A stretch of DNA of 43,756 nt from Alphaproteobacteria bacterium (lineage in GTDB: Bacteria > Pseudomonadota > Alphaproteobacteria > Rs-D84): the NCBI GenBank assembly GCA_017528045.1, contig JAFXPG010000001.1:1-43756 (forward strand), written 5' to 3'. The position numbers and the translations under genes were made by a program. Shown here in pieces: positions 1 to 43,756 of the stretch (positions are counted from its first letter, which is position 1; every line of letters begins with the position of its first letter). The notes beneath the pieces were generated by a model. That model was not told the origin of the DNA. It saw nothing but the letters and a program-made list of their open reading frames with translations, and made no database searches.

Positions 1-42
1 AAATTGTACTTGCAAAGTCGTAATAATATCAGAACGTTTCAT
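1..42 (-). CDS. N-terminus of a possible HU/IHF-family DNA-binding protein (partial)
   Basis: Only the first 14 codons are inside the window. The reverse strand reads ATG at 42-40, preceded at a good distance by an AAAGGAT ribosome binding site (51-57). The translated start, MKRSDIITTLQVQF, resembles the opening of IHF-beta and HU proteins (charged residues, then a short amphipathic helix). So short a stretch cannot prove the family. The gene would run leftward out of the window, in the same direction as the alkyltransferase-like gene at 109-456. Confidence 0.35.
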   Translation of the reverse strand, partial: MKRSDIITTLQVQF

Positions 43-108
43 TATTAATTATCCTTTATATTTCACAGTTGTATTATGATAAAGTATTTTATTCCTATGT
101 GCAACAAA

Positions 109-456
109 TTAAAACTTTAATGGAAAATCTTTTAAATCAGCCATAACAGGTACAACATCAGGATTCCAACGATACTTTTTAAGGTCTATTTTACCATCTT
201 TTGTAAAACCAACACCTTCATTTTTAAGCAAATTATGTTGAACTTTTGCCCATTGACCATCCCATAAACGACCATCCGAAAAAGTTACGCGATGCCAAGG
301 TCTGTTGTCTGTTTCACATACTGCACTCATCGCAAAACCAACAAACCGCGAAGCATGCGGACGTCCCAACATTTTAGCAATATCACCGTATGTTAACACA
401 TATCCAGCCGGAATTTTTTCAACTAAATCATAAACTTGTTCAAAAAAACCTTTCAT
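109..456 (-). CDS. Alkyltransferase-like protein (MGMT/Ogt C-terminal fold)
   Basis: A 115-residue protein matching the DNA-binding and active-site domain of O6-alkylguanine-DNA alkyltransferases. It contains IPAGYVLTYGDIA, the helix-turn-helix region (GRPHASRFVGFAM) and the active-site segment. That segment reads PWHRV instead of PCHRV. The acceptor Cys is replaced by Trp, as in alkyltransferase-like (ATL) proteins, which bind O6-alkylguanine lesions and flag them for nucleotide excision repair instead of removing the alkyl group. An upstream in-frame Met at 535-537 exists, but the family's usual start and the sequence of the extra 27 residues favour the ATG at 454-456. It is transcribed away from the small gene at 548. 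Family assignment is firm; the biological role follows from the family. Confidence 0.85.
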   Translation of the reverse strand: MKGFFEQVYDLVEKIPAGYVLTYGDIAKMLGRPHASRFVGFAMSAVCETDNRPWHRVTFSDGRLWDGQWAKVQHNLLKNEGVGFTKDGKIDLKKYRWNPDVVPVMADLKDFPLKF

Positions 457-547
457 GTTTTTTATTATAGCCCCTATTTCAAAATATGCAAAAAGAATTA
501 TTTGCCAAATCTTAAAACTTGTTATAGCATAACACAAAGGATAGATA

Positions 548-730
548 ATGAATAAATTAAATATCTCTCAAATAATGAAGCTAGCTGAGAAACTTGAACA
601 CACCGAATGGATATCCACACTTATAAAATTGAACAACAATAATCAAATTGAACAACTCTTAAAACTAATTGACCAAACAAGTTTGTTACTAGATGTTGTA
701 CAAACAACAAAAAATCAGCATACTAGATAG
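548..730 (+). CDS. Small hypothetical protein, 60 aa
   Basis: A short gene preceded by AAGGA at a suitable spacing before ATG 548. The 60-residue product is polar and probably helical (LAEKLEHTEWISTLIKL and a Leu-rich second half), with no signal peptide or membrane segment. I recognise no family. The good ribosome binding site, and its position between the divergent alkyltransferase-like gene and the tRNA-Ser promoter, make it more likely real than not. Confidence 0.5.
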   Translation: MNKLNISQIMKLAEKLEHTEWISTLIKLNNNNQIEQLLKLIDQTSLLLDVVQTTKNQHTR

Positions 731-740
731 ATAAAAGCAT

Positions 741-768
741 TTGATTTTTCATCTAAAATATATACAAT
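741..768 (+). promoter_or_regulatory. Promoter of tRNA-Ser(CGA)
   Basis: TTGATT at 741-746 and TACAAT at 763-768 with a 16-nt spacer. The expected start is near 775, about 10 nt before the tRNA. Confidence 0.6.
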
Positions 769-785
769 TACGACACAAGAAACAA

Positions 786-876
786 GGAGACGTGGCAGAG
801 CTGGTTGAATGCGCGCGACTCGAAATCGTGTATACAGGCAACTGTATCGAGGGTTCGAACCCCTCCGTCTCCGCCA
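786..876 (+). tRNA. tRNA-Ser(CGA)
   Basis: A class II tRNA with long variable arm. Acceptor strands GGAGACG (786-792) and CGTCTCC (866-872), G discriminator at 873 and encoded CCA 874-876. The anticodon loop CTCGAAA (819-825) gives anticodon CGA at 821-823, reading UCG. The T-arm is GAGGGTTCGAACCCCTC. It shares its acceptor stem with the tRNA-Ser(GGA) at 33871, as expected for SerRS recognition. Confidence 0.95.
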
Positions 877-898
877 AAAAATATTGTTATTTTTGGTA

Positions 899-927
899 TT
901 GAAATGAACACCAAAATATTGTATAAT
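899..927 (+). promoter_or_regulatory. Promoter of the secreted protein gene at 955
   Basis: TTGAAA at 899-904, a 17-nt spacer and a perfect TATAAT at 922-927. The start would be near 934, giving a leader of about 20 nt that carries a GGGGAAAGG ribosome binding site before ATG 955. Confidence 0.65.
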
Positions 928-954
928 ATGTCTGATATTATGATGGGGAAAGGT

Positions 955-1350
955 ATGAGAAAAATATTAGTCGCTTCTGTGTTAATGGGGTCTTTTATTG
1001 GTATAGCAAACGCTGATACTGTGGTAAACGACGTAGCAAAGATTGCAGCGACATCTTACGTTTCTACCGCTGTTCAAACACGTGTAAGTGCCGAAGGTGT
1101 TTTGAAAAATGGTTCAAATAACGTTCAAAATACAGGTTTCGTTTCTGATGTAGATATAACAGGCGAAGGACTTGACAAAAAAATAACAGTGACTAAGACC
1201 GCCCTTAAAGATGCTGATTCTGGTTCTGGAAATGTTGTAAAAAATATAACAGTGACAGCTAATAATCAGATACACGTTGAAAAATCCAACGTTGAAATTC
1301 CTGTGGGCAGCAGATCTTCAACATCATATACACCTATTTGGGTTGAATAA
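955..1350 (+). CDS. Small secreted protein of unknown function
   Basis: 131 residues starting at ATG 955, chosen because GGGGAAAGG sits just upstream and the product then opens with a classic signal peptide (MRKILVASVLMGSFIGIANA, cleavage before DTV). The mature part is rich in Val, Thr, Asn and Ser, with beta-forming stretches (VSDVDITGEGLDKKITVT, VVKNITVTANNQIHVE) and no Cys, as in adhesin-like or fibre-like surface proteins. I recognise no family. A reading frame also stays open back through the tRNA-Ser gene, but that part is not protein-coding. The gene has its own promoter at 899-927. Confidence 0.7.
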   Translation: MRKILVASVLMGSFIGIANADTVVNDVAKIAATSYVSTAVQTRVSAEGVLKNGSNNVQNTGFVSDVDITGEGLDKKITVTKTALKDADSGSGNVVKNITVTANNQIHVEKSNVEIPVGSRSSTSYTPIWVE

Positions 1351-1368
1351 AAAAATTATTTTTTAATT

Positions 1369-2553
1369 TTAAACATCAAAATTGTAAGAATTTATAGATT
1401 TTAATATAGCATCAGCCAATTTGTTTTGGTGAGCATCAGATTTTAATAAAGCTTCTTCTGATTTATTAGATAAATGCCCCAATTCTATCAAGGCCCCAGG
1501 TACAGTTGAACGCAATACAGCAAAAGGTGCATGTCGAACAGCAGGTCCACGCTGTTGTTCAATAGAAGCACGATTCAAACTTTTAGCACAACCGTTTGCA
1601 TATTCTTCACTTAATTCAGCAACAGCATGTTGTTGCAAAGCAGATAAAGCTACACGTATATCTTTAGAAAACTTTTCAAACCCATCAACATCTATTTTAT
1701 CTGCAGAGTTTTCAGATTCCGCCAATTTTTTTGCCTCTTCGTCAGAAGCTTTTTCAGATAAAGTATAAACAGAAAAACCTTTCATATCTCTACTAGGGTT
1801 AGCATTTGCATGCAAAGATATAAATAAGTCAGCATGTTTTTTTTCTGCAATTTCTGCACGTTCTGCCAATTTCAAATATGTATCCCCAGAACGTGTTAAA
1901 AATGTTTTATATCCACTAGCATCCAATTTTGATTTTAATTTTTTAGCCACAGATAAAACAACTGTCTTTTCTTGTGTTCCACCCTTACCTATACATCCAG
2001 GATCTTTTCCACCATGTCCTGCATCTATAACTATTATATGTTGTTTTTGATTATTATTAGATGTTTGCACTTCTTTTTTAGATACTGTCGAAGTTGTTGC
2101 AACAGATGTTGTTTTATTTATTCCTTTACCTGTTCCTGATGCAAAATCTATAACCAATCTGTAATTGTTATCACCATTTGGTTCAAGAATCATTATTTGT
2201 TTTTTTTCTATTGCATCAATAGCACCTGTTAAGGCAGAAGAAATCTGCAACACACTGCCATCTTGTATTTGAGTAATTCTTTTAATCAAGGTTCCAGTTG
2301 CCAATTTTGTTTCAGCATCACTTTTACCGTTAGTATTAGATAAATTAACAATTAATTGATTATCAGCATAAGATAAAGTATATGATGGGCGCAAAGTTGT
2401 TTCTATAACTAATCTTGTTTTTCCACCGGGTTGTAAACCTGTTCTGACAGAATGCAAAGAATTAGGTACAGCCATTACCATACGTGGACTAAATCCAACA
2501 ATTAATGCAGTAAAACTGGTTGTTTTTAAAAAATCTCTTCTGGTAAACTTCAT
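1369..2553 (-). CDS. amiC: N-acetylmuramoyl-L-alanine amidase (AmiC type, TAT-exported)
   Basis: A 394-residue periplasmic amidase that cleaves the amide bond between MurNAc and the stem peptide, typically during daughter-cell separation. The N-terminus carries a twin-arginine signal (TRRDFLK, then a hydrophobic stretch to VMA). An AMIN domain follows at about residues 35-135, which usually targets the enzyme to the septum. The C-terminal Amidase_3 catalytic domain has zinc-site motifs: DAGHGGKDPG (His), a downstream conserved Glu, SLHANA (His) and LIELGHLSN (Glu). Start ATG 2551-2553 is preferred over a Met 12 codons upstream because it opens the TAT signal and lies 7 nt after a good -10 box, implying a leaderless mRNA. 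M23-type activators such as the partial gene at 43404 are typical partners. Confidence 0.92.
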   Translation of the reverse strand: MKFTRRDFLKTTSFTALIVGFSPRMVMAVPNSLHSVRTGLQPGGKTRLVIETTLRPSYTLSYADNQLIVNLSNTNGKSDAETKLATGTLIKRITQIQDGSVLQISSALTGAIDAIEKKQIMILEPNGDNNYRLVIDFASGTGKGINKTTSVATTSTVSKKEVQTSNNNQKQHIIVIDAGHGGKDPGCIGKGGTQEKTVVLSVAKKLKSKLDASGYKTFLTRSGDTYLKLAERAEIAEKKHADLFISLHANANPSRDMKGFSVYTLSEKASDEEAKKLAESENSADKIDVDGFEKFSKDIRVALSALQQHAVAELSEEYANGCAKSLNRASIEQQRGPAVRHAPFAVLRSTVPGALIELGHLSNKSEEALLKSDAHQNKLADAILKSINSYNFDV

Positions 2554-2560
2554 AAAAAAT

Positions 2561-2589
2561 ATTGTATCAAAAAATAGTTTAATTATCAA
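2561..2589 (-). promoter_or_regulatory. Promoter of the amidase gene, leaderless layout
   Basis: On the minus strand TTGATA (2589-2584), a 17-nt spacer and TACAAT (2566-2561). Only 7 nt separate the -10 box from the ATG, so transcription would start at or next to the start codon. There is no Shine-Dalgarno sequence. Confidence 0.6.
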
Positions 2590-2615
2590 GTTTATCTGTG
2601 AAATATTTCAAAAAT

Positions 2616-2641
2616 AAAAACCGTTGTTTGCAACGGTTTTT
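2616..2641 (-). terminator. Intrinsic terminator after the exported-protein gene 2663-3907
   Basis: Inverted repeat AAAAACCGTTG - TTTG - CAACGGTTTTT. On the minus strand the stem is followed by T-rich sequence 22 nt after the stop codon. It separates this gene from the amidase promoter. Confidence 0.8.
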
Positions 2642-2662
2642 ATTAATCTACAAACGATAAAA

Positions 2663-3907
2663 TTATCTACTTACACATGTTGCGAAAGATTGTGCTATAA
2701 CAGATGTTTCTGTTGGTGTCAAACTTGCAACTGGGACGGTATAGCATCTTGAAGAATCTCTGATAATAAATACTTTTGTTCCTTTTTTATAAGCTTTTTG
2801 CATATCATCCATTTGTGAACTGGTTAAAAACGAATTTTGTGTCAAAGGACTATTTGTTAAACCAGCCTGAATAACATTGTCAGCTGTTGCATAATCATAT
2901 ATTTCAGACATAGATCTTACTTCCATATAAACACTCCAGTCTGATATAGGATTTACAGAATTTGTTTGAGTTGTTGGAAATGCAACCTGGGCTGCAACAG
3001 AAATTGCTTTTTGCAAATTACTTGGTTCATTAGAAGGAACATGCGAAACAGTGTTCAATGTTAAATCATCACCACAAGCTAAATTCATACGATTTGTATA
3101 GCTGGCCAAAACTGCATCGACTGCAGCTTCCCAATTTTTACCTTTGGAATTCAATTCCAAACCAACTATTTTATCTGCCCATCCCCAAACATTTGCACCA
3201 ACATTACCTGCATTTACAAAACGAGTAACCATTTCAGCAGATCCACCAGCAACACCTGCACCACAATAATCTGTTAAATAACTAGTTAACATACTGGTTG
3301 TTTCGTTTCCATAAGCCAAAGCCACAGAATGACAAGCCATTGCAGCTTCTAATTCACGACGACGTTGTGTACACAAATCAGAATGAGATTTAGTCAATTT
3401 ATCTGCCATATTAGCCATTGATAAATATGACAATAATTCTTGTTGAACATAAGAAGGACATAATCTGGCAGCAGTATTCATTCCACCTGTGCCATTTTTA
3501 GTAACCGTGTTGTATTGTGGCAACAATATAGAAGTATCTTTTTGTAAACATAACAATGTATAATTATATAATTCTACTTCTGTTGCATACATACAACGCC
3601 CAGATGTCTTTCCAGGAACAATAGTAGTATCACCACAATAATCTGTTAAACAAGCCATAATTTTTTGACGACAAGCCGTATCAACATCAGGTTGTGTTAT
3701 CATAAAATACGTATTACGTTGGTTTTGAATATATGCATCAACAACACCTTTTTGTCCACGTGTACCAGCATTAGAAGCACCCGTAGATACGGTATAAATC
3801 GCAGCACGTGCACCATCATTATTGACAGTTCCTGCAGAAACACCAAAAGCAGTATTTCCAAACAAACATGCGCTGACACATCCAAATACAGTCAAAAATT
3901 TATTCAT
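2663..3907 (-). CDS. Exported Cys-containing protein of unknown function
   Basis: 414 residues with a Sec signal peptide (MNKFLTVFGCVSACLFG...AFG). The mature protein has many Cys residues, likely paired in the periplasm. A short motif appears twice, LTDYCG at residues 87-92 and 211-216, suggesting an internal duplication of a helical Cys unit. The start at 3907 is supported by GAGAGGGA upstream. No catalytic motif or known family is apparent. It has its own promoter and terminator and thus forms a single-gene unit between prfB and the amidase gene. An envelope or surface role is inferred from the signal peptide alone. Confidence 0.75.
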   Translation of the reverse strand: MNKFLTVFGCVSACLFGNTAFGVSAGTVNNDGARAAIYTVSTGASNAGTRGQKGVVDAYIQNQRNTYFMITQPDVDTACRQKIMACLTDYCGDTTIVPGKTSGRCMYATEVELYNYTLLCLQKDTSILLPQYNTVTKNGTGGMNTAARLCPSYVQQELLSYLSMANMADKLTKSHSDLCTQRRRELEAAMACHSVALAYGNETTSMLTSYLTDYCGAGVAGGSAEMVTRFVNAGNVGANVWGWADKIVGLELNSKGKNWEAAVDAVLASYTNRMNLACGDDLTLNTVSHVPSNEPSNLQKAISVAAQVAFPTTQTNSVNPISDWSVYMEVRSMSEIYDYATADNVIQAGLTNSPLTQNSFLTSSQMDDMQKAYKKGTKVFIIRDSSRCYTVPVASLTPTETSVIAQSFATCVSR

Positions 3908-3930
3908 GAAACATCCCTCTCGTTGATCTC

Positions 3931-3959
3931 ATTTTATCATATTGATAAAAAAAACGCAA
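3931..3959 (-). promoter_or_regulatory. Promoter of the exported-protein gene
   Basis: Minus strand TTGCGT (3959-3954), 17-nt spacer, TAAAAT (3936-3931). The leader then contains GAGAGGGA before the ATG at 3907. Confidence 0.55.
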
Positions 3960-3988
3960 TAAGACTTTGCTAAAAAATGTGAAAAAAG

Positions 3989-4016
3989 TTGATTTGATAA
4001 AATTAACTGCTATATT
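3989..4016 (+). promoter_or_regulatory. Promoter of prfB, leaderless layout
   Basis: TTGATT (3989-3994), 16-nt spacer, TATATT (4011-4016), then only TTTGAT before the ATG at 4023. No ribosome binding site fits between them, so the mRNA probably starts at the ATG. Confidence 0.6.
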
Positions 4017-4022
4017 TTTGAT

Positions 4023-5094
4023 ATGGTTGTTATAAAAAACGAAATTTTATCCAAAATACATGACGACATATCTGCCGTAAGGGGGTTTCTTTGACCATGA
4101 AAAAATACAATCAGAAATAGATAAATTAGCAGAAATATCTAACCAAGCTGATTTGTGGGATAAACCAGATTATGCACGTGGAATTTTACAAAAAAAATCC
4201 AATCTGGAAAAACAACTTTCTGATTTATATCATATGGAAAATGAATATAAAAATCTATCAGAATTATACGAAATATCACCAGAAGATCCAGATATAAACA
4301 CCGCTATTTCTGATTTGGAAAAATTGGCACATCAAGCAAAATTTATAACACTGTTTAATAATCCAATGGATAACAATGGGGCTTTCTTATTTATCCAATC
4401 TGGTGCTGGCGGTACAGAAGCACAAGATTGGGCTCAAATGTTATCAAGAATGTACACCAGATGGTGTGAAAGACATGGTTTTAGCATAGAAACAGTTGAA
4501 GAACACCCTGGGGATGTTGCTGGTATAAAAAGTATAACATTTCGTATATCTGGTGAAAGGGCTTTTGGTTGGCTTAAAAACGAAATAGGTGTTCACAGAC
4601 TGGTCAGAATTTCACCATTTAATGCAAACGGAAAAAGACAAACCAGTTTTGCTTCCGTTGATGTATGGCCAGATGTAGATGATTCTATTCAAATAGAGAT
4701 AAATGAAAAAGATTTACGAATTGACACTTATCGTGCAAGTGGTGCCGGCGGACAACATGTTAACAAAACGGATTCTGCCGTCAGAATAACACATATTCCT
4801 ACAAATACAGTTGTAACATGTCAAAATGAACGCAGTCAAATTCAAAACAAAGAAATGGCTATGAAAATGTTACGTTCTAAATTGTATGAATTAGAAATGG
4901 AAAAACGTGCTGCAGAAGAAGATGCAGCAAAAGCTTTACAAAAGAAAATTGAATGGGGCAGCCAAATTAGAAATTATGTTCTTTATCCGTATCAACTAGT
5001 TAAAGATGTTCGTACAAATGTAGAAAAAACAGATTCTGCCGCTGTCTTGGATGGTGATTTGGACGATTTTATGTTAGCAATGTTGGCATTATAA
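4023..5094 (+). CDS. prfB: Peptide chain release factor 2, with programmed +1 frameshift
   Basis: RF2 recognises UGA and UAA stop codons and triggers peptide release. The gene is split between two frames: 23 codons from ATG 4023 run to an in-frame TGA at 4092-4094, and the rest reads in the +1 frame from GAC at 4093, giving 356 residues. The frame switch is the classic autoregulatory site. The protein has the RF2-specific SPF recognition tripeptide (RISPFNANG) and the universal GGQ catalytic motif (SGAGGQHVNK). Downstream, the kinase-like gene begins 3 nt after the stop and is probably co-transcribed. Because UGA terminates the zero frame and RF2 is present, UGA is a true stop in this organism. 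Confidence 0.97.
4080..4095 (+). promoter_or_regulatory. prfB programmed frameshift site
   Basis: The sequence AGGGGG-TTT-CTT-TGA-C contains an internal Shine-Dalgarno-like AGGGGG three bases before CTT, the slippery Leu codon CTT, and the UGA stop followed by C. Ribosomes slip +1 from CUU to UUG when RF2 is scarce, so RF2 controls its own synthesis. It matches the E. coli site closely (UUU in place of UAU). Confidence 0.95.
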
Positions 5095-5097
5095 AAA

Positions 5098-5889
5098 ATG
5101 AACAAACAAGATAAACATTTTATACAAATAAAACAAATGTATCCTTTGGCTACCAGTATTTGCAAACCAAAAATAGCTGGTCTTGTACATGACATATATA
5201 TCGTAGAAAATATTAATAGCGAAAAATTTATTTGCAGATTTTCAGATAAAAAAACAGCAGAACATAATATTTATGCAAGCAAACTTCTTAAAAAATACGA
5301 TATAAAAGTACCAGATATTTCTTTATATCAGTTTGATAATGTGTTTTGTGAGACCTATAAATACATAGAAGGTACAACATTACACGAAAAAATATTAAAC
5401 CAACAAATATCTGTTCCTCAAATATATACTGTATTTAAACAATTAATAGATATTTCTATCAAAATTTCTGATATTCCTATGGCAGATTTGCATAGGATTA
5501 CTTTACCAAACAAACATTTTGATTGGGTAAGTTCTTTCTTTCAATTTTTTAAACAGATGCAACCTGTATTATGTCATACAGATTTAAATGCTAAAAATGT
5601 AGTATTGGATGAAAATAATAATGTTATTGCTTTATTAGATTTAGATGCCATAACACCATCACATTTTAATACAGTTTTTTCAAGATTATGCTTGTGTGCT
5701 AAACAATACGGAATTTTTGATAACAAACTGTTTGAGATATATCCTGAAAAGTACAAATTTGGCACCAGTTTGTGGAATACGAAAGCGCAAATATCTTTAT
5801 ATAGTTTAATTGTTATAACATATGCAAAATTAAATCAAAGAACTTTGTTTTTTAAACAATGTCTTGAAAAACAAAAAAGCGGCATATAA
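5098..5889 (+). CDS. APH/choline-kinase-fold phosphotransferase
   Basis: 263 residues with the aminoglycoside phosphotransferase/choline kinase fold. The catalytic loop is CHTDLNAKNVVL (H160, D162, N167: the HxDxxxxN motif) and the metal-binding DFG-equivalent is LLDLDAI (D181/D183). The N-lobe is short. The family phosphorylates small hydroxyl-containing molecules such as choline, ethanolamine, homoserine, sugars or aminoglycosides; the substrate cannot be told from this sequence. It starts 3 nt after the prfB stop with no clear ribosome binding site, so translation is probably coupled. The tRNA-Arg promoter lies inside its last codons. Confidence 0.75.
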   Translation: MNKQDKHFIQIKQMYPLATSICKPKIAGLVHDIYIVENINSEKFICRFSDKKTAEHNIYASKLLKKYDIKVPDISLYQFDNVFCETYKYIEGTTLHEKILNQQISVPQIYTVFKQLIDISIKISDIPMADLHRITLPNKHFDWVSSFFQFFKQMQPVLCHTDLNAKNVVLDENNNVIALLDLDAITPSHFNTVFSRLCLCAKQYGIFDNKLFEIYPEKYKFGTSLWNTKAQISLYSLIVITYAKLNQRTLFFKQCLEKQKSGI

Positions 5890-5892
5890 AAT
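5864..5892 (+). promoter_or_regulatory. Promoter of tRNA-Arg(CCG)
   Basis: TTGAAA (5864-5869), 17-nt spacer, TAAAAT (5887-5892), overlapping the end of the preceding gene. The tRNA starts 14 nt after the -10 box. Confidence 0.6.
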
Positions 5893-5905
5893 ATACGCAT
5901 ATTAA

Positions 5906-5982
5906 GCACCCATAGCACAACTGGATAATGCATTGCCCTCCGAAGGCAAAGATTGCAGGTTCGACTCCCGCTGGGTGCACCA
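5906..5982 (+). tRNA. tRNA-Arg(CCG)
   Basis: Acceptor GCACCCA (5906-5912) with TGGGTGC (5972-5978), discriminator A5979 and encoded CCA 5980-5982. Anticodon stem TTGCC/GGCAA around loop CTCCGAA gives anticodon CCG, reading CGG. The T-stem GCAGG/CCCGC has one A-C mismatch, which is unusual. The 17 bases from 5966 to the CCA recur at 6123-6139 at the end of element A, so this 3' end may have been replaced by, or exchanged with, that of the element. Confidence 0.93.
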
Positions 5983-5989
5983 TAAAATC

Positions 5990-6017
5990 AAACCATCGTT
6001 TTGATGGTTTTATTTTA
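5990..6017 (+). terminator. Terminator of tRNA-Arg
   Basis: AAACCATC - GTTTT - GATGGTTT followed by TATTTTAT, 8 nt after the CCA. Confidence 0.75.
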
Positions 6018-6021
6018 TCTG

Positions 6022-6139
6022 GTATTCCCCGGGAGGAGAACCTAAGTTCGACAACAAGTAGATTTTGGAAGTGTTAACGATCCAAAATCGTCACGGTTGA
6101 CCCGCAGGTTTAACCGAGGAAGTCCCGCTGGGTGCACCA
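6022..6139 (+). ncRNA. Element A: tRNA-end-associated structured RNA (candidate)
   Basis: A non-coding segment homologous to element B at 28326-28441. Predicted helices are: closing helix P1 between 6022-6034 and the tRNA-derived tail 6123-6135 (core CGGGA/TCCCG, with two central mismatches); a GAAC/GTTC hairpin (from 6038); a perfect 8-bp hairpin GATTTTGG (6061-6068)/CCAAAATC (6082-6089); and a GGT/ACC mini-hairpin near 6107-6115. Bases shared with element B include GAGAACC, GTTCGACAA, AGTAGATTT, AAATCGT, CCCGCAGG and CCGAGG. The RNA would end in a single-stranded ACCA like a tRNA. No promoter is seen of its own, so expression would depend on read-through of the tRNA terminator. No reading frame is present. 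I know of no matching RNA family; existence as an RNA is inferred from co-variation. Confidence 0.65.
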
Positions 6140-6145
6140 AAATAA

Positions 6146-6170
6146 AAACCGCCAAATTGGCGGTTTATTT
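6146..6170. terminator. Bidirectional terminator between element A and the membrane protein gene
   Basis: AAACCGCCAA - A - TTGGCGGTTT with A- and T-rich flanks on both sides. It can serve element A on the plus strand and the gene 6172-6984 on the minus strand. Confidence 0.75.
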
Positions 6171-6171
6171 A

Positions 6172-6984
6172 TTATTTTGTATTTTGTTCTTTTATAACAA
6201 AAGTCGCCGGAACATTACCACGATAAACATCTGTTATTACACGTACCAATTCTGGATTATCTATCAACCAAGATTCGACTATTGTCATAGCTTGTTGCAA
6301 AGCCTTGTCACGAATTTTCAAATCGCCTATTTCGCCCTTGTACATTTTATTGTATTTGTGTTCTGAAATAGAATTTGCAATCTGCCACAATTTACGTGTA
6401 TCTTTTTCAGGCATATTGGAAATCAACAAAGTGTATATAACACGTGCCAATTCTGGATTGCATTGTTTCAACACTTCTTCGTTTAATGATGGATAGATTT
6501 TTTTTATTTCCACAAACAAACGAACAGACAAACGTTTATATAAATTATCTACTGCGACCTCTTGATTTGTTTGTTTGAATGAACCAAGAAATAAACTGTT
6601 TAACAGCATAGCGGATAAAACAAACAACAAAACAGAAGCAGCATCTACAAGGTTCATCGCAATTTTTTGATTTTTTGTTGTTGCACCCTTGTGCTTGAAT
6701 AAAGAATCTGAAAACAAACCATAATATACACTACTTAACATTGTGGTCAACAACACTGCGGAAACATAATCTTTGACCTTGAAGTTTTTAACAAATTCTA
6801 ATACAGGTGTTTTATATCTTTCTTCGGCGTTATTTTTTGCAGGAACAAACTTTTCATTATTCAATAAATCTGTAATAAAATCCTTACGCACAGGATTATC
6901 ATAATCAGATGTATGATTTGGATATATCAAATCATTTTCCTTGCTGAATTTATTTATCAATCTTTTTTCTTTTGTAGTATACAT
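6172..6984 (-). CDS. Membrane protein of unknown function, two TM segments
   Basis: 270 residues. The start at 6984 is chosen because AAGGAATG precedes it and because a perfect TTGACA promoter lies just upstream; an earlier in-frame Met at 7026 would sit on the promoter. After a charged N-terminal region of about 80 residues come two hydrophobic segments (VSAVLLTTMLSSVYYGLF and AASVLLFVLSAMLLNSLFLG). A mostly helical soluble domain of about 130 residues follows. I recognise no family. The protein at 35298 has a similar plan (two membrane helices then a helical domain), but clear sequence similarity is not visible. Confidence 0.7.
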   Translation of the reverse strand: MYTTKEKRLINKFSKENDLIYPNHTSDYDNPVRKDFITDLLNNEKFVPAKNNAEERYKTPVLEFVKNFKVKDYVSAVLLTTMLSSVYYGLFSDSLFKHKGATTKNQKIAMNLVDAASVLLFVLSAMLLNSLFLGSFKQTNQEVAVDNLYKRLSVRLFVEIKKIYPSLNEEVLKQCNPELARVIYTLLISNMPEKDTRKLWQIANSISEHKYNKMYKGEIGDLKIRDKALQQAMTIVESWLIDNPELVRVITDVYRGNVPATFVIKEQNTK

Positions 6985-7014
6985 TTGACATTCCTTGTTT
7001 TTTGTATAGGAATA

Positions 7015-7042
7015 AATGTAGCACACATGTTATATATGTCAA
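7015..7042 (-). promoter_or_regulatory. Promoter of the membrane protein gene 6172-6984
   Basis: Minus strand consensus TTGACA (7042-7037), 16-nt spacer, TACATT (7020-7015). The ATG is 30 nt downstream of the -10 box. Confidence 0.65.
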
Positions 7043-7116
7043 GGTATTGTTAATAAATGGTTTTTCCTTGATTTTAGACATGAAAAAATATACTATTACT
7101 GTGTGAAAAACAATTT

Positions 7117-7250
7117 AAGACATTTTTCTTGTGTCTTTATTGTGTCCCAAAATGATAACTTAACAAAATCGGGACAAAAACAAACCACACACCCAAAAGA
7201 TTCACTACAAATAAAGTTATGCTTTATTCGCAATGAATTGCGGGGTGTGT
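7117..7250 (+). promoter_or_regulatory. Structured leader upstream of RNase J
   Basis: The 250 bases before rnj hold successive helices. AAGACA (7117-7122) pairs with TGTCTT (7132-7137) and TGTCCC (7143-7148) with GGGACA (7171-7176). An outer stem ACACACCC (7187-7194)/GGGTGTGT (7243-7250) encloses two hairpins, ATAAAG/CTTTAT (7211-7227) and CGCAA/TTGCG (7229-7242), forming a three-way junction. The ribosome binding site AAAAAAGGA lies just after it. This could be a site of autoregulatory cleavage by RNase J or another RNA control element; that is inference. Confidence 0.5.
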
Positions 7251-7278
7251 AAATGTAAAACATAAAAAAGGATTTTAA

Positions 7279-9060
7279 ATGATAAGATTAAAGAAAGAAA
7301 AAAACGAAGAAATTAAAAAATCTGTAAAAATTGCAGACAAACCAGCACACGAATCCGATAAAAACGATGATAAAATGTATTTTATGGCATTGGGTGGTTT
7401 AGAACATGTCGGTCAAAATATGTACGTTTATAAATATCGTGGTAAATATTTAGTTGTAGATTGTGGTATGGGATTTTTAGAAGAAGAAATTGGCGCAGGA
7501 GATGTTCAATATTGTGATACAACATGGTTAGAAAAACATAAAAAAGATGTTGTTGCTTTTGTTATGACACATGGACATGAAGATCATATTGGTGCATTAA
7601 AATATATTTGGCCAAAGTTCAGAAAACCTATATATTGCACCCGTTTCCCTGCTGAAATTTTGCGCAGAACTTTTGATGGTCTGGAAATGGATTATAACCC
7701 AGAAAAAGATATTATAGAATTTGATTATCATGGTGCAGAATTAAAACTGGATCCTTTTACTGTTGAAACATTTCACGTTTCACATTCTATTCCAGAAGCT
7801 CAAATGTTAATTATAAAAACAGATGCCGGAAAAATATTACATACTGGCGACTGGACATTTAATGATGATAATCCGATTGAAGACCCAACAAATTATGCAC
7901 GTTTAACAGAAATTGGTTCTGATCCAAAATTATTGGCTTGCGTTTGTGATTCTACATCTTCTGAACGTCAAACACCACAAACAACAGAAACCCAAGTTCG
8001 TGAAACTTTGACAGAAATTATGAAAAAAGCACCTGGCCGTGTTTTTGTCACGGGTTATTCTCGCAGTTTAGCTCGTATAAAAATGTTTTCAGAAGCTGCT
8101 CACGCAGCAGGACGCATTGCTTGTATCAAAGAACGCAGCAATCCAAACCCTGTACCATATGTTGGATTACCTGAATTTCGTGAAATTGGTATAGAATACG
8201 GATATCTGGGTAAAGACGATGTTTATACTTTTGATGAAATCAAAGATTTGCCAGCTGAAAAACAAGCTATATTCTTGACTGGTTCACAAGGCGAAAAATT
8301 CGCTATGTTAACCCGTTTATGCAATGGTCATGTAAAAGAATTAAAATTATTACCAACTGATACAGTTATATTCAGTGCTATTATCATTCCTGGTCGTGAA
8401 CAAGACGTATCTTATCTTTATAATAAACTGGCACGTATGGGTATAAAAACTTATACAATCTTTGATACGGATAATTTACACGCTTCCGGTCATGCAGGCC
8501 GTCCAGAATTTGAACGCTTTTATGATATGGTTCACCCACAAGTATCAATTCCAATGCACGGTGAATTTATATCAGAAATGTTAAACGGAAAAATGGCAAT
8601 GGAACGTGGCGGTGCTAAACATATGATGATTGTTCACAATGGCGATATGATTGCTTTACGTGACGGTGAAGAACCGTATGTTGCAGAAACAATCCAAACA
8701 GGTTTTGTTGTTATGGAAGGCGAAACAGAACGCAGTGCTGACGATCAGGTATATAAGAACCGTAAAAAGATAGCAGCAAATGGTGCGATATTTGTAACAT
8801 TGCCTATTGATAAACGCGGTTTCTTAAAAGGTGTTCCTGAAGTTTCCAGCGCAGGTATATTTGAATCTGATGACACAGGTTTTATGAAACGTCAAATTCA
8901 AATAGAAATCACTCAAGCAATTGATAAATTAACAAAAACAGAACGTAAAAATCGTGATAATTTATATAAAGCGGTTCAAGTGGCTTCTAACAAGGTTGTT
9001 CGTGCATCTTTGGGTGCAGACAAGAAACCTCAATACAGCGTTCATTTTGTGTTAAAATAA
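7279..9060 (+). CDS. rnj: Ribonuclease J
   Basis: 593-residue metallo-beta-lactamase/beta-CASP ribonuclease with 5'-3' exo- and endonuclease activity, a main RNA-decay and rRNA-maturation enzyme in alphaproteobacteria. The zinc motif HGHEDHIG lies at residues 98-105, followed by motif 3 (HVSHSIPEA) and the aspartate of motif 4 (HTGDWTF). The beta-CASP motifs include VTGYSRSLARI, TGSQGE and SIPMHGEF. The C-terminal dimerisation domain is present (KTERKNRDNLYKAV...). The first 35 residues are a Lys/Glu-rich extension. Start 7279 has AAGGA at ideal spacing. The structured leader upstream and a terminator right after it indicate a single-gene unit. Confidence 0.96.
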   Translation: MIRLKKEKNEEIKKSVKIADKPAHESDKNDDKMYFMALGGLEHVGQNMYVYKYRGKYLVVDCGMGFLEEEIGAGDVQYCDTTWLEKHKKDVVAFVMTHGHEDHIGALKYIWPKFRKPIYCTRFPAEILRRTFDGLEMDYNPEKDIIEFDYHGAELKLDPFTVETFHVSHSIPEAQMLIIKTDAGKILHTGDWTFNDDNPIEDPTNYARLTEIGSDPKLLACVCDSTSSERQTPQTTETQVRETLTEIMKKAPGRVFVTGYSRSLARIKMFSEAAHAAGRIACIKERSNPNPVPYVGLPEFREIGIEYGYLGKDDVYTFDEIKDLPAEKQAIFLTGSQGEKFAMLTRLCNGHVKELKLLPTDTVIFSAIIIPGREQDVSYLYNKLARMGIKTYTIFDTDNLHASGHAGRPEFERFYDMVHPQVSIPMHGEFISEMLNGKMAMERGGAKHMMIVHNGDMIALRDGEEPYVAETIQTGFVVMEGETERSADDQVYKNRKKIAANGAIFVTLPIDKRGFLKGVPEVSSAGIFESDDTGFMKRQIQIEITQAIDKLTKTERKNRDNLYKAVQVASNKVVRASLGADKKPQYSVHFVLK

Positions 9061-9083
9061 AAAATGTAAGCAAAAAATTATAA

Positions 9084-9109
9084 ACCGGTACGACAAGTAT
9101 CGGTTTTTT
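9084..9109 (+). terminator. Terminator of rnj
   Basis: ACCGGTAC - GACAA - GTATCGGT followed by TTTTT. Confidence 0.8.
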
Positions 9110-9171
9110 AATAAAAATACTTGATTTGAATACCAAAAATTTTCTACACTAAAAATGTGTTAAGGAAAGAG

Positions 9172-12100
9172 ATGAACAAAAAGCCAGTATTTTTGTGGTT
9201 CTTGTATTTGTTACGTGCAATTACTTTTTGCACATTGTTTGCTTTTGTTTCTGAAAAAGCGTATTCAGCATACACACCTTCTAGGGATTGTCCTGAAAAT
9301 GCCATCTATGTAAATTCATCTTGTCAATGTAATACAGGATTCACCCAAACAAACAATAACTATACTTTTAACAGCAACACCAAAGTTACTAATGTAAATA
9401 AAAACAATTACACATTAGCTAGCAATGGTTATGAATATACTGTTCTTTTATCAGGATTAACCGAACAAGATACCCAAATCACAGGTCAGGTTATGTTATT
9501 AAGTTCTAGTAGCAATTCGGATTTGGATGTAGAACCTGTACCTGGGACAGATACCGGCAGCAACAAATGTTGGTGTCGTATTGTTGAACCTTTTGAAACA
9601 ATATGGAAATATGTAAATACTGCCGATAGCTTGACAAGTTGTGCATCAAAATGTATTGCGAAACTTAACAGTTCTTCTGTACCAAGTACTTTTGGGTCCA
9701 ATGGCATATTAATGAACGGAGAAACATGTGAAGGAAACGCTGTAGTAAATTGTAATCCGGGATACGAAAACATAAACAACACATGTACACCCATAAATTA
9801 TACTATTGCATATAATTTGAACGGTGGAACAAATTATGCAAATGCCCCTATCAGTTATAATATAACAAGTGCCACTATAACTTTGGGTACACCGACAAAA
9901 ACAAACAATGTTTTTGCTGGTTGGTATGATAATTCAGGTTTTAATGGTGATACTATTACAAAAATATCCAGCGGTTCAACAGGTAACAGAAATTTATATG
10001 CTAAATGGACAACGTGTAATTCTTGTAATGCAGGTACAAATGCAACTTGCTCTTTATCTGTTGTAAATAACACTTGTACTTATACAACTTCTTGTCCAAG
10101 CGGTTATAATATTTCCGGCAATGGAACATCTGTGCCTACATGTACACCTATAAATTATACTATTACATATAATTTGAATGGCGGTTCTGGATGTTCAAAT
10201 ACAACCTATACCGGAACAACAACACTTTGCACACCAAATCGTTCCGGATATTCATTTAATGGTTGGACTGACAGCAATACATCAAATACATACAGTGGTG
10301 GGGCATCCGTCACAGATACCAATTTGAATTTAACTGCGTCCTGGACATATGTTGGATGTAATAATGGATATTATTTTGCGAACAATACATGTAATGCATG
10401 TGACAGTGGATATACATCCGATGGTTCAACCGCAACATCAACTGCTGATTGCTATCGTGATTGTATTACCACAGATATACAGCATTCAACCGCAATAACC
10501 GGTTATGTATATCAAAATGGCACAAATGCATGTACACCAACCAGCTGCAATACCGGATACGCGCCAAAGGCAGGCACACCAGACCTTATGACACTAATCG
10601 GTACAAGCGAAGCAGGAACAGGTGTGGGTTATAAATCCAACAGTGGTACAGGCAATAACGCTAATGAATCAACATACGGCATAACAAACAACGGTGAATT
10701 TGTAACAGATTACGGCAACAAAGGTAAAGTACACGGGTACGCCATATGTTCTACACGCGGTGTAAACAATATATATTACGGTAATAATAACATATTCGAA
10801 TCCGACCACTTTGTATCTAATTTACAAGATGAAACTGGGAAATATGGCGCAGACTATTGCTATTGTCAATTGGATAATTATAAAACAAGTGGCGATACTA
10901 ATACCATAAGCTTGTCCACTCCATGGGTGCTTAACAGTCTCGTTGGCGGTCTTAACGGTTGTGATAGTTTCTGTGCAGAAAAATGTGCAACATCTCTGAG
11001 TAGTATTTCGGCATTGAAATACATTGCGTTCCGTACTGCCGTTTTCAATACTGTTGATGCTGGACCGGCGATGTGTGAAATTGAAACGTATGATGTTACA
11101 TATTCTTGTGGGGATGGTGCAACTGGGGATGCCCCATCGGCAACAACTGTGGATTATGGTGCATCATTTACACCGGCAGCAAATACTTGTTCAAAAACCA
11201 ACTATGAATTTGCTGGATGGGTGGTTTCAAATACTAACCCTTCTGAAACCAAAGCTGCAGGCACTGCATTTACATGGAATTATACAGAAGATAAAACATT
11301 AACTGCTAAGTGGACAGCTATAGAATGTGGCAACAACCAATATTTTGATACTGTTTCTAACAGTTGTATGTATTGTCCGACAGGATTTACCCCAACTGCT
11401 GATGCGACAAGTATTGCTGACTGTGTCATAATTGCTCATCCTGGAACATATTTAAATCCAAATAACATAGACAAAAGCATAACTGGTGGTTATACATACA
11501 TAAAAGATGGGGATGGTTATACACAACAACCAGAATTTACAAATGCGAAACAAAACTCTTGGAAAGTTTTCTTTGATTATGGAAATTTAAGCGGACGTGC
11601 AGCATGCAGCGACATATGGGCAGAATACGGTTCTGTAAACCAAGACACAGAATTCAGCCCAACAACTTGGTATGGTTATAATTGTTGGTGCGATATAGAA
11701 GAATATGGAGATTGTACCGTAAACAACAGACAAAATTGTTCTGATACTGAAACAATAACAACCAAATCAAAATGGGTTTCATTTGGGTATGTTGATGATA
11801 ATCGTTGTTGGCAAGATTGTGCTGGCAAATGTGCAAATGCAATGGAACAAAATGAATATTTACGTTCTAATGCTTTATCTACTATTGCTTTACAAATAGA
11901 AGATTGTCCTGCCGGGTATTATTGTCCAAACACTATAACTATTAATTATGGTAATATGCCAGATTCTTATAACAATAAATTTGAATGTCCAGAACAATAT
12001 CCCGATTCTGATAAAAACGCAACAAACATATCATATTGTTTCAAAGCATGTGACGAAAAAATTGGTTTTACCGTATCTGGTATAGATTATTATGGAAATG

Positions 12101-13074
12101 ATGTTACTGACACATGTATTTATACCCCGAACACATACACAGTAACATACGACATAAATTACAATGGTGGGACAAATCCTGAAGCTGCAAGTTATACAGT
12201 TGGTGGAAGTGGAATAACCTTACCAACAGTAACCAGAACAGGATATACATTAGACGGTTGGTATACAGAATCAAATGGTGGTACAAAAATCAACAATCCA
12301 TATACACCAGATTCTAATACGACATTATATGCACATTGGACAGAAATAATATGTGATAACACACAGTATTTTGATGAAACAACAAACAGTTGTATAGAAT
12401 GTCCAGCAGAATATCCGAATTCTGTAAATGGGGTATGTTCGATAGAAAAGAGTTGCCCTGCTTTGGTATGTCCGGAACATTCTACATGTTCATATATAGG
12501 AGCAACGACATGGACAGAATATATAGACACAGGAAACACAGAAGAACATTGTAAGATAAGAATAGAAGATTGTGATGAAGGCTATACATCAAATGGGGAA
12601 ACATGTTCACCAAACACATATACAGTAATATATGATGTAAATGGTGGTAATGCATTAACCCAAAGTACTGCAGAATACATAGTTGGTGGGAATGCAATAA
12701 CATTACCAACAGTAACTAGAACAGGATATACATTTGATGGTTGGTATACAGCATCAAATGGCGGTAATAAGGTAACTAGTCCATATACACCAACGGGCAA
12801 TATAACATTATATGCACATTGGAACAAAGCAGAATTTATATGTGAATCTGGTAAATGGTACCATATTGGATTTGATGATAAAGATAAAATATGTTTGTAT
12901 GCTGAAAAGAAGACATCTCCTGCTATTGCTTTTGCAAATGCGGGCGAAGAACCTTATTACATATTATTATCACAAGACCAGAATTTAAAGATAAACAATA
13001 AATCTGATATAAAAATGCATGTTTATATTGATGGTAATATATATAATGCATATGACGAATCTGTAAACCAATAA
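9172..13074 (+). CDS. Giant Cys-rich secreted protein with InlB-type beta repeats
   Basis: 1300 residues, starting at ATG 9172 behind AAGGAAAG; a signal peptide ends near AYSA. Five Listeria-Bacteroides (Flg_new/InlB B-repeat) units are recognisable by the pattern Y-T-I/V-T-Y-x-x-N-G-G ... GYxFxGWY ... LYAxW. They start near nucleotides 9795, 10150, 11085, 12133 and 12613. Between them lie Cys-rich GCC2/GCC3- or EGF-like modules (CxxGYxxxxGxxC) and unique Cys/Trp-rich blocks. InlB B-repeats are beta-grasp-like modules of surface or secreted adhesins. No C-terminal sorting signal, autotransporter barrel or membrane anchor is visible, so export beyond the inner membrane is unexplained. The last two repeats are very similar at DNA level. 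Host-interaction function is inferred. Confidence 0.85.
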   Translation: MNKKPVFLWFLYLLRAITFCTLFAFVSEKAYSAYTPSRDCPENAIYVNSSCQCNTGFTQTNNNYTFNSNTKVTNVNKNNYTLASNGYEYTVLLSGLTEQDTQITGQVMLLSSSSNSDLDVEPVPGTDTGSNKCWCRIVEPFETIWKYVNTADSLTSCASKCIAKLNSSSVPSTFGSNGILMNGETCEGNAVVNCNPGYENINNTCTPINYTIAYNLNGGTNYANAPISYNITSATITLGTPTKTNNVFAGWYDNSGFNGDTITKISSGSTGNRNLYAKWTTCNSCNAGTNATCSLSVVNNTCTYTTSCPSGYNISGNGTSVPTCTPINYTITYNLNGGSGCSNTTYTGTTTLCTPNRSGYSFNGWTDSNTSNTYSGGASVTDTNLNLTASWTYVGCNNGYYFANNTCNACDSGYTSDGSTATSTADCYRDCITTDIQHSTAITGYVYQNGTNACTPTSCNTGYAPKAGTPDLMTLIGTSEAGTGVGYKSNSGTGNNANESTYGITNNGEFVTDYGNKGKVHGYAICSTRGVNNIYYGNNNIFESDHFVSNLQDETGKYGADYCYCQLDNYKTSGDTNTISLSTPWVLNSLVGGLNGCDSFCAEKCATSLSSISALKYIAFRTAVFNTVDAGPAMCEIETYDVTYSCGDGATGDAPSATTVDYGASFTPAANTCSKTNYEFAGWVVSNTNPSETKAAGTAFTWNYTEDKTLTAKWTAIECGNNQYFDTVSNSCMYCPTGFTPTADATSIADCVIIAHPGTYLNPNNIDKSITGGYTYIKDGDGYTQQPEFTNAKQNSWKVFFDYGNLSGRAACSDIWAEYGSVNQDTEFSPTTWYGYNCWCDIEEYGDCTVNNRQNCSDTETITTKSKWVSFGYVDDNRCWQDCAGKCANAMEQNEYLRSNALSTIALQIEDCPAGYYCPNTITINYGNMPDSYNNKFECPEQYPDSDKNATNISYCFKACDEKIGFTVSGIDYYGNDVTDTCIYTPNTYTVTYDINYNGGTNPEAASYTVGGSGITLPTVTRTGYTLDGWYTESNGGTKINNPYTPDSNTTLYAHWTEIICDNTQYFDETTNSCIECPAEYPNSVNGVCSIEKSCPALVCPEHSTCSYIGATTWTEYIDTGNTEEHCKIRIEDCDEGYTSNGETCSPNTYTVIYDVNGGNALTQSTAEYIVGGNAITLPTVTRTGYTFDGWYTASNGGNKVTSPYTPTGNITLYAHWNKAEFICESGKWYHIGFDDKDKICLYAEKKTSPAIAFANAGEEPYYILLSQDQNLKINNKSDIKMHVYIDGNIYNAYDESVNQ
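12131..12822 (+). repeat. Recently duplicated InlB-type repeat units in the giant protein
   Basis: About 210 bp at 12131-12340 recurs with high identity at 12613-12822. Long runs match around TACCAACAGTAAC, GAACAGGATATACATT and CATTATATGCACATTGGA. The differences are mostly scattered single bases plus short indels near the start. Confidence 0.85.
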
Positions 13075-13079
13075 AAAGC

Positions 13080-13108
13080 TTGATTTTTCAAAAAAAACAA
13101 TATAAAAT
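13080..13108 (+). promoter_or_regulatory. Promoter of rpsD
   Basis: TTGATT (13080-13085), 17-nt spacer, TAAAAT (13103-13108). A leader of about 110 nt follows, with a short CTGG-ATAG-CCAG hairpin near 13117. The leader could hold ribosomal-protein feedback control, but I see no known S4 site. Confidence 0.55.
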
Positions 13109-13222
13109 ACGCATCGCTGGATAGCCAGAACTGAATAATCAATGGTGTCTTTGGTCCCATTTGAAATAAGGATTCTGTCAAAAGTCCGGCACAATAAAAA
13201 ACCAAAACAAAAGGAAAATATT

Positions 13223-13855
13223 ATGGCAAGAGCTGGTGCAAAACGTAGCACACGTAAATTAAAGATTGGACGTTCTTTGGGCGTTAATCTTTGGGGTCAA
13301 GCTAAATCCCCATTTAATAAACGCAAATATAAACCAGGACAACATGGACCAACTTCCCGTGGTGCATCTTCATCTGATTACGCAAAACAGATGCGCGCAA
13401 AACAGACTTTGAAAGGTTATTATGGTAATATTGGCGAAAAGAAATTCCATGCTTATTATGCAGAAGCAGAAAATATGAAAGGTGACGCACCTGAAAATTT
13501 GATTGGTTTATTGGAAAGACGTTTGGATGCTGTTGTATATCGTTCAAAATTGGCTCCAACAGTATTTGCAGCACGTCAATTGGTAAGCCACGGTCATATT
13601 TATGTTAACGGAAAACGTGTAAAAATTGCTTCTTATCGTGTAAATCCAGGCGATGTTATCACAGTAAGCGAAAAAGCAAAACAAATGCCATTGGTAGTAT
13701 TAGCTTTGGAATCTGGCGAACGTAATTTCCCAGATTATATCTCTGTAGATAGTGCCAATTTCACAGCAACATTTACTCGTGTTCCAGCATTTGAAGAAGT
13801 TCCTTATCCTGTTCAAATGCAACCAGAATTGGTCGTTGAATTCTATTCTCGTTAA
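13223..13855 (+). CDS. rpsD: 30S ribosomal protein S4
   Basis: 210 residues, a primary 16S rRNA-binding protein that starts assembly of the small subunit body. It has the family opening, the Lys/Arg-rich [10 protein letters not shown] segment and the S4 RNA-binding domain ([32 protein letters not shown]). The start at 13223 is fixed by AAGGAAAA upstream and by the family's usual beginning; an earlier in-frame ATG at 13142 lies in the untranslated leader. It stands alone here with its own promoter and terminator, not in the alpha ribosomal operon. Confidence 0.97.
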
Positions 13856-13880
13856 TAGATATACGAGATTGAGAAAATTG

Positions 13881-13906
13881 ACCGCCCTTTCTGGGCGGTT
13901 TTTATT
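13881..13906 (+). terminator. Terminator of rpsD
   Basis: ACCGCCC - TTTCT - GGGCGGT followed by TTTTATT. Confidence 0.85.
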
Positions 13907-13969
13907 GCAAAATCTTGCTTTTATAATACTATTGTGTTATCATATTGTTCAAATATAAAGGTATAAATT

Positions 13970-14965
13970 ATGGACGATAAAATTATTTTAACTGGAATCA
14001 AACCTACTGGTACCCCACACATTGGAAACTATATTGGGGCATTGTTGCCATTGATTAAAATGTCTGAAAACCATAAAACATTTATGTTTATTGCTGATTT
14101 ACATGCTTTAAATGCGATGCATGATGCAAAAGAAATCAGACAGCATACTTATGAAGAAGCCGCATTAATGATTGCGTGTGGGTTGAATTTAGAAAATACA
14201 GTTTTATTTCGCCAATCTGATATTGACGAAGTCTATAAATTAACAGAATTTTTAATGAATGTGACCCCCAAAGGTTTAATGAACCGTGCCCATTCTTATA
14301 AAGCAATTGTTGAAAAGAATACAGAAGCCGGCATTGATATAGATTCCGGGGTTAATATGGGTTTATATACATACCCTGTATTAATGGCGGCCGATATTTT
14401 ATTGTATAATTCTGACATAGTTCCGGTTGGCAAAGACCAAAAACAACATGTTGAATTTGCACGTGATATTGCCGGATATTTCAATAATATTTATGGTGAA
14501 ACTTTTAAATTACCAGAACCAATTATTGGTGAAGATACCGGATATTTGCCAGGCTTGGATGGCCGTAAGATGAGTAAATCTTATGATAACACAATTCCAT
14601 TATTTGCCCCCAGCAACGAATTAAAAAAGAAAATTATGCGTATTATCACAGATTCTAAGACCCCGGAAGAACCAAAAAATCCAGATGAATCAACGATATT
14701 CCAAATTTATAAAGCGTTCGCGACACCTGATGAAATTGCGGGTTTTCGTAAGATGTTTTTGGATGGCGGTATGGGTTATGGCACTGCAAAAACAATATTA
14801 TTTGAAAAGATAGATTCTGCTTTGGCTGAAAAACGTGCAAAATACGAATATTTAATGTCACATACCGATGAAATTGATGCGATTTTAGAGGCTGGCGCAC
14901 AAAAAGCACGTATGGTTGCTGCAAAAACAATTGCGAAAGTAAAAAAGAAAATGTTGGGATTATAA
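13970..14965 (+). CDS. trpS: Tryptophanyl-tRNA synthetase
   Basis: 331-residue class Ic synthetase that charges tRNA-Trp. The ATP-binding HIGH-type motif is TPHIGNYIG at residues 15-23, and the KMSKS loop is intact (GRKMSKSYDN, near residue 200). Length matches the bacterial family. An AAAGGT ribosome binding site precedes the ATG. The SIMPL-domain gene follows after 23 nt. Confidence 0.97.
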   Translation: MDDKIILTGIKPTGTPHIGNYIGALLPLIKMSENHKTFMFIADLHALNAMHDAKEIRQHTYEEAALMIACGLNLENTVLFRQSDIDEVYKLTEFLMNVTPKGLMNRAHSYKAIVEKNTEAGIDIDSGVNMGLYTYPVLMAADILLYNSDIVPVGKDQKQHVEFARDIAGYFNNIYGETFKLPEPIIGEDTGYLPGLDGRKMSKSYDNTIPLFAPSNELKKKIMRIITDSKTPEEPKNPDESTIFQIYKAFATPDEIAGFRKMFLDGGMGYGTAKTILFEKIDSALAEKRAKYEYLMSHTDEIDAILEAGAQKARMVAAKTIAKVKKKMLGL

Positions 14966-14988
14966 AATAAAGCACGGAGAGAGAAATT

Positions 14989-15720
14989 ATGAAAAAACAA
15001 GTATATCTTTTATTTTTTTGTTTAATTTTCGGTTTTTTGTTTTGGGATACAGCTAATAATATCGCAGAAAAAAAAGAAATCCGCAAAATCAATGTAAATG
15101 GTGAATGTTTAACATCTGTTCCAAAAGACAGAACCGCAATAACTTTACGTGTTACAACTTTGGATAAAAATGCGGCAACATCTATGAAAATGGCCACAGA
15201 GAAAATGGCAACCATCACAGATTACTTAAAAACCATAGATGTAAAAATGCAAACAACAGAATTTGATTCTTATGAAAAAACAGAATGGAATCATGAATTA
15301 CAAAAATCAGAAAATTTGGGCATAGAAACACGTATTGCTGTTGAAGTATCTGCAAATAGTCCTGAAACAATCGAATCCGTATTAAATAAATATGCCGGAC
15401 AACAAGATATATTTACAGAAAATTTACGCATGTTTACCAGTTCTGAAACAATGAAACCTGCTTTAGAAAAATGTCTAGGTATTGCTGTAGAAGATGCCAG
15501 AACACGTGCAAATGCATTAGTTTCAACAAATGGATTAAAAGCAGGAAAATTATTATCTGTATCATATAATAATGTTTCTTATAATGAACGTCCATATTCT
15601 AATTTCAGATTAATGAACGCGAAAATGGCATCTGCAGAATCAATGGATACTGGTGGCAGTTTGGTTTCTAAAGACACAGAAATAACAGTTACAGTGTCTG
15701 CAACATTTGAAATAAAATGA
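14989..15720 (+). CDS. SIMPL-domain periplasmic protein (YggE/DUF541-like)
   Basis: 243 residues with an N-terminal hydrophobic anchor or signal (MKKQVYLLFFCLIFGFLFW). The remainder resembles SIMPL/DUF541 proteins: an INVNGECLTSVPKDRTAI strand opening, a helical ATEKMATITDYLK segment, and the late helix ALEKCLGIAVEDARTRANAL. Members have been linked to oxidative-stress tolerance and envelope functions, but the biochemical role is unclear. GGAGAG precedes the start. Its stop overlaps the xerC start (ATGA at 15717-15720), which indicates translational coupling. Confidence 0.75.
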   Translation: MKKQVYLLFFCLIFGFLFWDTANNIAEKKEIRKINVNGECLTSVPKDRTAITLRVTTLDKNAATSMKMATEKMATITDYLKTIDVKMQTTEFDSYEKTEWNHELQKSENLGIETRIAVEVSANSPETIESVLNKYAGQQDIFTENLRMFTSSETMKPALEKCLGIAVEDARTRANALVSTNGLKAGKLLSVSYNNVSYNERPYSNFRLMNAKMASAESMDTGGSLVSKDTEITVTVSATFEIK

Positions 15721-16637
15721 ATGAAATAATAGAAGAATTTAATGATTATTTATTGAATACGAAAAACTATTCAAATCATACTGTTTTAGGTTATGATACA
15801 GACATTCGTGATTTTGTTAGTTTTTTTGCACATTTTAATGACGGTAAAGCAGAATTAACAGACATAATTAAAGCAGATACTTTTGCTTTTCGTGCATGGT
15901 TGGCAAATCGTGCAAAACGGGAATTATCACATAAATCAACAGCACGAGCTTTATCTTCTTTACGAACATTTTATAAATGGTTGGCAATACACAAAAACTT
16001 ACAAAACGATGCTATTGGTTTGATTTCTTCACCAAAAATAGAAAAAAAATTATCTAAAGCAATAGAAACAACAGATATAGCTGATATGCACGATGCCATA
16101 CGTGCGATAGATAACAATGAACCATGGTTGGCTGCACGTGATTGGGCTTTGGTTGTTTTGATATTTGGTTGTGGATTACGTATAAGCGAAGCATTATCTT
16201 TAAAAAACAAAGATATTACAAACAATCCAGAATCTTTACGTATTGTAGGTAAAGGAAATAAAGAAAGGATTGTTCCTGTTTTACCTGCTGTTAATACAGC
16301 AATTAATAAATACATAAAAATAAAACCATATGGAAATCAGCCTGATGATTTTTTGTTTCGCAGTGTTCGTGGTTTACCCATGTCTGCAAGAATGGCTGAA
16401 AAAGTAGTTGAAAATCTTCGGCATTATTTACAATTACCAGATTACGTAACCCCACATGCATTACGACACACTTTTGCAACAGCCTTACTGGCAGGTGGTG
16501 CAGATTTACGTAGTTTACAAGAATTATTGGGGCATTCTTCTTTATCTACAACTCAATTATATACAAAAGTAAACATGGCAGAAATAATGTCTGCTTATAA
16601 TAATGCACACCCTATGGCACATGGGGAAGACAAATAA
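15717..16637 (+). CDS. xerC: Tyrosine recombinase XerC/XerD type
   Basis: 306-residue tyrosine recombinase that resolves chromosome dimers at dif with its partner. It has an N-terminal SAM-like core-binding domain, then the catalytic domain with R155 (GCGLRISEA), K179 (GKGNKER), H247 and R250 (HALRHTF), H273 (LGHSSLSTT) and nucleophile Y282 (LYTKV). Length and the absence of any mobile-element context favour a housekeeping XerC over a phage integrase; XerD cannot be fully excluded. It overlaps the upstream gene by 4 nt and ends exactly next to the bamD stop on the other strand. Confidence 0.9.
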   Translation: MNEIIEEFNDYLLNTKNYSNHTVLGYDTDIRDFVSFFAHFNDGKAELTDIIKADTFAFRAWLANRAKRELSHKSTARALSSLRTFYKWLAIHKNLQNDAIGLISSPKIEKKLSKAIETTDIADMHDAIRAIDNNEPWLAARDWALVVLIFGCGLRISEALSLKNKDITNNPESLRIVGKGNKERIVPVLPAVNTAINKYIKIKPYGNQPDDFLFRSVRGLPMSARMAEKVVENLRHYLQLPDYVTPHALRHTFATALLAGGADLRSLQELLGHSSLSTTQLYTKVNMAEIMSAYNNAHPMAHGEDK

Positions 16638-17357
16638 TTATTTCAGCTTTTTCGTCCATTCACTGTCTGGAAAATTTCTTCGCAACATTTCGGCATATCC
16701 AGAGGCTTGTTCTGGCAAACCAATTGCATTATAACATTCTGTTAAACGAAACAATGCTTCAGGTGTCATAACTGTTTCTTGGGCAGTAGAAACTATAGAC
16801 TGAAATCTTGATATAGCGGAAGTCCAGTTTTTATTTTGCATATCTTCACGTGCAGCATACATCACTTTGCCAGCTATATAATTTTTCAAAATAATTATTT
16901 TATTTTTTGAATTTTTTGCATATTCAGAATTTGGAAAACGTTCAACTAGTTGTTGGAATTGTTGTAAAGCATATGCAGACATACCAGGATCACGTCGAAC
17001 ATCACTTACCTGACGATAATAACACATACCGCGCAAATATAACATATAAGGTACATCCTTATGACCAGGATGAAACCGCATATATCTGTCAATAGCTAAT
17101 ATAGAACCAGCAAAATCTTTATCCAAATAACGAGAATAAGCCATCATAACCAGCGCATCTGCAGACCATGGTGAAGAAGGATATTGAGATTCTGCGTTTT
17201 CAAACAAGCTGGCAGCTTCTTCATAATTCTTTTTATTAAATTCTTTATATGCTTCTTGATAAATATCTTCCAATGGGCGTTCAGGTTTAATTTCTTCACC
17301 GCCACCACAAGAAGCCAATATTCCACAAATACAAAATAACAAACAAAACTTTTTCAT
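16638..17357 (-). CDS. bamD: Outer membrane assembly lipoprotein BamD
   Basis: 239 residues with a lipoprotein signal peptide (LLFCICGILASC, Cys as lipid anchor), then tetratricopeptide-like repeats typical of BamD/YfiO. Examples are YEEAASLFENAESQYPSSPW, the conserved LRGMCYYRQV-DVRRDP segment, ALQQFQQLVERFPNSEYA and AISRFQSIV. BamD is the essential lipoprotein partner of BamA in beta-barrel insertion. Convergent with xerC with no spacer between stop codons, so no terminator is visible there. AAGGAAA precedes the start. Confidence 0.93.
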   Translation of the reverse strand: MKKFCLLFCICGILASCGGGEEIKPERPLEDIYQEAYKEFNKKNYEEAASLFENAESQYPSSPWSADALVMMAYSRYLDKDFAGSILAIDRYMRFHPGHKDVPYMLYLRGMCYYRQVSDVRRDPGMSAYALQQFQQLVERFPNSEYAKNSKNKIIILKNYIAGKVMYAAREDMQNKNWTSAISRFQSIVSTAQETVMTPEALFRLTECYNAIGLPEQASGYAEMLRRNFPDSEWTKKLK

Positions 17358-17429
17358 ACTTGAATTTCCTTAACTATTCGCAGTATAATGAAACACAATA
17401 AAAATTAAAAGAAAAAAAACAGGTTTATT

Positions 17430-18896
17430 ATGAAATTAGGAAAAAATATATTCGGTGTTGGTGCAATGACTGGGATAAGCCGCATATTCGGTTTTATACG
17501 AGATATGTTAATAGCTAGATTCCTAGGCGCAGGACGTTTATCTGATATATTTCTAGCTGCGTTTAAATTACCAAATCTATTTCGGGATTTATTGGGTGAA
17601 GGTGCCCTGTCTGCTATATTTATTCCTATGTATACCGATATGAAGAAAGATGAAGGTTTTGCTAAAAACGTTTTTTCTTGGTTGATGGTTATTTTACTGG
17701 GTATAACAATAATATTTGAAATATTTATGCCGATTGTTATATGGGCTTTGGCACCAGGTTTTTCAGAAGACCCTGGAAAAATGCAATTAACTGTTATTAT
17801 TGCCAGAATAATGTTCTTTTATGTTATATTTGTATGCGGTTCTGCTTTCTTATCAGCGGTATTAAATGCACATTCCAGATTTTTATTAGCTGCTTTTATG
17901 CCTGTTATGTTAAATATAATGTTAATATGTGCTTTGGCTTCATCTGTATTATATGGCAATCAATATATTATATATGTAATGGCTGCTACTGTTGTGTTAT
18001 CCGGTATTATTCAATTTTTTGTTTTATTATCCAGAATTCATCAAAAACATTTTGGATTAAAATTGATAATCCCACATTGGAACGATCAAATTAAGAACTT
18101 GTTTAAAAGATTCTGTGTCAGTTTGGTAGGCTCTGGTTTTTATCAAATAACCATTATTATTGGTACATTGGTTGCCAGTTTTGAATCAGGTGCTGTATCT
18201 TGGTTATATTATTCCGATCGTATGGTTCAATTACCATTTGCAATGATTGGTTTAGCCGTAGGAACAGTATTAATGTCTTCCATATCTAATGCATTAGCTG
18301 AAAAAAACATGCGCAGTGTATATATACAACAAAATTCTTCTATGCGTCGTTCTATGATGTTAATTATACCATGTATGGTTGGTTTGTTTGTATTGGCTGA
18401 ACCTATTATACGTGTATTGTTTCAACATGGTGCATGGACAGCAGAATCTACGCATGCTGTTGCATTAGCAATCAAAATTCAATGTTTAGTGTTACCTGCT
18501 ATGTTAATAAGTCAAATTTACAGTAAAACATTGTATGCATCACAAGATGTTAATACACCTGTCAGAACCAGTATGATTTCTTTGGGGGTTGCATCTGTAA
18601 TTTATTTAGTTTTATTCCCATTAATTGGATATTTATCTATACCAACCGGCGTTGTAATAAGCGGATATGTAAAAAATTATTTATTAGGACACATTTGCCG
18701 TAAACGTTCTTTGGTAAAAATAGATACAAAAACAATATCTTCATTTTTTGTGTTTTTATTGGTATCTGTTATTTTAGGAATCGTGTTATCTGTATTACCT
18801 GTAAATAATATTATTCAATTAGGTATTGCAATATCTTTGTTTGGTATTGTATATTTACCAACTGCATATATTATCGACAGACGTATTATAAAATAA
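17430..18896 (+). CDS. murJ: Lipid II flippase MurJ (MviN)
   Basis: 488-residue polytopic membrane protein of the MOP superfamily that moves lipid II across the inner membrane for peptidoglycan synthesis. It opens with the family signature (GAMTGISRIFGFIRDMLIARFLG) and has ALSAIFIPMYTD, PNLFRDLLGEGALSA and many hydrophobic helices to the end, fitting about 14 TM segments. A promoter-like TATAAT lies at about 17385, inside the region shared with the divergent bamD start. A good neighbour for the envelope genes around it. Confidence 0.95.
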   Translation: MKLGKNIFGVGAMTGISRIFGFIRDMLIARFLGAGRLSDIFLAAFKLPNLFRDLLGEGALSAIFIPMYTDMKKDEGFAKNVFSWLMVILLGITIIFEIFMPIVIWALAPGFSEDPGKMQLTVIIARIMFFYVIFVCGSAFLSAVLNAHSRFLLAAFMPVMLNIMLICALASSVLYGNQYIIYVMAATVVLSGIIQFFVLLSRIHQKHFGLKLIIPHWNDQIKNLFKRFCVSLVGSGFYQITIIIGTLVASFESGAVSWLYYSDRMVQLPFAMIGLAVGTVLMSSISNALAEKNMRSVYIQQNSSMRRSMMLIIPCMVGLFVLAEPIIRVLFQHGAWTAESTHAVALAIKIQCLVLPAMLISQIYSKTLYASQDVNTPVRTSMISLGVASVIYLVLFPLIGYLSIPTGVVISGYVKNYLLGHICRKRSLVKIDTKTISSFFVFLLVSVILGIVLSVLPVNNIIQLGIAISLFGIVYLPTAYIIDRRIIK

Positions 18897-18899
18897 AAT

Positions 18900-18928
18900 T
18901 TGCAAGTGTTCTTACTTTATGATAAAAT
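18900..18928 (+). promoter_or_regulatory. Promoter of the RlpA-like gene
   Basis: TTGCAA (18900-18905), 17-nt spacer, TAAAAT (18923-18928), right after the murJ stop. Confidence 0.55.
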
Positions 18929-18976
18929 TACGGTATGAGAATAAATTGGGATTTCCCCAATAAAAGGAGTGAGAAT

Positions 18977-19852
18977 ATGAAAAAATTTGTATCTTTGGCG
19001 GTTTTAACTGCTTTGGTTGCCGGATGTATGGATACTGGTAACAACAATAATCCTGCAGGATATGGATATGAAGGTTTCGCAGAAGAACAATTATCTTCTG
19101 GTACAGAAACACTTAACAGCAATGCTTATTTGATGGCTGCAGCACCAAAATATTATGTTGGTTCTGCATATAAAATTGAAGATGTTCAATATATTCCAGG
19201 CGAAGATTTAACATATAATCAAACAGGTATAGCAGGTATTGTTCCTGTTGAATTAAATGGTTCAAAAACCAGCAATGGTGAAACTTTTGATTCAAACCAA
19301 TTGGTTGCAACCAGTAAAACTTTACCTTTACCATCCATTGTTCGTGTAACAAATTTGGATAATGGCGAATCTGTTGTTGTTCGTGTGAACAATCGTGGCC
19401 CATTTGTAAACACACGTATTATGGATTTATCTGCAGCTGCTGCTCAACAAATTGGTTTAAACAGCACAGCAAAAGTTCAGGTTCAAGTATTAGCTAATGA
19501 ATCTATGGCTGTAAAAAACGCAACGTTGGGAGAAACAACAAAAGCAACAACAACAGCTCCTGTTGAACAAACAACAACAGTAACAGCAGAACCTGTTGCA
19601 ACAGCACCTGCTGGTGATTACAGCGTTCAAGTTGCAGCTGTTTACAGTGAAGAAAATGCAAATTCTTTAGCAAACGAATTATCCAGTTACGGTCATGCCG
19701 TTGTAGTTCATGAAGCTGATATGTATAAAGTCCGTATTATCGATTTAGATGCGACAAACGCACGTCGTGTAATTGATGCATTACGCAGCGACAAAGGTAT
19801 GGCCCCAGGTTTATTAAAATCTGGCAAATGGGTAAACGCTGACAGCATTTAA
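18977..19852 (+). CDS. rlpA: RlpA-like septal lipoprotein with SPOR domain
   Basis: 291 residues from ATG 18977, chosen for AAGGAG upstream and the lipoprotein signal (LTALVAGC). A double-psi beta-barrel RlpA domain covers roughly residues 75-165 (KTSNGETFD, KTLPLPSIVRVTNL, VVVRVNNRGPFV, RIMDLS). A Thr/Ala-rich linker follows, then a C-terminal SPOR domain (YSVQVAAVYSEENANSLA) that binds denuded septal glycan. RlpA in Pseudomonas is a lytic transglycosylase acting after amidases. Here the usual NDRGP is NNRGP and the usual AHKTLP is TSKTLP, so two conserved polar residues near the active site are changed and catalytic activity is doubtful. Confidence 0.9.
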   Translation: MKKFVSLAVLTALVAGCMDTGNNNNPAGYGYEGFAEEQLSSGTETLNSNAYLMAAAPKYYVGSAYKIEDVQYIPGEDLTYNQTGIAGIVPVELNGSKTSNGETFDSNQLVATSKTLPLPSIVRVTNLDNGESVVVRVNNRGPFVNTRIMDLSAAAAQQIGLNSTAKVQVQVLANESMAVKNATLGETTKATTTAPVEQTTTVTAEPVATAPAGDYSVQVAAVYSEENANSLANELSSYGHAVVVHEADMYKVRIIDLDATNARRVIDALRSDKGMAPGLLKSGKWVNADSI

Positions 19853-19873
19853 TTGAAGATACAAATTATTTTA

Positions 19874-19899
19874 ACCGCCCTTTTGGGCGGTTTTTTTTA
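19874..19899 (+). terminator. Terminator of rlpA
   Basis: ACCGCCC - TTTT - GGGCGGT followed by eight Ts. Confidence 0.88.
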
Positions 19900-19902
19900 T
19901 TC

Positions 19903-19930
19903 TTGATTTATAGAAATCTGATAGTATAAA
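19903..19930 (+). promoter_or_regulatory. Promoter of the lipoprotein gene at 19952
   Basis: TTGATT (19903-19908), 16-nt spacer, TATAAA (19925-19930). The leader contains AAAGGA before the ATG. Confidence 0.5.
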
Positions 19931-19951
19931 ATCAAACAAAGGAATATTTTC

Positions 19952-20407
19952 ATGCGTTTGTTTATTTTAATTTTATTATCATTATCTTTAACAGCTTGCA
20001 ATACCGCATACATAAAACCAAATACTTTAGATACAAAGGCTATGATTTACACTCAACGCGGTGGATACAGCATGCAAAGAACCATCAAAGAAACAATGGA
20101 AAAACGTGGATATACAGTAAGCACCGGAAAGTTAAAACGTGTATCTGAAATTGGCGACAAAGAAATATACGAAATCACAGAAGATTCAAAATATGCTGTG
20201 AAAGTTTCTGAACGCAAAGAAACATTACGACCAATATGGTGTGTATTTAATGGTTTTTGGTGGTGGAATTTTAATGTTTCTATCATAGACAGAACTAATA
20301 ATGATGAAATATTATCTTGGCGTGGACGTGGTTGTGCAAATAGTTCTATAAAAAGATTAAATAGAATATTAGATCAAATGGAAATTAAAACAGAAAAATC
20401 TGAATAA
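19952..20407 (+). CDS. Small lipoprotein of unknown function
   Basis: 151 residues with a lipobox (SLSLTAC). The mature protein has a helix (YSMQRTIKETMEKRGY), beta-strand pairs and an unusual aromatic cluster (WCVFNGFWWWNFNV), with Cys residues that may pair. The layout recalls small alpha/beta lipoproteins of the LptE/DUF type, but I cannot assign a family. Single-gene unit with its own promoter and terminator. Confidence 0.65.
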   Translation: MRLFILILLSLSLTACNTAYIKPNTLDTKAMIYTQRGGYSMQRTIKETMEKRGYTVSTGKLKRVSEIGDKEIYEITEDSKYAVKVSERKETLRPIWCVFNGFWWWNFNVSIIDRTNNDEILSWRGRGCANSSIKRLNRILDQMEIKTEKSE

Positions 20408-20411
20408 AATA

Positions 20412-20439
20412 AAAAAATACCGCAGATGCGGTATTTTTT
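20412..20439. terminator. Bidirectional terminator between the lipoprotein gene and rubrerythrin
   Basis: AAAAAATACCGCA - GA - TGCGGTATTTTTT, symmetric for the two converging genes. Confidence 0.85.
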
Positions 20440-20457
20440 ACAAATACAATATAAAAA

Positions 20458-21078
20458 CTAATCAATATTTGTATATTCACAGAAACCTTCGTTTGTATCA
20501 CAACGAGTGATAATACCTTCGCTGATAAAATATCCTTTGGTATGCAAACATGCAGGGCATACTTCTGGGGCTTCTGTACCGATATGCCAATTACCACAAT
20601 TTGTGCAACGCCACATTACAATTTTATCAGATTTAAACAATGTTCCGTTTTCAATAGCTTCAGCCAATGCTTTAAAACGAGATTCATGATAACGTTCTGC
20701 ATAACCAATATTTTTCAATACTTCCGCCAAAGCTGTAAAACCTTCTTGGGCAGCGATTTGTGCAAAACGTGGATACATATCTGTATTTTCTTCATGTTCA
20801 CCATATGCTGCTGCTTTCAGATTTTCCAATGTATCACCTATTTTGCCGGCAGGAAATGAAGCTGTGATTTCTATGTCGCCACCTTCCAAATATTTGAACA
20901 AACGAGATGCATGTTCTTTTTCTTGGTCAGCCGTTTCTAAAAATATTTTTGCTATAGCTTCATATCCATCTTTTTTTGCTTGTGAAGCAAAGAAAGTATA
21001 ACGATTGCGAGCTTGGGATTCACCTGCAAATGCAATTAATAAATTCTTTTCTGTTTGTGTTCCTTTCAATGATACCAT
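20458..21078 (-). CDS. rbr: Rubrerythrin
   Basis: 206 residues from ATG 21078 (AAGGAGAA upstream). The ferritin-like diiron domain carries the Glu/His ligands (EKNLLIAFAGESQARNRY, ETADQEKEHA, GEHEENTDMYPRFA, AERYHESRF). The C-terminal rubredoxin-like Fe(SCys)4 domain has WRCTNCG and CPACLH. Rubrerythrin reduces hydrogen peroxide in anaerobes and microaerophiles, and its presence suggests a low-oxygen habitat. The protein has about 20 extra residues after the rubredoxin domain, with two further Cys. An upstream in-frame Met 18 codons earlier is less likely. Confidence 0.95.
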   Translation of the reverse strand: MVSLKGTQTEKNLLIAFAGESQARNRYTFFASQAKKDGYEAIAKIFLETADQEKEHASRLFKYLEGGDIEITASFPAGKIGDTLENLKAAAYGEHEENTDMYPRFAQIAAQEGFTALAEVLKNIGYAERYHESRFKALAEAIENGTLFKSDKIVMWRCTNCGNWHIGTEAPEVCPACLHTKGYFISEGIITRCDTNEGFCEYTNID

Positions 21079-21156
21079 TGTATTTTCTCCTTGTTTGTTA
21101 GTTTTAATTTTATTTCGCACTAATTTTACCAAAGATACATGGTAAAATCAAAAAAA

Positions 21157-22064
21157 TTATTTTTGTGGTATGTTTGATATATTTCCAACCTGTTCTATAA
21201 CATTTTGAAAAACATCGTACAGTTTTGCAGTTAAAAACGCACGAGCCCTTGCAATTGTTTCTCCATATGCCCAAAAAGTTCCTTTGATTGTATCTATTTT
21301 TGCACAAATACAACTGTCTTTCTGAACTATTTTTCCATACCAATCATTATTTACAAGCCCTGCCCTGTAAAATTCAAATTTTGTATGTTCTTGACGTGGT
21401 AATTGTTCATAAATAACAAATTCAAGATTATCACGACTTCTTATTGTTTGTTGTTTCAACTCTTCTTGAATGCACCATCTGTCATAGAATAATTCCACAT
21501 TATTAAAATCTGCCCCGGGTGCACCCAATGGGATTGTTTCACCATTACGCTTATAAGCAACTGCACCCGCATCCAACGCAGCATTAAATTTTTCTCTTTT
21601 GTTTTGTATTTGTTGCGCCATTGTCGGAAGTCTTACACCAGCACAAGAACTTTTAATTAAAGCCAATGGATTTGTTATTGTATCAGTTGGTTGTGGAACA
21701 TATCTGCTGTCTTTCGCATATTTTATTGATTTTAACAAAGGAAACAATAATGGTAAAATCTGAGAATAATGTTGTGTTTTCTGTATTACGGCTTGTTGTT
21801 CCGGATCAGAATCTATTATTTGCATAAATTTATTTTGGTTTGCAATAAACATTTGTGAATACAAGTTTTCAGTTGAATCATAATAATGATCACCAACCCC
21901 CCAATATTTACCATAATTTGCCAAACAAAAATGACCATTTCCACACGAACCTATGGCGTCAAAAAATCTAACTTTGCGCTTAAAATCACCTTGTGACCAA
22001 AAATTTTCAACCTTACATTCTTTTCTAATTACATAGACATTATCTTTTATAGTAACCGTTTGCA

Positions 22065-22065
<1 letters not shown>
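21157..22065 (-). CDS. Unknown protein translationally coupled to obg
   Basis: 302 residues with no signal peptide or membrane segment. Its ATG overlaps the obg stop (TAATG), so it is translated with obg. The sequence has a Cys/Gly-rich start (FFDAIGSCGNGHFCLANYGKYWG), aromatic residues throughout and a C-terminal helical region. I recognise no family or catalytic motif. No terminator hairpin with a T-run is obvious right after the stop. Confidence 0.7.
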
Positions 22066-23072
<1,007 letters not shown>

Positions 23073-23103
23073 TTAACCTTTGCCACCATTATAACTTAAA
23101 AAC

Positions 23104-23132
23104 TTGCAATTTCCAGTACGAATATTTATAAT
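23104..23132 (+). promoter_or_regulatory. Promoter of ssrA
   Basis: TTGCAA (23104-23109), 17-nt spacer and a perfect TATAAT (23127-23132). The start would be near 23139. Confidence 0.7.
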
Positions 23133-23138
23133 ATTTAG

Positions 23139-23455
23139 TGCTGTGATAACAGTGATGATTCTGAACACGTTGCTGAATAATCGTTTTGGACTGGGGGGCG
23201 GTACCCCACAGCTCCACCACTTTATTTACGGGGCTGACATAGTTTCGACAGGCGAAGTAAAGGCAAATCGTTTGAATCCGGGTTGTTCCGTTAAAAACAA
23301 ATAAAAAAATGAATGGCGAAACAATCGCTGCGAACGACAACGTTCGCTTTGCAATGGCTGCTTAATATAGCATAGAAATACGTTGGCAATTGTTGATGTA
23401 TTTCATTTAGCTTTTGCGGGGTTTGTCGGGTACCTGGCACCAGAAACCCGATATT
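23139..23455 (+). ncRNA. ssrA: Circularly permuted two-piece tmRNA
   Basis: The acceptor piece comes first. It ends in GGAC, a T-arm TGGGG-GGCGGTA-CCCCA, acceptor strand CAGCTCC (23209-23215) and ACCA (23216-23219). Ten bases later the coding piece begins with GGGGCTG (23230-23236), which pairs with CAGCTCC, followed by the tmRNA D-loop motif TTTCGACAGG. The tag frame at 23330-23365 reads ANDNVRFAMAA then TAA, possibly with one more Ala before it. This is the alphaproteobacterial arrangement: RNase processing removes the short intervening loop to give two paired RNAs. tmRNA with SmpB rescues stalled ribosomes and tags the product for proteolysis. Outer ends are approximate; a CGGGT/ACCCG hairpin at 23429-23452 lies near the 3' end. 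Confidence 0.93.
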
Positions 23456-23492
23456 TAGATAAAATAATGATATAAAATAAAAAGGAAAAGAA

Positions 23493-23723
23493 ATGTTCGG
23501 AAAAATCAAAAAAGTATTCTTCACTGGTATTTTCGGTGTTTTATATTTATCTTACATCGCTCAATTCGTATTTGTTTTAACACAAGTAGAAGGATGCCAA
23601 AACAAAGTTATTGGTTTAGCATTATTGTCTGTTGAATGGTTAGTTTTGATTGCAGCTCGTTATTTATCAAAAAGATCCAGCAACAATGCTCAATCTCACA
23701 GTAATGGATTCCGTCGTCACTAA
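23493..23723 (+). CDS. Small membrane protein, 76 aa, two TM segments
   Basis: AAAGGAAAAG precedes ATG 23493. Two hydrophobic helices (FFTGIFGVLYLSYIAQFVFVL and VIGLALLSVEWLVLIAARYL) are joined by a short loop with one Cys, and the tail is basic and polar. Unknown family. A strong terminator follows, so with ssrA it may form one transcription unit or have its own promoter. Confidence 0.65.
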   Translation: MFGKIKKVFFTGIFGVLYLSYIAQFVFVLTQVEGCQNKVIGLALLSVEWLVLIAARYLSKRSSNNAQSHSNGFRRH

Positions 23724-23740
23724 ATTGACAAATAATCATT

Positions 23741-23771
23741 AAAAAATCCCCGCAAATGTTGGGGATTTTTT
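23741..23771 (+). terminator. Terminator after the small membrane protein
   Basis: AAAAAATCCCC - GCAAATGTT - GGGGATTTTTTT. Confidence 0.85.
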
Positions 23772-23777
23772 TATATC

Positions 23778-23805
23778 TTGAAAAAAACATAAAATATTCT
23801 ATATT
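23778..23805 (+). promoter_or_regulatory. Promoter of the Lon-like gene, near-leaderless layout
   Basis: TTGAAA (23778-23783), 16-nt spacer, TATATT (23800-23805). The ATG is only 9 nt downstream and no ribosome binding site is present. Confidence 0.55.
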
Positions 23806-23814
23806 TAATCTGCT

Positions 23815-25569
23815 ATGAAAGAATATATTTTACCTGTTCGTGATTTGGTTGTACATCCGGGGCTGGCTGTTCCGGTGTATGTTGATAATCCGTTATCTAT
23901 AGCTTGTATAGAAGCTGCTACTAAAAACAATCAAAAAATTATTTTGTGTCCTCAACATGTTTGGGCTTACCCGTCTAGTGTTAACGATATATTTACAACC
24001 GGAACAATTGGTGAAATAGCACAAGTTTTACACATGCCAGATGGCGCTATTCACGCGGTAATTCGTACAACACATATTGTTAACTTATCAAATATAGAAA
24101 TAAATAATGGGTTGTTTTCCGCAGAAATTACACCTGTTGAAATAAATGATGATTCTGGTTTTGAACAAACAATAGCTTTACGTGATAAAGTTGCAGAAGC
24201 TATGCAAAATTTGTCTGTACACCATAAATTCAAAATGGAAAAATTGCATGCAATTATGCAAAATTATCCTTTGCCAGCATTCGTAGATTCTGTTATTCAA
24301 ATGGCAAATATTGATACAGAAATAGCTGTAGAAATATTAAAAATGAACAACTGGCAAACAAAACTGATGGCTTTGTTAGAACAAATATTATTATCCATTG
24401 AAACCGCAAAAATAGAAGCCAGTATAAATCGCCGTGTTCAAAGTCAAATGGAAAACGGCCAAAAACAAGCTATTTTACAAGAAAAAATGCGCGCTATTCA
24501 AAAGGAAATGGGCGAAGATACAGAAATTAATACAGACAGTATTCGTAAACAAATAGAAAAATCTGCTATGCCAGCAGAAGCTAAAGAAAAAGCGATGTCT
24601 GAATTAAAACGTATGCGTGCTATGTCCCCAATGTCTCAAGAAGGTGGTTTATTAAAAACATATCTTGATGAATTATTAGCTATGCCATGGGATAAATCAG
24701 ACACTATGCCAATAGATTTACAGAAAGCACGCGCCACATTAGACAGTGAACATTCTGGTATGTCTTCTGTAAAAGAAAGAATTCTGGAACATATCGCTGT
24801 TATGAAAAAAACAGGTAAAAACCGTGGCAGTATTTTATGTTTTGTTGGTGCACCTGGGGTTGGTAAAACTTCTTTATGCAAATCAATTGCAAATGCATTA
24901 TCTCGTAAATACGCCAGAATTTCTTTGGGCGGAATATCTGATGAATCTCATTTCCGTGGACACAGAAAAACTTATATAGGCGCACAATGCGGACGTATTA
25001 TGGACACGTTAAAAAGATGTAAAACAAATAATCCTGTGATTGTATTGGACGAAATAGATAAAATGGGTCGAGATTGGCGTGGTGATCCAGAAGCTGTTTT
25101 ATTAGAAATACTGGATCCAGAACAAAATAAAACTTTCCGCGATCATTATTTGGAAGTAGATTTTGATTTATCTAATGTTTTATTTATCGCAACAGCAAAT
25201 TCTTTAAATATGTCTTCCGCGTTAAAAGACAGAATGGAAATTATTGAAATTCCAGCCTATTCTGAATCAGAAAAGATAAATATCGCACGTGAACATTTAA
25301 TTAAACGTGCAGCTGATGATAACGGTTGGGCCCCAAATAATATTGTTATTTCTGATGATGCGATTTTACATATTATTCGTGAATATACTTCAGAACAAGG
25401 TGTTCGTGAATTACAACGTGAAATATCATCTTTATTACGTCGTACTTTATTAGAAAATAATGGTGAAGATATAAAGACAGAATTTACTATTGATAAAATA
25501 GATAAATTATTATCTGTTCATCATAATCCAAATACAAATAACAAAATTGGTTTTAGTGCAAGATTATAA
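23815..25569 (+). CDS. Lon-like AAA+ ATPase lacking the protease domain
   Basis: 584 residues colinear with bacterial Lon: the N-terminal substrate-binding LAN domain (residues 1-190), the coiled-coil linker (190-290, with ILQEKMRAIQKEMGED), and the AAA+ module. The AAA+ module has Walker A GAPGVGKT (345-352), Walker B VIVLDE (408-413), sensor-1 Asn462, Arg473 finger region and the sensor-2 segment GVRELQREI. Lon normally continues with about 200 residues holding the Ser-Lys peptidase dyad. Here the frame stops just after the AAA+ lid, and tsaB starts 12 nt later, leaving no room or remnant. It should therefore bind and unfold proteins with ATP but not cut them by itself. Confidence 0.9.
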   Translation: MKEYILPVRDLVVHPGLAVPVYVDNPLSIACIEAATKNNQKIILCPQHVWAYPSSVNDIFTTGTIGEIAQVLHMPDGAIHAVIRTTHIVNLSNIEINNGLFSAEITPVEINDDSGFEQTIALRDKVAEAMQNLSVHHKFKMEKLHAIMQNYPLPAFVDSVIQMANIDTEIAVEILKMNNWQTKLMALLEQILLSIETAKIEASINRRVQSQMENGQKQAILQEKMRAIQKEMGEDTEINTDSIRKQIEKSAMPAEAKEKAMSELKRMRAMSPMSQEGGLLKTYLDELLAMPWDKSDTMPIDLQKARATLDSEHSGMSSVKERILEHIAVMKKTGKNRGSILCFVGAPGVGKTSLCKSIANALSRKYARISLGGISDESHFRGHRKTYIGAQCGRIMDTLKRCKTNNPVIVLDEIDKMGRDWRGDPEAVLLEILDPEQNKTFRDHYLEVDFDLSNVLFIATANSLNMSSALKDRMEIIEIPAYSESEKINIAREHLIKRAADDNGWAPNNIVISDDAILHIIREYTSEQGVRELQREISSLLRRTLLENNGEDIKTEFTIDKIDKLLSVHHNPNTNNKIGFSARL

Positions 25570-25581
25570 AAGGCAATTATT

Positions 25582-26112
25582 ATGATTTTGGTTATAAATA
25601 CTTCTGGAAATGGTATTGAATTATTATTGGATAACAAACACACAAAAATAGAAGTGGTTAAACAGGCTGTTGCTTTACCACAAACTGTCACAGATTTTTT
25701 AAAACAAAACAATGTCCAAATGTCTGATTTAACAGCAATAGGTGTTATTGTTGGACCCGGTAGTTTTACAGGCATCCGCATGGGAATAGCATATGCAAAA
25801 GGTTTAGGAATTGCTTTGAATATACCTGTGATTGGAATAAATATATTTGAATTATATATGTACGAAAACCCAGATGCCTTTGTTGCGATTGATTCTGGAC
25901 GTGGGGATTTTTTTGTTGCTTCTAAAATACACGAACCTGGAACAATGACAATAGAAGAAGTAGAAACAGAACAAATGAAATGCCCATTAACCGTTGGTCA
26001 TAAACCATATAATTTTATGTGTGCAAAAGATATCGTTGAAACCAAAATTAAAAATGGTAATCTGGAACCTGTAATACCAATGTATCTGCGTCCAAGTTAT
26101 GCAGAAAAATAA
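25582..26112 (+). CDS. tsaB: tRNA t6A biosynthesis protein TsaB
   Basis: 176 residues of the ASKHA-fold YeaZ/TsaB family, which scaffolds TsaD and TsaE for threonylcarbamoyl-adenosine formation at tRNA A37. The diagnostic segment VGPGSFTGIRMGIAYAKGL is present. It is shorter than E. coli TsaB, lacking part of the C-terminal half. AAAAGG precedes the next gene, and tsaB-(110 aa)-rimI is a compact operon of a common bacterial type. Functionally it links to MtaB at 32166, which methylthiolates t6A. Confidence 0.92.
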   Translation: MILVINTSGNGIELLLDNKHTKIEVVKQAVALPQTVTDFLKQNNVQMSDLTAIGVIVGPGSFTGIRMGIAYAKGLGIALNIPVIGINIFELYMYENPDAFVAIDSGRGDFFVASKIHEPGTMTIEEVETEQMKCPLTVGHKPYNFMCAKDIVETKIKNGNLEPVIPMYLRPSYAEK

Positions 26113-26124
26113 AAAGGATTCCAC

Positions 26125-26457
26125 ATGAATATTTTTCAAAAAATCGCTATTTTACATTATATTAAAAACAATAAAGACAAAGTCGAATATGGTTATCATT
26201 CCGATATTGGTACTTATACAGGGATACACCGTGTAAAGATAAAAAACAAAGGATCTGTTTCAATAGAAATGCATCGCAACCATTGGGGCGACACAAATTT
26301 TGGTATAACATATAACCTTAAAGGCGGTGAAGTATATTCATTACCACCATGTCAATTATCTTTCTTTGACAAGTCATTTGTAGCAAGAATGTATTCAAAA
26401 ATGTTTGGGTATTACGTTGCAAAAAACGGTATGCCTGTTAATAATATAACACGTTAA
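26125..26457 (+). CDS. Hypothetical protein, 110 aa
   Basis: AAAAGGATT precedes ATG 26125. The product is basic with beta-strand-like alternation (YTGIHRVKIKNKGSVSIEMHRNHWGDTNFGITYNL), no signal peptide and no membrane helix. Unknown family. Its place between tsaB and rimI suggests co-expression only. Confidence 0.6.
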   Translation: MNIFQKIAILHYIKNNKDKVEYGYHSDIGTYTGIHRVKIKNKGSVSIEMHRNHWGDTNFGITYNLKGGEVYSLPPCQLSFFDKSFVARMYSKMFGYYVAKNGMPVNNITR

Positions 26458-26462
26458 AAATA

Positions 26463-26849
26463 ATGTTTAATGAATTAGCAAATCTTCATAAAAAATGTTT
26501 TCCAAATAAGCCTTGGTCGGCGGATGATTTTCGTGATTTAAAACAATCCGGATGCGAAATTATTATGTCTCAAAATGGATTTATTGTATACAGAATTGTA
26601 TGTGATGAAGCAGAGATTATAACCATAGGTGTCAACCCAGAATTTAGACGTCAAGGAATAGCATCTGCTATGATTGGAATAATCGAAAAAACAATTAAAA
26701 ATCAAGGTGTTAAAAAAATATTTTTAGAAGTAGCTTCAAACAATATTGCCGGACAAGAATTATATAAAAACACTGGGTTTAAAGCTGTTGGATTGCGTCC
26801 AAAATATTACGATGGTATTGATGCAATTTTAATGTCAAAAGATTTATAA
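26463..26849 (+). CDS. rimI: GNAT acetyltransferase, RimI-like
   Basis: 128 residues with the GNAT acetyl-CoA motif VNPEFRRQGIASAMI and the C-terminal LEVASNNIAGQELYKNTGFKAVGLRPKYY typical of RimI, the ribosomal protein S18 N-terminal acetyltransferase. Neighbourhood with tsaB is common for rimI. Its last 6 nt overlap the 3' end of the convergent helicase gene. Confidence 0.85.
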   Translation: MFNELANLHKKCFPNKPWSADDFRDLKQSGCEIIMSQNGFIVYRIVCDEAEIITIGVNPEFRRQGIASAMIGIIEKTIKNQGVKKIFLEVASNNIAGQELYKNTGFKAVGLRPKYYDGIDAILMSKDL

Positions 26850-28118
26850 ATTCTCATTAACAAAATCTAAAATTCTTTTATCAAAAATAACGTCTTTGGG
26901 TGTTAAATTTTTTACAATATGAATATCTTTTGCAGAACGAGTTCTTGATAAAGCAACATACGTTTGTCCATGAGCAAAAGCACCACGTGAAATATCAATC
27001 ACAACTTTATTTAAAGTCTTACCTTGTGCTTTATGAATAGTCATTGCATAACCTAATATTAATGGAAATTGTTTATAAGAACCTACTTCATTTTCAATTA
27101 TTCTGTCATTTTCGTCACGAGAGTATTCTATCTTCGACCATTTTTCTGGTTTAACAACAACAATATTTTTTTCATCATCTAATAATTGAACAACAATTTC
27201 TTTAGCACCTAAATTTTCAATTATTCCTAAAGAACCGTTATGCCATTTATCTGCATTCTTCACAAACATAACCAAAGCCCCCTGCTTTAAAGTTAAATCA
27301 ACAGGCGCAGGAACATCATTTGGGTTAAAACTGCCTTCTATTTTTCCAGTATATGTCACAGGTGTTTCATTTATTTGGTTTAGCCGTTGTGTATTTATAT
27401 TTTCTGCAACAGCCCGAAACGGCGTTATTATTACGGCGTTTTTTCGAATTTCTTCATCGGGTATTTTACAATTATTAAAAAAATCTAATACAGCGGTATC
27501 ATTATTACGCAACCGAATTAAATTATTCAACAAATCGTCATCACTTTGACGATACACTGTATTAAAATCAAATTTAAAAAAATCAGCCCTTTTATAAACA
27601 TTTGCATCAAAAAAATATGCATTTTCATGTTCATAAGCATCTTTATAATATTGCATAGCATCACGAGTTATCACCGGTGGCAATTGAAACATATCACCAA
27701 TAGCAACTATTTGAATACCACCAAAAGGTTCATTATTATGTCGCGCCATGCGTGCCAATATATCAATAGCATCCAATAAATCAGGAGCAACCATAGATAT
27801 TTCATCTATGACTAAAACATCAGTAGCATTCAATATATTGCGCGGCTTAGCCTTTAATTTCAATAATTCAGGCAAAATAAAATCACGCGGTTGGATTTGA
27901 AACAAAGAATGTATTGTTTGCCCCCCAATATTCAATGCTGATACCGCAGTTGGACACGCACACACTATTCTTTTAGCAGATGCAGATTTTAAATATTGTA
28001 CAAACGTTGATTTTCCTGTTCCTGCTTGTCCTAGTATTAAAACATTAGAACGCGTGCGTTCTATTGTATTGAAAGCCGCCATTTGATTTGAATTTAAAAT
28101 AGAAACAAGTTCTGACAT
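26844..28118 (-). CDS. Pif1/RecD-like superfamily 1 helicase
   Basis: 424-residue SF1B helicase. Walker A is GQAGTGKST (about residues 30-38), motif Ia follows (CPTAVSALNIGGQTIHSLF), motif II is VLVIDEISMV, and motifs V/VI are YAMTIHKAQGKTL and TYVALSRTRSAKDI. This is the layout of bacterial Pif1-family 5'-3' helicases, which unwind G-quadruplexes and forks. No fused nuclease or extra domain is seen. A perfect 12-bp palindrome lies 3 nt upstream of the start, and no ribosome binding site is apparent. Confidence 0.88.
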   Translation of the reverse strand: MSELVSILNSNQMAAFNTIERTRSNVLILGQAGTGKSTFVQYLKSASAKRIVCACPTAVSALNIGGQTIHSLFQIQPRDFILPELLKLKAKPRNILNATDVLVIDEISMVAPDLLDAIDILARMARHNNEPFGGIQIVAIGDMFQLPPVITRDAMQYYKDAYEHENAYFFDANVYKRADFFKFDFNTVYRQSDDDLLNNLIRLRNNDTAVLDFFNNCKIPDEEIRKNAVIITPFRAVAENINTQRLNQINETPVTYTGKIEGSFNPNDVPAPVDLTLKQGALVMFVKNADKWHNGSLGIIENLGAKEIVVQLLDDEKNIVVVKPEKWSKIEYSRDENDRIIENEVGSYKQFPLILGYAMTIHKAQGKTLNKVVIDISRGAFAHGQTYVALSRTRSAKDIHIVKNLTPKDVIFDKRILDFVNENL

Positions 28119-28120
28119 AA

Positions 28121-28132
28121 GCGAATATTCGC
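28121..28132. promoter_or_regulatory. Palindrome GCGAATATTCGC at the helicase start
   Basis: A perfect 12-bp palindrome between the helicase promoter region and its ATG (28116-28118). A possible operator; it does not match the alphaproteobacterial LexA box. A TTGCTT about 18 nt upstream could make AATATT inside the palindrome a -10 box. Confidence 0.35.
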
Positions 28133-28171
28133 ATAAAATAACATAAAAAGCAAGATAAGTTCATTTTTAAC

Positions 28172-28199
28172 TTGCAAGATGAAATAAAATTTATATAAT
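28172..28199 (+). promoter_or_regulatory. Promoter of the CAU tRNA
   Basis: TTGCAA (28172-28177), 16-nt spacer, TATAAT (28194-28199), 12 nt before the tRNA. Confidence 0.7.
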
Positions 28200-28211
28200 A
28201 ATCGTTGCTGT

Positions 28212-28288
28212 GGGTTAATAGCTCAGTTGGTTAGAGCGGAGCGCTCATAACGCTTTGGTCGTGGGTTCGAGTCCTACTTAACCCACCA
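28212..28288 (+). tRNA. tRNA with anticodon CAU (elongator Met or Ile2)
   Basis: Acceptor GGGTTAA (28212-28218)/TTAACCC (28278-28284), A discriminator 28285, encoded CCA. Anticodon stem GAGCG/CGCTT around CTCATAA gives CAU. It is not the initiator type (first pair is G-C and the anticodon stem lacks GGG/CCC). Elongator Met and the lysidine-modified Ile2 tRNA cannot be separated with certainty from sequence by eye. The 56 bp from 28271 (T-loop) through its terminator are exactly repeated at 28424. Confidence 0.92.
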
Positions 28289-28326
28289 CGAATAAAAAAC
28301 CGTCCTTGTGACGGCTTTTTTATTTG
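28271..28326 (+). repeat. 56-bp direct repeat, copy 1 (tRNA 3' end plus terminator)
   Basis: Runs from the T-loop of the CAU tRNA through CCA and the terminator (CCGTC-CTTGT-GACGG, T-run). It is identical to 28424-28479, 153 bp away. The perfect identity suggests recent duplication or gene conversion. Confidence 0.95.
28300..28325 (+). terminator. Terminator of the CAU tRNA
   Basis: CCGTC - CTTGT - GACGG, then CTTTTTT. An identical hairpin ends element B (28453-28478). Confidence 0.8.
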
Positions 28327-28441
28327 TGTAAGCAGGACGAGAACCCGGTTCGACAAGCAGTAGATTTCACAAACAAAGTGCAGTGAAATCGTTACGATTG
28401 CCCCGCAGGCTTTTGCCGAGGGTGTCCTACTTAACCCACCA
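28326..28441 (+). ncRNA. Element B: tRNA-end-associated structured RNA (candidate)
   Basis: Homologue of element A. The 97 bases unique to this copy (28327-28423) sit between two copies of the tRNA 3' end. Predicted helices are: P1 between TAAGCAGGAC (28329-28338) and the tRNA-derived GTCCTACTTA (28424-28433), one mismatch; GAAC/GTTC hairpin near 28341-28351; a perfect 8-bp hairpin GATTTCAC (28363-28370)/GTGAAATC (28383-28390); and GGC-TTTT-GCC near 28408-28417. Each helix has different bases from element A but keeps pairing. The RNA would end in ACCA and then the duplicated terminator. No reading frame and no own promoter are seen. Function unknown. Confidence 0.65.
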
Positions 28442-28479
28442 CGAATAAAAAACCGTCCTTGTGACGGCTTTTTTATTTG
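28424..28479 (+). repeat. 56-bp direct repeat, copy 2
   Basis: Exact second copy of 28271-28326, carrying the tRNA T-stem 3' strand, acceptor 3' strand, CCA and terminator without the rest of a tRNA. Confidence 0.95.
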
Positions 28480-28504
28480 ATATTTGCTATCGTTAAGGTA
28501 AAAT
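28477..28504 (+). promoter_or_regulatory. Promoter of the flavoprotein gene, leaderless layout
   Basis: TTGATA (28477-28482), 16-nt spacer, TAAAAT (28499-28504), then 6 nt to ATG 28511. The -35 box overlaps the last bases of the second 56-bp repeat. Confidence 0.6.
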
Positions 28505-28510
28505 TAAGTC

Positions 28511-29656
28511 ATGAAAAAATATGATGTTATTATCATTGGCGCTGGTGCTGCAGGTTTAATGTCTGCAGTTGAATTATCAAAACGTAAAAAAAATATACTA
28601 ATCATTGATATGGGGAAAAAACTTGGCAGAAAAATAGAAATTTCTGGTGGCGGTAAATGTAATTTTACAAACACACATTCAGATTACTCACATTATTTTG
28701 GTAAAAATCCACGTTTTGTTTGTTCTGCTTTATCACAATTTTCACCACAAGATACTTTAAATTGGGTAAAATCACATAATATAGATTTTTACGAAAAAGA
28801 ACCGGGACGTTATTTTTGTACAAAAAGCTCTTACGATATAATCAATGCTTTTATAACAGATATTAAAAATACAGAAATAAAATTTGATACAAAATTATCG
28901 GATATAATAAAAACAGATAATATTTTCACATTAAAAACTAATAACGGTAATTTTCTGTGTAAATCTGTGATTATTGCAACAGGCGGAATGTCTTATTCAC
29001 ACTTAGGAGCATCTGAAACAGGATATACAATTGCAAAAAAATTCGGACATAAAATTGAACCTGTTCGCCCTGGTCTTTGTGCAATAAAAACAAAAAGTTT
29101 TTCACCTGATTTATCTGGTATATCCTTAATGGTAGAAATAAACATTAACAAACATAAAATTAAAGATAATTTATTATTTACGCATTTTGGAATTGGTGGT
29201 CCAGCAATATATCGTGCCAGTTTATTAGATTGCAAACAAATGCACATAAATTTTGCGCCAAATATAAATGTTTTTGAATTTTTGAAATCTGCAAAACAAA
29301 CAAATGGTAAAAAATCGGTTGCAAACATATTATCCAAAATATTACCAAATAAACTTGCACATTTTTTGTGTAAAGAAACTAAAAACATAGCTGATTATAA
29401 AGACGCTGAATTACAACAAATCGCTAACAAAATAACAAAATTTGAAATAACAGATGGCAGTGCAATTGGAATGCAAAGTGCAGAAGTAACATATGGTGGT
29501 ATTTCAACAGAACAAATATCTTCTAAAACAATGGAATCTCTTATTTGTCCAGGCCTGTTTTTTGCAGGCGAAGTATTGGACATTACCGGTGATTTAGGCG
29601 GATATAATTTACAATGGGCTTTCAGCAGTGGTTATATTGCTGGAAACAACGCTTAA
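28511..29656 (+). CDS. BaiN/YhiN (HI0933)-family flavoprotein
   Basis: 381 residues. The FAD-binding Rossmann motif is at the start (VIIIGAGAAGLMSAVELS). The family signature is GKKLGRKIEISGGGKCNFTN, and the C-terminal flavin-contacting segment is GLFFAGEVLDITGDLGGYNLQWAFSSGY in two parts. HI0933-like proteins were long of unknown function; from memory, E. coli YhiN has been linked to a 23S rRNA dihydrouridine and BaiN to bile-acid metabolism. I claim only the family. Its promoter abuts element B and its mRNA appears leaderless. Confidence 0.88.
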   Translation: MKKYDVIIIGAGAAGLMSAVELSKRKKNILIIDMGKKLGRKIEISGGGKCNFTNTHSDYSHYFGKNPRFVCSALSQFSPQDTLNWVKSHNIDFYEKEPGRYFCTKSSYDIINAFITDIKNTEIKFDTKLSDIIKTDNIFTLKTNNGNFLCKSVIIATGGMSYSHLGASETGYTIAKKFGHKIEPVRPGLCAIKTKSFSPDLSGISLMVEININKHKIKDNLLFTHFGIGGPAIYRASLLDCKQMHINFAPNINVFEFLKSAKQTNGKKSVANILSKILPNKLAHFLCKETKNIADYKDAELQQIANKITKFEITDGSAIGMQSAEVTYGGISTEQISSKTMESLICPGLFFAGEVLDITGDLGGYNLQWAFSSGYIAGNNA

Positions 29657-29725
29657 AAACACTTGAATTATCAATGTTTTAAATATAAAATTGTTCGGTA
29701 AATTTAATAAAAAATGGTGAAAGAT

Positions 29726-32128
29726 ATGGCAGATGATATAAAAAAAATCATAGAACGAGAATCTAAATGGCAAAAACGTTGGCGTGAAGAAAAAGCTTTT
29801 GTTCCAAAAAATGATGGTTCCAAACCCAAATATTATAATTTGATTGAATTTCCTTTTCCAAGTGGATCAGGATTGCATGTTGGCCATATGTTACCATATA
29901 CAGGTATGGATGTTATGGCACGCTATAAACGTATGCGTGGATTTGATGTTTTATACCCAATCGGATATGATTCCATGGGAATATCATCTGAAAAATATGC
30001 TACAAAAATCGGCAAACACCCAAGCGAATCCGTGGCTGAATTGATAAAAATTTTTGAAAACGATATTTCTATAATGGGTTTATCTTTTAATCCAGATTCT
30101 AAATTAGCAACATCCGATCCAGAATTTGTAAAATGGACACAATGGATGTTTATACAATTTTTCAAAGCTGGTTTAGCATATAAATCTGAATTACCAATGA
30201 ATTGGTGTCCAAATTGTAAAACAAATTTAACAAATGAAGAATTAGAAGATGGTAAATGCGAACGTTGTCATGGTCCTGTTGAAAAGAAAATGAAATTACA
30301 ATGGAATTTGGCAATTACCAAATACGCAGATCGTTTAATAGACGATTTAGCGCTGGTTGATTATCCAGAACAAGTGAAAATTCAACAAATAAATTGGATT
30401 GGGCGCTCACACGGTGCAGAAGTAGATTTTCGCGTTAATGATGATATCATGACTGTTTATACGACACGTGTTGATACTATATTTGGTGTAACCTTCTGTG
30501 TTTTAGCACCAGAACATAAATTGGTTCAAAAATGGATAAACGAAGGAAAAATTTCTAATACAGATGAAGTAAAAGCATATATAGATGCCGCACGTGCTAA
30601 ATCTGAAATAGAAAGAACAGATGCAACAAAAGAAAAAACAGGTGTTGAATTAAAGGGCATTAAAGCGGTTAATCCTTTTAATGGACATGAAACGCCTGTG
30701 TTTATATCAGATTATGTATTAGCAGATTATGGTTTCGGTGCAATTATGGCTGTACCTGCACATGACGGACGTGATTGGGCTTTTGCAAAGAAATTTGGTT
30801 TGCCAATTATACCTGTTTTAGCAGGTGGAGATGTTGAAAACGAAGCATGGGAACAAGATGGAGAACATATTAATTCAGAATTTTTAAATGGTATGGGTAA
30901 ACAAGAAGCTATTGATACCGCTATAAAATTTGGTTCTGAACATGGTTTTGTACGCAGAACTACAAAATATAAATTAAAAGATTGGGGATTTTCACGTCAA
31001 ATGTATTGGGGAGAACCTATTCCTTTAGTATATTGTGAAAAATGCGGATGGCAACCTGTACCAGAAAGCGAATTGCCTATATTACAACCATATATGACAG
31101 ATTATAAACCAACTGATGATGGGGAAAGTCCTTTGGCCAGAGCAACAGATTGGGTTAATACAAAATGTCCATGTTGTGGTGGTGTTGCAAAACGCGAAAC
31201 AGATACAATGCCTCAATGGGCTGGTTCTTCTTGGTATTTCTTACGTTATCTTGATTCTAAAAACGACAAAGAATTTTGTTCCCGTGAAAAAATGGATAGA
31301 TGGATGCCTGTAGATCATTACAATGGTGGTATGGAACATACAACAAGACATTTGTTATATTCTCGCTTTTGGTATAAAGCTTTATCTGATTTAGGTTTTG
31401 TTCCTGGTGTTGAACCTTATAAAAAACGTACCAGCAACGGTCTGATTATGGCTGCAGACGGAACAAAAATGTCAAAATCACGTGGTAATACCGTACCATC
31501 TTCTGATGTTGTTAATCGCGCAGGTGCAGATGCATGTCGTATGTCCATCTTATATTTAGGACCATGGGAACAAAGTGCAAACTGGTCAGAAGATACTTTA
31601 CGTGGTATTCAAAGATTTTTAAGTCGTGTTGAAAGTTTTGGCAATAATTTGACAGATACAGAATTAACACAAAAACAAGAAAGATTAGTTCATAAATTGA
31701 TTGCAGATATGACAGACCGTATTGAAAACATGAAATTTAATACCGCTATTTCTGCAATGATGGAATTTATAAATGAATTTCCTGGCGGACAAATGCCACG
31801 CAAAGCTTATGAAATATTAATTCAAGTGTTAAATCCTTTTGCACCACATTTAACAGAAGAAATGTGGGAAAAAATGGGCCACAAAGACATGTTAGTCTTT
31901 GAACCTTGGCCAACATTTGATGAATCTAAGTTGGTTGAAAATGATATGACTATTGTTGTTTCTGTTAACGGTAAACGCGCAAAAGATTTTATCGTACCTG
32001 TTGATATAAATGAATCTGATTTGATAGAAACAGCAAAACAAAACGCAACAAAACAATTAGAAGGTGCAACCATTATAAAAACTATTGTTGTTCCAAAGAA
32101 ATTGGTTAATTTTGTTGTAAAAAAATAA
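29726..32128 (+). CDS. leuS: Leucyl-tRNA synthetase
   Basis: 800 residues from ATG 29726, chosen because GGTGA lies 7 nt upstream; an in-frame ATG at 29714 is the alternative. The HIGH motif is HVGH (51-54), and a zinc module follows (WCPNCKTN, CERCHG). The CP1 editing domain has VYTTRVDTIFG and AHDGRDWAF, including the editing Asp. The KMSKS loop (GTKMSKSRGN, near 581) and an anticodon-binding domain follow. The usual GLPAE segment after HIGH is GISSE here (85-89), an uncommon variant. A terminator follows at once. Confidence 0.95.
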   Translation: MADDIKKIIERESKWQKRWREEKAFVPKNDGSKPKYYNLIEFPFPSGSGLHVGHMLPYTGMDVMARYKRMRGFDVLYPIGYDSMGISSEKYATKIGKHPSESVAELIKIFENDISIMGLSFNPDSKLATSDPEFVKWTQWMFIQFFKAGLAYKSELPMNWCPNCKTNLTNEELEDGKCERCHGPVEKKMKLQWNLAITKYADRLIDDLALVDYPEQVKIQQINWIGRSHGAEVDFRVNDDIMTVYTTRVDTIFGVTFCVLAPEHKLVQKWINEGKISNTDEVKAYIDAARAKSEIERTDATKEKTGVELKGIKAVNPFNGHETPVFISDYVLADYGFGAIMAVPAHDGRDWAFAKKFGLPIIPVLAGGDVENEAWEQDGEHINSEFLNGMGKQEAIDTAIKFGSEHGFVRRTTKYKLKDWGFSRQMYWGEPIPLVYCEKCGWQPVPESELPILQPYMTDYKPTDDGESPLARATDWVNTKCPCCGGVAKRETDTMPQWAGSSWYFLRYLDSKNDKEFCSREKMDRWMPVDHYNGGMEHTTRHLLYSRFWYKALSDLGFVPGVEPYKKRTSNGLIMAADGTKMSKSRGNTVPSSDVVNRAGADACRMSILYLGPWEQSANWSEDTLRGIQRFLSRVESFGNNLTDTELTQKQERLVHKLIADMTDRIENMKFNTAISAMMEFINEFPGGQMPRKAYEILIQVLNPFAPHLTEEMWEKMGHKDMLVFEPWPTFDESKLVENDMTIVVSVNGKRAKDFIVPVDINESDLIETAKQNATKQLEGATIIKTIVVPKKLVNFVVKK

Positions 32129-32129
32129 A

Positions 32130-32158
32130 AAAACGCCCTGTTGTATGGGCGTTTTTTT
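32130..32158. terminator. Terminator of leuS (also usable by mtaB)
   Basis: AAAACGCCC - TGTTGTAT - GGGCGTTTT with T-run, between convergent leuS and mtaB. Confidence 0.85.
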
Positions 32159-32165
32159 TATTAGT

Positions 32166-33398
32166 TTATATTACAGTTCCAACAAAAGCATTATTTTCTA
32201 TATCTGTGATTTTTACATCACAAATTGTTTTGTTTTGTATTTGTTTGCCTATGATTCTTATATTTATATCATCCGGTGTGCGACCTATATTATCTTCTTC
32301 TACTAAAACAGAAACTTTTTTGCCAATTTGTTGTTTCATAAATTGTTTAAGGTTTTCTTTGGCAATATTATCTATAATTTTTACACGCTGTTTAGACACA
32401 GAACGATTAATTTGATTTGGCATTTGTGCTGCAACAGTGCCAGGACGGGGCGAATAAGGAAAAGCATGAACATGTATTAAATTCATATCCTTAACCATTT
32501 GTGCTGTTTCTTGAAATAAATCTTCTGTTTCTCCAGGAAATCCACATATTATATCTGCACTGAAAGTAACATTTATATCTTTATTCGCCAACGAAATTAA
32601 TTCACGTAATTTATTTGAATTATGTCTGCGTCTCATAGATTTTAAAATCGTATCTGAACCAGATTGCATAGATAAATGTAAATGAGGCATAAAACGAGAA
32701 TCTTTCTTCATTAAATTTATTATTTTTGGAACTTCTGGTGATGCAGGATCAATAGAAGATAATCTGAAATGTTTTATTTCTGGGGTATCATTTAATAATT
32801 TTTCACATAAATCAGCCAATAAAAAAGGCTTTCCGTTTTCTATACGTAAATAAGAAGCGGTATCAACCCCAGTTAAAACAATTTCATAAAAACCTTTATC
32901 AATTGCAGATTTTACATCTTGTAAAATATCTTCATACGAAAAAGATACATTTGGCCCACGCAACAAACGTGTTACACAATAAGTACAATCATGATTACAA
33001 CCATTTTGCACTTGGACAAATTTTTTGGATAATTTAGATTCCGTATCTTTAAAAACATCTATTTTTGAATTTTTTACATTCATATTTGTACTTTGTAATG
33101 CGGCAATATACACCTGTAAATTCATTTTATCTTTATTGTCTATAACAAAACAGTTAGGAATTGATGCAAATAAACCAGGATTACGTGTTGCACCACACCC
33201 TGTAACAAAAATTACAACATTCGGATTTTCACGCGATATTCTACGAACAGTTTGAGCACATTGACGTTCTGCTTCACCTGTAACAGAACAAGTATTCACC
33301 AAAACTGCTGTGTCTATGACAGATGATAACATTTTGGAAATTTTTTCACATTCCAAAGCGTTTAATCTGCAACCAAAAGATAATGTTTTAATATTCAT
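32166..33398 (-). CDS. mtaB: tRNA t6A methylthiotransferase MtaB
   Basis: 410-residue radical-SAM methylthiotransferase that converts t6A37 to ms2t6A37. The N-terminal cluster cysteines are C10 (SFGCRLNALE, the MtaB version of the motif), C37 (NTCSVT) and C68 (TGCGAT). The radical-SAM cluster is CNHDCTYC (134-141), and a TRAM-like tail follows. GCRLN distinguishes it from MiaB (GCQMN) and RimO. It works downstream of TsaB (25582). A strong promoter lies at 33430-33457, and a 9-codon reading frame ends on its start codon. Confidence 0.93.
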   Translation of the reverse strand: MNIKTLSFGCRLNALECEKISKMLSSVIDTAVLVNTCSVTGEAERQCAQTVRRISRENPNVVIFVTGCGATRNPGLFASIPNCFVIDNKDKMNLQVYIAALQSTNMNVKNSKIDVFKDTESKLSKKFVQVQNGCNHDCTYCVTRLLRGPNVSFSYEDILQDVKSAIDKGFYEIVLTGVDTASYLRIENGKPFLLADLCEKLLNDTPEIKHFRLSSIDPASPEVPKIINLMKKDSRFMPHLHLSMQSGSDTILKSMRRRHNSNKLRELISLANKDINVTFSADIICGFPGETEDLFQETAQMVKDMNLIHVHAFPYSPRPGTVAAQMPNQINRSVSKQRVKIIDNIAKENLKQFMKQQIGKKVSVLVEEDNIGRTPDDINIRIIGKQIQNKTICDVKITDIENNAFVGTVI

Positions 33399-33424
33399 TT
33401 TTTTCTTGCATTTTTATACTTCAT
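33395..33424 (-). CDS. Possible leader peptide MKYKNARKK before mtaB
   Basis: A 9-codon frame on the minus strand begins with ATG 5 nt after the mtaB -10 box, and its TGA overlaps the mtaB ATG (ATGA). It could be translated from a leaderless end and couple into mtaB, but it may also be chance. Confidence 0.25.
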   Translation of the reverse strand: MKYKNARKK

Positions 33425-33429
33425 AAGGC

Positions 33430-33457
33430 ATTATATCGTGGATATAAAAGATTTCAA
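33430..33457 (-). promoter_or_regulatory. Promoter of mtaB
   Basis: Minus strand TTGAAA (33457-33452), 16-nt spacer, perfect TATAAT (33435-33430). It overlaps the rpoZ leader on the other strand. Confidence 0.65.
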
Positions 33458-33471
33458 CAAAGGATTTTATT

Positions 33472-33858
33472 ATGGCACGTGTAACAAATTCAGACACTTT
33501 ACCTTATGTAGACAGCCGCTATGAATTGGGAATGTTGGCATCTCAACGCGTTCGTGATTTGAACGGTGGTGCAGAAGCAGTGGTAGAAAAGAACAATGAC
33601 AAATTAACAGTTGTTGCCTTGCGTGAAATTGCCAGTGGCAAATTAAATGTCGCAGATGTTCGTCATGAATTTGTGGAATCTTATAAAGAAACACCTGCTG
33701 TTTCTGATTCAGAAGCATCTTTGGAAATTGCATCAGAAGATCCAATGTTACGTGAAATTGATGCAGAATTAGAAAATTCTTTAATTGAAGATTCTACAGA
33801 CGGTATTGAAGACGCTGGTGATGACACACCAGACGAAGAAGAAAATACTGAAGAATAA
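33472..33858 (+). CDS. rpoZ: RNA polymerase omega subunit
   Basis: 128 residues. The first 75 match the omega fold ([48 protein letters not shown]), the chaperone subunit that helps beta-prime assembly. The C-terminal tail is long and highly acidic ([12 protein letters not shown]), a common feature in alphaproteobacteria. AAAGGATTT precedes the start. The tRNA-Ser(GGA) gene follows after 12 nt and may be co-transcribed. Confidence 0.93.
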
Positions 33859-33870
33859 TAAAAAAAATCC

Positions 33871-33961
33871 GGAGACGTCGCATAGTTGGTCTAGTGCGCC
33901 ACATTGGAAATGTGGTATACTCGCAAGGGTATCAAGGGTTCGAATCCCTTCGTCTCCGCCA
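33871..33961 (+). tRNA. tRNA-Ser(GGA)
   Basis: Class II tRNA: acceptor GGAGACG (33871-33877)/CGTCTCC (33951-33957), discriminator G, encoded CCA to 33961. Anticodon stem CCACA/TGTGG around TTGGAAA gives GGA (33906-33908). Long variable arm (TACTCGCAAGGGTA). No tRNA-end repeat or element of the A/B type follows it. Confidence 0.95.
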
Positions 33962-33969
33962 GAGATATT

Positions 33970-34003
33970 AAGTTACAATGATTTATTTGAAACGTAACTT
34001 TTT
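33970..34003 (+). terminator. Hairpin terminator after tRNA-Ser(GGA)
   Basis: AAGTTAC (33970-33976) pairs with GTAACTT (33994-34000) followed by Ts. A second hairpin GCCCTGT-AAT-ACGGGGC at 34017-34033, followed by TGATTTTTA, backs it up. Confidence 0.65.
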
Positions 34004-34116
34004 AAATTTATTTTTTGCCCTGTAATACGGGGCTGATTTTTATACATTTTATATATTTATATTTCTTATAAACTTTACATAAACAATAAATAAACAGATA
34101 GATAAAGGATACTATC

Positions 34117-34374
34117 ATGATAAATTATAGACATATCCCACAATATGTTAGATATTTCTATTATCCAGGCATGTGGGATAATTCTGGACAAAAACAACAT
34201 ACAAAATCAATAAAAACAAAAAATATTATCAAGGAAAACAAATTTACTAAAATTAATATGTTAATAGTCAATTTAACAGAAAAACAACGAAAGAAACTGT
34301 TTTATTGGATATATTTTAATTATAAAAACGAAGTGATATTATTAATGGATAATATTAAACAAAAACAGATTTAA
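34117..34374 (+). CDS. Small basic hypothetical protein, 85 aa
   Basis: ATG 34117 follows AAAGGATA. The product is rich in Lys, Asn, Ile and Tyr, with an aromatic start (YVRYFYYPGMWDN) and no signal peptide. No family recognised. The ribosome binding site and the terminator directly after it support a real gene. Confidence 0.5.
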   Translation: MINYRHIPQYVRYFYYPGMWDNSGQKQHTKSIKTKNIIKENKFTKINMLIVNLTEKQRKKLFYWIYFNYKNEVILLMDNIKQKQI

Positions 34375-34385
34375 ATTTGTTGTAT

Positions 34386-34413
34386 AAAAAAACACCCAAA
34401 AGGGTGTTTTTTT
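34386..34413. terminator. Bidirectional terminator between 34117 gene and the beta-barrel-like gene
   Basis: AAAAAACACCC - AAAA - GGGTGTTTTTT, shared by convergent genes; it overlaps the last codon of the minus-strand gene. Confidence 0.85.
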
Positions 34414-35155
34414 AACGACCATTATTGCCGGTTTTTCTTTTTTGAAAATTATAAATCAAACCTATTTCAAAATTATGACGTAATCCAGGGTTAGTTACCC
34501 CACCACCAACAGAACGTCTGAATTTTTCAAAAGGAAATGTATTTAAACGATACATCGCTGTAATTTTTATATTCTTGCTGGCACGGACACCAATACCTGT
34601 ACCAACAGCAATAACAGGTCCATAATTATTATGATTATCTGCGTGCATACCTACTCCAAGATTTGCATCAAATGTAAAACCAGACCATCCTAAACCAGAA
34701 TTAATATTCAATAACCCCATCCATTCTGTAACTGATGCACAACCGTAATCTGTTGGATCAATCCAAACATTTGTTTCTCCTGCACCTAAACGTGCATTTT
34801 CAGCATCAAGTATATTAAAAGCACGAGAATGGAAATGTTGTAATTCAGCACGACCAGAAATTCCATAATGTATTTCATAATTAGTATTACCATGTTTTCC
34901 AGACCAATTTTGGAAACCTATTTCTAAAAATCCACCATGATTAAAGCCTTCTAAATCTTTAGCGTTTATTCTGTCGTTAACTATCCTGGCCGGCAAAATA
35001 AATTCAAAACCAGCACTTATACATACCGCGTTTTCACCTTGAGAATCTAATTTATAATCAGATTTATCTTTTGCATTAGCTGTTTTAAAAGTCGGAACTA
35101 ATGTCATTAATGCAATTAAAAGTTTTGGTATTTGTGTTTTTATTTCATATTTCAT
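34412..35155 (-). CDS. Exported protein, probable outer-membrane beta-barrel
   Basis: 247 residues with a signal peptide (LLIALMTLVPTFKTANA). The mature part alternates polar and hydrophobic residues in Gly-rich strands (GFTFDANLGVGMHA, GPVIAVGTGIGVRASKNIKITAMYRL, LRHNFEIGLIYNF), as in small 8-10-stranded outer-membrane barrels. It ends with a basic tail instead of the usual terminal Phe. Insertion would depend on the Bam complex (BamD at 16638). It is divergent from the 35298 gene with paired promoters between. Confidence 0.65.
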   Translation of the reverse strand: MKYEIKTQIPKLLIALMTLVPTFKTANAKDKSDYKLDSQGENAVCISAGFEFILPARIVNDRINAKDLEGFNHGGFLEIGFQNWSGKHGNTNYEIHYGISGRAELQHFHSRAFNILDAENARLGAGETNVWIDPTDYGCASVTEWMGLLNINSGLGWSGFTFDANLGVGMHADNHNNYGPVIAVGTGIGVRASKNIKITAMYRLNTFPFEKFRRSVGGGVTNPGLRHNFEIGLIYNFQKRKTGNNGR

Positions 35156-35190
35156 TTATAAACCTCAAATATTATTCATTGAACACGATA

Positions 35191-35219
35191 CTTATAATAC
35201 AAACTTTTTTATTTGTCAA
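35191..35219 (-). promoter_or_regulatory. Promoter of the beta-barrel-like gene
   Basis: Minus strand TTGACA (35219-35214), 17-nt spacer, TATAAG (35196-35191). Confidence 0.65.
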
Positions 35220-35237
35220 GATTTATTAATAAAAATA

Positions 35238-35265
35238 TTGACAAATTTTATTTTTATACTAATAT
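35238..35265 (+). promoter_or_regulatory. Promoter of the 35298 membrane protein gene
   Basis: TTGACA (35238-35243), 16-nt spacer, TAATAT (35260-35265). Its -35 box and that of the divergent promoter form an inverted repeat 18 nt apart. Confidence 0.65.
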
Positions 35266-35297
35266 TATTAACATAAAATAAATCAAGGGAGTTTTGT

Positions 35298-35912
35298 ATG
35301 TACAAAAACAAAATTGTTAATAATTATGCAAAAACTTATTATTATGGTGCGGTTATTTACACAGCTATTGCCATCTTTACAGGCGGAATGTTACACAAAT
35401 ATTCAGGAATTGAAAAAGAACCTGTTGTTTATGAAGATGGATCTGTGGGGTATGATAATTCTTTAGATGCTTTATCTGTACTTTTAATAATGTTTTGTAC
35501 CATTATGGTTTATTACAGTGCTGTCGCAATACCTAAATCTTCTAATAAATATTCAAATCACATTGCAAAAAAATATATAAATCAAAAAATAAAAGAAAAC
35601 AATACATTATTACGTGATTATCAATATTTGTTACAAAACGAACAGGCTTTACAACACATCACATCTGTATTAAGTCAACATTTCACTAATTCAGAAATTA
35701 AAGCAATCACAAATATAGTTAAAAAATTTGATAAAACATCAACAAAAACAAAACAACAATACAGACAAGCATTAGCGGATATGGAAAAAAATATTTTACA
35801 AATAATCAAAGAACACGAACAAATTGATTTTGATTTTACGAACAAAATTCTTGTAGAAATGGCACGTGCTTCTTATAATTATCCTGTAAAGCAGAATCAA
35901 AATGTAAAATAA
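35298..35912 (+). CDS. Membrane protein with helical cytoplasmic domain
   Basis: 204 residues; AAGGGAG precedes ATG 35298. Two hydrophobic segments (YYGAVIYTAIAIFTGGML and ALSVLLIMFCTIMVYYSAVAI) are separated by a short acidic loop. A Lys/Gln-rich helical region of about 120 residues follows, likely coiled coil. No family recognised. Layout is similar to the 6172-6984 protein. Confidence 0.65.
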   Translation: MYKNKIVNNYAKTYYYGAVIYTAIAIFTGGMLHKYSGIEKEPVVYEDGSVGYDNSLDALSVLLIMFCTIMVYYSAVAIPKSSNKYSNHIAKKYINQKIKENNTLLRDYQYLLQNEQALQHITSVLSQHFTNSEIKAITNIVKKFDKTSTKTKQQYRQALADMEKNILQIIKEHEQIDFDFTNKILVEMARASYNYPVKQNQNVK

Positions 35913-35936
35913 ACACAATAAAAACAAAAAAAATTT

Positions 35937-35966
35937 ACACGCAGTTAAAATCTGCGTGTTTTTTTT
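35937..35966 (+). terminator. Terminator after the 35298 gene
   Basis: ACACGCAG - TTAAAAT - CTGCGTGT followed by TTTTTTT. Confidence 0.88.
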
Positions 35967-36001
35967 ATAAAAAATTATTGGCATCGCATTATATTGTTGC
36001 T

Positions 36002-37192
36002 ATGATACAAAGCATGATAAAAAAGTTCCTGATTTTATTTATGGTTCTAATCACAACATGTGTAAATGCTGCAGATTTTTCAACACGTGCAAAATCCGTT
36101 TATCTGATAGATTATGACAGTGACAAAGAAATCGTATCAAAAAATTCAGATGTTTTAATGCCACCTTCTTCTATGTTAAAATTAATGACTTTATCTGTAT
36201 TATTTGATGAAATAAAAGCGAACAAAATAAAATTAGAAGACACAATCGAAGCATCAGAAAATTCTGATTTTAAAAATCCTTTGTGGTACCCTGCCAGTAA
36301 AATGTGTTTAGTATCTGGTCAAAAAATAACAGTAAAAGATGCAATTTTGGGTATAATCGTGTTATCTGCTGGTGATGCTTGCGTTGCCGTTGCAGAAAAA
36401 ATAGCAGGTTCAGAAAATAAATTCACAGAATTAATGCAGAAAAAAGCCCAGGAAATAGGAATGCCCATGTCACAATTTGGAAATTCCAGTGGGTTGCCTA
36501 ATGAAAATAATTTAATGACTTCTAAAGAACTGGCTGTTTTAGCAAAATATATTATTTCAGAATATCCGGATTTATATCCTATGTTTTCTACAAAAAGATT
36601 TGAATTTCAAGATGCCAAAACAGATTGGTGTCGTGAATGGAACAAAACACATACTATGAATTACAATAAATTATTATTTTCTATGCGTAGTGCAGATGGG
36701 TTAAAAACAGGCCATACAAACGAAGGTGGTTATGGAATGGTTGCCAGCGCAAAAATCGGTGGTCGAAGATTAATTGGTGTTATAAATGGCTTTAACGGTA
36801 ACGGTCATGACGCATTAGCTGAAGAAATGAAAAAATTATTAAATTATGGTTTTTCGACGACCCAAACAAAAGTATTTTCACACAAAAATGAATCTTTATT
36901 TAAAATACCTGTTTGGTATGGCAGATACGAAACAATTGATGCAACGACAAACGAAAATATCGCTTTAACAATATCAAATAAAGATTCTTTTAAAGATGTC
37001 AGAGTTTTGGCAAGATACGATTCACCTTTGATTGCACCAGTAAAAAAAGGTCAAAACATTGGTGAAATAATTATTGAAAAAAACGGAAATCCTGTAAAAC
37101 GAATACCTTTGATTGCAAAAGATAATGACAGAAAAATTCAATTTATTGGCAGAATCTTTAAAAATATATCTGTTATGATATGGGGAAGATAA
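36002..37192 (+). CDS. D-alanyl-D-alanine carboxypeptidase-like protein (PBP5 family)
   Basis: 396 residues from ATG 36002, which opens a signal peptide (KKFLILFMVLITTCVNA) and lies 6 nt after a TATATT -10 box. The S11 peptidase domain has SxxK as SSMLK (S57, K60) and KTG as LKTGHTNEGG (235-237). The SxN motif is altered: the segment VLSAGDACVAVAEK has Gly at position 124 where PBP5 proteins have Asn (SGND/SAND). A C-terminal beta domain (PBP5_C) and a possible anchoring helix (FIGRIFKNISVMIW) follow. Family members trim pentapeptides in peptidoglycan; the missing Asn makes activity uncertain. holB starts within the stop (TAATG). Confidence 0.88.
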   Translation: MIQSMIKKFLILFMVLITTCVNAADFSTRAKSVYLIDYDSDKEIVSKNSDVLMPPSSMLKLMTLSVLFDEIKANKIKLEDTIEASENSDFKNPLWYPASKMCLVSGQKITVKDAILGIIVLSAGDACVAVAEKIAGSENKFTELMQKKAQEIGMPMSQFGNSSGLPNENNLMTSKELAVLAKYIISEYPDLYPMFSTKRFEFQDAKTDWCREWNKTHTMNYNKLLFSMRSADGLKTGHTNEGGYGMVASAKIGGRRLIGVINGFNGNGHDALAEEMKKLLNYGFSTTQTKVFSHKNESLFKIPVWYGRYETIDATTNENIALTISNKDSFKDVRVLARYDSPLIAPVKKGQNIGEIIIEKNGNPVKRIPLIAKDNDRKIQFIGRIFKNISVMIWGR

Positions 37193-38094
37193 TGGTTGTA
37201 AAGAAAAAAGAAAAATTGTTTGAATTTCCTAATCCTATGGATAACGATTGTTTAATAGGACACACAGATATTTTAAATACATTTATTCAAGCATGGCAAA
37301 ATCGTGACAAACACCCTATTCATCCAGTATGGATGTTATGTGGACCACGTGGTATAGGCAAAGCAACACTTGCTTATAAAATTGCACGCATGGTTTATGG
37401 TAACGTTGGGGATTTTTTTATCATAGATTTATCCAAAAATATTGATGAACGTGGAAATTCCAAATCAGATGCAAAAAGCATTTCTGTCGCAACAGTCCGT
37501 GCAATGATAGAACGTATGCAAATGTCATCTATGTCAGGTCAATGGCGTGTTGTTTTAATAGATTCTGTTGATGAATTAACGACTGCTGCATCAAACGCAA
37601 TTTTAAAATTATTAGAAGAACCACCAGCACAAACATTATTTTTATTAGTAACACATCAATTATCTAATGTTTTACCAACAGTACGTTCGCGTGCACGTGT
37701 TGAAAAATTACACCCGTTATCCATATCTGAATTACGTGAATTATGCATAAAGTTTATAGGGGATACAGAAATCAGTTCTGAAATATTAAAGCTTGCAAAT
37801 GGAAGTTTTGGAAAAATTGCAAACCTGAAAGCATCTGGTGGTGATAAGATATACGAAAAATTGCTTGAAATATTACAAGATAAACATTCTGATGCCAGCG
37901 ATATGTTAAATATATCTCAACAAATTGCGACAGATTCTTCTTTGTATGGAATTGTCTTAGATGCAATTGCTTATTTTGGTCTAGCAGATTTATATCCAAA
38001 AGCCACACGTGCAATATCCGATATAAACAGATTAAATTTAAAAGCAGATATTGCTATATTCAAAATTATCGCGGAAATAAAAAAATGTTTATAG
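37192..38094 (+). CDS. holB: DNA polymerase III subunit delta prime
   Basis: 300 residues, clamp-loader AAA+ subunit. Walker A-like GPRGIGKATL, then a Walker B-like VVLIDSVDELTTAASNAILKLLEEPP and the sensor/arginine-finger region TVRSRARV. The start at 37192 is preferred over 37180 because GGGGAAG lies just upstream and the ATG overlaps the previous stop. It overlaps tatD by 10 nt; holB-tatD is a frequent pairing. Confidence 0.9.
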   Translation: MVVKKKEKLFEFPNPMDNDCLIGHTDILNTFIQAWQNRDKHPIHPVWMLCGPRGIGKATLAYKIARMVYGNVGDFFIIDLSKNIDERGNSKSDAKSISVATVRAMIERMQMSSMSGQWRVVLIDSVDELTTAASNAILKLLEEPPAQTLFLLVTHQLSNVLPTVRSRARVEKLHPLSISELRELCIKFIGDTEISSEILKLANGSFGKIANLKASGGDKIYEKLLEILQDKHSDASDMLNISQQIATDSSLYGIVLDAIAYFGLADLYPKATRAISDINRLNLKADIAIFKIIAEIKKCL

Positions 38095-38843
38095 ATACAC
38101 ACTGTCATTTAACAGACGATTATGAAAAAGGAATTGATACTGTTATAAAAGAAGCACATGATGTAAATGTTGGCGTTATGATTTGTGCTACTGCTGATCC
38201 TGCGGATATAAAACCTGCTTTAGAAATCGCACAAAAATATAAAAACATTTTTGTAACAACCGGTATTCATCCTGATTATACAGATTCTAATCCAACACAA
38301 TATTTAACAGAAGAAATATTAAACAATCCTTTTGTCATAGGAATCGGTGAAATCGGTCTAGATTATCACTACAATCCTCAAACACGTGTTAAACAAATAG
38401 AATTGTTTGAAAAACAACTAGAAATAGCATTAAAACATAATTTACCTGTTGCTATCCATACACGCGAAGCAGAAGAAGATACTGCTTCGATTTTAACAGA
38501 TAAATTTCAAGGTGTTATGCATTGTTTTACTTCCAGTTGGAATTTAGCAAAAATCATGTTGGATCGTGGTTTTTATTTTTCAGCCAGCGGAATTTTAACT
38601 TTCAAAAACGCTGACAGTATACGTGAAACATTTTTAAAAATTCCTAACGACAGAATTGTTATTGAAACAGATTCGCCATATTGTGCACCAGTGCCATATC
38701 GTGGTAAACAATGTACACCATCTATGGTTATAGAAACAGCAAAAGTATTAGCACAAATCAAAAATTTGCAAATTGCTGAATTAGAAACTATACTGTTTGA
38801 AAATACAAAGAGATTATATCCAAAATGCCACGTCAAATTATAA
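38085..38843 (+). CDS. tatD: TatD-family metal-dependent deoxyribonuclease
   Basis: 252 residues with the TIM-barrel hydrolase metal ligands: DTHCHL at the start, GIGEIGLDYHY (Glu), PVAIHTREAEEDT (His), MHCFTSS (His) and IETDSPYCAPVPYRGKQ in the C-terminal region (Asp). Family members have 3'-5' exonuclease activity. The start overlaps the end of holB, and its end overlaps smpB by 19 nt, giving a tight holB-tatD-smpB operon. Confidence 0.93.
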   Translation: MFIDTHCHLTDDYEKGIDTVIKEAHDVNVGVMICATADPADIKPALEIAQKYKNIFVTTGIHPDYTDSNPTQYLTEEILNNPFVIGIGEIGLDYHYNPQTRVKQIELFEKQLEIALKHNLPVAIHTREAEEDTASILTDKFQGVMHCFTSSWNLAKIMLDRGFYFSASGILTFKNADSIRETFLKIPNDRIVIETDSPYCAPVPYRGKQCTPSMVIETAKVLAQIKNLQIAELETILFENTKRLYPKCHVKL

Positions 38844-39292
38844 AATTTGGTCAAGTTTCTGAAAACCGCAAAGCACGATTTGCTTATTCAATAGAAGACA
38901 CTATTGAAGCAGGTATTTCATTAACTGGTGCAGAATTAAAATCAATTCGTTACGGATTGGTGACTATTGTTGATGGTTTCGTTCAAAAACGTGATAATAA
39001 TCTATTTTTAGCAGGAATAGAAATTCAAAAATTACCTACGGCTAATCGTATATTAAATTTTGATGAAAGACGTCCAAGACAATTATTGTTACACCGCAAT
39101 CAAATTAATCGCATGATTGGAAAATTACAAGAAAAAGGTGCAACAATTGTTCCTTTAAAATTATATTTTAATAATCATGGAAAATTAAAAGTTTTATTGG
39201 GAATCGGTTATGGTAAACATAAAGTTGATAAACGAGAAACAATAAAACAACGTGAATGGGAACGAAGCAAAGCAAGAATTTTAAAAAAATAA
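38825..39292 (+). CDS. smpB: tmRNA-binding protein SmpB
   Basis: 155 residues, the partner of the permuted tmRNA at 23139. Family marks: the RKARFAYSIEDTIEAGISLTGAE opening in two parts, the SIRYG turn, PLKLYFNNHGKLKVLLGIGYGKHKVDKRE and the basic C-terminal tail that occupies the empty mRNA channel (WERSKARILKK). It overlaps tatD and ends before a terminator. Confidence 0.96.
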   Translation: MPRQIIKFGQVSENRKARFAYSIEDTIEAGISLTGAELKSIRYGLVTIVDGFVQKRDNNLFLAGIEIQKLPTANRILNFDERRPRQLLLHRNQINRMIGKLQEKGATIVPLKLYFNNHGKLKVLLGIGYGKHKVDKRETIKQREWERSKARILKK

Positions 39293-39326
39293 AAAAGTCT
39301 TTGATTTGTTTTCAAAGACTTTTTTA
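39291..39326. terminator. Terminator of the dacA-like/holB/tatD/smpB operon
   Basis: AAAAAGTCTTTGA - TTTGTTT - TCAAAGACTTTTTT. Symmetric, so it may also serve the converging gene at 39341. Confidence 0.85.
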
Positions 39327-39340
39327 TTAGTATAAATATA

Positions 39341-39766
39341 TTATTTAGATTTTTGAGCACGTGGACCTTTCTTATTCATTGGTCTCATTTCTTTTTTTAC
39401 AGCTCTATATTCTTCAACAGAAATACATTCATCTGCATTAACATCTGCTTTTTGTAAAGCTTCTTGCATTTTTTTATTATCTATTGATTGCATATCTAAA
39501 CAACCATTTGTGAATACAGGATGAAATCTTTGTTGCATTTTTTTATGTGCAGCATCACAATTCATCATTTTTCCACAAAACATACCCAAAGCAAAAATAA
39601 TTGCCCAAATAACGATATGTTTCAATGCATGTGCGAAACCATGTTTATGACATCCGCAAGGACAATCTTTGCCACAAGCGCAAGTTTGTTCCATAACAGG
39701 TGCAGGTTTAACAGCTGTTTTTTTAACAACCGTTTTTTTTGTTGTAGTTTTTGTTTGTTTTGCCAT
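39341..39766 (-). CDS. Membrane protein with Cys/His cluster and EF-hand-like motif
   Basis: 141 residues; AAGGAAGGA precedes the start. The N-terminus is a Lys/Thr/Val-rich, histone-tail-like stretch. It is followed by a compact Cys/His cluster (CACGKDCPCGCHKHG), one TM helix (IVIWAIIFALGMFCG), and a C-terminal segment with an EF-hand-like loop DVNADECISVEE preceding a basic tail. Metal binding is plausible on both sides of the membrane. No named family recognised. Confidence 0.65.
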   Translation of the reverse strand: MAKQTKTTTKKTVVKKTAVKPAPVMEQTCACGKDCPCGCHKHGFAHALKHIVIWAIIFALGMFCGKMMNCDAAHKKMQQRFHPVFTNGCLDMQSIDNKKMQEALQKADVNADECISVEEYRAVKKEMRPMNKKGPRAQKSK

Positions 39767-39841
39767 TTTGTCCTTCCTTTGTTAATACAAATGTATTTTA
39801 ACAATTCAAAATCAGAAGTAAAGCGGAATATTTGTATAAAA

Positions 39842-39869
39842 AAAACATCCGCAAATTGCGGATGTTTTT
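39842..39869 (-). terminator. Terminator of hup
   Basis: AAAAACATCCGCAA - TT - GCGGATGTTTTT just downstream of the HU stop on the minus strand. Confidence 0.8.
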
Positions 39870-39891
39870 AACCTTTTAAACAAACCACAGT

Positions 39892-40164
39892 TTAGTTCAA
39901 AGCTTCCTTCAAGGATTTACCAGGACGGAATTTTGGTTGTGTGGAAGCAGCAATTTTAATTGGTGCACCTGTTTGTGGGTTACGACCTGTTGTTGCTTTA
40001 CGTTTTGCTGTTGTAAATGTACCAAAGCCTACCAAGCGAACTTCGCCTTTTTTCTTTAATACTTTTGTTACTGTGTTGATGAATGCATCCAAACAACCAG
40101 CTGCAGTTGCTTTTGTAACTTCAACTTCATTTGCAATTGCTTCAATCAATTCTTGTTTGTTCAT
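39892..40164 (-). CDS. hup: DNA-binding protein HU
   Basis: 90 residues, the standard HU length. It has MNKQELIEAIANE, the hydrophobic core (FINTVTKVLKKKGEVRLVGFGTF) and the DNA-binding arm RKATTGRNPQTGAPIKIAASTQPKFRPGK with the conserved NPQTG tip. HU compacts and bends DNA. AAGGAG precedes the start. The gene has a promoter about 110 nt upstream and a leader with a strong hairpin. Confidence 0.96.
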   Translation of the reverse strand: MNKQELIEAIANEVEVTKATAAGCLDAFINTVTKVLKKKGEVRLVGFGTFTTAKRKATTGRNPQTGAPIKIAASTQPKFRPGKSLKEALN

Positions 40165-40275
40165 ATGTTTCTCCTTTCATATAGAGTTTTAAGGTTGTCC
40201 GACAGTCTTCAAAGTTTTGCCTTTGGAACAACAATATCTTGGTTTCCAAAGACATTGTCCTAACTGCTTACCCGA
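40165..40275 (-). promoter_or_regulatory. Structured leader of hup
   Basis: The roughly 110-nt leader contains the perfect 8-bp stem TTCCAAAG (40244-40251 on plus)/CTTTGGAA (40221-40228), plus GGACAA/TTGTCC-type repeats around it. It may control HU mRNA stability or translation. Confidence 0.4.
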
Positions 40276-40304
40276 ATCGTAGAGAAAACTGCGGTTTAAG
40301 TCAA
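40276..40304 (-). promoter_or_regulatory. Promoter of hup
   Basis: Minus strand TTGACT (40304-40299), 17-nt spacer, TACGAT (40281-40276). Confidence 0.5.
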
Positions 40305-40352
40305 GACAATTCTTTCAACGGTGCAAAAAACCTGAATATTGACAAAAAATTA

Positions 40353-40847
40353 TTATCTAAAAGTTACTGCACGTTCATTTACAGCTTTGGCATTTGCAGA
40401 ATTATTTTCACAAAGAACATAATCATATGTATGTCCTTTAAAATGCACATGAACTTTTCTGAAATAATTAGGTGTTGTCATTATTATTGTAATTGCAACC
40501 ATAGCCCAAAAAAACATTTTTGTTAATGACCAAGGATTTTTATAAACATCTGCACTGAATTTATCTTTTAATAAATTTTGATATAAAGCCCAACCCCAAC
40601 TAAACAACAAAACAATAAAAGCAAAAGCAAATAATAAATATACTTGTTGTGATAATATAGAAAAAGATTTTGATAAAGCATCAAACATCGTATCTGATAC
40701 AGGGCAAACATATAAAACATTTCCAGGATTAATACCTGCACGTAAATGAATAGCTTTTGATCCACCTAGATGAATTCCAAAACCTGTGGCTAAAATAATA
40801 CCAGCCAACAAAGATACAGCTAAAAATAAACCTGGTTTTTTGTTCAT
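40353..40847 (-). CDS. Membrane protein of unknown function, three TM segments
   Basis: 164 residues; GTGAGGGAC precedes the start. Hydrophobic segments are PGLFLAVSLLAGIILATGFGI, VYLLFAFAFIVLLFSWGWAL and MFFWAMVAITIIMTTP. Two Cys (VCPVSD and VLCENN) lie in the likely outer loops. No family recognised. Confidence 0.65.
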   Translation of the reverse strand: MNKKPGLFLAVSLLAGIILATGFGIHLGGSKAIHLRAGINPGNVLYVCPVSDTMFDALSKSFSILSQQVYLLFAFAFIVLLFSWGWALYQNLLKDKFSADVYKNPWSLTKMFFWAMVAITIIMTTPNYFRKVHVHFKGHTYDYVLCENNSANAKAVNERAVTFR

Positions 40848-40960
40848 AGTCCCTCACCTATATATTTACATTATAACATAAAATATATAGCTTTTGCAAT
40901 TTTATGATTGAATATTATTCACTTTAATTTTATTATATAGCGACAAAAGGACAAAACATT

Positions 40961-43039
40961 ATGACATACAATGAAATAAGAAAATTATTTTTAGACTATT
41001 TTAAATCTCGTGGACATAAAATTGTACCATCTGCATCTTTGATACCAAATGACCCTACTTTATTGTTCACTGTTGCCGGTATGGTTCCATGGAAAGGAAT
41101 ATTACAAGGTACAGAACCAGCATTTGCTCCACGTGTTGCAGATGTTCAAAAATGCATCCGTGCTGGGGGAAAACATAATGATTTAGAAGATGTTGGTTTT
41201 GACGGTCGTCATCATACTTTCTTTGAAATGATGGGAAATTGGTCCTTTGGTGATTATTTTAAAGAAGGCGCAATAGAAATGTCTTGGGAATTATTAACCA
41301 AGATTTTCGGCTTAGATCCAAACAGAATAGTTGTAACAACACATGTATCCGATGATGAAGCAACAGCTATCTGGAAAAAAATTACTGGTAAAGACGCTAT
41401 TCGTTTAGATAAAGATAATTGGTGGTCTGCTGGCGAAACAGGTCCATGTGGTCCATGTACCGAAATGCATTACGATTTTGGTCCAGATGTCCCAGGTGGA
41501 TTACCAGGAACCCCAGAAGAAGACGGTGGCCGTTTTGTAGAAATATGGAACGATGTATTTATGCAATATGATCGTGATGCAAATGGTGTATTAACACCTT
41601 TACCAAAACAAAACGTTGATACCGGGGCTGGTTTGGAAAGATTTGCATCAATTATGCAAAATAAATTAGATAATTATGATACAGATTTATTTGTTAATTT
41701 AAAGCAAGCTGTTTCCGATTTGACTGGTGTAAAAGAAACGGAAGAAAACAAAGCAAGTTTTAAAGTTATAACAGATCATTTACGTGCTGTTGGTTTTGCT
41801 ATTGCTGATGGTGTTATACCAAGCAACGCAGATCGCGGTTATGTCATTCGCAGAATTTTACGCCGTGCAATGCGTCATGGGCAAATACTGGGACATCGTG
41901 GTGCTTTGTTATCTGCTTTATACCCTGCTTTGGTTAAAGAAATGGGTGATGCTTATCCAGAATTAAAAACACAAGAACAACATGTTGTTGAAATTATTAA
42001 AAATGAAGAAAACTCTTTTGCAGACATGTTACAAAATGGTATGAAATTGTTAGAAAGCGAATTACCAAAGATAAACAACAATGTATTACCTGGGGATATC
42101 GCTTTCAAATTGTTTGATACGTATGGTTTTCCTGTTGATTTAACCCAGATGATTTTGCGCGATAAAAACATCAGTGTTGATACAGAAGGTTTTGAAAAAT
42201 GCATGAAAGAACAAAAAGAACGTTCTCGTGCAGATACTCGTGGAACACGCGTATTATGGGAATCTCAAACAGATTTACCAGACACAAAAGACACAGAAAA
42301 ATACGAAACAAAAACATCAAATAATGCAAAAGTATTAGCAATATTGCGTGGTGAAGAATTTGTAAAATCTGCAAACGCAAACGATGAAGTTGAAATAGCT
42401 TTAGATCACACACCTTTTTATGGAACCCAAGGTGGTCAAGTTGGTGATTCTGGGGTATTTAAAATTGGTGAAAACATTGTTATGAATGTTAACGAAACAA
42501 ATCGCGTTGGCGCTATTGTTATACATAAAGGTGTTTTGTTATCTGATTTATCTGTTGGTGATAATGTTATGCCAGAAATAAATCAAAACATTCGTCAACA
42601 AACAGCACGTGCACATACCGCAACACATTTATTACAAGCTGCTTTACGCCAAGTTTTAAATGAAGACGTTGAACAACGTGGTTCAAAAGTTGCTCCTGAT
42701 TCTGTTCGTTTTGACTTTTCATTTGGTCGAGCAATGACACCAGAAGAAAAACAAGCTGTTGAAGATTTAGTCAACAAATGGATTGCCGAAGATTTGACTG
42801 TCACACACGAAGAAATGGATATAGAATCTGCCAAAGCTCGTGATGCAATGGCTTTATTTGGTGAAAAATATGGTGACCGTGTACGCGTCATTACCGCAGG
42901 AGATGTATCTTGTGAATTATGTGGTGGAACACATATTTATCACACAGGTGAAATTATAAAAGCCAGAATTAATAAAGAAAAATCTATCAGTTCTGGTATA
43001 AGACGTATAACAATGTCTGTCGGTTCTTTGGCTGAATAA
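40961..43039 (+). CDS. alaS: Alanyl-tRNA synthetase, short form without C-Ala domain
   Basis: 692 residues. The class II catalytic core is intact (FFKSRGHK-type start, GMVPWKGILQG, HHTFFEMMGNWSFGDYFKE, GAGLERFASIMQ). The tRNA-recognition helices and the editing domain are present with zinc ligands HTATH (about 551-555) and CELCGGTH (about 651-658), so mischarged Ser/Gly-tRNA can still be cleared. The protein stops right after the editing domain (RRITMSVGSLAE), about 180 residues short of E. coli AlaRS. The C-Ala (DHHA1-type) domain that helps tRNA docking and dimerisation is missing. AAAGGAC precedes the start. The Smr-like gene begins 2 nt after the stop. Confidence 0.95.
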   Translation: MTYNEIRKLFLDYFKSRGHKIVPSASLIPNDPTLLFTVAGMVPWKGILQGTEPAFAPRVADVQKCIRAGGKHNDLEDVGFDGRHHTFFEMMGNWSFGDYFKEGAIEMSWELLTKIFGLDPNRIVVTTHVSDDEATAIWKKITGKDAIRLDKDNWWSAGETGPCGPCTEMHYDFGPDVPGGLPGTPEEDGGRFVEIWNDVFMQYDRDANGVLTPLPKQNVDTGAGLERFASIMQNKLDNYDTDLFVNLKQAVSDLTGVKETEENKASFKVITDHLRAVGFAIADGVIPSNADRGYVIRRILRRAMRHGQILGHRGALLSALYPALVKEMGDAYPELKTQEQHVVEIIKNEENSFADMLQNGMKLLESELPKINNNVLPGDIAFKLFDTYGFPVDLTQMILRDKNISVDTEGFEKCMKEQKERSRADTRGTRVLWESQTDLPDTKDTEKYETKTSNNAKVLAILRGEEFVKSANANDEVEIALDHTPFYGTQGGQVGDSGVFKIGENIVMNVNETNRVGAIVIHKGVLLSDLSVGDNVMPEINQNIRQQTARAHTATHLLQAALRQVLNEDVEQRGSKVAPDSVRFDFSFGRAMTPEEKQAVEDLVNKWIAEDLTVTHEEMDIESAKARDAMALFGEKYGDRVRVITAGDVSCELCGGTHIYHTGEIIKARINKEKSISSGIRRITMSVGSLAE

Positions 43040-43041
43040 AA

Positions 43042-43407
43042 ATGAAACAATTAAATGATAAAGATATTGCGAATATGATTGGTGAAGACATCTTAATTGA
43101 TGATGAAGCCGTAAAAAAATCTGTTCGTAAGTCTTTGCATTTATCAACAAGAATTCCAAAACCAGATGTTCAAATTTCAGAAAATACTATTATAGATTTT
43201 CATAATCATACAGAAGAAGAAGCCTGGCAAATGCTGAAACACATTGCCACAAACAAAACACGTTCCGCCACTGTTATTACCGGTGCCAGCGGTATATTAA
43301 AAAGCAAATTTCAACAATGGGCAACAGAAAGTATTTTAAGCCCACATATAATATCTTTTAAACCGATAAATAACGGAAGTTTTTTTGTTCGTTTTCGTAA
43401 AAACTAA
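43042..43407 (+). CDS. Smr-domain-like protein
   Basis: 121 residues. The C-terminal 75 resemble an Smr domain: IDFHNHTEEEAWQML takes the place of LDLHGLTxEEA, VITGASG that of ITGKG, and SFFVRFRKN ends the domain. Smr domains are small nucleases linked to mRNA cleavage at collided ribosomes or DNA nicking. The His of the LDLHG motif is kept but the following Gly is Asn-His, so the match is divergent. It is coupled to alaS by a 2-nt gap and overlaps the convergent M23 gene by 4 nt. Confidence 0.7.
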   Translation: MKQLNDKDIANMIGEDILIDDEAVKKSVRKSLHLSTRIPKPDVQISENTIIDFHNHTEEEAWQMLKHIATNKTRSATVITGASGILKSKFQQWATESILSPHIISFKPINNGSFFVRFRKN

Positions 43408-43756
43408 CGAGATCTACCTGTATATATACCAGGATTGATCCAACACCCATTCTTTTTTATACCATAATGTAAATGTGGGCCTTTACTGTGACCTGTATTT
43501 CCAGTTTTTGCTATTGGACAACCTGCTGCCACCTTTAAACCCTTTCTGTTAGCCATTTGTTCACTTAGATGGCAATACTGAGTAACAAGTCCATCTCCGT
43601 GAGATATATACAAACCTTTTCCACATCCACCACCGTTTGTTACGGCTGTTACAATTCCATCTGCTGGTGCATATACAGTCATACCTATTTTATGGTTAGT
43701 ACTGTAATCTATACCACCATGAGGTCTTATTTTTCCTGTTTTTTTATTTCTTCTAA
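43404..43756 (-). CDS. M23-family peptidase domain protein (partial, 5' end beyond window)
   Basis: The frame stays open to the window edge, so only the C-terminal 117 residues are seen. They hold the LytM/M23 zinc motifs: RPHGGIDY (first His and Asp) and PHLHYG (HxH). Between them lies the typical TVYAPADGIVTAV strand and the GDGLVTQYCHLS segment, all Gly-rich. M23 proteins cut peptide cross-links or, when degenerate, activate amidases such as the one at 1369; the zinc residues here look intact. Cys residues (GGGCGKG, YCHLS, GCPIAK) are more frequent than usual. Confidence 0.88.
   Translation of the reverse strand, partial: RRNKKTGKIRPHGGIDYSTNHKIGMTVYAPADGIVTAVTNGGGCGKGLYISHGDGLVTQYCHLSEQMANRKGLKVAAGCPIAKTGNTGHSKGPHLHYGIKKNGCWINPGIYTGRSR

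Follow-up and report, generated by a model that had tools for sequence, protein, structure and literature searches.

Mobile DNA classically inserts at the 3' ends of tRNA genes, and among the closest described systems are the tRNA-targeted integrative elements, the genomic islands and IMEX, which use the tRNA 3' end, show a direct repeat and leave the tRNA intact. The mobile elements of tRNA 3' ends that we know of bring an integrase and one fixed tail. The cassettes described here make the same use of the tRNA, but they measure only ~155 bp, carry neither genes nor an integrase, have an additional inverted arm, and belong to one core family that occurs with 19 anticodon types, each time with the tail of the tRNA concerned. 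REP/BIME-RAYT repeats and MITEs are likewise short, non-coding, multi-copy, intergenic and hairpin-rich, with a GTAG motif before the hairpin. Unlike these, the cassettes have tRNA-specific inverted and direct tails, are co-directional with tRNA genes, show a strand-specific covariation of the RNA type, and come without a RAYT. Integron attC cassettes also form tandem units flanked by imperfect palindromes that are able to fold, whereas the cassettes carry no genes and their frame consists of tRNA sequence. Finally, tmRNA, viral tRNA-like structures and recombinant tRNA scaffolds share with them a possible CCA-ended minihelix in which an RNA replaces the loop, yet no tRNA or tmRNA model matches the cassettes. 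The Rickettsia palindromic elements are comparable in being short palindromic repeats of alphaproteobacteria. They often lie inside protein genes, and we know of no tRNA-tail frame around them.

The window, by which we mean the whole 43,756-nt stretch of alphaproteobacterial DNA that was analysed, contains two such cassettes, both on the + strand. The first, element A, lies behind the gene for tRNA-Arg(ccg) at 5906..5982, identified by ARAGORN and the Rfam tRNA model. This gene is followed by a proximal terminator (5983..6019), which arrived with the element, judging from its sequence and its absence at the empty site of genome G001 (locus L227), and by the 5' arm (6020..6042), an imperfect inverted copy of the tRNA T-arm and tail, assigned by its coordinates and a family-wide own-tRNA permutation test. 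The core (6045..6122) opens with (A)GTTCGA and extends as far as the tail copy, contains hairpin P3 (6061-6089) and, in a CGCAG..CGAG module, P4 (6103-6118), and was assigned by coordinates, covariation and matches to both covariance models used below, R1 and R2. It is followed by a direct copy of the tRNA-Arg 3' end from T-loop to CCA (6123..6139), and by a distal terminator (6145..6170), which is the ancestral one, since it stands directly behind the tRNA at the empty site of G001. The original prediction had a complete tRNA-Arg followed by an exact 17-bp copy of its 3' end with CCA and a different second terminator, and this is what we found: TCCCGCTGGGTGCACCA occurs on the + strand of the window at 5966-5982 and 6123-6139, with no other exact occurrence, and the two terminators of element A differ in sequence. 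Two exact 17-mers would not be expected by chance at a distance of 157 bp. Among the reading frames that end within the element, none exceeds 49 aa; an 89-aa frame with a TTG start begins within it at 6097 and ends beyond it at 6366. The predicted pairing of arm and tail, with a free ACCA, stood in part: the arm tracks its own tRNA, but in the lowest-energy RNA fold of element A the ACCA is paired with the TGGT of the 5' arm (6020-6023). Elsewhere in the window, at 23100-23456, there is a permuted (two-piece) tmRNA gene of the alphaproteobacterial kind.

A homologous element had been noticed behind another tRNA near 28.3 kb, and this element B is indeed a homologue of element A. It is located behind tRNA-Met(cat) (28212..28288) and consists of a proximal terminator (28289..28326), a 5' arm (28327..28345), a core (28347..28424, with P3 at 28363-28390 and the P4 module at 28404-28420), a direct copy of the tRNA-Met 3' end (28425..28441) and a distal terminator (28442..28479). 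The two terminators are exact repeats, and together with the tail they form a 55-bp exact repeat at 28272-28326 and 28425-28479. In the remainder of this 0.89 Mb genome (16 contigs), more copies were found by DNA search behind tRNA-Lys, tRNA-Pro and others, and the covariance model R1, built on six own-genome copies, gave 11 matches at E<1e-4 and 13 at E<=10. When its 40 distinct tRNA genes were surveyed against shuffled controls, 12 had a direct tail copy within 450 nt at z>=5, in tRNA-Glu(ttc) and a second tRNA-Met it was chiefly the inverted arm that stood out (z 10.0 and 6.1), and the remaining 26 stayed below a z of 3. The same genome contains a prophage-like island of ~15 kb (C4:117400-134718, locus L269) between tRNA-Ser(tga) and an orphan element D (L003/L059), the tail of which is that of tRNA-Ser(tga). 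The island carries a 542-aa gene that looks, by reading, like a large serine recombinase (L269, 12572-14200), and it has probably split tRNA-Ser(tga) from element D.

The anatomy of the family follows the order tRNA, terminator, 5' arm, GGTTCGA, core, ANTCC...CCA, terminator, with the boundaries of the core located at the T-loop (GGTTCGA^core^ANTCC). Read in reverse complement, the 5' arm approximates the T-arm and the acceptor 3' strand of the host tRNA, and the direct tail copy starts in the T-loop and ends at CCA. Where the T-loop is unusual, as in a tRNA-Val (GGTTTGA) and a tRNA-Met (GGTCCGA), the GGTTCGA of the element is altered in the same way. The match to the own tRNA was measured on 94 copies that were distinct by core and tail and had a tRNA within 130 nt, comprising 39 tails and 19 anticodon types. 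For 81 of these 94 tails the own tRNA was the best or equal fit, and 47 were an exact 17-mer of it. The complementarity between arm and own tRNA summed to 738 over the 94 copies, whereas 1000 permutations averaged 563 (sd 12) and never exceeded 602. The edges of the tail were analysed in the 66 of the 94 copies with an ungapped tail (13/17 or better), and the identity between tRNA and element was 0.94-1.00 across the last 14 nt up to CCA and 0.56 at the next base. The sequence after CCA was near identical in 17 of these 66 copies and different in the remainder. A plain target-site duplication fits the 17 copies with near-identical terminators, and was rejected for element A, because its proximal terminator does not resemble the ancestral one. 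A type II insert (see below) often interrupts the tails with a poor fit, and no frame without a core was seen by eye among the rows listed in the frame survey.

Orientation and placement were scored on 145 copies, retained from the 93 and 65 matches of the models. The 13 left out comprise five of the 93 that were cut, partial or weak (L129, L171, L124 and two in L143), and, of the 65, seven places duplicated under another locus id and one at a contig end. These 145 copies are not independent, because some genomes and contigs are duplicates of one genome. Co-directional placement within 400 nt behind a tRNA was found for 116 of them, one stood inverted behind a tRNA, and 28 had no tRNA in reach. 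Of the 29 copies that lack a tRNA on their own strand within 400 nt, 20 still have a tail that fits some tRNA tail at >=15 of 17 positions, a count made without a shuffled control and on loci many of which end before a tRNA could appear. Two other repeats were observed at tRNA ends. The sequence TCCGYYT.. stands directly 3' of the CCA of a tRNA or element tail in L063, L122, L149, L222 and L234, and is a further repeat at tRNA ends in several genomes. Copies of the tRNA-Gly(tcc) tail lie ~100 nt downstream of the gene in L102, L109, L118 and L136 with no intervening terminator; they may represent a degenerate tRNA or a further type of core.

The core was predicted to be a structured RNA, and it covaries well beyond elements A and B. 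In an alignment of 88 distinct copies, 92.3% of the pairs in the 19-pair core structure were standard. The covariation score was 0.419 compared to 0.131 after shuffling, a value that none of 500 shuffles reached, and it dropped to 0.034-0.067 when the partners were slid; the model to which the alignment had been fitted contains 17 of the 19 pairs, and kinship among the copies inflates such scores. A structure-free pair scan of the same alignment gave eight strong pairs, all of them nested, including two new ones that close the CGCAG/CGAG module. Hairpin P3 was counted in 100 distinct hairpins over seven pairs, restricted to hairpins fitting the search pattern and leaving aside the first G-C pair, which the pattern fixes: 670 of the 700 pairs were Watson-Crick, 24 were G-U, one was A-C and five were others. 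It follows from this wobble bias, 24 G-U against one A-C, that the strand that folds is the tRNA-sense strand. The arm and tail behave differently. Of the 870 aligned pairs in 66 copies, 641 were Watson-Crick, with 35 G-U, 35 A-C and 159 other mismatches. Once base content was corrected for, there was a slight preference for substitutions that retain G-U pairing (C>T 13.5% versus G>A 7.4%, p=0.033; A>G versus T>C, p=0.14). The arm therefore follows each tRNA, but its maintenance as an RNA helix is weak, if there is any. The proposed resemblance to an acceptor/T-stem minihelix finds half support: the 5' arm tracks each tRNA, but the helix is loosely kept.

A covariance-model search of related genomes, as proposed originally, gave R1 matches in 107 of the 116 genomes of the genus, at 1-19 per genome, many of them behind tRNAs and ending in the 3' end of the tRNA concerned, and in two of 77 genomes outside the genus. 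Two of the outcomes named beforehand as refuting the prediction, a lack of further copies in relatives and a lack of covariation beyond elements A and B, are thereby contradicted. Eleven genomes were searched again with R2, a covariance model of 93 copies. The match in G150, related at class level, was lost, G116, which belongs to the same order and another family, retained four matches, and of the nine genus genomes without an R1 match, two gave weak matches only (E 0.056 and 0.448). An exact pattern scan of viral contigs, which would miss divergent copies, and a distant blastn against plasmids and phages were both without a match. Rfam scans at gathering and loose thresholds returned no credible family on the element, and no description of such elements was found in the titles and abstract beginnings returned by searches of the open literature. 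To this extent, the view that the family had not been described before still holds.

The same frame also houses other cores. Type II is characterized by GGYCAGAGC..GCATGRCC followed by a long imperfect hairpin that ends in TATCRAGG, and it is found alone behind tRNA-Gln, -Arg and -Glu, or after a type I core within the tail. Among 53 distinct type II stretches, 17 follow a tRNA of the same strand at no more than 300 nt and five others at no more than 600 nt, 15 have no tRNA in reach, and 16 lie within 300 nt of a tRNA on the opposite strand; we take the latter for reverse readings of a near-palindrome. The type III core (GAAAGGGGCCC..GGGAATTACA), the type IV core (TTCGACCCGC...) and a further element behind tRNA-Ala all end in the tail of their own tRNA. 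The pattern-based typing of cores was too strict, and most of the 26 rows classed as 'other' are type I by reading. In G116, P3-like cores stand in reverse orientation behind tRNA-Arg and tRNA-Met but keep their place between arm and tail, and P3-like core repeats are also found in intergenic regions with no tRNA in the fetched locus (L275, L280, L286, L287 and L288). In view of the types II-IV and the tRNA-Ala element sharing one frame, and of the inverted and tRNA-less cores in G116, frame and core look separable. Three further arrangements were observed. In the genome of the window, an inverted type I core lies within a type III-like element behind tRNA-Leu(caa) (C7:40701-40806, L098/L264). 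At L137 4963-6300, a 265-aa gene that reads as methyltransferase-like, with an inverted repeat on its flanks, stands between two type I elements at one tRNA-Gln. A second palindromic repeat, TTCGAAAGTT...AACTTTCGAA-like, occurs near several elements (L137 6345-6408; L065, L156 and L176).

Mobility was assessed at 30 fetched tRNA-Arg(ccg) loci, read by eye over 260 nt. Five carried a type I element, two a type II element, 22 nothing, and one was cut. Filled and empty sites with both flanks in common are given by L215/L227 and L223/L226, and the pair L224/L225 has the downstream flank and the tRNA in common. Block offsets gave net inserts of 157 bp for element A and 155 bp for L223, so what is present or absent is a unit of ~155 bp, and the terminator of the empty site in G001 is the distal terminator of element A. 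Cores with a likeness of 0.90-0.92 were found behind different tRNAs (Ser/Arg, Pro/Arg and Arg/Pro). In the Ser/Arg pair this likeness begins at GGTTCGAC and ends at GGGAATCC; the arm, the terminator and the tail are different. Tandem units of 171 bp exist as well. Both the filled and empty sites and the likeness of cores from different tRNAs speak for mobility, in line with the mobile-element reading of the original prediction, and losses could figure among the filled/empty pairs. The core likeness behind different tRNAs was 0.632 within genomes and 0.613 between genomes, and cores with a likeness of 0.95 and above, the highest seen, sit at the same tRNA wherever this is known, so that much of the present distribution may stem from ancient inheritance or from transfer at one and the same tRNA, and less from recent jumps.

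Element A is thus best read as one copy of a short, protein-free cassette family that adjoins tRNA genes. We estimate at roughly 0.7 the probability that these are mobile cassettes of structured RNA with a frame of tRNA 3' ends; the two readings of the original prediction, a structured RNA and a mobile element, are compatible, and both are indicated. The 3' end of the host tRNA frames each cassette, inverted in the 5' arm and direct, from T-loop to CCA, at the 3' end. The cassette may have spread by insertion at tRNA 3' ends while leaving the tRNA intact, its RNA would be produced by read-through of the tRNA terminator, and the 3' end of this RNA may correspond to the copied CCA.

The same observations could come from small RNAs that are useful to the host, are expressed behind tRNAs, are protected by a tRNA-like end and were copied by ordinary recombination. 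Such RNAs would explain the strong covariation with strand-specific wobble pairs, the co-direction with the tRNA, and a tail that is kept to CCA and no further. We nevertheless consider this unlikely given the patchy occurrence, with 22 of the 30 tRNA-Arg(ccg) loci empty and 0-19 copies per genome, the tandem copies, the interrupted tails and the several unrelated-looking cores in one frame. Equally improbable are mini integrative elements, in which a trans-acting recombinase of the tyrosine or serine class would integrate a small circle at the tRNA 3' end, with the tail as attachment site. The T-loop-to-CCA direct repeat, insertion at the tRNA end, the distal position of the ancestral terminator and the tandem units speak for this, but one core family would require a different attachment site for each tRNA, and by profile search the genome of the window has only two phage-integrase-family genes, which is presumably the number expected for XerC and XerD. 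Across the 116 genus genomes, profiles for reverse transcriptase, tyrosine integrase and Y1 gave no candidate for a mobilising enzyme, and an extra integrase was not consistently present. Reverse transcriptase (RVT_1) was detected in 38 of the 116, and is absent by profile search from G002, G015 and G083, which hold 15-19 copies; a retroelement with a tRNA primer site was rejected on this ground. Reverse transcription and a snap-back mechanism were considered as conceivable models for the inverted arm. Rfam covariance models for group I and group II introns, tRNA and tmRNA did not match the element.

Palindromic DNA repeats of the REP/RAYT or MITE kind that landed by chance in tRNA 3' hairpins are a far less probable source. 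The type I core does have GTAG just before P3 (AGTAG in most aligned cores, AGTAA in a subgroup), and P3-like cores in G116 are not confined to tRNAs and are found in both orientations, but the orientation bias of 116 to 1, the strand-specific wobble pairs within the genus and the tRNA-specific frame speak against such repeats. Moreover, the Y1 (RAYT) transposase was found in only two of the 116 genus genomes, with that of the window not among them, and in none of 13 further genomes including G116, and no core was found beside the two Y1 genes. Decayed tandem tRNA duplications, suggested by tails and sometimes terminators that are true copies, are refuted by a covarying core that is homologous behind unrelated tRNAs and has no Rfam tRNA match.

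The cassettes behave like a non-autonomous mobile repeat, yet they lack diagnostic features tested for the described classes: the RAYT transposase of REP/RAYT repeats, the integrase of integrase-bearing tRNA elements, the match to intron models, and the consistent reverse transcriptase of retroelements. A bolder and less probable reading would have them as a new class of mobile elements, with ends templated by host tRNAs in both orientations and with interchangeable structured RNAs where the T-loop would be; they would then be selfish RNAs maturing as tRNA mimics. In the gut bacteria of this group, with their reduced genomes of ~0.9 Mb, a gene-free structured-RNA cassette is present in up to 19 copies, each tailored to its neighbouring tRNA. 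With filled and empty sites in close relatives, it becomes possible to test by what route a unit of 155 bp regenerates ends specific to each tRNA, and if the RNA does mature to the copied CCA, the cassettes would be a natural tRNA-scaffold system and possibly a family of tRNA mimics.
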